In this document: positions 1 to 64,000 of the stretch, one piece after another
Position numbering within the stretch: the first letter of the stretch is position 1
Layout of the letters: every line of letters starts with the position of its first letter
Source: Cafeteria roenbergensis
Lineage: Eukaryota; Sar; Bigyra; Bicosoecida; Cafeteriaceae
Direction of reading: 5' to 3'
Assembly (NCBI GenBank): GCA_008330645.1
Contig: VLTN01000060.1
Span: forward strand, 62,001 to 126,000
Length of the DNA stretch: 64,000 nt
The notes under the pieces: generated by a model
What the model saw: only the letters and a program-made list of their open reading frames with translations
Databases searched by the model: none
What the model was told of the DNA's origin: nothing
Made by a program: the position numbers and the translations under genes

Positions 1-2156
1 GGACGCGGCCTGGATGGAGCGGCCGAGGTGGCGCTGCGTGAGGAAGGAGAGCTTGTTGCGCCGCGGCCAGCCGCGGCGGTGCTCGAACAGCACGGACGTG
101 TCCAGCAGGCGCGTGTGAACGAGCTTGAGGGCGCGCAGGTCGTTTTCCAGGGAGTGCCCAGCCAGCACGGCGCACGGCAGGGCGTCCAGAAGGGCGACCA
201 GCTCGCCGCGAGCGGTCTCCAGGTCCGTTGCTGGCCCGTCCTCCGCCAGCATCGCCGGCGTGATGCCGCTGTACTGGGTGACAAAGTCGCGGACGGGGAG
301 GGCTGGGCGAACGAGCCTGTCGAGGAGCGGCACGCCCGTGGCGCCGAGCACCGTGACGCGGGCGAGCGAGGTGCCCTCGTCAGTTCGAACCATCTCGCAG
401 TCGATGCCGATCACGTTGAGGACGGGGCAGCGAGCGGCAGCGGCGGCCAGCACCGGGAGCGCGGCGCGGTCAAGAGGCAGAGCCCCCGCCTCCGCAGAGG
501 CGGCGGGCAGGGGCGCAGCGCCTGGGCCGGGAGCGGCAGCCGCGGGCGACGCCAGCGCCTTGAGGCAAGCAGCGTCGCCGCATGCGGCGGCCGCATCAAC
601 GCTCAAGTCGGTGCCCTCCGGCCCAGACGCGCAGAGGGCGGCGACGTCGGCCGCCGCCGCCGCTGACGATGCGAAGGCGGACGCGTCCACCGTCTCGGCG
701 TGGCAGTCCGCCGAGGCGCCATCGGAGGGGGCGAACGACAGGCCCTTGGCGGATAGCGCCGCGCGCGCGGCAGCAGGCAGCGGCGCCCCGATCATCATCA
801 GCTGGGTCCAGCTGCAGAGCGCCCTGCGCAGCGCCGCAGACAGGCCGAGGGCCGGCTCCCCGGCCGCGACACCGTCGGCATCGGACGCGCGCAAAGCCTG
901 CACGGCCAGGGGGCGCAGCGGGCCCGGAGGCACGGCGGCCTTGGCGGCCGTGGCGACGGCGGTACGGTCCGCTGCGCTCGGGAGCTCCAGCGAGGGGCGG
1001 GCCGCGGCTGCCGAGCCGGCTGCCGGGTCGGCGGCGGCGGCGGCGGCGTCTGCGTCGTCGCTGGTGCCAGCGTGCCCGGCGGAGCTAGAGGCGGCACTCG
1101 GTGCAGCTGCTGCCGCTGCCCCGCCTGGCTGCCCGGCCTGCTGCTGCTGGGAGCCCCCCGAAGAGCCAAGCCCTGCCTGCTTGAGGGCCTCGGCCGCCTC
1201 GGCCGCCTCCTCAGCGAGGGTCTCCGCCGCTTGCTGTGCGGCCTCCAGGGCCTGCGCCACCCTGGACGCCATGCTCCACTGGGGGCCCTGGCCCTCCTCC
1301 TCGCGGCCCTCCTCCCTGGCGCGCTTCCGGGACTTTGCTTGCGCCTTTGCCGCGGCCGCGGCGCCGCCCTTTCGCTGGGAGAGCACCGTCTCGGACGCAG
1401 CCAGCGATGCGTCGGTCACGCGCCCAGTCTCCTGCAGCGCGGCGCGCACGGGTGGCGGCAGCTTGCTCTGCAGAGCCGGTGAGAGGTAGAGCACGGTGTC
1501 GGCCAGGTCCACCGGCTCTTTTGGCTTGCAGCAGTGAAGCTTGAGGCTGGTCAGCGCCGACAGGGAGGGGGTGAGGGACAGCGAGTGTGCTCCGGCCGCG
1601 GCTGCGTCGCCGCCCCCGCTGACGAGCAGCAAGACCACGCCAGGGAGAGACCCTCGCGACTCGAGCGAGGGGGGCGTGCCCTTTGCCGCGAGGCCGCAAG
1701 ACTGCAGCAGCAGCGTTGCGATGGTCTGCGGGCAATGAGGGTCGTGGGGCGAGGCGCGCGGGAGCCGCGCCGGTCGGCAAGAGCGGGCCTGTTCGCCGGC
1801 AAGTCGGAGGGGCGGGAGCGGGGAGGGGAGGGGGGTGCCCGCGCCGCAGCGCCCACCCTTCCCCCCGCGCGCACGCACGCACCGCCAAGCAAGGCCCATG
1901 CGGAGCCCAGCCAGTCGCTTACATCAGGCTGGAGGTCTGCCACACGGCGCTTGCCCGCATTGAGTTGAACCTTGGGGCGGACCATGTCCCACCCACGCGA
2001 CCGCTGCCCGTCCGTGGCCACTGCAGACACGACCGCCTCCACCTGCGACGGCTTGGGGAAGCCTACGGCATCATGGCCGTTCAGCGACTGCGTGAGCTGC
2101 TTGCGCCGCTTCTTCTTGTGGTTTGCAGGTGCTGCCCAAGCGGCTGCGTCTGCCAT
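1..2156 (-). CDS. REXO5/Rex1-like DEDDh 3'-5' RNA exonuclease, partial (3' end beyond left edge)
   Basis: The protein belongs to the DEDD exonuclease superfamily, REXO/Rex1 branch, whose members trim 3' ends of structured RNAs such as 5S rRNA, tRNA and snoRNA in the nucleus. Two exons are inferred: exon 1 at 1923-2156 (start ATG 2154-2156, basic stretch KKKRRKQ near residue 15) and exon 2 from 1725 to the window edge, with a 197-nt intron 1726-1922 (donor GTAAGC, acceptor CCCGCAG, phase 0). Exon 2 begins with a conserved-looking N-terminal region containing GVVLLLV, then about 350 Ala-rich residues. The catalytic domain follows: Exo I motif GIDCEM (D520, E522), YSGIT, and Exo II motif AGHSLENDL (D607). 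The Exo III motif would lie outside the window. Uninterrupted reading frames on the opposite strand here are shadows. The family is clear from the motifs; the exact subfamily is inferred. Confidence 0.85.
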
Positions 2157-2696
2157 CCAGCCCTCGCGAGCCGCAGCGACTTGGTCGGTGCGTATGTGCG
2201 CGCACCTGCGCGCGGCGGCCTCTGGCGAGGCCGAGAGTGCCGCCGCTTGGCAGGGGGCGCGAACCGGGACACCAGACGACAATTCAATCACTCCTTCCCA
2301 ACTCCGAGGCTCTGTCCACGCTCGCATGCATCGACACTGCAGTCCGAAACCTGCCTCGGAACGCAAGCATTCCACGTGGCAGCCTGCTGCAGAGGGATTT
2401 CGACCCCTTGGGCCTGGAATGCCGGCCGTGGTGCCGACCGGCCCGTGAGCCTGGGCGGCGGAGGGCGCGACCGAGCACAACGCGTCCGATATAGTGGCCT
2501 CGGCAAGGATGCTGGCTCTGCTGTAACCAAACTGCTGGCGAGGCAACGGAACCCAACGGCCTGGCGCCCCCCGCCGCGGGCGAGCGCACTTGTGGTCGGC
2601 AGCCCGTCGCGAGGGTGCCGGAAGCGGGTAGCTGGCGCGCGCTCTCGGCCAGGACCTCCCGTCGCACCGCCACACCCAAGCCCTGCTGCCATCGCC
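2157..2696. promoter_or_regulatory. Divergent intergenic region between exonuclease and dynein genes
   Basis: These 540 bases lie between two divergent start codons and must hold the 5' UTRs and promoters of both genes. An AT-rich hexamer ATATAG stands out at 2490-2494 and flanks (GATATAGT, 2488-2495) in otherwise GC-rich sequence. No convincing coding sequence, RNA gene or repeat was seen. Confidence 0.4.
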
Positions 2697-5600
2697 ATGG
2701 CTGCGAGCAAGGACGACGCCAAGGCCGCGGACGGCCGCCTCGCCTGGCTCGAGGCCCGTGTCCGGGAGACCTACAAGCATGTGAAGGTGAGGACATGCTC
2801 GTCGTCCGCCGAGCCTGGGTGCCTGGGCGCCGTCGCGTGCCGGCGAGGCCCGGCGCGCTCCGCGGCGGGGACGGGTGGCCTTTCTTGCGCCGCCGCACCA
2901 GTCCGCTGGCCTGTCCTTGACCCCCTCGCGCCTCCGGCCTTTCCGCCCGCCACCCCGCAGCCGGATGTCATTACCAAGACATTTTCGGACCCCGAGACGC
3001 TGTGAGCTCTCGCTTGCCTGCCTTGGTGCGGCCGCTCTCGCGCGGCTGGGCCGTTGCGACGCCCAGGGGCCTCCTCGCCACGCCTTGGCGGCCGCAAAAT
3101 GCACCCCCCACGCCTGTGCGTGTTGCTTTGTTCCTCCTGACCTTTGCCCCTCGCAGCGCCCTCATGACCGAGTGGCTCGACGGGGACCAGCGCGCTCTGG
3201 TGGTCTTCGGCGACAAGGTGGGCATCGACACCAAGCTGCCCAAGCGCCTCCCCAAGGGCCGCACCATTTACTTCCTGAAGCAGCGCGCCGCTCCGGTGGA
3301 CAAGGACGCCCCGGCATCGTCGGTGACCATCAACGACATGGGGGCAGACCCGCTGCTGCACCTGGAGCGCCTGGTCCGGGACGTCTTCCTGCCGCTCGCT
3401 GCCAACCCGGCCAACCAGGTCGGCTGGGGAGAGGTGGTGAGCCGCGAGGTGCTGGACCGCATGCACGGCTTCCTGGCCAACATCGCCATCACGGTCGGTC
3501 ACACCAAGGGCGAGACCACTCTGCCGCTGCCTCCCATCGAGGCGGGGGCCGCAGCTGCGACCCTCACCATCAAGGACAAGGTGCACCTCCTCGAGGGCGC
3601 CGTCGTCACGTGGACCAAGCAGATCAAACGTGTCCTCAAGATGGACCCGGAGGCCCCCCTCAAGCGCGGCGAGCACCCCACCCCCGACGTGGAGCTCGAC
3701 TTCTGGCGCACCAAGGCCTCGGCGCTCAACACCGTGTTCCGCCAGCTCAACAGCGAGCGCGTTCGCCGTGTGCTCCAGTTCCTCGACGAGGCGCACTCCA
3801 CCTACTGCACCCCGTTCGCCAAGCTCTGCCGCGAAGTGTTCGCCGCTCGCGAGGAGGCCAACGACAACGTCAAGTACCTCCGCACCCTGGACTCCTGGGT
3901 GAGCAAGCTCAACGACGGGGTCAACTTCGACGAGCTCGACAGCGTCTTCAAGCCCCTTATGCACGTCATCCTGCTCATCTGGAAGAACTCGGGCCACTAC
4001 AACACGCCGGCGCGCCTGGTGGTGCTCGTTCGCGAGATCTGCAACGCCGTGATCAAGCAGGCCCTCGCCTTCGTCAACGGCAAGGTGGTGTTCGAGGCCA
4101 TCAGCGACGACGAGGAGACGGAGGCCATCCGCCTCTTGACCAAGACCATCGAGGTCTGCGGCCTGCTCAAGTCCGTCTACTCCAGCTACAAGGCCACGGC
4201 CAACGCGGAGTGCCCCGACCGGCCGTGGCGCATCCAGAACGCCGCCCTCTTTGTGCGCCTCGACGCCTTCATCGAGCGCTGCCACGACGTGCTGGAGATG
4301 ACCCAGATCGTTGTCAAGTTCAAGAAGCTCGCAAAGGTGGACGTCGGTGGCACCAAGGGTGCCGTCCTCACGCACGCCGTCAAGGACCCCGGAGGGATCC
4401 ACCCGGACTTCATGGCCGCTGTTGAGACCTTCCAAGCGGTTCCGTACGACATCCTGAACATCGACGAGGACCGCTTCGACGACGACTACTACGACTTCCG
4501 CTGCACCGTCAAGGAGCTCGAGCGCCGCCTCTCCTCCGTCCTCACCCAGGCGTTCGAGGACCAGGACACGGTCATCGGCCAGTTCAAGGTGCTCGAGACC
4601 TTTGAGGCCCTGCTCGACCGCCCGACCATCCAGGACGAGCTGGAGCGCAAGCACATTGCAATGGTGCAAGGCTACGGCGAGGACCTGAAGCGCGTCCAGG
4701 AGATCTTCCTCACGCAGCGTGAGGCGCCCCCCATCGCCCACAACTTGCCGCCCATCGCGGGCGCCCTCACCTGGTGCCGCGGCCTCAAGGAGCGCATCTC
4801 AGTGCCCATGGCCAAGATCCGCGAGCTCGGGCGCGCCCTCATGGACCGCGAGGAGGCCAAGGAGGTGGCCAAGGTGCACACCACCATCATGGCCAGCCTC
4901 GAGGACTTCGAGCAGGCGAAGATCGAAGAGTGGGGCTCCGACCTCGAGGCGTCGTCCGAGTCGAAGCTGCGCTTGCCGCTGCTGGTGCGCGGCTCCGACG
5001 AGGCCACGACCGAGCTGGAGGGCCGCCTCCTCCACGTGAACTTCGACCCTGCTCTCGTGCGCCTGCTGCGCGAGGTCAAGTACTTCCTCCTCCTCGACCT
5101 GGAGGTGCCCGAGTCCGCGTTCAACATTTACAAGTCTGCCAAGCAGTTCCGCACTCAGACTGCCGCCCTCGACCTCATGGTGCAGATGTACAACCAAATG
5201 CTCAACGAGATGCTGCCGGTGGAGGCGCCGCTCCTCAAGCAGCAGCTGGCGAAGATCGACGCGCTGCTTGTCAAGGGCCTGCGCGAGATCACCTGGAAGA
5301 GCAGCGGGATCAACACCTTCATCGCCGACACCCAGGCGCTGGTGCGCGAGGCCCACAAGTCGCTCTTCGACCTCAAGACCAACCTGGATGCCATCGCCGC
5401 CATCCTCCAGCAGTGGTCGGCCGAGCCCCTCCTACAGCGCAAGGCCAAGGCCCAGTCCCCGACCGAGTTCGAGAACATGTACAAGGCTGCCCGGACCGCG
5501 CGCTTCGCGGAGATCAAGGCGCAGGGAATCGAGGTCGAGAAGCGCCTCAAGGAGTCCCACGGGTTCGTCAGCGTCTCCAAGCAGCACCCCTTCTGGGTGG

Positions 5601-8600
5601 CCTACACCGACTTTGTCAACGGCATCGTTGTCCAGGGCCTCTCGAAGATGGTCGTGAACTCCCTGGAGTCCCTTGCCAACGAGCTCGACCCCGAGTTCAT
5701 CCGCCGCCGCAACCAGCAGCCCATGCTCGTGCTCCGCCTCGACCTCGTGGATGGAAAGGGCGCGGTGTTCGACCCCGCCGTGGAGGAGGACGCGGTGGTG
5801 GACGCGCGCCACCAGTCCATCTTCTCCATCGTCAACGGCTGGGTCGACTCCTTCTACCAGGCCGCCGCCCAGGTGCGCCGCCTGGACTCCTCGGAGGGGC
5901 GCTACGTGCGCGAGATGATGAGCGACATGTACGTGCAGGGCCTGCTCGCCCAGATCAACGAGCGCCTGTTCGAGTCCTCCGAGGACTGCGACGCCCTCCG
6001 CCAGCGCTACCGCCGCTTCGCCGAGTTCTGGGAGTCGGACATGCGCCAGCGGTTCGAAGAGTTCCGCTCGAGCGCGACGGTTCGCCACAAGATCCGCAAG
6101 CAGGAGAGCGGCGCCGACGCCGACGGCGAGGACGGCGAAGACGCCGACGAGGCCGTCACCCCGGCGCCCCCTGCCTCTGCCGCTGCGGGCGGGGCTGCCC
6201 AGGAGTCCAAGGACGCCGACGACGAGGACGAGGCCGACCCCAACGTGACGGTCCTGGAGCTCCCCAACCTGGACCTGTTCGACGCCAAGATTAGCGAGTT
6301 CGAGGCGCTGCAGAAGGAGGTGCTGGGCATGGACGGCCGCACCGACATCGGGTGGGTGCGGATCAACTCGGAGCCGATCAAGCTGGCCATCAACGCGTGC
6401 CTGACCCGCTGGGCCGCCTGCTACACCGAGTACCTTGCGCAGTTCGCCGTGGACAAGCTGACGCAGCTGCAGGAGTTCATGAAGGTCACCAACGAGGGCC
6501 TTTCCGAGTCCGTCCCCGAGTCGAGCGACTACGCCGAGCCGCTGGAGCGCGTCATGACGCACATCCGTGCCGTCGTTGTGACCGCCGGCGAGCGAGCGGC
6601 CCTCTTCGGTCCGCTCAAGCGCATCATCGCGCTGCTCAAGCACCACGGCTACAGCGTCGAGGACCTCGCCGTGGGCAAGGAGAAGGCTGTCGAGTACCTG
6701 GAGGAGGCCCACATCAAGTGGGAGGACACCCGCGGCCGCGCCTTCACGAAGAAGGAGGAGATCTTCGCCCTCCAGAAGGAGCGCACCGTCCAGGTCAAGG
6801 AGACGACGGAGGCCTTTTTCCAGAGCGTGCGCTCCTTCCGCAACGAGTTCCGCAAGAAGGCGCCCTTCAACTTCGAGGGCGCCCCGGACGAGGCCTATGC
6901 CATGCTCGACGACTACCACGAGCGCCTTGTCACGCTGCAGGCCGGCGCGGACCAGCTCAACGCCCTGGAGGACCTGTTCGAGCTCGACGTGTCACGCTTC
7001 ACCGAGTTCCGCGACACGCTCAAGGAGCTCCGCCTCCTGCACAAGCTTTGGGACCTCAAGTCCATGGTGTCGCTCACGTACGAGTCGTGGGAGCAAATGC
7101 TCTGGTCCGAGGCCAACACGGACGACCTGCAGACGCAGAACGGCAAGCTGAGCGACTTCCAGACCAAGACGCTGGCCGAGCGCGACCCCATCATCAAGGC
7201 GTGGGGCGTGTACAAGCAGATCGAGGACCAGATCAAGAACATGAAGCTGACCCTGCCCCTCATCGCGCAGCTGCACTCGGACGCGCTTCGCAAGCGCCAC
7301 TGGACCCGCCTGGCCGAGATCTGCGGCGTCAAGAGCCTCGACCCCGAAGACCCGAGCTTCACGCTCGAGGAGGTGTTCAAGCTCGGCCTGCACCGCCACG
7401 GCACGGATGTGGAGGACGTCGTGGACACGGCCGGGAAGCAGTCCAAGATCGAGAAGAAGCTCAGCGCGATCGAGGCAAACTGGGCGTCGGCCGTGATTGG
7501 CTTTGCAAAGCACAAGGACGACAGCGACGTGATGCTGATCCGCCCCTCGGAAGAGCTCCTCGAGATGCTCGAGAACGACACCATGGAGCTCCAGACGGTC
7601 AAGGGAATGGGCAAGTACGCCGAGTTCTTCCAGGACAAGGTCACCATCTGGGACACGAACATGCAGGAGATGGACGAGGTCCTCAAGATCTGGGGCAACG
7701 TCACCAAGGCCTGGTCCGACCTCGAGGTCATCTTCATGGAGTCGGAGGACATCCAGATGTCGCTGCCCGACGACACCAAGCGCTTCAGCGGCATCGACTC
7801 GGCCTTCAAGGAGCTCATGAAGCAGGCTGTCGAGACGCCCAACGCCATCGAGACGTGCACCCGCGAGGGCCGCAAGGACGCCCTCCGCGAGATGCACGAG
7901 GGCCTCGAGCTCTGCCAGAAGAGCCTGAAGGACTACCTGGACATGAAGAAGAAGAAGTTCCCCCGCTTCTACTTCATGTCGTACAAGGCCCTGCTCACGG
8001 CGCTCTCCAACGGCTCCAACCCGCCCAAGGTCGTGCCCTTCCTCGGCGACTGCTACGACGCCATCAAGTCCCTCAGCTTCCTGCCCGCCTCGGAGGAGGG
8101 CGCGGTGCAGAACGTGGCCGACTCGATGACCGCCAAGGACGGCGAGGTGGTCGAGTTCCGCACGCCCTTTGAGATCAGCGGCCCCGTGGAGAACTGGCTC
8201 AACGACCTCACGGCCAAGCAGCAGGACACCCTGAAGGAGATCCTCTACGACGCCCAGGAGGCCGCGGTGCAGTGGGACGTCGGGGAGGGCAAGCCCCGCC
8301 ACCTCTGGCTCGACGACTACCCCGCCCAGGTGGCCCTGGCGGCCACGCAGATCTTCTGGACAGAGGAGACGGAGCGCTCGCTCGACGACTTCGAGGGCGG
8401 CCAGGACGACGCGGTCAAGAAGTACCTCAGCCTCTGCAACGACCGCCTCAACGCCCTCATCGAGCGCGTGCTGGGCAAGCTCGACAAGGCGCTGCGCATC
8501 AAGATCATCACCATCATCACCATCGACGTGCACGCCCGCGACGTGGTGCAGAACCTCATCGACCAGAAGGCCTCCTCGGCCGACTCGTTCATGTGGGCGC

Positions 8601-11600
8601 AGCAGCTCCGCTTCTACTGGCGCCCCGAGAACCGCGACGTGGACATCAAGATCACGGACTTCCGCACCAAATACACGTACGAGTGGATCGGCAACACCGG
8701 CCGCCTCGTGATCACGCCGCTCACCGACCGCTGCTACATCACCCTGACCATGGCCCTCCGCCTGATGCTCGGCGGCGCTCCCGCGGGCCCCGCCGGAACC
8801 GGCAAGACGGAGACCACCAAGGATCTCGCTCGCGCCCTGGCGCTGCCCTGCTACGTGTTCAACTGCTCCGACCAGATGAACTACCAGGGCCTGGCCGACA
8901 TCTTCAAGGGGCTCAGCCAGGTGGGCGCCTGGGGCTGCTTCGACGAGTTCAACCGCATCCTCATCGAGGTGCTCTCCGTGGTGGCCACGCAGGTCAAGTC
9001 CATCCTCGACGCCATCAAGCTCTACTCCAAGGTGGAGAACCGCCCCGAGGAGTACCAGGACGGGCCCGCCGGGTCGCCCCCGGTCGTCGTGGGCACCTTC
9101 TCGCTCAACGGCGACGAGGTCACGCTCATCCCCACCTGCGGCATGTTCATCACCATGAACCCGGGCTACGCCGGCCGCACGGAGCTGCCCGAGAACCTCA
9201 AGGCCCTCTTCCGCTCCTGCGCGATGATCCGGCCTGACCTTGCCCTCATCTGCGAGAACATGCTGATGAGCGAGGGCTTCAAGAACGCCCGCCCCCTGGC
9301 CATCAAGTTCGTCACACTCTACCAGCTGTCCTCCGAGCTCCTGTCCCCGCAGAAGCACTACGACTGGGGTCTGCGCTCCGTGAAGAGCGTGCTTCGCGTG
9401 GCCGGCGCCCTCAAGCGCGCCGAGCCCGAGAAGGTCGAGGACGCCGTGCTCATGCGCGCCCTGCGCGACTTCAACACCCCGAAGATGCCCAACGCCGACC
9501 TCCCCATCTTCCGGCGGCTTGTGCAGGACCTCTTCCCCGAGTTCTACACCATCCCGCCCAAGTTCGACTCCGACGTCGAGTCGGGCGCCATGCAAGCGTC
9601 CAAGGACGCGGGCCTGCAGCCGGACTCTGACTTCGTCAAGAAGGTGGTGCAGTTCCAGGAGCTGCTCGACGTGCGCCACAGCGTGATGCTCCTCGGCCCC
9701 GGCGGCTGCGGCAAGACGGAGGTGTGGCGGATGCTCGCGGGCCACCACAACCTCAAGGCCGAGTCCCGCTCCAAGCGCCCCTGCATCTGCGAGGTGGTCA
9801 ACCCCAAGGCCGTGACTGGCGACGAGCTCTACGGCTACATGACCCTGGCCAAGGACTGGAAGGACGGCTGCCTGTCCATCATCATGCGTGGCATGAGCCA
9901 GAACAACCGCGACCTCGGCTTCCACGAGTACCAGACGAACAAGTGGGTGGTGCTCGACGGAGACATCGACGCCGTCTGGATCGAGAGCATGAACACCGTG
10001 ATGGACGACAACAAGGTGCTCACGCTCGTGTCCAACGAGCGCGTCGGCCTGACCCCCGCCATGCGCATGGTGTTCGAGATCAACTCCCTTGCCAACGCAA
10101 CCCCCGCCACGGTGTCCCGCGCCGGGATCCTCTACATCAACGAGACCGACATCGGGTGGCGCCCGCTCGTCGACTCGTGGCTGGACCGCCGCGAGAGCTC
10201 CCACGAGCAGGCCCACCTCCGCTCCTTCTTCGACAAGTACATCGAGCCCCTGCACGACGCCACGCGCAAGACCCTCGCCTTCGCCACGCCCATGCTCATC
10301 ATCAACAAGGCCATGAGCGTCTGCCGCTTCCTCGAGTCCGGCCTGGAGGGCCTCCCCGCCAACCCCCCCGCCGAGGTCCTGGAGGCCGTCTTCGTGGAGG
10401 CCGTCATGTGGTCGTTCGGCGGCTCCCTCGTCGTGGAGAAGCAGAACGGCGCCCGCGGCGACCACCGCAAGACGTTCAACGAGATCCTCCAGGGCATGTG
10501 CTCTCCGGTCAAGTTCCCCAAGGCCTACGGCGACGTCGAGAGCGCGCTCTGCTTCGACTTTTACTTTGACAAGAAGGCCCTCGAGTTCCGCCCCTGGCTG
10601 GACCGCGTCGAGTCCTTCGTCCCCGTGGCCATCGGCACCGGCCCCGACGAGACCACCTTCGGCCAGCTGTCTGTCGAGACGGTCGACTCGGTGCGGATCA
10701 CCACGCTCATGGACCAGCTTGTGCAGAAGGGCCACCCCGTCATGCTCATCGGCACCGCCGGCACGGGCAAGACCTCCATCGTCCAGACCTACCTGCGCGA
10801 CCGCATCCCGGAGGGCTTCTGCTCCAAGGTCATCAACATGAACTTCTACATGGACTCGGAGGCGCTCCAGGCCCTCATCGACTCGAGCCTGGACAAGCGC
10901 GGCGCCAAGGGCGTGGGTCCCCCGTCGGGCTCCAGCAAGATGGTCTTCTTCGTGGACGACATCAACCTGCCCTACAAGGAGGAGTACGGCACGCAGAACA
11001 GCCTCGAGCTCCTGCGTCAGGTCATGGGCCACAAGCAGTACTACGACCGGGCGGACCTCGGCCTCCGCAAGGACGTCTCCGACGTGCAGGTGGTGGCGGC
11101 CATGAACCCCACCGCGGGCTCCTTCACCATCAACGAGCGCCTCCAGCGCTTCTTCACCGTCTTCTCCTGCCTCATGCCGTCCGCGACGGACCTCAAGATC
11201 ATCTACACTTCCATCCTCGCCGGCCACGCGCGCACCTTCTCCGCGCCCGTCAGGGAGCTCACGAGCGCCATCGTCGACGCGTCCATCGCCCTGCACACGC
11301 AGGTGGCCGACGCCTTCCTGCCCTCCGCCACCACGTTTGTGTACAACTGGAACATGCGCGAGCTCTCCAACATCTTCCAGGGCCTCTGCTCCGCGCGCTC
11401 CGACTTCTACCCCAAGCCCCTCACCTTCGTCCGCCTCTGGGCGCACGAGTGCCGCCGCGTCTTCTGCGACCGCATGGTGGAGGAGGACGTCGACAAGTTC
11501 GAGCAGAGGCTCGTCAAGGTCGTCGGCGACTTCTTCAAGGACATGCCGTCGGAGGAGGTCTTCGAGGAGCCGCTCATGTTCACGTCCTTCGCCGGCCTGC

Positions 11601-14600
11601 CCAGCAGCGAGCCCGTGTACATCCAGCTGCCGCCGGGGGAGCGGGGCATGACCATGCTCGCCAAGACCCTCGCCGACAAGCTCGCCGAGTACAACGAGAA
11701 CCACGCCGTGATGGACCTGGTGCTGTTCGAGGCCGCCATGGAGCACGTCGCCCGCATCAGCCGCATCATCCAGAACCCCAACGGCCATGCCATGCTCATC
11801 GGCGTCGGCGGCTCCGGCAAGCAGTCCCTCACGCGCCTCGCGGCGTCCATCTGCGAGTACAGCACGGTGCAGCTTTCGGTCACGTCCAAGTTCACCCTCG
11901 TCGATCTCGAGGAGGCCCTCAAGCTGCTGTACAAGGCGGCCGGCGCCAAGAACGAGGGCACCATCTTCCTGATGACGGACACCCAGATCGTCAACGACAA
12001 GTTCCTCGTCTACATCAACGAGATGCTCACCTCGGGCTGGATCAGCGGCCTCTTTGAGCGCGACGAGATCGACGGGATGCTCGACGCGGTCCGCTCCGAG
12101 GCCAAGGCTGCGGGTGTCATCGACGAGCCCGACTCGCTGATGGAGTTCCTGCGCTCTCGCGTGGCGCGCAACCTCCACCTCGTGCTGTGCTTCAGCCCCG
12201 TCGGCGAGTCCTTCCGCATCCGCGCCCGCCGCTTCCCCGGCCTCATCAACTGCACTGCCATCAACCGCTTCTTCGACTGGCCGGAGGACGCCCTGCAGTC
12301 GGTGGCCAAGCGGTTCCTCGAGGACGTTGACCTGTCGTCCCCGGAGATCAGCGCCAACGTGGCCGAGCACATGGCATCGGTGCACCTCGCCGTGACGGAG
12401 AAGAGCGTCTCGTTCCTCGAGAAGGCCCGCCGCCGCAACTACGTGACGCCCAAGTCCTTCCTGTCGCTCATCGCCTTCTACTCGCACCTGCTGCAGGAGA
12501 AGCGCGAGCTCTCGGGAAAGAACATCAAGCGGCTTGCCGACGGCCTCTCGACGCTGCAGAAGACCTCCGACGACGTCGACGAGCTCAAGAAGGACCTGGA
12601 GCACACGATGGAGAACGTCGCCGAGCAGGTGGCCAACACGCAGGAGCTGCTCAAGCAGGTGGAGGAGGAGCAGGCCAAGGCCAGCGTGGAGGAGGCCAAG
12701 GCCCAGGCTATCGCCGCCCGCGCTGCGGAGGAGAAGGCCTCGGCCGAGAAGATCAAGGGCAACGCCGACACGGAGCTCGCGGCCGCCGAGCCCGCCATGA
12801 TTGCGGCCGCCAAGGCCGTTGACAACCTCGACAAGGACGCCATCAACACGCTCAAAGCCCTCCCCAAGCCGCCCCCGGCCGTGGCCGACGTGACCAACGC
12901 CGTGCTAATCATGGTGTACAAGGAGAAGGACAAGAACCTCAACTGGAAGCGCGCCAAGAAGATGATGAACAACCCCACCTCGTTCGTCGCTGAGCTCCTC
13001 GAGTTCGCCAAGCCGCCCGAGGAGGGCGAGGGCGTGCAGGGCATCGACGACGACACCGTGCGCCGCATCGAGAAGTACACCGCGGACGACGCCGTCGAGG
13101 CGGGCTTCAACCCCGAGGCCATGAAGAAGTCCTCGTCCGCCGCCTCCAACCTCTGCGAGTTCGTCATCTCCTGCTACAAGTACAACCGCATCTACGTCAA
13201 GGTCAAGCCCCTCGTGGACCAGGCCGCGGTCGCCACAGAGCAGCTCAACGCCGCTATGGCCGAGAAGCAGGCGGCCGACGACATCGTCGCCGCTCTGCGC
13301 GCCAAGCTGGCCAAGCTCCAGGAGACGCTCGACGAGGCCACCGCCAAGCGCGAGGCCGCCGAGGCCGAGGCCGCCGCCGGCCGCCAGAAGCTGGCCCTCG
13401 CGGACCGCCTCGTCAACGGCCTGGAGAGCGAGCAGAAGCGCTGGACCGCCACCGTGGAGCGCCTCAAGCACTCGGAGCTCATGCTCATCGGCGACGTCCT
13501 CCTCTCCGCCGCGTTCGTGTCCTACATCGGCGCCTTTGACTACCAGTTCCGCGGCGAGCTCTGGGAGGAGACGTGGCTGCCGGACATCCGCGCCCGCAGC
13601 ATCCCCGTGTCCGACGAGGCCGACCCGCTCTCGCAGCTCACGGACGAGGGCAAGACGGCGCGCATGCAGTCGGAGGGCCTGCCCTCGGACCGCATCTCGA
13701 CCGAGAACGGCGCCATCATCACCAGCTCCCAGCGCTGGCCGCTGATGATCGACCCGCAGCTGCAGGGCATCAAGTGGCTGCGCGAGCGCGAGCGGGACAA
13801 CAACCTCAAGGTCATCCAGCTCTCCGCCTCCAAGTGGCTCAACGACGTCACCTCCGCCATCACCAACGGCTGGACCATCATCGTCGAGAACTGCGACGAG
13901 GACCTGGACGCGACGCTCGACCCGGTGCTGGCCCGCGCCGTGGTGGCCCGCGGCCGGAGCCTCTTCCTCAACATCGGCGGCGAGGAGGTCGAGTACGACC
14001 CCGCGTTCCGGCTCTACCTGCAGACGAAGCTCTCCAACCCCCACTACAAGCCCGAGATCCAGGCCCAGTGCACGATGATCAACTTCATCGCCACCGAGGT
14101 GGGCCTCCAGGACCAGCTGCTCGCCCAGGCCGTGAACAAGGAGAAGCCCGAGCTCGAGGAGCGCAAGCAGGAGCTCGCGGCGCTCTTCAACAAGTACAAG
14201 GTGCAGCTGCTCGACCTCGAGGACGACCTGCTCAACCGCCTCGCCAACGCCCCCGACGACATCCTCAGCGACATCGCCCTCATCGAGGGCCTCGAGGCCA
14301 CCAAGGCGGCGGCCACGGAGATCGAGGCCGCCGTTGAGGCGGGCAAGAAGACGGAGCTCGACATCAACCTGAACCGCGAGAAGTACATCCCCGTCGCCGC
14401 CGAGGGCGCCATGCTGTACTTCATGATCACGCAGCTCAACGCCATCAACCACATGTACCAGTACTCGCTGGACTCATTCATGCTCTACTTCTTCAAGGCC
14501 ATCCGCGAGGCGCCGGCCTCGGACACCGTGGAGGAGCGCGTCGCCTCCCTGCGCACCACGCTCCGCCTGGCCATCTACACCTGGGTCAGCCGCGGCCTCT

Positions 14601-16915
14601 TCGAGGACCACAAGCTCGTGCTGCTCAGCCAGCTCACCTTCCAGCTCATGGCCCGCAAGAAGCTGGGCGACGACGTGGAGTTCATCCCGCACTACTTCAA
14701 GTTCCTCGTCAGCCCCTCGCGCCGCATGGGCGAGGCTCGCCCGGGCGTCGTGGCGGAGTGGCTGGACGAGCCCTCCTGGAACGCCGTGCAGGGCCTGGCC
14801 GCCCTGGAGGGCGACGAGTTCGCCCGCCTGCCCTCGGACCTCGAGGAGGCCTCGGGCCGGTTCCGCGAGTGGTACAACCACGTGACCCCCGAGACGGAGA
14901 AGCTCCCCCTCGACTGGTCGGCGCTTGACAAGGAGCCTTTCAAGAAGCTGCTCGTGCTGCGCTGCATGCGGCCCGACCGCCTCACCGTGGCCATGAACTC
15001 CTTCGTGGAGCAGACCCTCCCCGCGGGCCGGGACTTCACCGAGTGCGACGGCACGCTCTCCTCGCTGCAGGTGCTGGACGCCACGTTCAAGGACTCGCTG
15101 CCCAACACCCCCATCTACTTCATCCTCAGCCCCGGCGCCGACGTCGTCGCCGACCTGGACCAGATGGCCGTCACGTACGGGTTCCCCAAGGGCGAGAAGT
15201 ACCACAACGTGTCCATGGGCCAGGGCCAGGAGAAGATCGCGGAGGAGAAGCTCGCCCTCGCCCACAAGCAGGGCCACTGGGTCATCCTCAACAACGTCCA
15301 CCTCATGCCCCGCTGGCTCACCCGCCTGGAGAAGATCCTCGACACGTTCGCGCTGGACAACGAGGGCCGCGGGTCCCACGAGGACTTCCGCCTCTTCCTG
15401 ACCAGCGAGCCGGCGGCGGGCATCCCCATCGGCATCCTCAACCGCTCCATCAAGCTGACCAACGAGCCCCCCACCGGCCTCAAGGCCAACCTGAAGCGCG
15501 CCTTCTGCTCCTTCAAGCCCGAGCTCATCAACGACATCGACTCGAAGCAGCGCTCCATCCTCTTCGGGCTCTGCCACTTCCACGCCATCATGATCGAGAG
15601 GAAGAAGTTCGGCCCCATCGGCTTCAACATGATGTACCCCTTCTCCCTCGGCGACCTCCGCGACTCCTCCGTCTGCCTGGCCAACTACATGGAGAACGCC
15701 TCGGGAAAGATCCCGTGGGAGGACCTCCGCTACATCTTCGGCCAGATTATGTACGGCGGGCACATCGTCAACGACTTCGACCGCCTCCTGTGCGTGACCT
15801 ACCTCGAGTTCTACATGCGCGACGAGCTGCTCGACGAGATGGAGCTCTTCCCGTTCAACCGCGACGAGAAGGACGCCACGTTCATGTCCCCCTCGCCCAC
15901 CACCTACGACCGCTACGTGGAGCACATTTCCACGGGCATCAAGGGCGACACGCCCATCGCCTTTGGCCTCCACCCCAACGCCGAGATCGGATTCCGCACC
16001 GACCGCTCCGAGCAGTTCTTCCTCCTCCTGCAGGAGCTCCAGCCCCGCGACGCGGCGGCCACCGAGGGCGCGTCCTCCCCGCGCGACGTGGCCCGCACCA
16101 TGGTGGAGAACATCATGACCCAGTTCGGGGACACCACCTACGACCTCGAGGAGATCGCGGCCTCCATGGACGACGGCTCCGGCAGCCGCGGGCCCTTCCA
16201 GAACGTGCTGGTGCTGGAGCTGGAGCAGATGGACCGGCTCCTCCGCGCCATGCGCCGCTCCCTCGAGGACCTCACCCTCGGCTTCGACGGCCGGCTCACC
16301 ATGAGCGACGCCATGGACACGCTGGAGAACTCCCTCTTCCTCGGCCGCGTGCCAGCGCCCTGGGCGGCGCTCGCCTGGCCGTCGCTTCGCACGCTGGATA
16401 TGTGGTGCACCGACCTCGCGCGCCGCATCGAGCAGCTCAACGAGTGGCGCGACAACCCCATGGAGATCCCGCGCGTCACGTGGATCAGCGGCTTCATCAA
16501 CCCGCAGTCCTTCTTGACGGCCATTCGGCAGCAGACCGCCCAGAAGACGGGGGAGGAGCTGGACAAGCTGGCCATCCAGACGGACGTGCAGAAGAAGTTC
16601 GCCGAGGAGGTCGACGCCCCCTCCAGCGACGGCGCCTACATCACCGGCCTCTTCATCGTCGGCGCCCGCTGGGACGTCACCGCCGGCATGGTGGACAAGA
16701 GCCGCCCGCGCGAGATGTTCTGCCCCATGCCCGTGGTGGACGCCCGCTCCGTCAAGGCGGACAAGCTCGAGCTCAAGGGGTACCACGAGTGCCCCGTGTA
16801 CAAGACCGAGCAGCGCGGCCCCACCTTTGTCTTCGTCGCCCAGCTGCGCTCCAAGAGCCCGCCCTCGCGCTGGATCATGGCCGGCGTGGCACTCATCATG
16901 GACGTGGGGATCTGA
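2697..16915 (+). CDS. Axonemal dynein heavy chain, probably outer-arm type
   Basis: This is the motor subunit of an axonemal dynein, which slides doublet microtubules in cilia using ATP. Three exons are inferred: 2697-2786, 2961-3001 and 3157-16915; introns 2787-2960 and 3002-3156 have GTGAG donors and CGCAG acceptors, and the joins are in frame. The product is 4,629 aa, the usual size for two- or three-headed classes and longer than single-headed inner-arm chains (about 4,000-4,200). All four P-loops are intact: GPAGTGKTET (AAA1, about residue 1922), GPGGCGKTEV (AAA2, 2224), GTAGTGKTSI (AAA3, 2576) and GVGGSGKQSL (AAA4, 2925). The antiparallel stalk coiled coil with its microtubule-binding tip lies at about 3175-3485. 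An acidic low-complexity insert occupies about 1027-1072 of the tail. Single-headed inner-arm chains are excluded by size; choosing between beta-like, gamma-like and I1 chains needs a tree. The gene is followed by a radial spoke gene on the same strand. Confidence 0.95.
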
Positions 16916-17572
16916 TCCCCGCGCTCCTCCGGGGCCCCGCAGTGCTTGGCGCTGCGTGTCTTGTGCTTGCGCTTCTCGTTGGTGCGTGTGACTTTCCTTG
17001 CGCGTGCGTCCCTGCTGCTGCGCTGCTCCAACCGGCACTGCAGCGCGTGCTCCCCGTGCGCTCTCGCTGCGATCGCCCGCCACGCGTGAGCCCACTCCCT
17101 GCACAGCGCCCCGTTGGCCCTGCGCCGGCGCCCCACCGCGCTGGGCCCTGCGGTGCGAGCAGGGGCGCGGCGGAGCAGCGGCAGGCGCGACCGGCCCCCT
17201 CCTTGCCGCTCGGGCCAGCCGCGACCTCGTGGCCGCACGGCCCGCGCGCAAAGGAAAGGTGGAGTGCGCGCGCGCGCGGCGCGCGCGGGAGAGCCGTGCC
17301 GAGTCCGGCGCGCCGAAGCGGGCCCAGCCGAGAAGCCGCAGCGGCGCCCGCGCCAGTTTGCAGCGCGGCAGAGCCCACCCGAGCCCGCGCCCGGAGCGGC
17401 AGCGCAACCGATCGCGCGCGCGCAGTTGCCCCCGCCCAGGGCGCACCCTCACGCCCTCTCAGGCGCGCGCGGACTCGCAGCTCGCCCGAGCTCAACACCG
17501 CACAGGGGTCGCCGCAAGGGCGCTCCGAGTCACCGCCCAAAGCGCCCGCTGCTCCCGGGAGCCGTTGTTGCC
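16916..17572 (+). promoter_or_regulatory. Intergenic region upstream of RSP4/6 gene
   Basis: These 657 bases separate two co-directional cilium genes and should contain the dynein 3' UTR and the radial-spoke promoter. A run of alternating CG dinucleotides at about 17262-17290 could adopt Z-DNA. Reading frames cross the region but have no recognisable domain and look like GC-driven noise. Confidence 0.4.
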
Positions 17573-19009
17573 ATGGCCGATTTCGAGGCGGCCAAGGCTT
17601 TCTTGCAGACGAAGGAGGACGGCGTCTCGCTGTTCGACCACCTCACCGAGGTGCTCCTGAAGGTCATCACTGAGCACCCGGAGAACGCCGTGGAGCACTT
17701 TGAGCGCATCTCCGCGGCGGTCAAGTCCTCCTCCATGCTCGACCACAAGCCCTCCGCTGGCGCCGCGGTCGCTGCCGCCGCGGCGGGCGCGCGCGGCGAG
17801 GCCGAGGAGGCCGATGTGCGCGAGGCTGCCCTGAAGCGTGTGGCCGACGCGCTGGCCGTCTTCCGCACGCCCAACGAGGACGACGACGTGCCCGAGGTCG
17901 GGGAGGGCCTTCAGGACGTTGCGGACGCGAGCAACTACCTCGAGTGGGCGGGCGTGGGCCTCGGCCGCACCGAGATGTTCCGCCTGCACCTGAGCCTGCG
18001 CGAGCTGAGCGCCAAGCAGTCCGCGCGCGACATGCGCGTCTGGGGCCGCCTGCACGGGCTCGAGGCCGACTATATTGTGGCCGAGGGGAAGATTGACCCG
18101 CCCGAGGACGAGGCGGAGGACGAGAAGGACGCTCTCGGCAACGCGGTGGAGCCCACCGGCACCGGCGCCAACACGTGCACCTACTGGGTGTGCTCGCACG
18201 CTGGCGCGGAGTGGCATCGTCTCCCGCGCGTGACCCCGCACCAGATCGTCGTGGCGCGCCGTATCAAGCGCTTCCTCACTGGAAAGCTGGACGCCCCCGT
18301 GGCAGGCCACCCCCCCTTCCCGGGGGAGGAGCGCTCCCTCGTGCGCGCGCAGATCGCCCGAATCTCGGCTGAAACCGTGGTGTGCCCAGCGGGGCACTTC
18401 AAGCGCGTGGAGGACGAGGAGTCGCGCGACGTGGAGCCCGTCCCCGACGACGAGTACGCAGCCGAGGACCCCACCGCGCCCGAGGGGTGGGTCCACATCG
18501 CCCTCCCGATCAACGCGCTCGGCCGCACCGCCCCAAACCCTAAGGAGGACGAGGGAGACGAGGAAGGCGAGGAGCCCGACCCGGAGCTCCTCACGGAGCC
18601 GCTCAAGCCGATCACGGACGACGCCCCGCCCGACGCGGAGGACGCCCTCCCCTGGACCGTGCGCCCCTGCCCTGTTGCGGGCATCCCCTCGGCAGAGCCG
18701 GCCGCTGGCCTCGTGCTGGCAAAGAGCCTCCGCTGGCCCGGGGCCGTCGCCGTGGCGCGCGGGCGCCGTTTCGCCAACCTCTACGTCGGGTACGGCGTGG
18801 AAAGCGGCACGCCGGAGGGCGCCGACCTGGCCCCTGCGGCCTTCCAGCCGGCCACGCCCGGGCCGGTCCAGAGCGAGTTCTCGATGGAAGCGTTCAACGC
18901 CGCCGCCGCCGAGAACGGGGCCAAGTTCGAGGAACAGCCCGACGTCATCGTGGACCCGGACGAGGGCAAGCCGGCCGAGGGCGAAGAGGACGCGGAGGAG
19001 GACGAGTGA
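17573..19009 (+). CDS. Radial spoke head protein RSP4/RSP6 family (RSPH4A/RSPH6A-like)
   Basis: Radial spoke head proteins 4 and 6 sit at the tip of the spokes that link outer doublets to the central pair and relay signals controlling dynein. The product is 478 aa in one exon, close to the length of Chlamydomonas RSP4 and RSP6 (about 460). Family hallmarks are visible: EWAGVGLGRTEMFRL around residue 125, RVWGRLHG near 160, YWVCSHAGAEWHRLP near 205 and FPGEE near 248, with an acidic C-terminus. The start ATG at 17573 is chosen because the conserved N-terminal helix (AKAFLQ, DHLTEVLLKV) begins right after it; sequence further upstream is low-complexity. No intron is needed. One copy is seen here; whether a paralogue forms the usual RSP4/RSP6 pair cannot be told. 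Confidence 0.95.
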   Translation: MADFEAAKAFLQTKEDGVSLFDHLTEVLLKVITEHPENAVEHFERISAAVKSSSMLDHKPSAGAAVAAAAAGARGEAEEADVREAALKRVADALAVFRTPNEDDDVPEVGEGLQDVADASNYLEWAGVGLGRTEMFRLHLSLRELSAKQSARDMRVWGRLHGLEADYIVAEGKIDPPEDEAEDEKDALGNAVEPTGTGANTCTYWVCSHAGAEWHRLPRVTPHQIVVARRIKRFLTGKLDAPVAGHPPFPGEERSLVRAQIARISAETVVCPAGHFKRVEDEESRDVEPVPDDEYAAEDPTAPEGWVHIALPINALGRTAPNPKEDEGDEEGEEPDPELLTEPLKPITDDAPPDAEDALPWTVRPCPVAGIPSAEPAAGLVLAKSLRWPGAVAVARGRRFANLYVGYGVESGTPEGADLAPAAFQPATPGPVQSEFSMEAFNAAAAENGAKFEEQPDVIVDPDEGKPAEGEEDAEEDE

Positions 19010-19232
19010 TGAGCCGTCTAGCGAGCTTGAGTGAATTGCGGTTGGTTGACTCTGCGTGTGCGTGTGCCCGGCACGGCGCCGACTGCGGTGGCGGAAGCAG
19101 CGGCGCGGCCCCAGCAGTTGCCACCCGCCGGACCCGCGGCGAACCTGCGCACAGCGTCGTCTGGTCAGGCGCCGCACCGCATCTGCACGCAAGCGTCACG
19201 GCTGCATCACAACGAATCGCGCCGCGGTCTCG

Positions 19233-20130
19233 TCACGGCGCGGCTGCCCCGGCCGCCTTGCCGGCCAGCGTGGCGCGCGCAAACGCCGCAAAGCTTGCCG
19301 TGGCCCGCTCAACAAGCTCCAGCTCGTCCTTGCCCACCAGGGAGCCCTCCTTGTCAAACACGGGGCCGGCGAAGGCGTTGATGCAGACCTCGGGCTTGTT
19401 CATCACATGCAAGTCCAGGAACACAGCCATGGTGCGAAGCTGGTACTGCATGCGGGAGGTGCCCATGCGCCCGCCTGCTCCCATGAGTACGGCCGGCTTG
19501 CCGGCGAGGACGTTGCCTTGGTTCGACAGCCATGCGATGACGTTGGACGTCACGGGAGGGACCTGCGAAGCGGCATCGGCCAATCTCGCGGACGGCGCAA
19601 GCCAGGCTGGGGGTGACGTGCTCGGCCCTGAGACCCCCAACGGGGGTGTGCGAGGCGACCTCTGCCGGGGAGGTCGGGCACTGCGCTGGACTCAAGCCAC
19701 GACCTGGCGCCGTGCCGCAAGCGACGCTCACCCCGTAGTTGTACTCTGGCGAGAAGATGGCCACCGCATCCGCGCCTCGGACGGCCTCCTTGGCCGCAGC
19801 CACGGCCGCAGGGGCCACAGGCTGTCCGTCTTCGCCAACGGTCCACAAGTCGCTGCGCCTCACGCGCGCATGTCACACCACGTCAGCTGCCAAATCGCGG
19901 CAAGCCGCACCCAGGCGCCACTTTCGCGCCCGCCGCAAGCTTCGTCCAGTGTGCTGCGCTTACCTGTTGAACATTGGTAGGTCGTTGTCGACCGTAATGA
20001 CCTCCATGCCGTGGGCTGCCGCGGCAGCGGCAAACGCGCGCGCCACACCGGCGTTCACGCTGGCGCGCTTGAGCGACCCGACGATCGCGGCAACGCGCAG
20101 AACTTTGGGGACGAGTGCTGCAGCTGCCAT
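19233..20130 (-). CDS. NADPH-dependent FMN reductase (flavodoxin-like quinone/chromate reductase family)
   Basis: The protein is a flavodoxin-fold oxidoreductase of the FMN_red family, which uses NAD(P)H and FMN to reduce quinones, chromate, azo dyes or similar acceptors in the cytosol. Three exons are inferred on the minus strand: 19964-20130, 19732-19852 and 19233-19562. Introns 19853-19963 (donor GTAAGC) and 19563-19731 (donor GTGAGC) both end in CGCAG, and the joins are in frame, giving 205 aa. Motifs in order: GSLKRASVNAGVAR near residue 16 (FMN phosphate loop), LPMFN at about 51, SPEYNYG at about 92, joined across the second splice to VPPVTSNVIAWLS, and GAGGRMGTSRMQYQLR near 122. The family length is about 180-200 aa. 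The acceptor substrate cannot be predicted. The first exon happens to be in the same frame as the upstream cyclin gene, with no stop between them. Confidence 0.9.
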
Positions 20131-20329
20131 TGTGGGCCCTGCGACTGCGGGCTGGAGTGTGCGTGAGTGCGGTTGGGAACGGGGCACCAAACCACGCGTC
20201 TGTTGTGCAGAGCCCGGTTCCAGAAGCGCTTCCACGGTGAAAATGCACAGGCATGCGTCTAGTCGCATGTCGAAAGTCGGCTCGGCGCCCTCATCGCTCT
20301 GTTTGAGAATGCCTGTGCACCGCGCTCTC

Positions 20330-22923
20330 TCACAGGGAGTCCAGAGCAGGGCGTTTAGCCGCCGGAGCGGGCACCTCATCGGAGCCACGCTCTCGCTTCT
20401 GGGCACTCTGCTGCACCCCTGCCTGGCCGGGGGCTGATGGATGAGTCGGCAGCAGCCCTGGTGCTCCGGATGCCGAAGGTGCTGCTGGTGCGAGCGCCGC
20501 TGGAGCAGCTGACGCAACGCCAGAGCAGCTGACGCAAGGCCAGCAGGTGCCGAAACTGCAGCAGGTGCCACAGTAGCAGCCGCAGGTGCCGCAGTAGCAG
20601 CAACAGGTGCCGCAGCAGCCGCAGGTGCCGCAGCAGCAGCAGGTGCCGCAGCAGCAGCTGGTGCCGCAGGAGCAGCAGGTGCCGAAACAGCAGCAGGTGC
20701 CGAAACAGCAGCAGGTGCCGCAGCAGCAACAGGTGCCGCAGCAGCAGCAGGTGCCGCAGCAGCAGCAGGTGCCGCAGCAGCAGCAGGTGCCGCAGCAGCA
20801 GCAGGTGCCGAAACAGCAGCAGGTGCCGCAGCAGCAACAGGTGCCGCAGCAGCAGCTGGTGCCGCAGCAGCAGCAGGTGCCGCAGCAGCAGCAGGTGCCG
20901 CAGCAGCAGCAGATGCCGAAACAGCAGCAGGTGCCGCAGCAGCAGCAGGTGCCGCAGCAGCAGGTGCCGAAACAGCCACAGCAGCAGGTGCCGCAGCAGC
21001 AGCAGATGCCGCAGCAGCAGCAGATGCCGAAACAGCAGCAGGTGCCGCAGCAGCAGCAGGTGCCGCAGCAGCAGGTGCCGAAACAGCCACAGCAGCAGGT
21101 GCCGCAGCAGCAGCAGATGCCGCAGCAGCAGCAGATGCCGAAACAGCAGCAGGTGCCGCAGCAGCAGCAGGTGCCGCAGCAGCAGCAGGTGCCGCAGCAG
21201 CAGCAGGTGCCGCAGCAGCAGCAGCAGCAGCAGGTGCCGAAACAGCAGCAGGTGCCGCAGCAGCAGCCGGTGCCGAAGCAGCAGCAGGTGCCGCAGCAGC
21301 AGCAGGTGCCGCAGCAGCAGCTGGTGCCGAAGCAGCAGCAGGTGCCGAAACAGCAGCAGGTGCCGCAGCAGCAGCAGGTGCCGCAGCAGCCGCAGGTGCC
21401 GCAGCAGCCGCAGGTGCCGCAGCAGCCGCAGGTGCCGCAGCAGCCGCAGGTGCCGCAGCAGCCGCAGGTGCCGCAGCAGCCGCAGGTGCCGCAGCAGCCG
21501 CAGGTGCCGCAGCAGCCGCAGGTGCCGCAGCAGCCGCAGGTGCCGCAGCAGCAGCATTTGCCGCAGCAGCCGCAGGTGCCGCAGCAGCCGCAGGTGCCGC
21601 AGCAGCCGCAGGTGCCGCAGCAGCCGCAGGTGCCGCAGCAGCCGCAGGTGCCGCAGCAGCCGCAGGTGCCGCAGCAGCCGCAGGTGCCGCAGCAGCAGCA
21701 TTTGCCGCAGCAGCCGCAGGTGCCGCAGCAGCCGCAGGTGCCGCAGCAGCAACAGGTGCCGCAGCAGCAACAGGTGCCGCAGCAGCAACAGGTGCCGCAG
21801 TATCAGCAGCAGGTGCAACAGTGGGTGCCGCATGAGAAGCGTACGTGGCTACGTGGGCCCGCGCTTGCCGCGCCTTCAAGAGCCGCTGTGCCACCGCGGC
21901 AGCATCGCCGCCCGCATCTCGCGTCTCCAGCACCTCTCTGGTGGTCGACTCGATCGTCATCATGGCCTTGTCCACGGCTGCCATGTTGGGGAGCGCGCCT
22001 GTAGCGATCATCGATCGCAGCATGAGGAGGCTTCCAACTCGGAGCTCCGGCCACGTGAGCCGGATCTGGGTGAACCACGGCCGTAGTTCCTTCTCCTCGC
22101 GGATGGGCAGTGGTAGTTCAACCATACGCGCAGCGAAGAAGACGGCCAGGTCGGCCATTTGCTTGGCCGACAGGATCAGCGCCAGTCTAGTGCGGGTCAG
22201 CATGTGCTGCGCCGCCTGTTGGGCCTTCTCCAGTACTGACTTGGGTCCGCCAAAGAACCGCACGAGCTTGGACTGGCGCTTGAGACTGGGGAGCTCAACC
22301 ACCGTGTCGTACGCTGTCACGTGGAGCAGCTTCCGCTCCGCCGTGAGCAGCCGCTCGCGGAACCGCTCCAGAAGCTCTGCGCGAGCCGCATGGCGCTCCG
22401 CACGCTGGCGCTCCGGATTGGGGGGATCGCCCGCGCTGCTCGGCGGCGGGTTGTTGCGCAGTTCCTCGAGCGCGCCGCTTTTTTCTGCCAGAGTGTGCAG
22501 AATGGGGTCCACTCGAATGGGCATTTCCAGGGCCTTGGACATGACGAGGACGGCCGCAGCTGCAAGGAACTTGTGCTCCCCGATTGGAATCCCTGGCTTT
22601 GGGGCACACTGCAGCTTCTTGCTTGCGTGGTACCGCTGCCAAAGAATCAGGGCAGAGTTGCAAAGCATCGTGGCGTCGGACATCGACTTCTTGCTGATGC
22701 CCACGTCTTTGCAAATGTCCACCATCAAGTGGTGAGCGTCGGTCTGAATCGCAAGGAAGCTCGCCTCCGTCAGCTCGCCCTTGACCAGCCAGGGCGCGTT
22801 CTCGAGCTCCTCCAAAGTCCATCGCCACTTGGCATCGAGCTCGATGTTGCCCCACGACGGAGCGCCCTTCCGGGCCTGCTTAGCACCCGCTCCTGTCGCG
22901 GCTTTGGGCGCCGCTGTTGCCAT
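20330..22923 (-). CDS. Cyclin-box protein with long Ala/Pro repeat tail, apparent 1-nt frameshift near the 3' end
   Basis: The first 330 residues resemble a transcription-type cyclin (C/T/K/L group), a regulatory partner of a CDK. A helix-rich first box contains LMVDICKDVGISKKSM, LILWQRYHASK and FLAAAAVLVMSKALEMPIRV, followed by IRVDPILHTLAEKS. A second, weaker box follows (LLHVTAYDTVVELP, LILSAKQMADLAVFFAARM). After about residue 360 the protein is AAAAAP-type repeats encoded by an 18-bp tandem repeat (20541-21830). The frame used for the repeat runs on without a natural end, but shifting by one base near 20523 gives a plausible tail ending in AAKRPALDSL and stop TGA at 20330-20332. The interval 20330-22923 is one base short of a multiple of three, as expected for a single deletion. 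The start at 22923 is preferred; a further upstream start (23142) would read into the promoter shared with the DUF1294 gene. Cyclin assignment is by pattern only. Confidence 0.7.
20541..21830. repeat. 18-bp tandem repeat array (about 1.3 kb) coding for Ala/Pro repeats
   Basis: The plus-strand unit is CAGGTGCCGCAGCAGCAG with variants (CAGCAGCCG, AAACAG, CAGATG, CAGCATTTG). On the coding minus strand it gives AAAAAP hexapeptides. Higher-order copies exist: a block containing AAACAGCCAC recurs with a 111-bp offset (20970 and 21081), and CATTTG recurs with a 144-bp offset (21555 and 21699), which is eight units. The array is free of stops on the plus strand (VPQQQQ) and in another minus frame (RHLLLL), so long spurious reading frames overlap it. 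Confidence 0.95.
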
Positions 22924-23156
22924 GGCAACCGGCGGGGCCACGGGCCTGGCCCTGGGAGGTGCCGCTCGGCGCGGGCCCGACGAATCGTACGCCCGGCAGA
23001 GCCGCTCCCCGGCGCTGGTGTCCCGCCTGCGCAGCAGCGCCACAACGGCAGGCCAGCCCCGCAGCGGAACCTCGTTGGTGGGAACGTCAGGATAGTTGGC
23101 CTTCGTGGATCCGGAGCGCCCGCTGTGCCCAAGGCTGGGCAAGGGCGCTGCTTGCG
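22924..23156. promoter_or_regulatory. Putative bidirectional promoter, cyclin / DUF1294 genes
   Basis: The preferred start codons of the two divergent genes are 233 bp apart, so this short segment should drive both. No TATA-like box is evident; GGATAG occurs near 23092. Confidence 0.35.
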
Positions 23157-23441
23157 ATGGAGCTGTTGCGGAGCCTGTTGCTCGGGTGGGTGGCCTGCGC
23201 CAGCCTCGTCTCCGCCGGGCTCAACGTGTACGACAAAGTCCTTGCGAAGATGGGCGGGAAACGCATCAGCGAGCGATCGCTGCACCTCGCGGACGCCGTC
23301 GGCGGCTCGCTCGGCGGCCTTGCCGCGCGCTGCATTATACGACACAAGACCGCCAAGCCTTCGTTCCTTGTCCCATCCGCCGCAATCCTCGCGGTGCAAG
23401 GTGTGCTGGTGGCACTCATTGTTGCTCACACTGCCGGGTAG
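23157..23441 (+). CDS. DUF1294 family small membrane protein
   Basis: The 94-aa product matches the DUF1294 pattern: a first hydrophobic segment (LLLGWVACASLVSAGLNV, residues 5-22), then YDK, the basic RISERSLHL stretch, a GGSLGG turn, the signature RHKTAKPSF, and a second hydrophobic segment to the C-terminus (AILAVQGVLVALIV). The function of the family is unknown; it is common in bacteria, where it can be fused to a cold-shock domain. No cold-shock domain is present here. The start ATG at 23157 is the one that directly precedes the first membrane segment. The gene has one exon and is divergent from the cyclin gene. Confidence 0.85.
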   Translation: MELLRSLLLGWVACASLVSAGLNVYDKVLAKMGGKRISERSLHLADAVGGSLGGLAARCIIRHKTAKPSFLVPSAAILAVQGVLVALIVAHTAG

Positions 23442-23984
23442 CCCCTTGAGGCGCTTCGTCCGCTTGTTGGGGGATGTCCCCTTCCCGTTTGCGCCGGGCA
23501 ATCAAGCGCGCTCACCTGGGGCGAGACACGTGCCGTTGGGAGGCGCTTGCGCTGGAAACTGATGTGGAAGGCCTGCCCCCCTCGACTTGCCGTTGCTTCC
23601 TCGGCAGGGGCTGCCGGACGATTCCGCGCACTGCGACAGCCAGGACCGCGCTGTGCTGGCTGGCTGTTTCCGCCTGCGTGTCAAGCCGATCGTGATGCGA
23701 AGCGTCGCCGCCACTGGCAGTCCGCGTGTTGTGGCCCGAGCGTGTGGGCAACGGCTCCTTGCCTGGTCTGAATGGAGAGCCAAAGGCGCGCCAGTGACCC
23801 CGGCCAGCATGCTGTCACAGCGTCGATCCGGCTCTGCCGCAAACCGCAATCCGCAACTGTCCCGGCCGCAACCTCACATTGCCGCTCGTCGTCGGGCGCG
23901 CGCCGAGGCGGACCTCGACTCGCTGCGCGTGGCTGCGTGCGCCACGCCGGTCCGCGGCTTCGGGCGGCAGGTCGAGCCTGCGTA
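23442..23984 (+). other. Intergenic region between DUF1294 and kinesin genes
   Basis: These 543 bases hold the 3' end of the DUF1294 transcript and the 5' region of the kinesin gene. The kinesin frame stays open upstream as far as 23772, so a longer N-terminus is possible, but that stretch has no recognisable feature. Nothing else was seen. Confidence 0.35.
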
Positions 23985-26900
23985 ATGAGTTCTCATGACC
24001 GGGTTTCGGGCCGAGACGGCTTCTTGCCCGCAAACCAGGAGATTGCAGCCGGCCCCACGCCTGCAATGTCTCCACGTCTGGTCAGGGCCATCCGGGGCGC
24101 AAAGACTTCTGGATCGCCGCTGCGGACGGGCCCTCCCGACCGATCAGAGAGCGGGAGTGCAGATGGCTCAGCGGCAGGCTCGTCAAGCGGACCGCAGGCC
24201 GGGGCGTTTGTGTTGGCCGGCAGTCGCCTAACCCGCTCTGGGAGTGTGAGGGTCCAAGGGGAGACGAGCACGGCGCCGGGCCCGTCCCGTTCCGGCCGTG
24301 GGGGCGATGCCATCGGCGCGCGTCACGGCGAGGCCTCGGCGGCGCTCCCCGAGGGCGCCCCGCGCAGCCCCGCCGCCTCGTGGTCAGCAGGAGCAGGTCG
24401 CAGCACGCGCCATTCGTCCGTTGGCTCGCCGTCTGAAGCGCAGACGGCGGCCGGGGGGCTGCTCTGGGCCTCGACGCCGCGACAGGCAACCCCTCCGCCG
24501 CCGCTGCGTCGCATCGGGACGTCCTCGAGAACAACCTCGCAGTCGGGGTACGCGCAGATGCGCGGCGCGCTCTCCCCCGCGGCGTCGGCCGCGTCGTCGG
24601 CCGCTGCAGCCGAGGCCCGCCTCGGACCAGCGCTGCTCGGCGCCGTCCGCTCGGCTCTGCACGCGGCGCCGGTGATGGTCCACGTGCGGTGCCGGCCCGA
24701 GGTCGAGGGGGACCGCGCGCTGGCAGAAGCCGCTGCCGCCCGCGGCTGTGCCTGGGGCGGCCTGTGGGCGGACAGCGAACGTGCCACGATCAGCGTGCTC
24801 CCTGGCCCAGCCTCCCCCGGCCTCCGTGCCGTTCACTTTGGATTCGATGCGGTGATTCCCGCCGAGGCGACGCAGGAGGAGGTTTTCAAGGCAGGGGCCT
24901 GCGGCCTGGTGCGCGACGCCGTGGCCGGCCGGAGCACCGCAGTGTTTGCATACGGCCCGTCCGGGACTGGCAAGACCTTCACCCTCCTGGGAGAGGTTGC
25001 CGACCCGCGGCGAATGGGGCTCGTTCCCCGGTCCATTGCCGAGGTGTTTGCGCGGCTGCGGGAGTCTGGCGTGCGCGCAGCCGACAGCCTGGTCACCCTG
25101 TCCGTGCTGGAAGTGTACAACGAGCGACTCACCGACCTGCTGTGGGAGGCAGCGCCAGGGGAGGGGAAGGCGGCCTCTCCCCCGCCTCTGCGCATTGCAG
25201 AGAGTGCGAGCGGCACCGCGGTGTGCCTGGGCCTCACGCGAGCCGAGCTGGAGGGTCCCGCTGACGCCAGGCAGCTCCTCGTGAAGGCAGCTCGAGCCTC
25301 ACACCGCGCGGCAACGGCTCTCAACAGGGACAGCAACCGGTCCCACCGGCTCTTTTTCATTCGGGTGGCCACCAGACGGCCTGCGGGCCAGCAGGCGCAC
25401 GCGCAGGCCGGGGGCTCGGGGCGGTCTCGGCCGCACGGGCGGTCTCCCTCCCCTGCGCCGTCGTCGCCGCTGGCGCCGCCGCCCCGCTCGCCCGCGTGGA
25501 CCGCCGCGTCGCGCATGCACACGCCCGAGCCGGCCGACCCTGCGACCTCGTCCCCGCCCTGGATCTGCAGCTCCGTCTCCCAGGCAGGCAGGGGCGGTCC
25601 TGCGAGGGACGGCGACTGGCTCGGAGCCCAGTCCGTCGCGGGCCGCTCCGCTGCGTGGCCCTCGCCGGACACCACCGGGCCGTGGGATTCGGAAGGATCG
25701 ATGGTCCTTGTGGACCTCGCAGGCTCCGAGAGCGCTGGGCGGGAGAATGGCTCTGCCGGCAGCGCGCAGCCAGCCTCCCACGGAGCGGCCTCCTTCCACG
25801 GCCGCCCCAGCAGCAGCGGCGGGTCCATCAGCCGGACGCCAACTGGCAGGAGCGGGTCCTTGTCGCGCCGTGCCAGTCCCAAGGCTGCGGCAGCCGCCTC
25901 GGTGGCGGCCGGGGGTGCCGCCCGCGTGGGGTCCGACACAGGAAACATCAACCGCTCCCTCCTGACCCTCAGCCGCGTCATCGCGGCTCTGGCGTCCAGG
26001 GAGGGTCGTGTTCCCTACCGCGACTCGAAGCTGACCCGTCTCTGCGCCGACGCCCTCGGCGGCCGCTGCACCACCATGATGATAGGGACGCTGGCCCCCT
26101 CACGCGGCATGGGCGATGACGCCCGCACCGCGCTTGAGTTTCTCGCTCGCGCCAGGGAGGCACTCAACTTGTCCCAGACGCCGCTCGAGGAGCGCCTCGC
26201 CAGAGCCTTCCTCCTCGCCCGCGAGCAGCTGGCTGATGCGGAGGCGGCGAGGCACCGGCTGGAGGCGGAGGCCGTGGCGGCGGCCGAGGCAGCGGCAGCG
26301 CGGCTTGCAGACGCGGAGCGCGCCGCCGAGCAGGAGGCGGCGCGGCTGCAGGAGGTGTGGGCCAGCCAGCTGGAGCAGGAGCGCGAGGAGGCCGAGGCGG
26401 CTCTGGCCTCTGTGAAGGCGCGCCTAGAGGCCAAGGCGGAGGAGGCTCTGAGGCAGGGGCTGGAGGCTGCGGAGCAGGCGCGCGTGGACGGCCGGCGAGC
26501 GGCGGAGGCGGCACGCTGCGAGGGCGAGGCCCAAGTGACCCGCGCGCGCGCGGCGGGTGCAAGCCAGCTTGAGGCAGCCCGGGAGCGCCACGCTGCGGAG
26601 GTGCGGTCGCTCGAGGAGGCGTGGGGGCGGCGCCTGGCCGACGCCGAGGCGAGGGCCAGTGGCGCACTTCGTGCTGAGCGGCAGAGCTCCATCACGGCTC
26701 TGCAAGCGCAGAAGCAGGCGCTGGAACACACGAGTCGGCTGCTGCAGGAGGCGGGTTCAGCCGCCGAGGCCGCAGCCACAGCCGCGCAAGAGGGCGTGGC
26801 GCAGCACGGCGAGGCGGCTCGGCGCTGCGTCGCAGAGGCAGCGGCTGCCGCTGACGCGGCCGCATCCGAAGCGGCAGCGGCGCTTGCCAGGACGGTGGAA

Positions 26901-28037
26901 CGAGCCCAGGCCATCGAGTCCGCCGCCGCCGCGTTCGAGGACGGTGAGCGCCTGAGGGAGCGACACGCGGCGGCTGAGGACGCGGCCACGGCCAAGGCTC
27001 TCGCGGCGACTGCGGCCGAGCGTGAAACCGCGGCGGGCGACGCCGCGCGGGCTGCCAGGGCGCGGCTCCTTGCTGCAGTTGCTGCCGCAGTGGACGATGC
27101 GCTTGGCGTGGGGACGGCGGCGGTGTCAGAGCTGGCGAGCGCCTCGCAGCGGGCCGCCGACGAGCTGGCGGCTCGGGCAGCGAAGCGCACTGCCGCGGCT
27201 GGGGAGCGGGCGGCCGATCTCGCTCAGTCGGTGGCGAAGTGGGCAGACGAGGAGCGGAGGGCGGGCTCTGCCGGCAACGCGAGCGCGCGGGACGCTGCAG
27301 CTCGAACGGGCGTTGCAGCGGAGGGCACCCTTGCTGCGCTGAGCGGGGCGGACAGTGCTGCGGCCGCGGCAGCCAGGATGGTGCGCGAGCGAGTGGCAGG
27401 GCCGGTGCGGTCGGAGGCGGTGCCGGCGCTCGCGCGCGCCGCCGCGGCCTGTGCAGAGGCTGTCGGGGCACGGGCGGCCTCGTCTGGCCGCGACCCGGGA
27501 CAGCTCCCTGCCAGCGGCCATTCTCCCGGAGCTGCATCCGGCGGCGGCCGCGGAGCGCACGGCGCCGCTGCAAGCTCGCAGGGAGGTCTGGCCGTGGGAA
27601 GCCTCCTCTTCTCGGCCACTGCGCCGGCGGCAACCACCGCGGCCGTCGCCCCCCCCTCCACCTCCTCCTCCTCCTCCTCCTCTTCCACCTTCTCCGCCTC
27701 GGCAGCCGCTGGTGCTCACGGTGCAGTCGCCGGAGGCAGCGGCAGCACTGTAGCCCGCTCGCCGCTGGCTCCAACGTCGCCGCCTGCCAGTCGCGGGTCT
27801 CCTGCGCAGCGTTCCGTGGCCGCCGTTGAGTCGAACGAAGCACACGCTGGTTCCGGCCCAGGAGCCACACGCGGGGACTCGCCGCTCCCGCTCCTCTCCC
27901 CGCTGCTCCTTGGATCGGCATCGCCGGCAGGCTCCGCGGGAGGGCCAGGGTCCCGCTTCGCAGTTGGCGCCCGGGACACAGAGGCTAGTTTCATCCAGGC
28001 AGTTGTGAGCCCTGGCAGGCAAGCCGCCTTGTCCTGA
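23985..28037 (+). CDS. Kinesin-like motor protein, divergent, with insertions in the motor domain
   Basis: The 1,350-aa product is a microtubule motor with an internal motor domain at about residues 225-730, an Ala/Glu/Arg-rich coiled coil (about 740-1130) and a Ser/Pro-rich tail. The core begins at VMVHVRCRP. The P-loop is GPSGTGKT (324-331) rather than GQTGSGKT, switch I is NRDSNRSH (447-454) where most kinesins have NxxSSRSH, and switch II is VDLAGSE (D577), followed by NINRSLLTLSRVI and YRDSKLTRL. Two low-complexity insertions are present: about 110 residues between switch I and switch II, and about 65 between switch II and NINRSL. The neck continues with NLSQTPLEERL. The start at 23985 is chosen from context; an in-frame ATG at 23772 would add 71 residues. 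The arrangement is not diagnostic; kinesin-5-like is a guess, and an orphan class is equally possible. Confidence 0.85.
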   Translation: MSSHDRVSGRDGFLPANQEIAAGPTPAMSPRLVRAIRGAKTSGSPLRTGPPDRSESGSADGSAAGSSSGPQAGAFVLAGSRLTRSGSVRVQGETSTAPGPSRSGRGGDAIGARHGEASAALPEGAPRSPAASWSAGAGRSTRHSSVGSPSEAQTAAGGLLWASTPRQATPPPPLRRIGTSSRTTSQSGYAQMRGALSPAASAASSAAAAEARLGPALLGAVRSALHAAPVMVHVRCRPEVEGDRALAEAAAARGCAWGGLWADSERATISVLPGPASPGLRAVHFGFDAVIPAEATQEEVFKAGACGLVRDAVAGRSTAVFAYGPSGTGKTFTLLGEVADPRRMGLVPRSIAEVFARLRESGVRAADSLVTLSVLEVYNERLTDLLWEAAPGEGKAASPPPLRIAESASGTAVCLGLTRAELEGPADARQLLVKAARASHRAATALNRDSNRSHRLFFIRVATRRPAGQQAHAQAGGSGRSRPHGRSPSPAPSSPLAPPPRSPAWTAASRMHTPEPADPATSSPPWICSSVSQAGRGGPARDGDWLGAQSVAGRSAAWPSPDTTGPWDSEGSMVLVDLAGSESAGRENGSAGSAQPASHGAASFHGRPSSSGGSISRTPTGRSGSLSRRASPKAAAAASVAAGGAARVGSDTGNINRSLLTLSRVIAALASREGRVPYRDSKLTRLCADALGGRCTTMMIGTLAPSRGMGDDARTALEFLARAREALNLSQTPLEERLARAFLLAREQLADAEAARHRLEAEAVAAAEAAAARLADAERAAEQEAARLQEVWASQLEQEREEAEAALASVKARLEAKAEEALRQGLEAAEQARVDGRRAAEAARCEGEAQVTRARAAGASQLEAARERHAAEVRSLEEAWGRRLADAEARASGALRAERQSSITALQAQKQALEHTSRLLQEAGSAAEAAATAAQEGVAQHGEAARRCVAEAAAAADAAASEAAAALARTVERAQAIESAAAAFEDGERLRERHAAAEDAATAKALAATAAERETAAGDAARAARARLLAAVAAAVDDALGVGTAAVSELASASQRAADELAARAAKRTAAAGERAADLAQSVAKWADEERRAGSAGNASARDAAARTGVAAEGTLAALSGADSAAAAAARMVRERVAGPVRSEAVPALARAAAACAEAVGARAASSGRDPGQLPASGHSPGAASGGGRGAHGAAASSQGGLAVGSLLFSATAPAATTAAVAPPSTSSSSSSSSTFSASAAAGAHGAVAGGSGSTVARSPLAPTSPPASRGSPAQRSVAAVESNEAHAGSGPGATRGDSPLPLLSPLLLGSASPAGSAGGPGSRFAVGARDTEASFIQAVVSPGRQAALS

Positions 28038-28306
28038 GCAGGGATGCCCTGCGGGGTGCCGCTGCCGGCTCCCGCGCAACCCGCGTTCGTTGCGACGTCG
28101 TCGCCGTTTCGTCGCACCTCGCTCGTTCCACGTTTGTACTTGCGAGGCCTCTCTGCCTGCCTTGTCTGGGCGTCGGCATGCTCCTGCTCGGCCGCGTGAT
28201 TTGCGTCGAGCTTGTGGACAAATATTTTGAGCGGGAGGGGCCACCCACGGTCACGCTCTCAAACGAAGCTGCTGCTGATGCGGGCGCAGAGTGCCGAGGG
28301 CAGCCC

Positions 28307-29659
28307 TCAGACACTACGACACGCCGCTGGCATGACCGGGGACACGTCCGTGGACGACACGTCCGCGTTGGAGCATGTCCACTTGCCGCTCGTTGACACG
28401 TGCATGTGCAGAAAGCTGAAGCCGCTGTCACAGGGCGACTCTGGCAAGCAGCTCACCTCGCCAGCGCCCGACCCAGCAGGGGAGTCCACAGAGGTGAGGT
28501 TGCGCACTGTGATGCTCCTGAACTCGGGGGCAGGTCCCGGCGACGTGGGCTTGGTGTACAGCTGCGAGATGGAGACGGGAGTCCCGACGCCTTGCAGCTG
28601 CATGTCCTCGTACAGAATGTTGGCGACGACGCCGCCCCGGCCCTTTCCCGACTTGACGCGGACGCCCCTTTGCGTTCCGGTCATTGTGACGCGTTGGATC
28701 CTGACGTCCGTCACGTTTCCGGACGTTTCCGAGCCGATTGAGAGGCCGTGGCCGAGCCCGAATGCGCAGTCTCGAACCGTGACGTTTGTGGTCGGAATGC
28801 CCACCGCTCTCCCGTCCTCGTTCTTTCCGGACTTGATGGCCACAACGTCGTCCCCGCACGAGAGATCACTGCGCTGCAGCGTGACGTTGGCGCAACTGTC
28901 GGGGTCGAACCCGTCCGTGTTGGGGCCGCTCGTTCGCACTGTCAGACCGTCAGCAAGCACGTTGCTCGAAAAGAGCGGGTGCACCGTCCAAAAGGGGCTT
29001 CGGGTGAGGTACAGGTCGCTGAGAGTAAGGCCGTCAATCCAGAGCAGCCCCAGCAGCGTCGGGCGGAAGTCCAGGTGCTGCCACCAGCCTTCACCCTGGC
29101 CGTCGATGATCCCCGCTCCGGGGCTTGCGCCCAGGGCGGGCCGCTCGCTAGGATCCTGGCTTGACGCAGCGCCCGTGATGACGACATTTGAGAGCTTGTT
29201 CCACCGCTTGCACTGATCGCCCACCTTGGCAGGGTCGTACCCGGACAAGTCTTGGCAACGAGCTCCGTTGAGAAGCGACGCCGGGGCAAAGCCCATCGTC
29301 CCTGCGACGCGCGTGTACACGGTAGGGTACGTTTCGTTGTCCATGGACGTGGAACCGAGCAGCGCGGCGCCGGGGGCGATGCGGAAGACCAAGTTGCTGT
29401 TGAGAAACAAGCTGCCCGACGTCCAGTTTCCGCCCTCGGGCAGGAGGGGCAAGACCACCTCGCCGGCTGTGTCGCCGCTGCACGCATCGATGGCTGCCTG
29501 GATGGCTGCAGTCTGCGCCGTGCCTGTGTTCGGCTTCGCGCCAAAGTCCTGCACGCTGCAAACTCGAGAGGCGGTTGCTGTCGCCGCGACGAGCACCCCG
29601 GCGGCCACCAGCGCCGCCCCTGCCACGCGTGGTGCGCTCTGATGTCGCGCGCTTGGCAT
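28307..29659 (-). CDS. Secreted glycoside hydrolase family 28 polygalacturonase
   Basis: GH28 enzymes hydrolyse alpha-1,4-galacturonic acid links of pectin-like polymers by an inverting mechanism. The 450-aa product starts with a signal peptide (hydrophobic residues about 12-30, AALVAAGVLVAAT) followed by VCSVQDFGA, the usual start of the mature parallel beta-helix. All catalytic signatures are intact: NTDGFDP (D249), GDDVVAIKSG (D270, D271), GLGHGLSIGSE (H304) and RGVRVKSGKGRGG (R334, K336). Several potential N-glycosylation sites (NWT, NVT) fit an extracellular protein. The start ATG at 29659 is chosen because the signal peptide begins there; the frame upstream is featureless. One exon. It converges with the kinesin gene (269 bp between stops). 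Endo versus exo action cannot be decided. Confidence 0.93.
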   Translation of the reverse strand: MPSARHQSAPRVAGAALVAAGVLVAATATASRVCSVQDFGAKPNTGTAQTAAIQAAIDACSGDTAGEVVLPLLPEGGNWTSGSLFLNSNLVFRIAPGAALLGSTSMDNETYPTVYTRVAGTMGFAPASLLNGARCQDLSGYDPAKVGDQCKRWNKLSNVVITGAASSQDPSERPALGASPGAGIIDGQGEGWWQHLDFRPTLLGLLWIDGLTLSDLYLTRSPFWTVHPLFSSNVLADGLTVRTSGPNTDGFDPDSCANVTLQRSDLSCGDDVVAIKSGKNEDGRAVGIPTTNVTVRDCAFGLGHGLSIGSETSGNVTDVRIQRVTMTGTQRGVRVKSGKGRGGVVANILYEDMQLQGVGTPVSISQLYTKPTSPGPAPEFRSITVRNLTSVDSPAGSGAGEVSCLPESPCDSGFSFLHMHVSTSGKWTCSNADVSSTDVSPVMPAACRSV

Positions 29660-31012
29660 GGCGTCAAGGAGCACGCCCTGGCGGGCTGGGTGCGCGCGGG
29701 CACCGCCGGCAGGAGGGCTTCGGTCCTGCAGAGCTCCACGGGCGAAGCTGCGTTCACGGTCGCATGCGCAGCTGCCAGCAGGCTCGTGTGAAGCAGCGCG
29801 GTAACCCAAGGGGTTTGCGTGTATTGCGGTGTCCCCGAGGTGGCGGGAAGGAGTGAGGGGGGAACTCTTGTTTGTTCGCTTACTTGCGAGCACAATCACG
29901 CACAGCCTCAGCAATTTGGACGTCCTTCCGCCGGCCCGAAGGCTGGTGGAACAAAGACTGGGACGTTCAAGAAATGGATAGGGAAATAGACATCATCCGG
30001 TGGGTCACCCGACCGGCGGGACGTCAAGCTGAGAAGGTGCGGCTCGCAAGAGGATCGTGGGTGTCACTGGTCGCGAAGGACAAGGGCACGCGCGCGCGCG
30101 CGCGCTCTGGGTGCAAGGAGACAGCAAAAAGACGGTACATCGACGAGGTGGGAGCGGTTCCATGCCGGGTCGCCGGCTTGGAATCGGCAGCGGGTCGCTG
30201 CCGAGGCAAGCCCGACACCGCAACGACGTCAGCGCCACACCGCAGTGCAGCAGCTCTCCAGCCAGCAGGCACCTCTCGCCTCGCACCCCTTCGTCCTCCG
30301 TGCGCTCCCCTTAACCCCCTCCCCCGGTCGGCTGAGCTCGTGGCTGCAGCGCCCGCGAGGGCGGGCAGACACGTGCTATCAGCGCGGGACTGGGAAGAGG
30401 AGGGCGGGGAGGGGATGGGCAGGAGGGGGGGGGAGGGCAAGGGGGAGAGAGAGGGCTGTGGTGGGGTGCGCAGTGCCAGGAAGTGGCGCTGCGTCGTGCG
30501 TCGCGTCGCCAGGACCCGATCCGGTCAACGGACAGTCCGGGGCCGACGAGCTCGTCGATGGGAAGATGATACTGCAGAGACTCCTGGGGCACCACGGGCC
30601 TGCCCGTGCCTGCCCACGTCCGCGACGGTGCGTCGCAGGGTTGAGCGGACACGAGCCCCCTTCGGGAAGCCGGACCAGCCATGCCCCGGCAGGCGGCGAC
30701 CGCTTTCCCCCCCCCCCTCCTCCGCCCCACGCCAACACCCTCGGGCAGGGCCTCCTCCGCTCTCCCCAACAGCAGCAGCAGCTGCAACTGCTGCGGCACA
30801 ACCCGCCTCGACCACCAGCGCTCGTCCGTGCCAGCTAGCTGGCACGGGGGGCGAGGTGGAGCGGGGCGGGACACGCTTGGGAGGCGGGCGGGAGGCCGTG
30901 GCCTGGGGTGGGCGGGAGCGGGAGCGGCAGGGAGGAACGGCGACGCTCGCCGGGGCTAGAGGTCGCGGCTTCCATGACATGGCGCCCTGGATCCTGTCAC
31001 GGCCGGGGCCGC
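29660..31012. other. 1.35-kb non-coding stretch with low-complexity tracts
   Basis: No conserved protein is seen in this gap between the start of the GH28 gene and the stop of the P450 gene. It should hold the GH28 promoter and the P450 3' UTR. It contains a CG dinucleotide run (about 30090-30105), a G-rich tract (about 30395-30460), a C-rich tract (about 30706-30735) and a perfect 22-bp palindrome (30826-30847). Reading frames across it have low-complexity translations in every phase. Confidence 0.45.
30826..30847. repeat. Perfect 22-bp palindrome
   Basis: The half-site CCGTGCCAGCT is followed directly by its reverse complement with no spacer. It lies 166 bases beyond the stop codon of the P450 gene. 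It could be a dimeric protein-binding site, a processing hairpin, or chance. Confidence 0.8.
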
Positions 31013-32587
31013 TCAGGCTGAACGAGGCACGAGGCCAACGCTGACGCCTCCGTCGGTCCACTCGGTGAAGCCTGCCACGTGGCTGCGCGGCACCGCCTCT
31101 GCGCTGCGGAGGGTGTAGCTCCGGAGGAGGGTGGCGATGAGGACGCGGGCCTGCTGCACGGCCACGGCCTCGCCCGGGCACTTGCGCGGGCCGCAGCTGA
31201 AGGGGAGGTAGGCGTGGCGGGGGCGGGAGAGCTTCTTGCCGCCGAGGAAGCGGGTGTGGTCGAAGGTGGCGGGGTTGCTCCAGACGCTGGAGTCCATGTG
31301 CAGAGCGTGGATGCAGACGCACATGGTGGTGCCGGCGGGGATGGTGGCGGGCCCGAGCACGGTCTCCTTCTCGCAGACGCGCTGCGCGGCGGTGGCCGGC
31401 ACGAACATGCGCAGCCCCTCGCGCACGCAGGCTTCCAGGAGGGGCACCTTGGAGGCCTTCATGGTCTCGTGGCTGATGACGCCCTCTGCCCCGACGGCGG
31501 CGTCCACCTCGGCCTGCAGCTCGGCGACGAGCTTGGGGTTTTCGGCGATGGCGGCGACAGTCTTGGCCGTCGAGATGGCGTTGGACTCCGCGCCCGCGAC
31601 GATGAGGTTGAAAACCGTGCGCGCGGTTTCCTCGGCGCCCTCGTCTGTGCCCGTGCCGGTGTACTCGGGGAGCGCGGAGCGGAGGAGCGCGGCCATCGAC
31701 CCCGCAGCGCGCTCGTCGCCCTCGCGGGCGGCCTCGATGGTGCCCAGGACGGCGGACGCGCACGCCGCGAGTGCGCCGGCCGACGCGGACTCGACGGCGG
31801 GAGAGGCGGTGTGGGCGTGGTCCATGGTGCTGTCGGCGCGCCACTTGCCGGAGGCGGACTCCAGAGCTTCGAATTGGCGCTCCACGCCAGGCACCTCGGC
31901 GGCCGACCGGCCGAGGCCAATGGACATCATGGTGTCACGGAAGGCGATGTGGGCGAGAGACTGGGCGTCCACCTCGGCCGCGCTGGCGCCGCGGGGGGCG
32001 GTCATGTCGACCGCGCGGTCCGTCGCTTCAACCGTGAAGCTTGCGCTCGCCTCGGTCGGAACAAAGAGTCGGCGAAGTGCTGCGCGAGCGTTCTTCCAGG
32101 TCGCCCCGGCATCATGGAAGAAAGTGGGCACCGCCATGGGCTGGACGAGGTTCGAGGGCACGACAAAGGCGGCCGCGCCGGCTGCCGTGTCGAGGCCGGA
32201 CCACTTGCCGTCGCCAAAGCCCATTTCGGTGAGGACTTTGGTGGCGTGCTGGCCGCGGACGAACACGCACGGCTTGCCGTCGAACCCAGTGGCATAGAAC
32301 ATGTCACCCAGGGCCTCGTGGGCGCTCACGGCGTCGTCGTGGGACGCCACGCGCTTTGGCCAGGACGGGACGTTTGCGATGCGAGGACCGCGGAGCAGGA
32401 AAAGCGCGGCTGCCGCGCCCGCGAGGAGCACAGCGAACGCCACTGCACCCGCAAGGTACAATGCCGCTGCATCACCGTGGAGCAGGGCGTCTCCGGAGAC
32501 GTTCGCGACGAAGCGGTCGGCGGAAAAGACGGATGCAGCGGACGCTGCAGGGGGAACGGCAGTCACTGGTTCGGCCGCGGAGATCAT
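31013..32587 (-). CDS. Cytochrome P450 monooxygenase
   Basis: The 524-aa product is a haem-thiolate monooxygenase, typically an ER-bound enzyme oxidising sterols, fatty acids or xenobiotics with electrons from a reductase. An N-terminal membrane anchor (about residues 43-66, LYLAGAVAFAVLLAGAAAALF) precedes a Pro-containing linker. The I-helix carries AGAESNA, the K-helix EACVREGLRM (ExxR), then NPATFDHTRF, and the haem-binding loop PFSCGPRKCPGEA with axial Cys470. The I-helix motif has Glu-Ser in place of the common Asp/Glu-Thr pair, which suggests altered oxygen activation. The length is typical. One exon; the start ATG at 32587 is the first in frame and supports the anchor. The P450 family cannot be assigned by eye. 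Confidence 0.93.
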   Translation of the reverse strand: MISAAEPVTAVPPAASAASVFSADRFVANVSGDALLHGDAAALYLAGAVAFAVLLAGAAAALFLLRGPRIANVPSWPKRVASHDDAVSAHEALGDMFYATGFDGKPCVFVRGQHATKVLTEMGFGDGKWSGLDTAAGAAAFVVPSNLVQPMAVPTFFHDAGATWKNARAALRRLFVPTEASASFTVEATDRAVDMTAPRGASAAEVDAQSLAHIAFRDTMMSIGLGRSAAEVPGVERQFEALESASGKWRADSTMDHAHTASPAVESASAGALAACASAVLGTIEAAREGDERAAGSMAALLRSALPEYTGTGTDEGAEETARTVFNLIVAGAESNAISTAKTVAAIAENPKLVAELQAEVDAAVGAEGVISHETMKASKVPLLEACVREGLRMFVPATAAQRVCEKETVLGPATIPAGTTMCVCIHALHMDSSVWSNPATFDHTRFLGGKKLSRPRHAYLPFSCGPRKCPGEAVAVQQARVLIATLLRSYTLRSAEAVPRSHVAGFTEWTDGGVSVGLVPRSA

Positions 32588-32862
32588 GTCGAGAGCCCGC
32601 TTCTACGCTATCACCCGCGCCAAGGCGCGGGGTACCCGCGGAAGCGGGCCTCTGGGGGGGGGTGGCGAACTGAAGAGTGCCTGGGGGGGGGCGGTGCGGG
32701 CCGTCGTGCGTGCGCAGAGCAACCCGACACTGACGTCGTCGGCACGACGATCACCAGTCACGCAAACGGCGGAACAGTCGTCTTTTCTTCGCGGCCCCGC
32801 CCCGAGGCAAAACGACAATTCCGCGGGGCCGGCATCAAGTGTCAATCCCAGCCAGGCGCCGA
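32588..32862 (-). promoter_or_regulatory. Promoter region of the P450 gene with two G-runs
   Basis: This 275-bp spacer separates the exonuclease stop from the P450 start. On the plus strand it has two runs of nine G residues (about 32654-32662 and 32683-32691) in similar surroundings, which are C-runs on the transcribed sense strand. Confidence 0.35.
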
Positions 32863-34800
32863 TCAAAGCGCGGTCGCGAGCATCTCCTCCGCCCGTGCGA
32901 GCGCCTTGCGCCTCGCATCGTTGCTCGAAGCGGTTTGGCCGGGCCGCCGCGATGACGTACGCTCCTTGCCACGCTTTGGGGCGGCTGCCTTTCCGCCGGC
33001 AGGTCGCGGCGAGACGGCCGGCTGCCGCCGGCTGCGCTTCGCGTCGCGCTGCGGTGTCCCCTTGCGGGCCTTGCTTGCGGCCTGGGCGGCGGGCTCCGAG
33101 GCCGCGGCGGGGCGCGCGGGGCCTTCGGCAGCGGGAGCCGACGCGGACGACTCGCTCCTCTGCCGCTTGCCGCGGCTGGGCGGGTCGCCTCCCTGCGCGG
33201 CCTGCTTCTGCCGCTCCACAGCCTGCTCCGCCGCGTCCGCGGCCTGCACGGTCGCCGCTGCGCCCGACCATCCTTCCACGGGCATCTCCGTGGAAAGCGC
33301 GCGCGCCAGCTCGCTGTCGAGCACGGCGCGGCAGAAAAGCCCGTCGGCAATCGCAGCTCCCGCCCACGCGTCCAACGCCGCGTACTCGATCTGCCGCCGG
33401 CGCAGCGGGAAGGCCTCCCAGTTGCTCATGGTCGTGCTCTTGGACTTCCAGGACTCCGCGCCGCAGTAGGCGCGAGTCATGGCGCGGAGCGACATGGCCT
33501 GGTACTTGCGGCCCATCGCGACGAATCGCGCTGCCGCGCGCCCGACGCCCTCCTGGGCGAGCAGCCCGACAAAGGCCCGAGCGCGCGTGCCCGGCGCAAA
33601 GGCAGCGCCGAGCAGCTGGCCGGTTGCCTTGGCGAGCTGCTCGGCCGTCGGTGGGCTCTTGCCGCTGGCGCGCAGGGCGGCGTCCGCAGTGGCAATGTCC
33701 GCAGGGGTCTCGCTGGCCCTGGTCGCAACAATGTGGCACTCGGCCACGTCCAGCACTCCGCGACACACCACCCCGTAGTCCTTCCCGAGCTTGCGCGCGT
33801 CGCCTTCCACGCCCACGCCCGTCTTCAGCACGTCGGGCGACTCGAGCAGCGCACGCAGCGACGCTGGGAAGGCCCTCAGCCGCAAAAGCGGCACCAGCAG
33901 CACGCAGCGGCCCCACGAAAGCTGGAGCAGCGCCACGGGGCGCTGCGCGGCGCCGGCGCGGAACGTCGGGCGCCACTCGCAATCGAGTCCGACGACCGCT
34001 GGCCGGGCGCCGCCGGCGCAGTCGCGGGCGAGCCTGGCCCCGGCAGGGGCAGGCGAGTCCAGCGCGGCTTGAGGCGCTGATGCGTGCTTGGCGTCGGGCG
34101 CCTTGGAGGCACTGGAAGCCGCGGCAGCGGCAGCGGCAGCGGCAGGCGGGTCGGAGGCAGCGTCGCCGTCGCGCCAGAAGCTGCTGGAACCCGCGGCAGC
34201 GCTGGAGAGCGCGCTGGAACCCGCGGACCCGGCCGCGGCCGCCGAGGAAGGAGCCACCGGCGTGGCGTGCCCGCCGAAGAGCTCCGGCTGGGGGTGCGCC
34301 ACTGGCGGCACCGACCACGCCGCTCCGGCCCAGTCGATGCGAGACAGCTCCAGCGAGCCCGCGCCGGCCACGCGGCGGGCCATCCACGCGTCGACCTCCT
34401 CCTCCGTGGTGGCGAGCGTCACAATCACGTCAAAGTCGTTGCCGGCGCCAGGGACGGGAACGCGGATGCTGCCAGACGAGATTGCGTCGTTTGGCTCCGC
34501 TGCGGCGGGCGCGGCGCGAGGCCGAGCCGCATGCCCACCGCCGCGGCCACGGGGAGCGCCGCGGCCACGCCCACGGCCTCCTCCACGGCCGTTCGATTGC
34601 GGCCGGCCACGAGAGGCGGCCGCGCCGGAAGCTCCCGCTGCTGCAGCGCCGCCTGAAGCGTGCTTGCCCCGGCCGCCAGGAGAGCCCCCGCGGCCTCGTC
34701 CGCGTCCGCGTCCGCGCCCGCCCCCACGCGCACGCCCACCGGAGGCGGAACGCTTTCCGGCCTTGGGCGCTGCTGCGCCGCTTGCAGTGCTGGACTCCAT
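32863..34800 (-). CDS. RGG-rich DEDDy 3'-5' exonuclease (WRN-exonuclease/RNase D family)
   Basis: The 645-aa product joins an N-terminal RGG/GRGRG-rich region (about residues 20-95), a likely RNA- or DNA-binding segment, to a DEDDy exonuclease domain related to the WRN exonuclease and RNase D. Exo I is VVGLDCEWRP (D273, E275), Exo II is VLKTGVGVEGDARKL, and Exo III is IEYAALDAWAG (Y473, D477). The catalytic residues are all present. An insertion of about 100 residues separates Exo II from Exo III. The C-terminus is Lys/Arg-rich (KRSRRQP, RRKALARA), likely nuclear localisation. There is no RecQ helicase domain, so it resembles stand-alone WRNexo or EXD2-type proteins. The start ATG at 34800 is followed by the basic tract; the frame extends to 35172, but that part is not protein-like. 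Confidence 0.88.
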   Translation of the reverse strand: MESSTASGAAAPKAGKRSASGGRARGGGRGRGRGRGRGGSPGGRGKHASGGAAAAGASGAAASRGRPQSNGRGGGRGRGRGAPRGRGGGHAARPRAAPAAAEPNDAISSGSIRVPVPGAGNDFDVIVTLATTEEEVDAWMARRVAGAGSLELSRIDWAGAAWSVPPVAHPQPELFGGHATPVAPSSAAAAGSAGSSALSSAAAGSSSFWRDGDAASDPPAAAAAAAAASSASKAPDAKHASAPQAALDSPAPAGARLARDCAGGARPAVVGLDCEWRPTFRAGAAQRPVALLQLSWGRCVLLVPLLRLRAFPASLRALLESPDVLKTGVGVEGDARKLGKDYGVVCRGVLDVAECHIVATRASETPADIATADAALRASGKSPPTAEQLAKATGQLLGAAFAPGTRARAFVGLLAQEGVGRAAARFVAMGRKYQAMSLRAMTRAYCGAESWKSKSTTMSNWEAFPLRRRQIEYAALDAWAGAAIADGLFCRAVLDSELARALSTEMPVEGWSGAAATVQAADAAEQAVERQKQAAQGGDPPSRGKRQRSESSASAPAAEGPARPAAASEPAAQAASKARKGTPQRDAKRSRRQPAVSPRPAGGKAAAPKRGKERTSSRRPGQTASSNDARRKALARAEEMLATAL

Positions 34801-35869
34801 TTTGGCAGCTTGGCGGCTTGCGAGGGTCGTGAACAGGTCACACGCAGCCCAGCTCAGCACAAGCGAGACTTTTTCGTCCCGGGCGGGCTCGTTGACGGCC
34901 GAAGAAGGGCCACCGTGCGGCATCCCGGCAGCCCTGGACGCCAAAAAGGGCTTCCGCACCACCTCGCGGCAGAGCGAGTTGGCCAACCAACTTTGCAAGC
35001 CGTCAAATATAGCGCGCAACCTCCGGCAGCGCGAGAGCGCAGTGACGGCCAAGCCCTCCCCCGTTGGACGGGAGCCATCCGCAGTTGCGAGTGGTGCAGA
35101 GGTGCAGCGCGGCCACCACGTCATCCCTTCGCCTGGTGTGCCTGGGCGAAGCTCAATCGCGGCCAACTCCACTCCGAAGCAAGCGAGAGTCCGTCAAAGC
35201 CTGCTGAGGACAAGCGACAGTGTGGCCATGCCTCGCATCCGACCGTGGTGTGCTGCGAGGCACCTGCTGCATGTATTGGCGAGTGTGTCTGCGTAGCAGC
35301 GTGCTTGAGGCAAGATTACGCTCGAGCACCAACTGTATCACATGCATTCAACAAGGAACGTCAACTTCCGTCTTTGCGCACCATGACAAGCCCCACAGTG
35401 CGAATCCCGTGGGTCATCATCGCAGCAAGTCTCGCCCAAGCTGCAAGATGCACACATACAGCGTCGCGACAAGGTTCCTTAGATCTCTTCTTGGACCGCG
35501 ACTGCGAAACAGGCGCGACATCAACTGCCCGACTCGGGTCGGCGCTGGCCCGGACAACCACCCCATCGCACTCGCGATCGAGGCAATGTTGCGAGCTTCA
35601 AGCCGGGCGGTCGGGGGATTCGGACGCAATAGGAAGGGGGGGGCCTCGTCCAAATGTTTGTTGCGAGGCAATATCCTCGAGGCGGTGCGCCCGGCAGCTG
35701 CGAAGCAGCGCGCCAATTCGCACCCGCAGCGGCCCATCGACCCGAATCCAACACCGGGCTGTCACCTGGGCAGGCCCGTACCAGTCTGGCCTGAGCTTGC
35801 AGGCTGCTGCATAGTTTCGCAGCACCAAGCAGCTTCAACGCCACCTGGCTTGGGGAGCAGCCAGCAAGC
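34801..35869. promoter_or_regulatory. Divergent intergenic region, exonuclease / LRRC46-like genes
   Basis: These 1,069 bases separate two divergent start codons. Base composition is less GC-rich than in the genes, especially at about 35280-35560. The sequence AAATATAGCG at 35005-35014 shares ATATAG with the divergent spacers at 2490 and 49013. No coding region or RNA gene was recognised. Confidence 0.4.
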
Positions 35870-37491
35870 ATGGCCCGCAAAGCCAGCGAGCGCCCTGAGC
35901 TCGTCCCCGGGGCCAGCGCTGCGACAGCGAGCCCACAGGGCCAGCTGCTGGCGGACTCGCTGCCCTCAGTCGAGGACATCCTGGCCGGCCTGCACGACCC
36001 GATTCCAGACCTGGAGGCTGCAACTGCCAGCGCGCGAGCGCTGCCGCCATCCAGCAGCCTCGCGGAGCGGCGGCGAGACGGACACGCACCAGGGGCACAC
36101 GGTGCCGCAGCATCGGCCCGGCCGCCCATCGCCTTGGCGTCTGCAGCGCGGCAAGCTGGAGCGCCGAAGCCGCTCACGTTCGCAGTCATCCGCGACGCGC
36201 TGGGCGGCGCGGAAGCCGACGAGCTCCTGTCAGCCCGCACTCTCAGGCTTGACTGGCGCGGCCTCACGACGTTGGACGCCCTGGACGCCCTGCCGCAAAG
36301 TGAGGGCCCGTGCCCCGGCACTGGACGCCCGCAAGCCGGTCCTTGCATGCGCCGCCTGGCTCTTCCCCTCCCTCGCCCCCACGCCCCGGGTTTGTGCCAG
36401 TGCGAACTGTGCCGAGGCGCAAAGCCCACACCTCCCACCCCCCCCTCCCGCTCGTGCTCCCCGCGCTGGCCCTGCTCGCAAGCGCAGTCAGAAACCTCTA
36501 CGCCCAGCACAACGCCATCACGGCTTTGCCGGAGTCACTGGGAGGCCTGGCAGAGCTTCGCGTGCTCGTCTTGGCAGACAACCGCATCACGTCGCTGAGG
36601 GGGGCGTTGTCAGGGCTTCGCCGTCTGCACACGCTCGACGCGGCCCGAAACGCAATCGGCAGCCTCAGTCCGGAGGACGACCTTCCAGCGAGCCTCGCCC
36701 ACCTCGTGCTGGCAGGCAACCCCTGGTGCCTGGCCGAGCCGCGCTACCGGTCTCGGCTCACGGGAGCTCTGCCGTCCCTGGTGTCGCTGGATGGCTTCGA
36801 CCTGGAAACCGGCGAGGAGGTGCTGCCCTCTGCTGCAGCGGGGGCAGCTGCGGCAGAGCTCCTGGCGGCCGCAGGCGCCCTCGACGCCGATGCGAGAAGC
36901 GACAGCGAGAAGGAGGGGGAGGAGGACGGGGAGAAGGACGGGGAGGGGGAGGAGGAGGGGGAGGAGGAACGTGCGAGCAGGGGGGCCGGCGGCGAGGGCG
37001 GACGAGCGGGACACGCGGCGGCGGCGGCTGCCCGAGGCGCCGCTCAGCCCAGCTCGCTGGCAGCAGAGGCGGAAGAGTACTTCCGGAAGCTTCGCCGACG
37101 GGCCCAGGAGGGCGCAGGGCTCGCAGAGCCAGAGGCAGCTGCTGCGGCAGCCTCAGGGGCCGGCGCTCCGACGCCACGAGAGACGGGCTTCGAGTCCATG
37201 TCTCTCGACGCCGTCAGGCGGGAGTTGCAGCGCCTGCGCGAAGCGAGAACGGTCCTGCTCGGGGCCGAGGTGGCCAAGGCCAGGACGCAGGCGGACGAGG
37301 CAAGCAGGGCGCTCGAGGGGCGCGTGGCGGCGGCAGCGGCCGAGGCGGCGGCGGCACTGTCGCACACAGCACAGGGCGCAGTTGAGCGGTCCAGGGCGCG
37401 CATGAAGGCTGCCCAGGAGGCGCACCAGCGGCGCATGGAGGCCTTGCGCGAAGGCCGACTGCCGCCGCGCGACGAGGAGGCCGACTTGTGA
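35870..37491 (+). CDS. LRRC46-like leucine-rich repeat protein (cilium-associated family)
   Basis: Two exons, 35870-36299 and 36488-37491, join across a 188-nt intron (donor GTGAGG, acceptor AGCGCAG) to give 477 aa. Residues 100-260 contain the leading motif LTFAVIRDAL then about five SDS22-type leucine-rich repeats (TLRLDWRGLTTLDAL, NLYAQHNAITALPES, VLVLADNRITSL, TLDAARNAIGSL, HLVLAGNPWCL) and an LRR cap ending LPSLVSLDG. The order and cap resemble animal LRRC46, a sperm-flagellum protein. The remainder has an acidic low-complexity segment (EKEGEEDGEKDGEGEEEG) and a C-terminal coiled coil (LRREL, RARMKAAQEAHQRRMEAL). The protein probably acts as a scaffold in the axoneme or its assembly. Other short-LRR ciliary proteins could also fit, so the symbol is left blank. 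Confidence 0.78.
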
Positions 37492-37791
37492 TTCGCGCGC
37501 GAGGCAAAGCCTCTGTGCCGCAACAGCGCGCGTTGGCTTCGTCGGCGGGCGTGTGCGGCCGTCATGGTCAGTGGCCACACACGGGCCGGCGCAACCCGCG
37601 ATGCTGACAGCACACAATGCCCAATTTTTTTTGTCGAACGCTCTTGCGCGATCGCGCTGCCAAAGTGCACGCACATGCAAGGAGCACATTGCAACGCGAA
37701 GAGGTCAGGCCCACAGAACCCGGATCGCTGGTTCGCTGGGCGCTCGAGCAAAGGCTGGCAGTGACAGAGGCAAGTGCATTGGACGCAAAGC
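37492..37791. other. Convergent intergenic region
   Basis: These 300 bases between two stop codons hold the 3' ends of the LRRC46-like and Schlafen-like transcripts. A short T-run (about 37625-37632) is the only notable tract. Confidence 0.35.
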
Positions 37792-40700
37792 TCAAGGCTG
37801 AGGGTGCCGCGTGCCGAGTCTGGAAGGGCCCATGGCGCCCCTGGGACCCTGCCAGCCGTGGGGACGGCCGCCCATGGGCTGTGCGCCGCGCGGAACGCCC
37901 AAGCCGTGCCCAGGGCGCGCTACCCACCCAGTCGCCCAGCCTGCGCCAGCGGGTCCTGGCTGCCCAGCTCCGAGTGCGGCGCCCACGGCAGCCGCAGGCG
38001 GGGAAGCATGCCCGAATGGCCGAGGGCGGCCGGGGCCACGGGGCGCTTGTGAGTGCATCGTGGCCACCGCCGGGCGCAGCCCCCGGTCCAGCAGGAGGTG
38101 AACAGCCTGGTCCGCGGCCAGAGAGGCCGCTCGTTCTGCCGCCCGCGCAGCAACGCGCTCCACCAGCGCGTTCAGCTCGTCTGCCGACATGGTGACGGAG
38201 CCCGCTGCCGGGGCCGAAGCAGGCCCTGCAGCTGCTGTGGCAGAGACTGCCGTCGGTGCGGCTTGGGGCGGGTCTGGCGACTGGCGTCCCTGCAGCAGCA
38301 CCTGAAGCGTGGCCACATGAATGTCCTCGAGACGACGGCGGTACCAGGCAGCAACCTGGGTCGGCGTGGTGAGCTTGATGGAGCTGGCTTGGTGGCGCAC
38401 GTACATGACGGCTGATGCCTCGTCTCCCGGAGGACCCAGGGCCTCATAGCCCCGCGCTGCAAACACGTCCTGCACGTAGAACGTGATCTTTGCAACGTGA
38501 TACTCCGCGAGCTGCGCTTTCTGCGCCGGGATGTTGGCGTTAAGCCGCGTGCGCAGCAACGCGGCAGCAGTCTCCTGGTCGGTGCTGGGCACGCTGACGG
38601 GAAAGAACTGCACGTCATAGTAGCGGCCGTCCAGAGGTGGCCGCACGCTGTTGCTCAACACTTTGTCCACCATGCACACGAAGTGGTCCTGAAGCTTCTC
38701 GGGCAGAGCCATTGTGTCCACGGTGCGGTCGTCATTGACTCCAAAGTACAACGACCCGCCAGCCGAGTTCAGGAACGAGGACGCATACTTGGGCAGAATC
38801 GACTGCAGGAATGCCCCCCATCCCGCCCTGGACAGGGCCTTCAGCTCTCTGTCGTGCCGCTCGGGCAGATTCAAGGGAGATCCCCACCTGACCGCGTGGC
38901 CCACGACCACGCGAGGACCGTGAGACCCCGACACGGAACGAATGGTTGTGGCTTCCCTCCGGAGCATGCCCGGCTGCGGTGCGTCGCGCTCCTCAAAGGA
39001 CGGAGCAGGGCCAAGGAGCGGGGCGCCCGGCTCGCTGGGCGAACTCCCGACGACGGGCCTGCCGAAGGGAAAGGCCGCCGCCCTACCGTGGGTTGAGCGT
39101 GTCGGTGTCTCGCTCGAAGCAGCGTCCGCGGAGGGAGCCCAGCCCGGAAGCTGCGCACCCTGAGCTGAGAGGGGCATTTGCAGGCTGGGAAACTCATTGA
39201 CCACGCCAGAGGCGTTGCGAGCCGGGCTTGAGGGCATGCGTTCCAATCTACCGCCATGCGCTGGCAGCGTCTCGCTTGGGCAGACGACGCGGCAGCCCTC
39301 GACGCGCAGCTCCGGGCAGTAGGCGGCGATGGCCTCGCTGATGGTCCCACCGCATGACGCGGCGTCTGCCTCCGTGTTGCCGGGTCGAGAGGCGGACTGC
39401 AGCCCCAGCGCCGCTCCTGCTGCCCGAGCCGAGGCCTCGGCGGGGCCCAGCTGCGCCTCGCCCAGGACCGCTGCCATGTCACCTGGGCTTGCCACACCGC
39501 CGGGCCCGGCCCTCCCGTGGCCCATCACCTTGCCGCGAAGCGATTGCGACGCTGCAGCTGCCATCACGCCAGCAAAGCACAGCGCTCGGCGCAGCGCCAG
39601 CGGGTCCAGAACGACGCGAAGGTGCGTGGCCAGCTCGGACAAGCTTACCTGCCGGCCTGCCTGCGTGGCGACGCGCACCTTCGCCCGGACGGCTTCTGCG
39701 AAGCGCGTTCCCGAGAGGGACCGAGCGTGCGGCATCGACGGCTCCAGCCGCCTATTCGCGTCCGCCGCCGCTTCGCCAATGGCAGAGAGCGCGAGCGGGC
39801 TCAGACGCGCGCTGCGCACCTCGGCAGCCTGTGCGACGGGGTCGACGGTCTCTGCCGTGTCCGACAGCGCGCGAATCGACTCGGGAGCCGCGCGCGCAGC
39901 GCAAATTGCCGCCGTCGCGAGAGGGCCGGAGGCCGGGACAGCCAGGCTGGCTGAAACCGTTCGGATCACCAAAGGGTCGAGCAGGCTCTTGGCCATCGAG
40001 CCTCGCAAGTCGCGTGCCAGGAGTTCCATGTCATGTTCGAAGGCGTCTTCGAGCGCGACGGTAGCGAGCGATGTCCCTACCACCCGCGAGACGAGCGTGG
40101 CAGGCCCGCTCTCACAGAGCTCAATTCGGGATCCCTTGACGCTCAGGATTCCGTGGCCCGCCAGCAGGGCGATTCGCAGCGCCTCCAGGCCTCGCTTGGG
40201 ACGCGATGTGCGGCCTGGCTCCGCCGGCTGGCCCTGGCCCTGGCCCGCCGGCTGCTCCTTGAGGGTCTCGATGATGTCCGTCACTTGCGTTGCATGGCTC
40301 GCGGCAGGGTGGGTGCCCCCGGCTGCGGCGGCTGCGGCTTCTGCAGCCGCTGTTGCAGCCGCCGCGGCCTCGGCCACCTCGCCTCGCGGGTGGCCCGCAG
40401 CCGTTGCGCCCCGGCCAGAGCCCTCGTCTCCAGCGTCGAGCCCGCCGGCCGGCCCAGCGTGCTCAGCCAGCAACTCAGCAAGCGTGGCAGCCTCCAGCGA
40501 TGGCGCCGCACTGCCGCCACTGCCCCTCTGGCCCTCAGCAACCAGCAGCAGCTCACGAACCGCCGCAGTTGCCAGGCGGGCATGGGCCGGACTGGCGAAA
40601 CACGGCAGCGGTGCCGAGGCGGCGAGCAGAGCCAGGCTAAGGCGCACGTTGGGGTCGAGTCCCTCGGAGGCCCCAATCGACTCCGACGTGCGGAGGCCGG

Positions 40701-43700
40701 GCACCTGCTGCGTGGGGACCGACACCACAGCGCCAAGGCCGCGGCCAACCACTTCAAGGTATCCGGGCTGCGATGCCAGCACTGCCGAGGGCTCTGCCTC
40801 GAGCGCGGTGAGCAGGGCCGGAGTGATGTCCGAGCCCTCCAGCTCCGCGTGCAGCTCCCGCAGCTCAGCGCGCACGGACGGCAAGCCAAGCTCCGCTGCC
40901 CGAGCCACAAGCGCGGCGCGCACCGACTTGCAGTACATCCGACGGGCTTCGCGCACGTGCCCGGCAAGCGAGGATGCCGGCGCTGCCTCGGCGACGGCGC
41001 CGCTCGGGCCGGTCGCGGGCGCAGAGTCGACGGCAGTCGCAACGCCGAGCGTCGGCTGGGCCGCGGGTGCTGTCGTGTCCGCTGACGTGCCAGCCGCGGC
41101 ATCGGTCGCTGCATCAGTCGAGCCCCGCCGGGATTTGAGCGTGACAATCAAGTCGCCGCTGCCGTCGGGGTCGTGGTGGAAAGCAATGGTGTCGCCCTCT
41201 GCCAGCACGCTGATCAAGTCCTCGGGCATCATGCCCTCGGAGAGCTCCTCCTGCAGGAGCTGCCGCAGTGGCTGATGCGGCAGGCTCCCCGAGAAGTCCA
41301 CGAGGAGGTCCCGCACGCGCAGGCGGATCGCTGCGTTGCGGGCCCCATCGTCGCGAAGCTCGGCCACATTGCCTTCGAAGCGGAACATGCTGGTGTCGAG
41401 AAGCCACTTGATTCGGGCCTTCCAGACCTTCCCGTCCCGGAAGCCGGCCTCGATCACATTGAACTGCTCCGCGCTCAGCTCAGACCGAAGCAGCTCGCCC
41501 ACCGTGCTGAGGAGAATGGTGCCGCCAGACGGGAGTGCGCGGCGCAAAACCGCGGCGAGAAACTCCCGGCGAGCCGCCCGGAAGCCAGCCAGGCGGTCCT
41601 CGACCTCGTGCACGGTGCGCAACGGTTGTCGCTTGGCCTTGTCCGACCCCACGTGCAGGGGCACTAGTGATTCGGGCGGCGCCGGCTCAGGGGCCGCGGG
41701 GGCAGTGGCGTCAGGCGCCCCAAGGTCTGGGCGTTGCGCGGGCATGTGCGGAGCACCTGCGCCGCCTTTGCCAGCGCCATGGGGCGAGCCTGGCCGGTCG
41801 GGGCCCGCCGCTGACGCCAGCGATGCCAGCCCCCCCGGCGCCGGGGCGAGCCCAGCCGGGGCTCCTTGCGACTGCGCTTGATGGCTTGTACGTCGGCTGA
41901 GCGGCTCCGTCTCGAGCGAGGCCAGGCGCCTCAAATCTCGCTCTGCGGCCATGTCGGGAGCAGCACCGCCCCTGTCGTCCGTGCCAAGCGTGCCAGGCAG
42001 GACGGTTCCCGAGAGGCCTAGAAAGTCCGAGTCTTGGTCCAAAATGTCATGCCACGAGGGACCCACCGCCTCGGCTTCCGATGACGCGAAGGCGTCCTCG
42101 CGGAACGGCCCAGTCACGCTTGTGTCCCGGCCGCCGACTTGACTCTCAGGGGAGTCAATACCGCTAGAAACGCCACGGCGGCGCCCATGGGGCCGCTGGG
42201 CCGCCGGCGACCCCGGCTTCGAGGCAACCGAGCGAAGCTGCTCCGAATAGGCAGCGTTGACTGCCTGGCCTTGGCTTGAAAGGGGCGCCAAGCCGTAAAA
42301 GTGAGACGAAGTCGCCGAGGCCGCGCTGATGGACCTGACGAGAGACACATCGGGCAGCGCTGCGATCAGGCCTTCTTCCGCGCCCCGCTCGGTCCGGTCG
42401 TCCGCAGCCGAGGCCGTTGCAGGTGCGGCCGCCGCCGCGGCGGCAGCATGGAGGGATTGGGGTTGGCGCCCCTCTGTCGGGGCGCCGTCGTCCTTCCTGC
42501 GGCCAGTCGTGTCCGAGCCGCTAGCGGGCGTCGGGCTCTCTGACACCAGGTTTCCAAACCTGTCCACCAGCGGAACCCACGCGGCCTTGAGCCGAAACGC
42601 AACGCTCGCCAGGCGCACCACCCGCTCAACCGTGTCGGCCGAGAAGAGCGACCGCTTCGCGGTGACTCGGCCACGCCGTTCCAGCGCGCGATCGGCATCA
42701 CGGGAGCTGTTGCCACCCTGGGGCGGCGCGGAGCCTCCGGGCAGCGAGCTCGAGCCGATGCCACTCGCCGGGTCAGCGACAGCGGGCGCAGACTCTGCGG
42801 CCTCAGAGGCGGCGGCTGCCGCTGCGATCGAAGGAGGCGTCTTGGCCCGGACGCCTCCTTCGGCGGCTGCAGCCGCCACCTGGGACAAGGAGGGCGGAGA
42901 CGTGGCTGACGGCTCGGCGCCGGTCGCAGCGGCGGCTGCGGCTTCCAGGTCTGGGGAGCCCGAGAACGTGCCTGCAAGCCCGGAGCTGCCCTCGTCGGGG
43001 GGCGGGTCGCTGCTGAGAGACGGCCTGGAGCTGGTGACCCGATCCGTGGCGGATCGGCGAATTCTGTCCCCGGCCCTCTGCTGCTGCGTCCTGCTGGCGC
43101 CGGGGCACCCCATGGAGTCGGCGGTGCGCCATCTGCGCGCGTCGGCTCGGCTTCCCAGCCCTGGTTGCGTGCCGACGCGTCCGTCAGCGCTCAGCGCGCT
43201 CTTGACTCGCAGCCGCACATCGGAAGCAAAGGCGCCCCAGGCCGAGACAGTGGGAAGCGCGAACATCTCCCCGGAGTCAGCGACAAAGGCGCCTCGAGGG
43301 AGCAGCTCGTCGTGCTGGGCCTTTGGCGATCGCAGCAAGTCAAGCAGCCGCATCGGCGCCCCCTTGGTATCCACCAGCAAGGGCTGACCGGCATGAGAGC
43401 AAGCGGCGGTGCTGCTCGTGCTCGGGGAGCGCTGGTCGGCTTCCACCAGGCTCCGCGAGCGACCCGCCACCGCAAGCGGGGTGGGAGCACCGGCAGGATC
43501 GCAAGGCTCTCCGGAGCTGTCCGGAGCCGTTTGTCTGGCATGCAGCGCAGCGCCCGACCCTTTGGCATCTTGTTGTCCCCCTTTCGCACGGGTCTCCCGG
43601 AGACAAGGCTCGTCAGGCGGCCCTCCTCTGAGCGAATTCACCCAGGCCAGCACTTCTTCAGGAAGGAACGACCTGAGCGGACAGGACTGCAGCCCGCGAG

Positions 43701-45282
43701 GCAGGCGGCCTCCGCAGCGCGACCAGAGCGACTGCAAAGCCATGCAGCTCTCCATGGCGGCAAGTGTGCTCTTTAAACCCTGGTCAAGGCGCTTGTCGCA
43801 GACAGCAACCGACTCCTTGGACGCACGACCGAGCGCGTTGATGTTCGCGATGTGGCTGGGAGCAAGCCCGCGCTCAAACAGCGCCTCAAGGGCGTCGTCT
43901 TGCCCTAGGAACATGATGCGCTCCCACAATGGCTCCTCGACATGTGGCCTGGCCTCAATTTCGCTGTAGACGCGGCGCAACTCTTGCGCAACAAACTCGG
44001 CTTGAATGAAGACGATTTCCGTTGGCCCACTTTGCTCGTCTGGCATCTGGCCGACACTTGGGCCAGCAGAGCTCTCGCAGTCGGAGCCCTCCGTCCCTCC
44101 GACGGCGCGCGGTCGCTGCGAGAGGCCCTCGCTGCTGCCGAGCATCCCTGCGCGCTGGACAAGCAACACGCCGGCCTGGTGCAAGCCACCGCCCGACGCG
44201 ACGCCGACGCCGACGCCGACGCCCGGGTGCGGTGGAGCTGCCCCCGCTGGGGGGCTTCCTGTTGGGGCTCGCACGGCGTCGTCGGCAGCGACGGCTTCGT
44301 TGGCTTCGCTGTCGCTTTCGACATGGTAGTCAAGGTCGTCCGACTCGTTTCCGTCGCTGTCGGGAAGCGGCGCCGAAGCGGGGCACGGTTCCGCACGATC
44401 GGTCGGAGCCTGCTTTTTGGCTCGCTCCCGCTCCAAGTGAGAAGGCGTGCTGAGGAGGGACGAAAACGACGACTGCGACCGGATCCGGTGGCAGTGCGTT
44501 CCTGGCGCCACGCGCCGTGTGCCGCTGCCAGCGACGTCTTCCGAGCCGCTCATGTCGGCCCGCATCGCTGCGGACGTGGAGACTTGCGCAGAAGGCGGCA
44601 GCGCGTCGTCATGCTGGCTGGCCGCCAGAATGGACGTCAGTCTCAGGGCCAGGCCAGCCTCGTCCGAGAGCCTGATGGCTGCCCGGGGCGGTTGCGAGTG
44701 CGGCAAACTTGTGGACCCAGGGTGCTCCTCAGGCCCGCTCTCGCCTTCGCCCGCTGCTCTGGCCGAAGCTTGGCCGGGGCGCTCTCCGCGGCAACCATCC
44801 AGCCCTGGAACGTCGCGCCCTGCAGCTGCAAGGACAGCCGCCAACGCCCAAGCGCTGGGCCGTGCTCTGGACCTCGACGCGCCCGCGGCAGCTGCCATAA
44901 TGACGAGTTCCGCCTGTGCTGGCGCCACGCCAGCTGTTCCGCCGGCCAGAGTCTGTTCGCACAGCAAGGCCACGAGGCCCCAAGGGTCAGGGCTGAGGAA
45001 CACTGCTGCCTCAAGGGCACGCAGCGTACCGCACTCCCTCCGAGAGTAACCCGCACTTTCGAAAGAAAATGTTGTTGGCGGGCTCGCAGTGAGCGCCCCG
45101 GCGGCGCGGCCGCAGGCGAGCATAGCGCGACCGCAATCTGTCGAAGCTTGAACTGCAGCAGCAGCCGGTGATTTCCCCACTGTGGCTGCACGGTCCAGCA
45201 GGACAAACTCAGTTATCGCTGCCATGACCCCCAGCACGCGCTCGGCGCGCTTGGCCACCCCCTCGGCCCGGGATATCGGCAT
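37792..45282 (-). CDS. Giant Schlafen-like AlbA_2-domain protein (2,496 aa)
   Basis: The single long exon encodes a mostly Ala/Ser/Pro-rich protein with folded islands. Near the C-terminus (about residues 2140-2310) there is a Schlafen/AlbA_2-type domain: ERHDRELKALSRAG, then ILPKYASSFLNSAGGSLYFG, VNDD, and later YYDVQFFPV and VMYVRHQASSIKL. Schlafen family domains of this kind bind nucleic acids, and some cut tRNA or rRNA. Upstream, about residues 1225-1530, three helix-rich modules of about 70 aa (starting REFLAAVLRRAL, IRLRVRDLLVDF, MYCKSVRAALVARA) look like winged-helix or LOTUS-type repeats, but this is weak. The extreme C-terminus is Gly/Pro/Arg-rich. The start at 45282 (MPISRAEG) is preferred because the helix that follows looks protein-like; an in-frame start at 45495 would overlap the promoter facing CLP1. 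No helicase or AAA domain is seen. The role is unknown; RNA metabolism or antiviral defence are possibilities. Confidence 0.7.
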   Translation of the reverse strand: MPISRAEGVAKRAERVLGVMAAITEFVLLDRAATVGKSPAAAAVQASTDCGRAMLACGRAAGALTASPPTTFSFESAGYSRRECGTLRALEAAVFLSPDPWGLVALLCEQTLAGGTAGVAPAQAELVIMAAAAGASRSRARPSAWALAAVLAAAGRDVPGLDGCRGERPGQASARAAGEGESGPEEHPGSTSLPHSQPPRAAIRLSDEAGLALRLTSILAASQHDDALPPSAQVSTSAAMRADMSGSEDVAGSGTRRVAPGTHCHRIRSQSSFSSLLSTPSHLERERAKKQAPTDRAEPCPASAPLPDSDGNESDDLDYHVESDSEANEAVAADDAVRAPTGSPPAGAAPPHPGVGVGVGVASGGGLHQAGVLLVQRAGMLGSSEGLSQRPRAVGGTEGSDCESSAGPSVGQMPDEQSGPTEIVFIQAEFVAQELRRVYSEIEARPHVEEPLWERIMFLGQDDALEALFERGLAPSHIANINALGRASKESVAVCDKRLDQGLKSTLAAMESCMALQSLWSRCGGRLPRGLQSCPLRSFLPEEVLAWVNSLRGGPPDEPCLRETRAKGGQQDAKGSGAALHARQTAPDSSGEPCDPAGAPTPLAVAGRSRSLVEADQRSPSTSSTAACSHAGQPLLVDTKGAPMRLLDLLRSPKAQHDELLPRGAFVADSGEMFALPTVSAWGAFASDVRLRVKSALSADGRVGTQPGLGSRADARRWRTADSMGCPGASRTQQQRAGDRIRRSATDRVTSSRPSLSSDPPPDEGSSGLAGTFSGSPDLEAAAAAATGAEPSATSPPSLSQVAAAAAEGGVRAKTPPSIAAAAAASEAAESAPAVADPASGIGSSSLPGGSAPPQGGNSSRDADRALERRGRVTAKRSLFSADTVERVVRLASVAFRLKAAWVPLVDRFGNLVSESPTPASGSDTTGRRKDDGAPTEGRQPQSLHAAAAAAAAPATASAADDRTERGAEEGLIAALPDVSLVRSISAASATSSHFYGLAPLSSQGQAVNAAYSEQLRSVASKPGSPAAQRPHGRRRGVSSGIDSPESQVGGRDTSVTGPFREDAFASSEAEAVGPSWHDILDQDSDFLGLSGTVLPGTLGTDDRGGAAPDMAAERDLRRLASLETEPLSRRTSHQAQSQGAPAGLAPAPGGLASLASAAGPDRPGSPHGAGKGGAGAPHMPAQRPDLGAPDATAPAAPEPAPPESLVPLHVGSDKAKRQPLRTVHEVEDRLAGFRAARREFLAAVLRRALPSGGTILLSTVGELLRSELSAEQFNVIEAGFRDGKVWKARIKWLLDTSMFRFEGNVAELRDDGARNAAIRLRVRDLLVDFSGSLPHQPLRQLLQEELSEGMMPEDLISVLAEGDTIAFHHDPDGSGDLIVTLKSRRGSTDAATDAAAGTSADTTAPAAQPTLGVATAVDSAPATGPSGAVAEAAPASSLAGHVREARRMYCKSVRAALVARAAELGLPSVRAELRELHAELEGSDITPALLTALEAEPSAVLASQPGYLEVVGRGLGAVVSVPTQQVPGLRTSESIGASEGLDPNVRLSLALLAASAPLPCFASPAHARLATAAVRELLLVAEGQRGSGGSAAPSLEAATLAELLAEHAGPAGGLDAGDEGSGRGATAAGHPRGEVAEAAAAATAAAEAAAAAAGGTHPAASHATQVTDIIETLKEQPAGQGQGQPAEPGRTSRPKRGLEALRIALLAGHGILSVKGSRIELCESGPATLVSRVVGTSLATVALEDAFEHDMELLARDLRGSMAKSLLDPLVIRTVSASLAVPASGPLATAAICAARAAPESIRALSDTAETVDPVAQAAEVRSARLSPLALSAIGEAAADANRRLEPSMPHARSLSGTRFAEAVRAKVRVATQAGRQVSLSELATHLRVVLDPLALRRALCFAGVMAAAASQSLRGKVMGHGRAGPGGVASPGDMAAVLGEAQLGPAEASARAAGAALGLQSASRPGNTEADAASCGGTISEAIAAYCPELRVEGCRVVCPSETLPAHGGRLERMPSSPARNASGVVNEFPSLQMPLSAQGAQLPGWAPSADAASSETPTRSTHGRAAAFPFGRPVVGSSPSEPGAPLLGPAPSFEERDAPQPGMLRREATTIRSVSGSHGPRVVVGHAVRWGSPLNLPERHDRELKALSRAGWGAFLQSILPKYASSFLNSAGGSLYFGVNDDRTVDTMALPEKLQDHFVCMVDKVLSNSVRPPLDGRYYDVQFFPVSVPSTDQETAAALLRTRLNANIPAQKAQLAEYHVAKITFYVQDVFAARGYEALGPPGDEASAVMYVRHQASSIKLTTPTQVAAWYRRRLEDIHVATLQVLLQGRQSPDPPQAAPTAVSATAAAGPASAPAAGSVTMSADELNALVERVAARAAERAASLAADQAVHLLLDRGLRPAVATMHSQAPRGPGRPRPFGHASPPAAAVGAALGAGQPGPAGAGWATGWVARPGHGLGVPRGAQPMGGRPHGWQGPRGAMGPSRLGTRHPQP

Positions 45283-45497
45283 GGGCACGCTGGCTTTGGG
45301 CGCGGTGACTTGCTGACTCCTGGACCCCCCGCGCTTGCTTTCGGTAGAGACTTGGCTAAAATATGCGGCAACCTTCGCCTGAATATGCGCGGCCTTGCAC
45401 ACGCAGCCCACAAAGCGCGCGCTCGTCGCCGCCCCGCGGCTCCGAGGAGGGCGCCCCACCTCGTGCCGTTTGACATACGGCTTGGCCGCGCCCAAGC
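45283..45497. promoter_or_regulatory. Putative bidirectional promoter, Schlafen-like / CLP1 genes
   Basis: The 215-bp spacer between start codons contains two AT-rich islands in a GC-rich background, AAAATATGCGG (about 45358-45368) and GAATATGCGCGG (about 45379-45390), which are near repeats of each other. Confidence 0.4.
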
Positions 45498-47472
45498 ATG
45501 TCGACAGCCCTGCCGGCTGGCACGTGGCGAATCGGCGAAAATGGCGAGCTTCGCCTTCGCGCCCCGGACACCGTCAGGACGACTGTGACGGTGAGTTCGC
45601 AGGGGGCAAGGCACAAATGCCGCGCTGCGGCTATCAGGGCGTTGGCAGTCGCGGCCAGGGGGCGTCCCCCGTCGGCGGGCAGCCCGAGCACGTGGCGTTC
45701 TTGCCGACTGTCTCGCCTTGGTGCTCCGCCCGCGCACGGCCACGGCCTCCTCCCACCGCTTCTCGCAGCTCCTGGAGGGATCGGCAGAGATGCTGGGCGT
45801 CGAGCTGCTGCAGGCCAGGCCTGTGGTCTTGCCGCCAGGGCAGTCGCGCCCGGTGTTCACATTTCACGGAGCTGTGGTTCGCGTGGAGCCTGCGTCCAGC
45901 TGCGAGGATGCGTACGTTGCGGACGAGAGCACCTTTCCAGCGCTGGCAGCAGTCAACTCCAGGCTTGAGGCCCGCCGAGCCCTCGCTCGGGGAACGGTGG
46001 GGGGGCTGCCAGCCGACACGGCGAGCGCCGCGGCCGGCTCTGCAGACAAGGCCGCCCCCCTCGGTCCCGTTGTGGTCGTCGCGGGCCCGGTCAACGCTGG
46101 CAAGAGCACGGCGGTTGCCACTCTGGCCGCCTGGGCTTGCCGGAGGGGCTGGTCTCCGACCGTTGTTGATCTCGACCCGGGCCAAGGGGACCTGTGCCCG
46201 CCTGCGTCCGTGTCAGCAGCCCCTGTCGACCGCATCGGCCTCGCCGCCAGCGGCGGCTGGGAGACGCACGCGCTGCCCATTCTCTCCTACCCTGTCGGGA
46301 CGACCAACCTGGGCGAGGCGGCGCCGCTCTTCAAGGCGGCCTGCGCAAGCCTCGCCGCCGCCGTGCAGGCCAGGGCATCGGCCGGCGCCCCGGCAGGATC
46401 GGCGTCGGGGGCCATCGTCAACACGTGCGGGTGGGTCGACAAGCTAGGATACACACTCCTGTGCCACGTCATCGAGACATTCAACGCTGACGTGGTGCTG
46501 GTCCTTGGAGATGACGCCCTCTTCGCCCGGCTGAGCCGCGACCTGCCGGCAATCGCGCCCCCGCCGACCCCGGAGCAGGTGGCCGCAGCGGGCGCCGCCG
46601 CCGTCCCAGTGTCCGGCCCCACCCGCGTCGCCCTCGTGAAGCTCCCTGTCTCTGGCGGGGCCAGGCGCCGGGAGCCCTCAGAGCGCCAGGCCGCCAGAGC
46701 CGGCCGTATCCGGGAGTACTTTTACGGCCCGCCCGTGGCGCCTCCGGCCGCCCCAGCAGGGGCTTCCGCGGCCCCACCCGCCGCGCCCGAGCCCCTCCTC
46801 TCCCCCCTCTCAACCACACTCAGCTTCGACTCCGTGCGCCTGGTAAAGGTGGGGGGCTCAGAGGTGAGAGCGCGCACCGCGGGGCTCTGCCCATCGCGCC
46901 TCTTTGCCGCAGGGCCGCGCCTTCGATCCAACTGCAAGCCTCGCCGCGGGCCCCAGCGGCGCGAGGAAGGCAGCTTGCAGCGCGCCCGCAACGTCGCCAC
47001 TGCCCGCGCCGCCCGAACCTAAGCCGATCCTTCCTCGCCCTCCGCGCAGACGGCGTCCCACCAGCTGCCTGTGGGCGCGAGCTCCCAGCTGAGCGCGCTG
47101 CGCGTGACGGCGCTGGACCCGTCTCCCGCCCTCGAGGGGTCCCTCCTCGCGCTCTCCTCCGCAACGTCGCCCGCGCGCGCTGCCACTGCCTCCCTCCTAG
47201 GCTTTGCAGTGATGTGAGTCCGCCATCGCCTCGCGGTGCTGTCCTCGCTCCCCGCCCAGCCCCTCGCCCTCGAGTGACGCAATACCCTCACTCCTAGCGG
47301 CCCACTGACGCAATCGCCCCCGGCTCCGCCCCCTCTCTCGCCGCGATCTCGCCCCCGCAGCACCACTGTGAACACGGAAAAGCGCGAGCTCGTGCTCCAG
47401 CTTCCCACAGCCCAGCACCTGCCTGCGCCCGCACTCTTCATCGTCACGTCGGAGCGATACTCCGATGCGTAA
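45498..47472 (+). CDS. CLP1: CLP1 polyribonucleotide 5'-hydroxyl kinase / pre-mRNA cleavage complex II factor
   Basis: CLP1 is a nuclear P-loop protein of the mRNA 3'-end cleavage machinery (with Pcf11) and, in animals, of tRNA splicing, where it phosphorylates RNA 5' ends. Four exons are inferred: 45498-45590, 45769-46863, 47050-47213 and 47361-47472; introns have GTGAGT, GTGAGA and GTGAGT donors and GCAG acceptors. The 487-aa product has the N-terminal domain (GSAEMLGVELL, VFTFHGAVVRVE), Walker A GPVNAGKST (K143), Walker B region VVDLDPGQGDL, NTCGWVDKLGY, and the C-terminal domain (SFDSVRLVKVGG, LALSSATS, LFIVTSERYSDA). The kinase lysine is present. A Pro/Ala-rich insert before SFDSV makes it longer than the human protein (425 aa). 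The exon joins restore the family's C-terminal pattern, supporting the model. Confidence 0.92.
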
Positions 47473-47585
47473 GCGCTGCCCAGTCAAGCCCCGCCATGGC
47501 GTTGCCCGTGTGACCCAGCGCCCGCTTAATGGCGGAGCGCGCAACGCCCATGCGCTCGCGACCCTTTCGCTGTTGGAACTGCAGC

Positions 47586-47626
47586 TGTGTGTGCGCGCGC
47601 GTGAGTGTGTGTGTGTGGGGGGGGGG
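47586..47626. repeat. GT/CG dinucleotide tract with G-run
   Basis: Alternating GT and CG steps are followed by about ten G residues. The tract is prone to slippage and to non-B DNA. Confidence 0.85.
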
Positions 47627-47668
47627 TGCTGGGAGCACTCTTGCAAATCCGCAACAAAGAACCCACAA

Positions 47669-47715
47669 GCGAGCGAACGAGCGAGCGAGCGAGCGAGCGA
47701 GCGCGCGCGCGCGCG
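47669..47715. repeat. GAGC tetranucleotide repeat ending in CG repeats
   Basis: The unit GCGA repeats about eight times with one variant (GAAC) near the start, then passes into alternating CG. Confidence 0.85.
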
Positions 47716-47867
47716 GCCGTCCGCCCCCTCCCCTCCGCCGAGCAAGAAAGCGCTATCCTCTCACGCAAGAAGCCGACGACGATCGAGCCCCGTCCGGCTC
47801 ACGAGGGCCAAGTCGTGAGCTGGTTGGGTCTGGCGAGCGGTGGGCACACATTGCACACGGGCATGCT

Positions 47868-49026
47868 TCACAGGAACTTGGCCCAGGACGACCCGGGCCG
47901 CAGCGTTGGCGCTGGCGCGGGGGCGGGGGCGGGGGCGGGGTCTTCGGCGCCCCAGCCGCCGCCGCCGCGTGGCGCACTGCCCCCGGCAGCGTCACGGCCG
48001 ACCCCGGCCGCTTCCTCTGTCGCCAGCCCGGAAGCAGCCTGGGCGGTAGCCGTAGCGTGGTCATGACCGGCAGCGCAGTCCTCCTCGGCCGCGAATGCGC
48101 CCCAGCCCGCAATCGGCGCCCGGGTGCCCGCCCTGGCTGCAACATCGCCGGTCGCGCTCCACCCCGTCCCGGCCAAGGGCGCCGCACCGGCGGGCCCGCC
48201 TCTGCCGGCGTGGTCCCGCTGTGCGCGAGGGGCGCTCGGCAGTTCTGGCGGGGACGCGGCGCGTTTTGGGGCGCGCGGGGCTGCCCGCCTGCGCTCCCTG
48301 GCCGCCTCCCGGCGCCGCTTGGCGGCGGCCCTGACGACGGCGTCGCGGTCTGTCGTGTGTGAAGCGTCGTTGTCGCCGTCTCCGCGTTGGGCGTCCGCTT
48401 CGGGGGCTCGGTCGGCGACGTCGACGAACTGGCCCCACAGCGACGGAGCCGGCGCAGCAGCGGGAGCGCTGTCATCGAGACTGGCCCAGGTAGACTGGCC
48501 TGCAGACTCGGCTGGGGCTTGCCGGGGGGCGGCGGCGGGGGGCGCCGTGATCCCTTCTTCGACCGCCGCAGCGCGAATCGTCTCCTCGTCGATGCGGCCG
48601 TCGCGCATCATCTCCAGGAGCTCCTCCTCGAGCTCCGCTTTGCGACCGCGCAGCCGGTTCAGCCGCTGGACAACCGGTCTCACTGCGCGGCGGCACCGGC
48701 GAAGGACAATGACGAGGGGCGCTTGCAGGGGCGAGCGTGCGGCCAGCCAGTTGCGCGCACGCCAGCTGCGCCCCTCACCTTCTGCGGCCTTGCTACTCCC
48801 AGCGAACAGCCTGACGACGCTCTGGCCATGGTCACACATTCTGCATTTCCACTTCTTGGACTTGGGCTGCTGCACGACCTGTGGTTGCCGGCACAGCAGT
48901 CACATTCAAAGCCTGATATGCGGTCGCGTCAGCGTCGGTGGGCTGCCCGGGCGCGAGCCCGCAAGCAATGACACTCACCTGAAACGCTTCGCATTGCGCG
49001 CACTGCACGCCGATATAGTTGGGCAT
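47868..49026 (-). CDS. MRNIP: MRNIP-like protein (MRN complex-interacting protein family)
   Basis: MRNIP binds the MRE11-RAD50-NBS1 complex and promotes DNA double-strand break signalling. Three exons are inferred: 48979-49026, 48779-48878 and 47868-48682, with 100-nt and 96-nt introns (donors GTGAGT and GTGAGG; acceptors CACAG and CGCAG), giving 320 aa. The N-terminus has the family's small zinc-ribbon-like motif with two CxxC pairs, CAQC (residues 9-12) and CRMC, in the order VQCAQCEAFQ, VVQQPKSKKWKCRMC and HGQSVVRLFAGS, then VQRLNRLRG. The rest is a disordered Ala/Pro/Glu-rich region with basic patches (AKRRREAARERRR), and the extreme C-terminus SSWAKFL resembles the family's terminal motif. 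The length matches human MRNIP (about 340 aa). The first exon codes for only 16 residues and was found by its CxxC motif. Confidence 0.87.
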
Positions 49027-49157
49027 ACACGCCCGGCAGTGCGCGCGGCGCTGTCGGGAGCAAATGCGAGGCAGTCCGTGTTTGGCAGGGCTCTGCCCGG
49101 CGGAAAACTTGGGCGCACGCGGCCCGCACCTGCGCGCGCCAAGCCCCAGGCGCCCCA
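49027..49157. promoter_or_regulatory. 131-bp putative bidirectional promoter, MRNIP / calpain genes
   Basis: The two start codons are only 131 bp apart. GATATAG (49012-49018) sits just inside the MRNIP first codons rather than in the spacer itself, so it may not be a promoter element. Confidence 0.4.
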
Positions 49158-52100
49158 ATGTCAGGCGACGGGTGGGGAGGCGGATGGGGCGACTTGTCGT
49201 CGACGGAGGGCTGGGCCGCTCCGGAGAGTGGCGAGCACGAGGACGCGGCACCCTGGCCGGTTGCTGCGCCGGAGCAGGGCGCGCCAGCCGCTGCTCCCTG
49301 CGCCGGGGAGCCCGGAGACAACGACAGCGATGCCGGTGTCGGCAACCTGGCGACCCCAGAGACGCTTGCGCGGCTGGCTTCCTCGGCGAGCGACGCCGAC
49401 GAGGAAGTTGCTGCTGCTCCCGACGAACAGTCGCCCGGCCAGCAGGAGGCCCGGCCCGCCCACGACTCGGGGTGGGGCTGGTCGAGCGATCCTGCTCCAG
49501 ACAGCGGCGCGTCTGCCGATGCGGGGTCGGGGGCTGCTGCGCTGTCAGCCGCCCAGGCCGCTGGCCCGGACCCGTCCGCGGGTTTCGGCACTCCCCAGGA
49601 GGCGCCCGTCCCCGCGTGGGGCGCCAGCCTCCTTGCCGAGGCGGAGACCGCGCGTAGCGGCGGTGCTGCCGCCGCTGCCAGCGGAGCCGGCGAAGCGGCG
49701 GCCGCCGCGCCGGACTTGCACGCCCCCGCCCCTGCGGCGCTGCTGCCGCAAGCCAGCGCCGTGTCGCTTTCCTCTGACCGGGACGGGTGGGAGGGCCCGT
49801 CCGTGGCGGCGGCCGGCGAGCTGCACGCCGCCCTGCGTGAAGCGGCGAGCAGGAGCCGGGTCAAGTTCAACGACACAGCGTTCCCGCCGGACGCGTCGTC
49901 GCTGGGGGATCTCCGCCCCATTGCCGAGGAGGGTGTGCCAGACCTGCCGCCCCCGCGAGTGGAGTGGCTTCGCGCGCGCGCTGTGGGCCGCGAGGACGCC
50001 GCCGACGCCTCAAGGAGCGGCGGCTGGACCGTGGCGGGGGCGGGGGCGGGGGCCGCGCCGGGCTTTCCAGTGCAGGGGGCGCTGGGAGACTGCTACATCA
50101 TATCGGCCCTGGCCGTGGCCCTCAGCGCGCGGCGGTTTGCCGCGGGGCTGAGCCCTGGGCTGGTGGAGGCCAGCCTTCGCTTCGGCATCGCCCGCTGCCG
50201 GCTCTGCATCGGCGGGGCCTGGAGTGACGTCATCACTGACGACTTCCTGCCCTGCAGGCCAGGCTCCCACGATCCGGTCTTCGCGTCCGCACGCGGGGCG
50301 CAGCTGTGGCCCGCGTACGTAGAGAAGGCGCTTGCCAAGTGCTTCGGCTCCTACGGCGCGCTGGCGGGCGGCCGGACGAACGAGGCGCTCTGCTGGCTGA
50401 CGGGAGCCCCGCTGACGTGTGTCGACCCAGTTCTGAACCGCACGGCGGAGGAGGCCGACGTCGCGGGCGTGGCAGAGCTCGTGGCCAGCAACGCTGCCAG
50501 GTACGGCGCCAGCGCCACCCTCCCCCCCGACGCGCACCTGCTGCCTGTGTCCCCAGGCAGCGACGACGACACGTTTTGGGATCGGCTCTGCCGGTACGCT
50601 GCGAACGGATACCTGATGGGAGCCTCGTGCGGGGCGTCCGGCCCCGTGTCGGACCTGTCAGCATGGGCGGCGGCTGGCCTGGTGTTCAACCACGCGTACA
50701 GCGTGCTCGGGGTGAGGCAGCTGGCGGGAGGCCAGCGGCTCGTGCGGCTGCGCAACCCGTGGGCGGGGTCAGAGTCGACGCTCGCGTGGGGCCCTCGTTG
50801 GCCGGGCTGGACGGCAGAGCTGCGGGCAGAGCTGGGAGAGGGCCCCGCCGGGGACGCAGGGCCAGCGCATGGGCGGTTCTGGATCGCGCTGAGCGACTTC
50901 CGGCGCCTGTTCAACGGGCTTGACGTGTGCGAGGTGCGCCCGGGGTGGAGGGTGACCAGGAGCGTGGCGCTGGCCCCGTCGTCTGCGGAGGGGCTCCAGG
51001 GGACAGGCTACTTTCCAGCCTTCGAGATCACCGTGCCGAGCGGGGCCACCGGGGAGGACGCTGGGGCCGGCGCTGGGTGGGGCGCGGCGGGGCCCGATGG
51101 CGGCCGCGAGGGCGAGAGCAGCGGCTCCCGCGAGGGGTTCAGCCCCGACCGCGTTCGGTCTTGCATCACTCTGTGGCAGGCGGAGCCGCGGCAGCGAGCG
51201 GCGCGGGCGGCGCGCGGCCTGATTCACGAGGACGAGCGCGACTCTGACGACTGGCGGGTGCCGCCGCCCGACGCAACACCCGGCGCGCTTGGCCTCGGCC
51301 CGGACAGGCGGAGGCCCCAGAAACGGATGCACGTGCTGTCGCTGACGCTTCTGTCCTGCGCTGCGGCGAAGCCAGCGACTCCCGAGGCGGCTGCCGCGAC
51401 TGCTTGCTCCGCAGCAAGCGAGGCCGCCCACGACTGGCACGGGGCCGAGGCGAGCGGCAGGGAGCCACCCCCCCGGTCGTGGCCCCACCCGCTGCTCGGC
51501 GAGGCTGCCGGCTTTGGCGAGGACGCTGCGAGCCGCCCGCGAATGCTTGCTGCAACCACCGCGCTCGCAGCAAGCTCGCGATTCGTGCACGCGGCGCTGC
51601 GGCCTGGGCGCCGCTACCTAGCAGTTCCCTTGGCGCTGAGCACGGCGTTTCCGGGATCCACGCGCTGGACCGAGGTGCTGTGCAGCGTGCATGCGGAGGC
51701 GCCGGGCGCAACCGTTCGACGCGTCGCCATTCCCTGCAGCGACGTTGCCAAAACCATGTTTGAGCGGGCTAGGACGATGGCAGTGCGCAGGCAATTGCTT
51801 GCCGCGCTGCCGGAGGACGAGGGGATTCGAGACGCGGGCGTGTTCCTGTGGAAGATGCTTGACGGCCCAGCAGTCACGTACCTGCTGGAGAACCGCACGC
51901 GCAGGCGCACCGTCACGGTCCAGACGATCATCTCCAACGGAAAGAACATCATCCTGTCCAGGGCCGCGACCGCAGAGGCGGCGGTGCAGTTCGCTGGCAA
52001 GCGCAGCAGCAAGACAACGGCCAAGTTCACCGACACGCTGCTCCCGCTCACTCGCATGGTTGTGGTCTCATGCTCGCCGCAGCGCACCCCGTCGGTGAAC

Positions 52101-52229
52101 CGGTCGGTGGACACCTCGGTGAGCTGGATGGATCCGCCGCCCGAGGTGCGGGTCGGGTCCGGCACGACGCCTGCTTCGCATGACCCGGCGGCAGTCGGTT
52201 TTCATGCCCCCATTCAGTGCGAAGCTTGA
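49158..52229 (+). CDS. Calpain-family cysteine protease
   Basis: Calpains are intracellular papain-fold proteases, usually calcium-regulated, that cut targets at a few sites. The 1,023-aa product has an N-terminal low-complexity region starting GDGWGGGWGD (about 1-230), then the catalytic core with KFNDTAFPPD, QGALGDCYIISAL (Cys312), FNHAYSVLGV (His512) and RLRNPWAGSE (Asn533), so the triad is complete. The usual Trp after the catalytic Cys is Tyr. C-terminal to it are beta-rich regions (about 600-1000) that could be C2-like calpain domains, the last ending near TLLPLTRMVVVSCSPQ. No EF-hand is visible, so it is a non-classical calpain. One exon. Confidence 0.9.
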   Translation: MSGDGWGGGWGDLSSTEGWAAPESGEHEDAAPWPVAAPEQGAPAAAPCAGEPGDNDSDAGVGNLATPETLARLASSASDADEEVAAAPDEQSPGQQEARPAHDSGWGWSSDPAPDSGASADAGSGAAALSAAQAAGPDPSAGFGTPQEAPVPAWGASLLAEAETARSGGAAAAASGAGEAAAAAPDLHAPAPAALLPQASAVSLSSDRDGWEGPSVAAAGELHAALREAASRSRVKFNDTAFPPDASSLGDLRPIAEEGVPDLPPPRVEWLRARAVGREDAADASRSGGWTVAGAGAGAAPGFPVQGALGDCYIISALAVALSARRFAAGLSPGLVEASLRFGIARCRLCIGGAWSDVITDDFLPCRPGSHDPVFASARGAQLWPAYVEKALAKCFGSYGALAGGRTNEALCWLTGAPLTCVDPVLNRTAEEADVAGVAELVASNAARYGASATLPPDAHLLPVSPGSDDDTFWDRLCRYAANGYLMGASCGASGPVSDLSAWAAAGLVFNHAYSVLGVRQLAGGQRLVRLRNPWAGSESTLAWGPRWPGWTAELRAELGEGPAGDAGPAHGRFWIALSDFRRLFNGLDVCEVRPGWRVTRSVALAPSSAEGLQGTGYFPAFEITVPSGATGEDAGAGAGWGAAGPDGGREGESSGSREGFSPDRVRSCITLWQAEPRQRAARAARGLIHEDERDSDDWRVPPPDATPGALGLGPDRRRPQKRMHVLSLTLLSCAAAKPATPEAAAATACSAASEAAHDWHGAEASGREPPPRSWPHPLLGEAAGFGEDAASRPRMLAATTALAASSRFVHAALRPGRRYLAVPLALSTAFPGSTRWTEVLCSVHAEAPGATVRRVAIPCSDVAKTMFERARTMAVRRQLLAALPEDEGIRDAGVFLWKMLDGPAVTYLLENRTRRRTVTVQTIISNGKNIILSRAATAEAAVQFAGKRSSKTTAKFTDTLLPLTRMVVVSCSPQRTPSVNRSVDTSVSWMDPPPEVRVGSGTTPASHDPAAVGFHAPIQCEA

Positions 52230-52507
52230 CACCGGCTGCCAAAAGCGCAGTGGCCAGCACGGGCTGGGAGTGGCGCCGACTGACGCGGCCGGGTTGCCCG
52301 AGCGCTTCGCGGTGTTGCTTGTGCCCTGGACACTTTGCGAGAGGATGCCCAAGCGACGTTGTCTTGAACAGGCAAAGATGGCAGCGGGAAAAAAACACCG
52401 CCTTGCTGGTCGAGGTCCTGCGCTCGGGCACGCACCGTCGCCACTCTGCCCCGCCGCCGGGCAGCAGCAGCAGCGGGGGCCGCGCCTCATCGCAGCACTG
52501 CCGCCCA

Positions 52508-55240
52508 ATGGGCCGGACGCGCCTGCTTGCGCTCGCTTTTGCGGCCGTCGCTGGGTCCGTGGCGGCGCGAGACGAGTTTTTCTGCAACATAGAGCGCCTG
52601 TCAAAACTGAGTCCGTCGGATTACCGCCGCTTCTACAAGGACCGCCGCCCGTTCATCATCACAGGGGGTTCTTCGCTCAGCGCCGCCGAGCTTGATGCTG
52701 CGCTGCGGACCTCAGGGCAACGGCCCGCGCTCGCGTCCAGCCCAAGCGACAGCCCGCTCACGCACCTGCGAGCCGGCTCCCTCTCCGAGGTCCTCAACGC
52801 GGGCTTGGAGCGGCCGTGGATGGAAATGCCCAACCGGGTCAGCGGGCCCCAGGTCGTCCGGGGGGAGGGGGGCGCGGGAGAGCGGTGGCTGTGGTCGGAC
52901 GATCAGGACTACGCGTTTGACTCTGGCACGCTCTCGCGCTCGCCCGGCCTGGAGGCGCTGGTCCACCCACCAGAGGCTCTCGCCGAGGTGTTCCGCTCGA
53001 GTGGCAGGGTGTCGCAGTGCGCGCCGGCGATTGTTGGAGCCGGCCCCACGTGGTCCGGCTTGCCCTGGCATTTTCACGAGACGGTCGAGGCGAACCTGCT
53101 GCTGGCCGGACGCAAGCGGTGGGGCCTCCGTCGCACACCACCCCCTGGCGGATTCAACCCGCGCCGCCCCGCGTGGGAGTGGTTTGAGCGCTGGCTGCCA
53201 GGGCTGCTTCGCGACAACAAGACAGCGCTGGCAAGCGTCGGCGACGCGGCCAGCGCCGACGCCGGCGGCCCGGAGGGAGGCGCCGCCGACCCGCTGTTCG
53301 TGTGCGAGCAGCGGCCCGGGGAAGCAATCTACGTGCCCGACGGGTGGTACCACACCACGCTGAACACGGAGCCTGTCGTCATGTCCACGTTGGCCTGCGC
53401 GGCCGGCGGGGGGCCGTCGGGCACCGGACCGCACGTCGGCAACACGACGCACCGCTCCCTCGTCACAGCGTTTGGCCACTTCCCGCTGCGCATTCCCTTC
53501 CCCGGCTTCAGCGAGGGCCTGCCGTGGTCGATCGCGATGCCCTGGCAGACGGGGACGGCGCTGGCCCACGCCTCGACGCTTCAGGGGCTGCTGGCGCGGC
53601 CGGGCGTGGCCCACAACGACCCGATGCTGGGCACGCTCCTGGCCGCCGGAGCGGTGGGGCAGGCGGCGGCGGCGGTCCACGGGGCGAGGCAGGCGCTGCT
53701 GGGCCCGGCAACGCGGGGCGAGGCGCAGGCCTTTGCAGCGTTCGACCCCAGCGGCGGGTCCTGGGGCGGCCACTCGCACCGCACCACGGCGCTGGCCTTC
53801 CGGGGGGCGTCCGTGCCCCCCTACAGCTCCACCCGCGGCTGGACGCAGCACCCGCTCGCGGCCTGGGACCAGGTTGAGCGCGATCTGGCCACGGGCGGGG
53901 AGCTGCCCCCCAAGCCGCTGGCCGCTCGCGCCGGAATGTGCAGCCGCGCTCCGCCCGGCGGGCGCAGCGCTGCCGGCGCGCCCGCCTGTGACCTCCAGTT
54001 CGGGGGGGGCCTCTCCACTGCGCGGCTGCAGCCCGTGCCCCACCAGCTGGCGACGAACCCGCGAGCCAGGGGCCCCGCAGCCTCCATCGTGGACGAGCAG
54101 GTGGCGACGGCGCTTGCCGCCACGCTGGAAGTGGGCGCCGCGGCCCCGGCTGCCGAGGCGCGGCACCGAGCGCAGGCCCAGCGCTGGGCCGAAGCCGTGC
54201 TCCGGCGGCCGTCCGCCGCCGTTGGGGTCACGAGGGCTGCAGTGGCCGTCCGCGCCGTGCTCTTGCGCCCAGCAGACAAGGCCGCCACGCGCCTCGGCTC
54301 CATATTCGACGCTCTGCCGGAGGGGTCGGGCTGGCTCTCCCCGGCGGAGCAGCAAGGCACCCCCATCGCGCCGCCCGACACGATATGGGACTCCCTCACG
54401 GCGGCCACGCGAGGCGGCGCCGCGTGGGCGGCGGTGGCCACGCGAACCAATCCCAGGAGCGCGGACGCCCACGCCATACTGGCCACGTCGCTGAGCCTGC
54501 TTGGCCGCGAGGAGGAGGCCGTCCTGGCCGCGCTTGAAGCCATGCGGCTCAACGAACGCGACGTGGCGTCGTGCACGCGACTCGCGAGACTGTTTCTGCG
54601 CGCAGCCGTGGGGTCACACCTGGCAGCTGACGGAGAGGGCGGTGAGCCGCTCACCGTCCGGATCCTCAGCAGCGGGTGGGCCGGCGCTTACGACGCGATT
54701 CTGAACCGAGCAAGGGACGACGCTTCCGCCGTCGGAGGCAGGGACACACCCCTCCCGGACCTCCTGCGGGACGGAGCCGCCTCCCGAGGCCAGCTCGCAG
54801 GCCTGGGCCCCCTGACCCCGCTGGGGCCGTGGGGAGACCTTGCAGTGTCCCGGCGCGTTTGCGGCGAGTGTCTTCGCCGGGCTGGCATTCTCCTGGCCCT
54901 GGGCAGAAGCCCGGACCAGAGCTCCATGGCCAGTGGAGAGGCCTTCGAGGTGGCTGCTTTGTCGCGCGTCTTTGCCACGCTGCGCGGCATCGATGTGCCA
55001 ACGGCGATGGACGCGCGAGGCTCTACCGGCCCTGCTGGTGAGGCGGCCTGGAACGCCGGGATCCGGCCGCGGGACGGCACTGCAGAGCAGCTGCTGTTCA
55101 GTGCCCTGGAGAATCAGGTCGGCGCACCGCCGGGCCACCACCCCCTCGGTGCAAGCACGTCCGACTCGGCCGGCCGCTCGAGCCGCGACGGCGCGCGAAG
55201 CTCCGCCGGCAAGCGGGGGGACGACACGGAGGCGGCCCAA

Positions 55241-55284
<44 letters not shown>

Positions 55285-55345
55285 AGACGAGGACGAGGAG
55301 TGGCAGGAGGTTGCCTTCGACGGAGACAGCCTCCTTCAAGCCTAG
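52508..55345 (+). CDS. Signal-peptide-bearing JmjC-domain protein with TPR region and acidic tail
   Basis: The 945-aa product belongs to the Fe(II)/2-oxoglutarate JmjC oxygenase family. A signal peptide is likely (GRTRLLALAFAAVAGSVAA, residues 2-20), so it should act in the secretory pathway, as JMJD8-type proteins do. The N-terminal half contains FYKDRRPFIITGG and the cupin core, with candidate metal ligands LPWHFHE (His188/His190, Glu191), the beta-strand LLLAGRKRWGL, and the distal histidine in PDGWYHTTLN (His282). The C-terminal half has a TPR-like helical pair (ADAHAILATSLSLLGREEEA and following). The tail is a run of Asp/Glu (DEDEDEDED) from 55233 to 55300. The start ATG at 52508 is selected by the signal peptide; the frame is open to 52217. 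Substrate unknown; demethylase activity on chromatin is unlikely if secreted. Confidence 0.82.
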
Positions 55346-55447
55346 CCTGGATGATGCCCCGCGTGTGTCTCTATGGCTGTTGGTGTTGATGTGTGTCAGC
55401 AACGAGCGCGTTCGGCGCTGGTCGGTAAGAGGGAGCGAGCCCATTTT

Positions 55448-55483
<36 letters not shown>

Positions 55484-55835
55484 TTTGAGCGTGCGCCGGG
55501 GAATCCCATCGCGCTCGCTGTCAGCGGCGAACCCTAATGCCCAGGCCGAGAGGCCTGCTTCCTGCCTCCTGCACGCGATCAGCAAGGCGCAAGCACGATT
55601 GTGGTGGGTGTGTGCGCGTGGGCATCGCGGAGGCGCTGCGCAGCGGAGGCAATATTCTCGCGCGCTCTGGCAGGCGCAAGCTCAGGCGGTGAGCTTGCGG
55701 TGGGCCGCAGAGCCAGGCGGGTCGGATTCAAGCCGCCGCAACGCGTCGCAAAGAAGCCAAGTGTCTATGTTAGTATCGGGGCCGCATTCCCGTCTGGGGG
55801 GGGGGGAGCAGGGCGTGCAGGCAGGCGGGCGCGCA
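55346..55835. other. Convergent intergenic region, JmjC / GAPDH genes
   Basis: These 490 bases contain a pure GA dinucleotide repeat, a T-run beside it (55444-55448) and a G-run (about 55796-55807). Nothing gene-like was seen. Confidence 0.45.
55451..55480. repeat. (GA)15 microsatellite
   Basis: Fifteen uninterrupted GA units lie just downstream of the JmjC stop codon. Confidence 0.97.
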
Positions 55836-58196
55836 TCACTCCTCGGCGGCGGCGCCGATGTCAGGGACCGCGCGCATGGCCGTGATGGGCTTGAGCTTGG
55901 GGGTAAGGAGCACGTCGGGGGCGATGGTGGGGTAGTCTGGGAAGACGAGGCCCGCCAGCCGCTGGAGGAGGCGGATCACCTGGGCGGAGTACCCGGCCTC
56001 GTTGTCGTACCACGCCTTGATCACGATGCGGTCGTCGGACACGATGCTGGCGGGCCAGTCCACCACGCAGGCGGAGCGGGAGCCGACGAAGTCGGTGGAC
56101 ACGGCGTCAGGGTCCTCAGAGAAGGCGATCTGGTTGTGCAGGGCTCCGGCGATGGACGCGCCCTTGAGGGTACGGTAGAGGTCGTCAGCAACGACAGGGC
56201 GGCTCTTGGGGCGCAGAATGAGCAGGGCCATGGACACGTTGGGGGTGGGCACGCGGATGGCGGAGGCGGTGAGGATTCCGGCCAGCTCGGGCACAGCCTT
56301 GGCCACGGCCTTGGCCGCGCCGGTCTCTGTGGGCACCATGTTGAGGGCGGCTGAGCGGCCGCGGCGGCTCTTCTTGTGCATGCCGTCCACCAAGTGCTGG
56401 TCGTTGGTGAAGGAGTGCACGGTCTCGATGTGGCCCGACTCGACGCCGCACGTCTCGTGGAGCAGCTTCAGGATGGGCACGATGGCGTTGGTCGTGCACG
56501 ACGCAGCGCTGTAGATGTGCTCGTCGGCGGTAATGCGGTCGTTGTTCACCCCGGCGACGACGGTGGGCACGCCCCCGCCGGACGCGGGCGCGGTCAGCAC
56601 CACGGTCTTGACTCCGGGGCACTTGCGGTGGCGCTCCAGGGCCTCCTTTGTGCGGAACGCGCCCGTGTTGTCCACAACGATGGCATCGTGGATGCCGTAC
56701 GCGGTGTAGTCGACGTCTTCGGGGGCCTGCGCGGTGGCGACCGGGGCGTGGGGGCGCGCGGACACGGGGGGGTTATTGAGGGGCAGGCACGGGTCTCCAG
56801 GCCAGAGAGAGGGCGGATCGGCGACGGCCCGAGCAAATCGTTCGCGGCGGGAGGCCTCAGCAGGCTCGGATGCAGTGCTCACCGACGCGTAGATGATGCG
56901 AATAGGGTTTCCGTTCGCCACAATGGTGCTGGAATCAGAGTCGAAGGAGACCGTGCCCTCGAAGTCGCCGTGGACGGAGTCCTTCTTGAGCAGCGAGGCG
57001 CGCTTCTCGAGGTCGATGGCGCGGGACGACGCCTTCTGGCGCACCACGATGGCACGCAGCACGAGCTTGCCGCCCGCTGCCGACTTTTCCACGAGCATGC
57101 GGTTCAGGAGGCGCCCGATGCGGCCGTGGCCGTACAGCACCACGTCGGTCGGCTTGTCGAATCCGTCCCCGCGCACAGCGGTCTCCTCGGCCGCGGCCAG
57201 CTCCTCGGCGAGCTTCGCCGTCAGGGCCTTCTGGCCCTCCTCCGAGAGGGCATCCATCGAGTCGAAAATGGACTGCGAGCGGCGCGCGCGGTCGGGGGGC
57301 AGGGGCGGGGGAGCGGGCGAGCAAAGCGTGAAGGACAGGTCGCGCAGGGGCCGACGCGTGGCTGCCCGAAGACGGCGCGGCCGCCCAGGCGCCGCCGGCG
57401 AGGCATTCTGCAAAGCGGAGAACCACGCACTCCGCCCGCCCGCCCAGGGCAGCATCATGGGCACGGCGGCCAGGGCCACGCGGGGCGCCGGTCACGATGG
57501 CGCGATGGCGCCAGGTCACAGGCTGCGCGCTTCAACTGCGGGATCGGCCTCCGACCACGTTGCGCGCGCCCTGTCTCACGGCAAAGCGAGCACGGGCGAA
57601 GCCCACGTCGAACCGCCACGGCTTGAGGCCGGGCTTCAGCTTGGCCAGCGCCGTGACGATGGCGAGGCTCTCGGTGGGCCGGGCGCCGGCATCGAAGTGG
57701 CGACAAGCGAACTCGTGGAGGCTCATTGTGTCCAGCGGGGCGCGCCCGGCAAGCGATACCTTGCAAAAGTACACGACGATGTTGGCGCGGTACAGGTCGC
57801 CTGCGATCCACGGTTCCAGCGGGGGCCGAGAGGGCCAGCAGGGGCATTGCGCGGGCATGATTCCGGGCCGTCTGACGGGAGCGCCGTCAGATCTGCAAGT
57901 GGAAGCCCGCGTTCTTCGGCCTTCTGCGCTGGCCAGCGGGGCCGCGCGGCCTCCATGGGCGCACGCGGTCGCATGTCGCCGAGCGCGCATCAAGGCGCCC
58001 CCCGGGGAGGGCCGGGTCCGGCTCCAGCTCGCCGGGGGCAGCGCTCACCGACGATGGGGAGCATCTTTTCGCAAGCCGCGAGCCCGGTGTTGAAGTCCTT
58101 GAGCGTGGTGGAGGACACGCCGACGGAGCACAGGCCAGTGGCTCCGGTCTCGGCGAGCTTGGTGGCCGGCGCGGAGGATGCTGCGGCGGCTGCCAT
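55836..58196 (-). CDS. Glyceraldehyde-3-phosphate dehydrogenase, long bacterial-type (about 480-residue class)
   Basis: GAPDH converts glyceraldehyde 3-phosphate to 1,3-bisphosphoglycerate in glycolysis. Four exons are inferred: 58049-58196, 57580-57800, 56883-57272 and 55836-56726 (introns 248, 307 and 156 nt, donors GTGAGC, GTGAGA and GTGAGC, all CGCAG acceptors). The 549-aa product has an N-terminal domain of about 160 residues absent from ordinary GAPDH, then YGHGRIGRLLNRML (about 169-182, NAD binding), LRAIVVRQKASSR, RASLLKKDSVHGDFEG, IDYTAYGI-type VDYTAYGIHDAIVVDNTG, SAASCTTNAI (catalytic Cys330), HSFTNDQHLVDGMHKKSRRG, SAIRVPTPNVSM, VSTDFVGSR and KAWYDNEAGYS. The order and wording match the long GAPDH class of bacteria such as Vibrio and Bacteroidetes. 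The last intron is a multiple of three and has no stop, so an unspliced reading is also open. No organelle targeting peptide is evident. Confidence 0.9.
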
Positions 58197-59183
58197 TCCT
58201 GGGTCGGCTGCGACAGCTGTCGTGGAGTGCAAGTTAACTTGCTCTGGCACGGGCGGGCGGTTTCCGCCAACTCTGACCGACACGGCCGAATGCTTGCAGA
58301 GCGCCCCAACACTGCCCCGGCACGCGACCTCTGGAAAAAAGGAACCGAGGCCGCACCGCCCTCGCCCGGCCCAACAGGGCACCAGCCGCGACCTCCCGCT
58401 CCGCCCACGGGGCAGACACACCCACGGGCCGTCGACCCAGGGACCCCCCCCGGACCGAGGCCCGCCGCGCAAGCCCTGTGAGTCCATTCCACCGCGCTGC
58501 TCCAGCTGCCACGGCGCGTCTCCCTCAGCCCAAGTCCCCGGCGGCACGTCAGCCCCCAAGCTGGCTCGCCGAGCTGCTGCCCAGTGCCGTCCCTCCAGCG
58601 CGAGCCGCCCCAGTGCCCGCGCGCTGCGTCCCGGCGCCAGAAGCGTCGCGGCGTTGTCCGTGGGGGCGAGGTGCGCGTTGGCTGGTGCTCGAAGCGCACG
58701 GCGCTGGCGGACACAACGTGCGCCGCCCGCCGCCAGCGTGGGCATTCCGGCCAGGGGCCACCCTCCAGCCGCGCCCCTGGCTCCCTCCGCTCGCTGCTGG
58801 CTGCTCGCGGCAGGGGCCTGCCTCCTCTGTCCCGATGCGCGCTTGTCGAGCCTGGGCCCGGGGCGTTGCCCGGCTGCCTGGTCGTCTCCCACCCCCCAGG
58901 CGATGGGCGCTCGCGAGCCGCCTGCGGCGCTCCCGGCACCCCCCCCCCCAAGGCCACCGTGGCGCTCCCCAGCCCAAAGGAGGCGTGGGCTGCCTCGCCA
59001 CAGCCCGAGGCGGCGAGGGGGCGGGCGGGGAGGGCCGTGGCTGGCAGCGATGAGGGGAGCGGATCGGGCGCTTGTTCGTCTCCCGATGGATGAGTCGCTC
59101 TGGCGCCCGCAATTCCCGCCCGCGACGTCGGCTGCTCCGTTCGGGCAAATGATGTTCGTCGCACGCACCCCGGAGCCAGTGCC
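58197..59183. other. Divergent intergenic region, GAPDH / zinc-finger genes
   Basis: These 987 bases are GC-rich and hold the promoters of two divergent genes. A C-run occurs at about 58946-58953. Reading frames pass through on both strands but have low-complexity Pro/Arg translations and no known domain. An additional 5' exon of either gene cannot be excluded. Confidence 0.4.
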
Positions 59184-61163
59184 ATGCAGGCCCCCGCCCC
59201 GAGGGACCGAGGCTTTCCTGCGTTCGAGGCAATCCCACTCCGTGCCGCCAGAGCGGGTCTGGGCGGCAGCGCTCGGGCCGCGATGAGCCCCTCGCTGCCA
59301 CTCGCTGTTTCTTGTCGCCGACGTGCAGAGTACGACTCCTCTTGCGGTTTGCTGGACGGCATGAGCACGAGCCCTGGCGGATCCAGGTTCGTGCTGCCCG
59401 CTCGCCCCCGTGCAAGCGCGTCCCTGGCCGGCGACAAGCTCCCGCAGCCGGCCGCTGAGGGGGCGGTGCGGCCGCCTGCCGGCACCTGCGGCCCCAAGGG
59501 CGCGTCTCCCCTTCCCTTCGAGGCCGCACCCACGAGCGCTTCGGCCAGCAAGCACTGCGGGGCTGGCCCTGCGATGGACGGCGCGCCCAAGGGCTGCCTT
59601 GGGGGCTGGGGCGCGGCTGTCGCTTCGAAGCAGTCGCGATCAGACAGCGACAGTGTCCGAGCGGGAGCCTCCCCCTCCGAGCCTGTCCATCCCACCCGGC
59701 CAGCATCCGAGACGAGCCCTGGTTCGCAGGCTGTCAGTCCGCCGCTGAGCCCCGCCGAGAGCACTGGGGACGCGCGCTCCAAAGGCAAGGCGAGGGTTCT
59801 TTGCGCGGACTGCGGCCGCTCATTTGGCCGCCAGGCAGACCTGAATCGCCACGTGCGCCACGTGCACCAGCGCCGGCGGAACTTCAGGTGCCCCTTTTGC
59901 TCGCACGAGTTCGCGGAGAGGGGGCACTTTACGAGCCATGTGGCTGCGGTGCACAGGCGGCAGCACGCGGCCGACAGCTCGGCCGCGTCCAAGCAGGCCT
60001 TGTCCCGTCTTGCGGAAGCCTGCCGAATCGCCGGCAACGGCGACTGGGCCAGCAGCGTCGACTCCGTTGCCCGGTCTCTGGCCCCGATTTGCCGCTCTGG
60101 ATCCACCCAGTCGCTGGTGGATATGCTGGTTCGAACAAGCCGACACTCGTTCGCCGGGTCGCCGTCTTCTCGCTCCGCTGGCGCGCGGGACGATGTCGGA
60201 AAACTGGAGACCGCATCCGGCTGCGCCCAGTGGCCCGCTACCCCCAGCGCCGGCGGCAGGCCGCGTGGCGGAAGCTCCGGAGGCGACACGGCTACAATCT
60301 CGCCTCCCGGCGCCGCCCAGGTATTCTCGCAGGCGTACCAGCACGATCAGCTGGCGGACCGCCAAGAGCTCCCTTCGGCAATGCACAACGTGCGGCCGTC
60401 GTCATCAGTCCATCACCTGCGCGCATCGGTTTCGCAAGCCGCCGGGATCGACTCTCGGTACGACTCGACGCGCCAGCCCTCCCACCCTGCTCATCCCCAG
60501 TGGCACCCTGTGGGATACGGGGGGCCAGATGCGGCCGTGTTTCACCACGCGGCCCAGTGGCACCCGGCCATGGGCGCTTCGCCGTACCACCACATGCTGC
60601 CGTTCCCCGGCCAAGCCTCAGTCGTTGTCATGACCCCGTCGGGCCCAATGCTCATGCCGCGTTCGGTCTTTGAGCAGACAGGTGCACCGCACGTGCGCGA
60701 CCCAGCTTACGGGCACCCGCCACTCGGCGCGGGAGCTGGCGCCCCGTCTGTGGTGGCCCCCATGGCCCTCTCCCAGGCGCACCACCAGGACTTCCTGGCG
60801 CACCAGGCCGCCCAGCAAATGCTTGCGCGCGGTCCTAGCACGCCGGGAACGCTGCCGCGACCCGACGGGCACTGGGGCGCGCAGGCCTTCCCGCTCTGCG
60901 CCCCAGTCAGCTCCGGGACGTGCCCGACGTCTGCTCCCTGCGCAGCGCCGCTGCCCTCACGCCAGGAGCCGCCGCGGCAAGCCCACCGCGGGGTCATGGA
61001 TACGTCGATGGGCGCCCTGGCGGCGGTCGCGACCTCGGAGCATCTCACGTCGAGCACTCCGCCGGTCCCACTTTCCGCCGGCGCTGGGGCAATGCCCGCC
61101 GCAGCAACAGGCTTTATCGGCCAGGCAAGCGCCGGCCACGTGGTGGTTCCCAGGATTCGCTGA
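59184..61163 (+). CDS. C2H2 zinc-finger protein (two fingers)
   Basis: The 659-aa product has two adjacent C2H2 fingers at about residues 207-257: CADCGRSFGRQADLNRHVRH and CPFCSHEFAERGHFTSHVAA, joined by a linker of about seven residues (QRRRNFR region). Tandem C2H2 fingers of this type bind DNA, so a transcription factor is the likely role. Both flanks are disordered: Ser/Pro-rich before the fingers and Pro/His/Gln-rich after, including VVVMTPSGPMLMPRSVFEQT near residue 485. The start is uncertain: ATG at 59184 is the first that fits the frame, and ATG at 59283 is an alternative. No other domain, such as a dimerisation domain, is visible. One exon. Confidence 0.8.
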   Translation: MQAPAPRDRGFPAFEAIPLRAARAGLGGSARAAMSPSLPLAVSCRRRAEYDSSCGLLDGMSTSPGGSRFVLPARPRASASLAGDKLPQPAAEGAVRPPAGTCGPKGASPLPFEAAPTSASASKHCGAGPAMDGAPKGCLGGWGAAVASKQSRSDSDSVRAGASPSEPVHPTRPASETSPGSQAVSPPLSPAESTGDARSKGKARVLCADCGRSFGRQADLNRHVRHVHQRRRNFRCPFCSHEFAERGHFTSHVAAVHRRQHAADSSAASKQALSRLAEACRIAGNGDWASSVDSVARSLAPICRSGSTQSLVDMLVRTSRHSFAGSPSSRSAGARDDVGKLETASGCAQWPATPSAGGRPRGGSSGGDTATISPPGAAQVFSQAYQHDQLADRQELPSAMHNVRPSSSVHHLRASVSQAAGIDSRYDSTRQPSHPAHPQWHPVGYGGPDAAVFHHAAQWHPAMGASPYHHMLPFPGQASVVVMTPSGPMLMPRSVFEQTGAPHVRDPAYGHPPLGAGAGAPSVVAPMALSQAHHQDFLAHQAAQQMLARGPSTPGTLPRPDGHWGAQAFPLCAPVSSGTCPTSAPCAAPLPSRQEPPRQAHRGVMDTSMGALAAVATSEHLTSSTPPVPLSAGAGAMPAAATGFIGQASAGHVVVPRIR

Positions 61164-62384
61164 GACTCGCTTGGAATCACCATGTAGCGCCGGCGACGCG
61201 CGTTGCCGTCCGAGCACCCTCCAGTCGCGCCACTCTGCGCGTCGCCGCCATCGAGAGGCATGGCCCTCGATTTGGCGGGGGCGCGCAGGGCAGTTGCTGC
61301 GACAGTGGGCGCCGGAGAGCCAGCGACGCGGGGCGAACATGCCGCCTCGTCGAGACTGGCCAGGGCCCAGCGCTTCGTGCCGCGCGCAGCAGCTGCTGCT
61401 GAGAGCTCGCGTGTTCTTCGGGGCTGCCCGAGCAGCCCGTGGCTGCAAGGCCCATCGTCCGGGGAGCCATCCGCACGAGGCGAGTCAGCCGGGATACAAA
61501 TCCCCCGCTGCCCCGCTGCCCCGCTGCCCGGCGCAGGCTCGCGCGCCCTGAGTCGTCTGCAACGCTCTCGCGGGGCCCACTTTCCTGTTGCGCAAGCGCG
61601 ACTACGCGCTACGCCGGGAAATGTCGCCCCTCGCTGGGAGCGGCTGCAGCTTGACTCGCGGTGCCCCCTGCTCCAAGGCCAGCTGCCCAGCTCCTGAGGC
61701 TGGGTGCGAGCAGCCGTCGCATGCTGGACTGTTGAATGCCAGCCTGCCTTCAGGTCGTGCTTGCACGCCTGCGATCATCCCACTGGCCGCGCCTCGCGTT
61801 GCTTCCGGGCCGGCCAGTTGGGCGTCTGCTATTAGCCATCCCGTTCACGTGAGTGTTTCTGTCTGAGATTTTCACTTTTTTTCGTGTAGTCTGTGTTCGC
61901 GTTGACCTGACTTAGTTTGCAAGCTGCACCCATCGGAGGGGCGGCACCGAGTCTGCGACTCCGCCGTGTGCGTCGGCGGACCAGCAATCCGTTGGCGCTG
62001 CGTTGTCGTGGCAGCGACACCCGCGCAGGCAGCTGCAAAGCGCCGCCGGGCAAGCCGGTGCCCCATGTTCCGAGGTCGAGGGCCGCTTCCCTCCGCATCC
62101 CCTTTGCTGGCTTGCTCAAGAATTGGCTTCCTTGCAACGGCGCGCACACGCACCTGCCCGCCACTCCCCGGCTGCTGCCCCTCTCGCGCCTGCTCCGCAG
62201 TTCAGCCGGCAATGGCTCGCCGTTGCCTGGCGGCACGTGCTCGTGTGTGGCTGGCGAGCGCTTGTAAAAAACGGGGGGCGCTCACAGCGGTTCCCAAGCG
62301 CGCCCAGTCGGCTAGCCGCCCGCCAGTGAATCTCGCTGCCATCGCACAGCACACACATTGCAAAGCCAGCGGCTCGCGCGGACC
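61164..62384. other. 1.2-kb convergent intergenic region
   Basis: No coding sequence was recognised between the zinc-finger stop and the DENND6-like stop. A less GC-rich patch with T-runs lies at about 61845-61920. Both genes end here, so at least two 3' UTRs are expected, but the length leaves room for an unrecognised gene or ncRNA. Confidence 0.4.
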
Positions 62385-64000
62385 TCAGAATCCTAGCTCC
62401 GGAAACAGCCCCATTGCCAGCAGCACGTCCTCCACAGCCTGCGCGTGCGCAGCCACGGCACGGGCGTGGGCCTCGTCCCCATCCATCAGAGCGCGCTCGC
62501 GCTGCACGCACGCAAGGATGTTGCTGTACAGTCGCAGCGCCGCAGCCTGCTCGGCTCCCGACGCCGCCGGGGACGCCCCGGCGCCGGTATCCGGGTCCGG
62601 GCTGCGCCCGAAGGGCAGAACGAGCTGCTCCGGCGTGACCGCGAGGCGCAGCTGCCTGGCCAGCCCCAGGACAACGGACCGGGCCTCTTCCCTCCTCGCC
62701 GTGAACCACGGGCGGAAGTGCGGCGACTCAAGAAACCTGGCGTAGAGCTCCCGCCACGCCTTGACACGCCGAAGCATCTTGGGAGGGGTAGCCTTGGCCA
62801 GAGATGCGAGGAAGCCCTCCTTGGAAAACTGCGGCAGCAGCGCCGCGGCAAGGTTGTCGTAGGGGCCAAACGTCGGCTGCTGCTGATGCTGCTGCTGCTG
62901 CTGGTGGCGTCCACGGCCCCTGGCTGCGAATCCCGCCGCGGGCGGCGCTGGTGCTCTTGGGCCCAGCTTTGCGTCCCCGGCCGGTCGCAAGAAGGCCGCG
63001 GCGCCGAAGCGGAACGCCGACAGCCCGCCGCGGGCTGCGCTTGCTGCTGCCGCGTCGCGCGCTGCGGCGGTCTCGGCAGCCTCGATGGCCTCTGCCACTG
63101 AGGCCAGGAGCCTTCCCATCGCGGCGGCGTCGTGAAGCGGGGCGCGCAGGCGGGAGGCGAGGCCAAACGCGGCGGCGGGGCCTGGGGCAGGCATTCGGCC
63201 GTTGCCGACGCGGAAGAACCGCTCGAAAGGGCGGAGGAAGGAGTGTGTGAGGCGGCGAAAGTGCTGCCGCAACAGGGCGTCGTTGATCACGACGCCGGGG
63301 ACCTGCCCGCCGTCCGCGGACGCGGCGTCGACCACTGCCGTGCCCCCCTGCGCGCCCGTTCCGGCCCCGCGAAGGCGCAGCTGGGGTCCCCCCATCTCGT
63401 CCTCGGCGCGCACTCGCAGCAGCTGGCCCAGCACCGCCTCATCCGGCGTCATTAGCGACGGCTGCGAAGCCGGCACGACGCGCGACACAGCCAGCCCGGG
63501 CCCCCCGGCCGCCGCGCCGGACCTGACGACAACCTGCGGACCGGACTCCTCCGCCTCTCCTGGATGGGGCAGCAGCGTGTGGAGCTCCGCCGCCGTCGGC
63601 ACGAGGCTGGGCTCCACGCGCGGGTGCGCCGCGAGGCGTCGCAGCCTGGCTTCCCGCAGCGCCCCCAGCCGCGCTGCCAGCTTCGCCCGGCGCTCGCCCG
63701 TGAGGGCCGCCCCACCCGTGGCCCGCTTCCACACCCCTTTGCCGTGCACGCTGGGGCCGTCCCCCCCCGCCTCGGGCAGGCCGGCGGACGCAGCCGGGCG
63801 TGCAGACGGGGATTTCCCCGCGGCGTCGCGAGCCACTGAAGCGGCGGTGGCGGCCGAAGCGGCGGTGGCGGTGGCAGCGGCGGACGCGGCCGGGGCAGCT
63901 GTGGCGCCGGCCGGGCCGCCCACAAAGCTTGCCGGTCCGGCCGCGTCGGCAGCGGCCTCGCCGCTCGCTGGGGCTGGCTCGACCGACGCTGCGTCCGAGT
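62385..64000 (-). CDS. DENND6-like DENN-domain protein, C-terminal part (5' end beyond right edge)
   Basis: DENND6 proteins are guanine-nucleotide exchange factors for Rab GTPases acting on endosomal recycling (Rab14 in mammals). The window holds the last 538 codons or so, open to the right edge. The pattern matches the C-terminal end of the family: a stretch before SLMTPDEAVLGQLL, then INDALLRQHFRRLTHSFLRP and FERFFRVG, a long Ala-rich and Gln/His-rich insert (with HQQQQQHQQQ), then LLPQFSKEGFLASLAKATPP, RELYARFLESPHFRPWFTAR, and the closing helices VEDVLLAMGLFPELGF. The catalytic DENN core, including the N-terminal longin part, would lie outside the window. The N-terminal visible segment is low-complexity Ala. 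Identification rests on spacing of these motifs. Confidence 0.8.
   Translation of the reverse strand, partial: SDAASVEPAPASGEAAADAAGPASFVGGPAGATAAPAASAAATATAASAATAASVARDAAGKSPSARPAASAGLPEAGGDGPSVHGKGVWKRATGGAALTGERRAKLAARLGALREARLRRLAAHPRVEPSLVPTAAELHTLLPHPGEAEESGPQVVVRSGAAAGGPGLAVSRVVPASQPSLMTPDEAVLGQLLRVRAEDEMGGPQLRLRGAGTGAQGGTAVVDAASADGGQVPGVVINDALLRQHFRRLTHSFLRPFERFFRVGNGRMPAPGPAAAFGLASRLRAPLHDAAAMGRLLASVAEAIEAAETAAARDAAAASAARGGLSAFRFGAAAFLRPAGDAKLGPRAPAPPAAGFAARGRGRHQQQQQHQQQPTFGPYDNLAAALLPQFSKEGFLASLAKATPPKMLRRVKAWRELYARFLESPHFRPWFTARREEARSVVLGLARQLRLAVTPEQLVLPFGRSPDPDTGAGASPAASGAEQAAALRLYSNILACVQRERALMDGDEAHARAVAAHAQAVEDVLLAMGLFPELGF

Follow-up and report, generated by a model that had tools for sequence, protein, structure and literature searches.

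The open reading frame at positions 37792-45495 of the window, by which we mean the whole stretch of 64,000 nucleotides of Cafeteria roenbergensis DNA analyzed in this study, ends in a C-terminal domain that is of the Schlafen-type AlbA_2 family and belongs to the fold class of the Schlafen C-lobe. In our assessment, the gene probably encodes a very long Cafeteria protein, disordered-looking over most of its length, that terminates in a single-lobe Schlafen-type endoribonuclease subunit. The Schlafen fold itself is known; what appears to be new is its occurrence as a single lobe, with the active site complete, in a giant protein that looks mostly disordered and has two relatives in the same genome. 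The features of the gene and of its divergent neighbor are the following:

37792..45495, minus strand: open reading frame of 2,567 codons plus stop, with a probable start at Met72 (45282) that gives 2,496 amino acids; an intron-free reading is assumed
38926..45282, minus strand: residues 72-2190, a long N-terminal region, most of it rich in Ala, Pro, Ser, and Gly and, judging from its composition, probably disordered
38320..38901, minus strand: Schlafen-type AlbA_2 domain (residues ~2199-2392), identified by Pfam, a held-out profile, hhalign, an AlphaFold model, VIA-align, Foldseek, and its similarity to a second copy on contig C30
37795..38268, minus strand: C-terminal tail (residues 2410-2567), judged by eye to be a possible helix followed by a Gly/Pro/Arg-rich end
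45498..47022, plus strand: divergent CLP1-type gene, with exon 1 at 45498-45590, a predicted intron at 45591-45768 (178 bp), and exon 2 from 45769; its end is that of the open frame

The ORF scan found the minus strand open over all 2,567 codons, in a window whose 2-kb stretches have a G+C content of 64-75%; when the window was simulated 40 times with a first-order Markov model, the longest stop-free run reached by chance had 760 codons, with a mean of 577. Within 37792-45495, the remaining two frames of the minus strand contain 32 and 49 stop codons and the three of the plus strand 19, 29, and 52; the plus-strand translation of 37792-45282 contains many. Two observations favor Met72 as a better start than the upstream TTG at 45495: 3 bp separate this TTG from the position where the CLP1 gene is predicted to start (45498), and the CLP1_N match rises from 38.6 to 54.3 bits once exon 1 is joined to part of exon 2. 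The frame of 2,496 codons proposed in the initial annotation is recovered from Met72 to the stop, but on the minus strand, and the "2.5-kDa-scale" size given there should read about 250 kDa. Both peptides it quoted are present, one at residues 2235-2254 and YYDVQFFPV at residues 2292-2300; all residues are numbered here from the 2,567-codon frame, in which its region 2140-2310 becomes 2211-2381.

The identity of the domain is supported by several lines of evidence. Pfam places SLFN_AlbA_2 (PF04326) near the C-terminus with an E-value of 3.1e-6 for the whole protein and 3.6e-8 for the domain alone, and the corresponding scores of 28.2 and 34.4 bits exceed the curated gathering cut-off of 25.3. 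In a phmmer search of the PDB sequences, the ten matches listed were all Schlafens (best E 0.006), and a profile built from the window domain and its two relatives (A2) found 14 Schlafen sequences among the matches listed (E 1.3e-10 to 3.7e-6), the other six being unrelated (best E 0.88). A held-out profile, made from three vertebrate Schlafens and three bacterial or phage relatives and leaving out the window and C30 domains, recovered the window protein at E 1.1e-13 and the C30 protein at E 2.1e-12 when searched against 106 sequences; none of the 100 shuffles did better than E 3.9. The AlphaFold model of the domain is modest, with pLDDT values below 50 at the catalytic residues; Schlafens occupy ranks 1-14 in the Foldseek comparison of this model, and ranks 1-18 of VIA-align are all Schlafen or SAMD9. 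An insertion of ~50 residues (about 2305-2357) precedes the last pair of strands. The initial annotation, which had called this a Schlafen/AlbA_2 protein and had suggested a PF04326 search and a structure prediction as checks, is borne out by both, as well as by the PDB sequence search, the held-out profile, and hhalign.

Special attention was given to the catalytic residues. In human SLFN11, cutting is abolished by the substitutions E209A, E214A, and K216A, while D252A still cuts (PMC9482658). We anchored the equivalent positions on human SLFN11 chains, including the E209A mutant 7zep, so that they come from the alignment and not from a confident model:

38860..38862, minus strand: Glu2212, aligned with SLFN11 E209, a metal ligand there (PMC9482658)
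38845..38847, minus strand: Glu2217, aligned with SLFN11 E214, a metal ligand there (PMC9482658)
38839..38841, minus strand: Lys2219, aligned with SLFN11 K216, essential there (PMC9482658)
38731..38733, minus strand: Asp2255, aligned with SLFN11 D252, the third acidic position, not essential there (PMC9482658)

According to this alignment, the residues essential for SLFN11 cutting are all kept in the window protein; the conservation of catalytic acidic residues, which the initial annotation had left to be checked, holds for Glu2212 and Glu2217 and extends to the lysine. The second Glu follows the first by five residues, and it is followed by the Lys at +2 and the Asp at +38, a spacing also found in human SLFN11 and SLFN13. 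SLFN12 has a Glu at the position of SLFN11 D252, a pig SLFN11 fragment has one additional residue before the GG turn, and the C30 copy retains all four positions (Glu/Glu/Lys/Asp).

The same positions were examined in 21 bacterial AlbA_2 domains, taken from 31 loci after leaving out nine without a match to our text pattern and one (L025) in the wrong frame. The first Glu is present in all 21 (20 as printed and one corrected by eye) and the second in 18, while the third position is Asp in 14, Glu in six, and Lys in one. The pattern required a Lys at +2, and hence the count says nothing about Lys conservation in bacteria; in the Pantoea and Rugamonas L014 sequences, the script chose the wrong Glu-x-Lys, and both were corrected by eye. 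From these alignments, the acidic site is an old feature of the family, and since the two Glu are common to most of the bacterial domains checked, they do not single out Schlafens. The distance from the second Glu to the GG turn is 29 residues in the window, C30, SLFN13, SLFN12, Pantoea, Rugamonas, and L044 sequences; in the other 20 bacterial rows, as printed, it varies from 22 to 34, with none at 29 and four at 30, so that this spacing alone is a weak marker.

Our search of the organism's own genome (36,303,456 bases in 167 contigs) identified two relatives of the window domain:

Contig C30, L003 2373-9998 and continuing into L004: open frame of 3,162 amino acids, with the domain at ~residues 1962-2290 and a long insertion within it
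Contig C98, L008 1279-3084, minus strand: frame of 601 amino acids, with a probable degenerate Schlafen fold in its C-terminal part

The C30 domain is a second complete Schlafen-type domain that passes the Pfam cut-off and is 34% identical to the window domain in 108 aligned columns (E 9.6e-9 when just the two proteins are compared). Nearer to its C-terminus, C30 also has a weak PDZ match, whose 20.1 bits (E 8.4e-4) fall short of the cut-off of 23.2. C98 is probably a third, degenerate relative, whose membership in the family is weak: its domain falls below the Pfam cut-off (E 0.017 to 0.063), but with a profile that includes the window and C30 domains it outranks 1,000 of its own shuffles and 395 control frames (E 0.0076), and it is recovered at E 0.037 by the held-out profile, at E 3.2e-4 by a wide AlbA_2 profile, and at 81% by hhalign. 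Its profile alignment starts past the catalytic Glu/Lys stretch, the MAFFT alignment pairing one Glu instead, and its N-terminal part has no Pfam match. Three weak candidates, C32 (E 0.044), C7 (E 0.13), and C6 (E 0.06), were outside the eight best rows of the control comparison. The same genome, searched exon by exon in six frames at E 0.001, gave no match to Piwi (PF02171), a negative to be read with the possible incompleteness of the assembly and with the single match among 14 control genomes, and no match to RNase III (PF00636), which was matched in eight of the 14 controls. RNA interference may thus have been lost from this organism.

Relatives of the domain also occur on bacterial and phage-like DNA. 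The protein of the Pantoea plasmid pJZ29-02 (WP_324022114.1) matches the window domain with 51 bits (E 5e-5), and the best vertebrate Schlafen matches the window protein with 17 bits, a score obtained with a different program from that of the Pantoea comparison. Among plasmid records, at E up to 10, two match the window domain and six match the C30 domain. The search with the Pantoea domain gave one locus, L012 (Rugamonas rivuli), and alignments A3 and A4 led to one and three viral loci, respectively; no relative was found with the window domain alone among the viral contigs, with profile A2 in the genome contigs collection, or, at E 0.001, with the Rugamonas domain among phage records. One of these sequences is the following:

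IMG/VR contig IMGVR_UViG_2884900585_000005, L044, 1928-2956: Schlafen-type AlbA_2 gene of 342 amino acids with phage-like neighbors

The frames beside it resemble what we take to be P2-type ogr and tail genes. The Pantoea, Rugamonas L012, and L044 proteins have ~340 amino acids and all the catalytic positions; in the N-terminal part of those from Pantoea and L044, Pfam finds nothing credible, and PADLOC reported no match for these two. The family they represent, on a plasmid, a Rugamonas contig, and L044, is possibly an uncharacterized phage-defense cargo. In Rugamonas rivuli L012 (G001:C22:499746-501308), two different AlbA_2 matches are close together on the same strand.

A tree was built from 28 domain rows, the 20 bacterial rows being the counted set without L025 and L014. 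In it, the window and C30 domains group with the three vertebrate Schlafens, the three bacterial or phage sequences, and a single bacterial row on a long branch, separately from the remaining 19 of the 20 bacterial rows, with a support of 84/94 that is not starred. The pairing of the window domain with C30, itself a long branch, has a support of 87/22. These data would fit inheritance and transfer alike.

The rest of the protein provides few recognizable elements. A Pfam scan at E up to 10 found AlbA_2 only, with no helicase, SAM, or NTPase domain; the N-terminal part is without a match in it, and scans of its separate pieces gave none that is credible. More hydrophobic islands can be seen by eye near residues 490-625, 1295-1455, 1511-1590, 1738-1830, and 1927-2075; an AlphaFold prediction of residues 1290-1595, made without relatives, has a pLDDT of 40.7. 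MARF1-like proteins combine a nuclease with an array of LOTUS/OST-HTH domains. A LOTUS/winged-helix array suspected by eye at residues 1295-2075 was unsupported by sequence profiles: with a bacterial LOTUS profile of only 18 sequences (20 loci fetched, two of them lacking full flanks), the window protein does not enter the 14 top-ranked rows, most of them shuffles, and the highest hhalign value is 5.5%, for segment 1300-1385 over 44 columns (E 0.007 when that comparison is taken alone). The PF12872 search found no match in the own genome and none in any of the 14 control genomes either.

Only one Schlafen fold is recognizable, the best non-overlapping segment of 200 residues reaching 1.4% in hhalign. 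It is important to consider that profile A2 gives true vertebrate N-lobes scores of only 2.5-7.1 bits in the alignments listed, and therefore a diverged second lobe in the window protein could be missed. The zinc ligands of SLFN11 are H285, C287, C321, and C322 (PMC9482658); residues 2199-2407 of the window protein include a single Cys, and consequently a four-ligand zinc site cannot form there.

Based on the sequence comparisons, the domain is most likely a metal-dependent RNase subunit. Glu2212 and Glu2217 would bind a divalent metal, either Mn or Mg, and this metal site, together with Lys2219, would cut structured RNA; tRNA or some other small RNA is the most likely substrate. Because the lone fold is without the second lobe that completes the core of vertebrate Schlafens, it would be expected to act as a homodimer or together with its relative C30 or C98. 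We infer in these steps the RNase activity, the use of a metal, the dimerization, the RNA target, and any function in stress or virus infection. The initial annotation's description of a large single-gene RNA-targeting factor is plausible in its RNA-targeting part, while the lone Schlafen fold probably needs a partner.

With respect to the biological role, we first consider the surroundings of the gene. The ATG of CLP1 and Met72 of the Schlafen frame are 215 bp apart in a head-to-head arrangement, and nine of the 18 window frames or frame parts have a Pfam match, the other nine having none at the limits used. The neighbors named in this way are a dynein heavy chain (two parts), a radial spokehead protein, a kinesin, a P450, CLP1, a calpain, a C2H2 zinc finger, and an exonuclease domain, so that the nameable surroundings are housekeeping and not a mobile or defense island. 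The exonuclease (RNase_T) domain is located at the edge of the window (1-1899, minus strand; E 5.4e-5) and scores 24.2 bits, the cut-off being 24. This context could speak for housekeeping RNA processing, for instance the maturation of tRNA or mRNA 3' ends, from a promoter shared with CLP1; since divergent neighbors are common and prove nothing, and the arrangement is known from one strain, we regard this role as somewhat unlikely.

An antiviral role, in which infection by a giant virus would lead to tRNA cutting and a stop of translation as in SLFN11, SLFN13, SAMD9, and the bacterial phage-defense Schlafens, is possible by analogy, although we consider it rather unlikely. Immunity is a reasonable hypothesis because the vertebrate relatives SLFN11 (PMC9482658) and SAMD9/9L (PMC11221667) are antiviral, bacterial Schlafens are described as anti-phage (PMC12839542, citing a preprint), and Cafeteria is the host of CroV and mavirus (PMC6972860). 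The fold and the essential residues are the same as in these relatives, and among the closest bacterial relatives found, one is on a plasmid and one in a contig of a viral collection with phage-like neighbors. However, the sequence context gives no sign of this role: the nameable neighbors (dynein, kinesin, radial spoke, P450, calpain, CLP1) are housekeeping, half of the frames tried being matchless, and no sensor domain was recognized in the window protein.

A catalytically inactive domain that binds nucleic acids within a scaffold, as in SLFN5, would agree with the low pLDDT at the catalytic residues and with the consideration that a full RNA groove may not form from a lone lobe. The preservation of every residue essential in SLFN11, in C30 as well as in the window protein, argues against it, and we consider this explanation rather doubtful.

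Given a complete (C30) and a probable degenerate (C98) relative in the same genome, a composite nuclease resembling the worm PUCH is possible by analogy for the endoribonuclease subunit that we favor. In its most specific form, the window, C30, and C98 proteins would be the giant or mid-sized single-lobe subunits of a heteromeric Schlafen nuclease that cuts tRNA or small RNA under stress or giant-virus infection, which would place a PUCH-like enzyme outside animals and the piRNA pathway, in a protist in which neither Piwi nor RNase III is detected; we present this as an improbable, speculative extension. A subunit for Piwi-pathway small-RNA maturation, which the single recognizable fold and the three such proteins in the genome might recall, is very improbable, as no Piwi or RNase III match was found in that exon-by-exon genome search, and the piRNA role is therefore not carried over.

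Schlafens are known mainly as interferon-induced tRNases of vertebrates and, more recently, as phage-defense RNases of bacteria. A stramenopile that can be cultured with a giant virus and a virophage, and that has a single-lobe Schlafen with a complete site, would be a test bed for distinguishing an old eukaryotic antiviral shut-off of translation from separate recruitment, and also for composite nucleases of single Schlafen folds beyond nematodes.

Among known systems, SAMD9 has further domains, SAM and a P-loop NTPase; in the window protein, unlike SAMD9 and SAMD9L, the AlbA_2 domain is C-terminal and the Pfam scan finds no other domain. No paper on protist Schlafens was among those listed by literature searches with broad terms, most of which do not contain the word Schlafen; this is weak evidence of absence. 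The claim that the architecture is not known from animals holds only in part: single Schlafen folds exist there in worm TOFU-1/2 and SLFL-3/4 and in human SLFNL1 (PMC10567574), as do large proteins with an AlbA_2 domain, SAMD9/9L (PMC11221667), while for the long disordered-looking front and the two relatives in the same genome we met no parallel in the portion of the Schlafen literature consulted. The worm PUCH consists of three single-fold subunits with the catalytic residues on TOFU-2, TOFU-1 being non-catalytic, and has a role in piRNA production (PMC10567574). As in the PUCH proteins and SLFNL1, whose sequences are set beside ours by description only, one Schlafen fold per chain is recognized in the window protein, where a diverged second lobe could escape, and the two complete copies and one probable degenerate copy of this genome recall the catalytic and non-catalytic members of the worm set; unlike PUCH, which serves worm piRNAs, they occur in a genome with no Piwi match in our search. 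The window protein shares with the Pantoea plasmid, Rugamonas L012, and L044 proteins the 29-residue spacing from Glu to GG, all catalytic positions, and a joint group in the tree, although these are only ~340 amino acids long. With the C-lobe of vertebrate Schlafens (SLFN5/11/12/13/14), it has in common the AlbA_2-type fold and a P-x-Y ahead of the GG turn, and with human SLFN11 and SLFN13, equally spaced equivalents of E209, E214, K216, and D252; unlike them, it has one recognizable lobe, no H/C/C/C zinc site, no helicase found, and more than 2,000 additional residues N-terminal to the domain.
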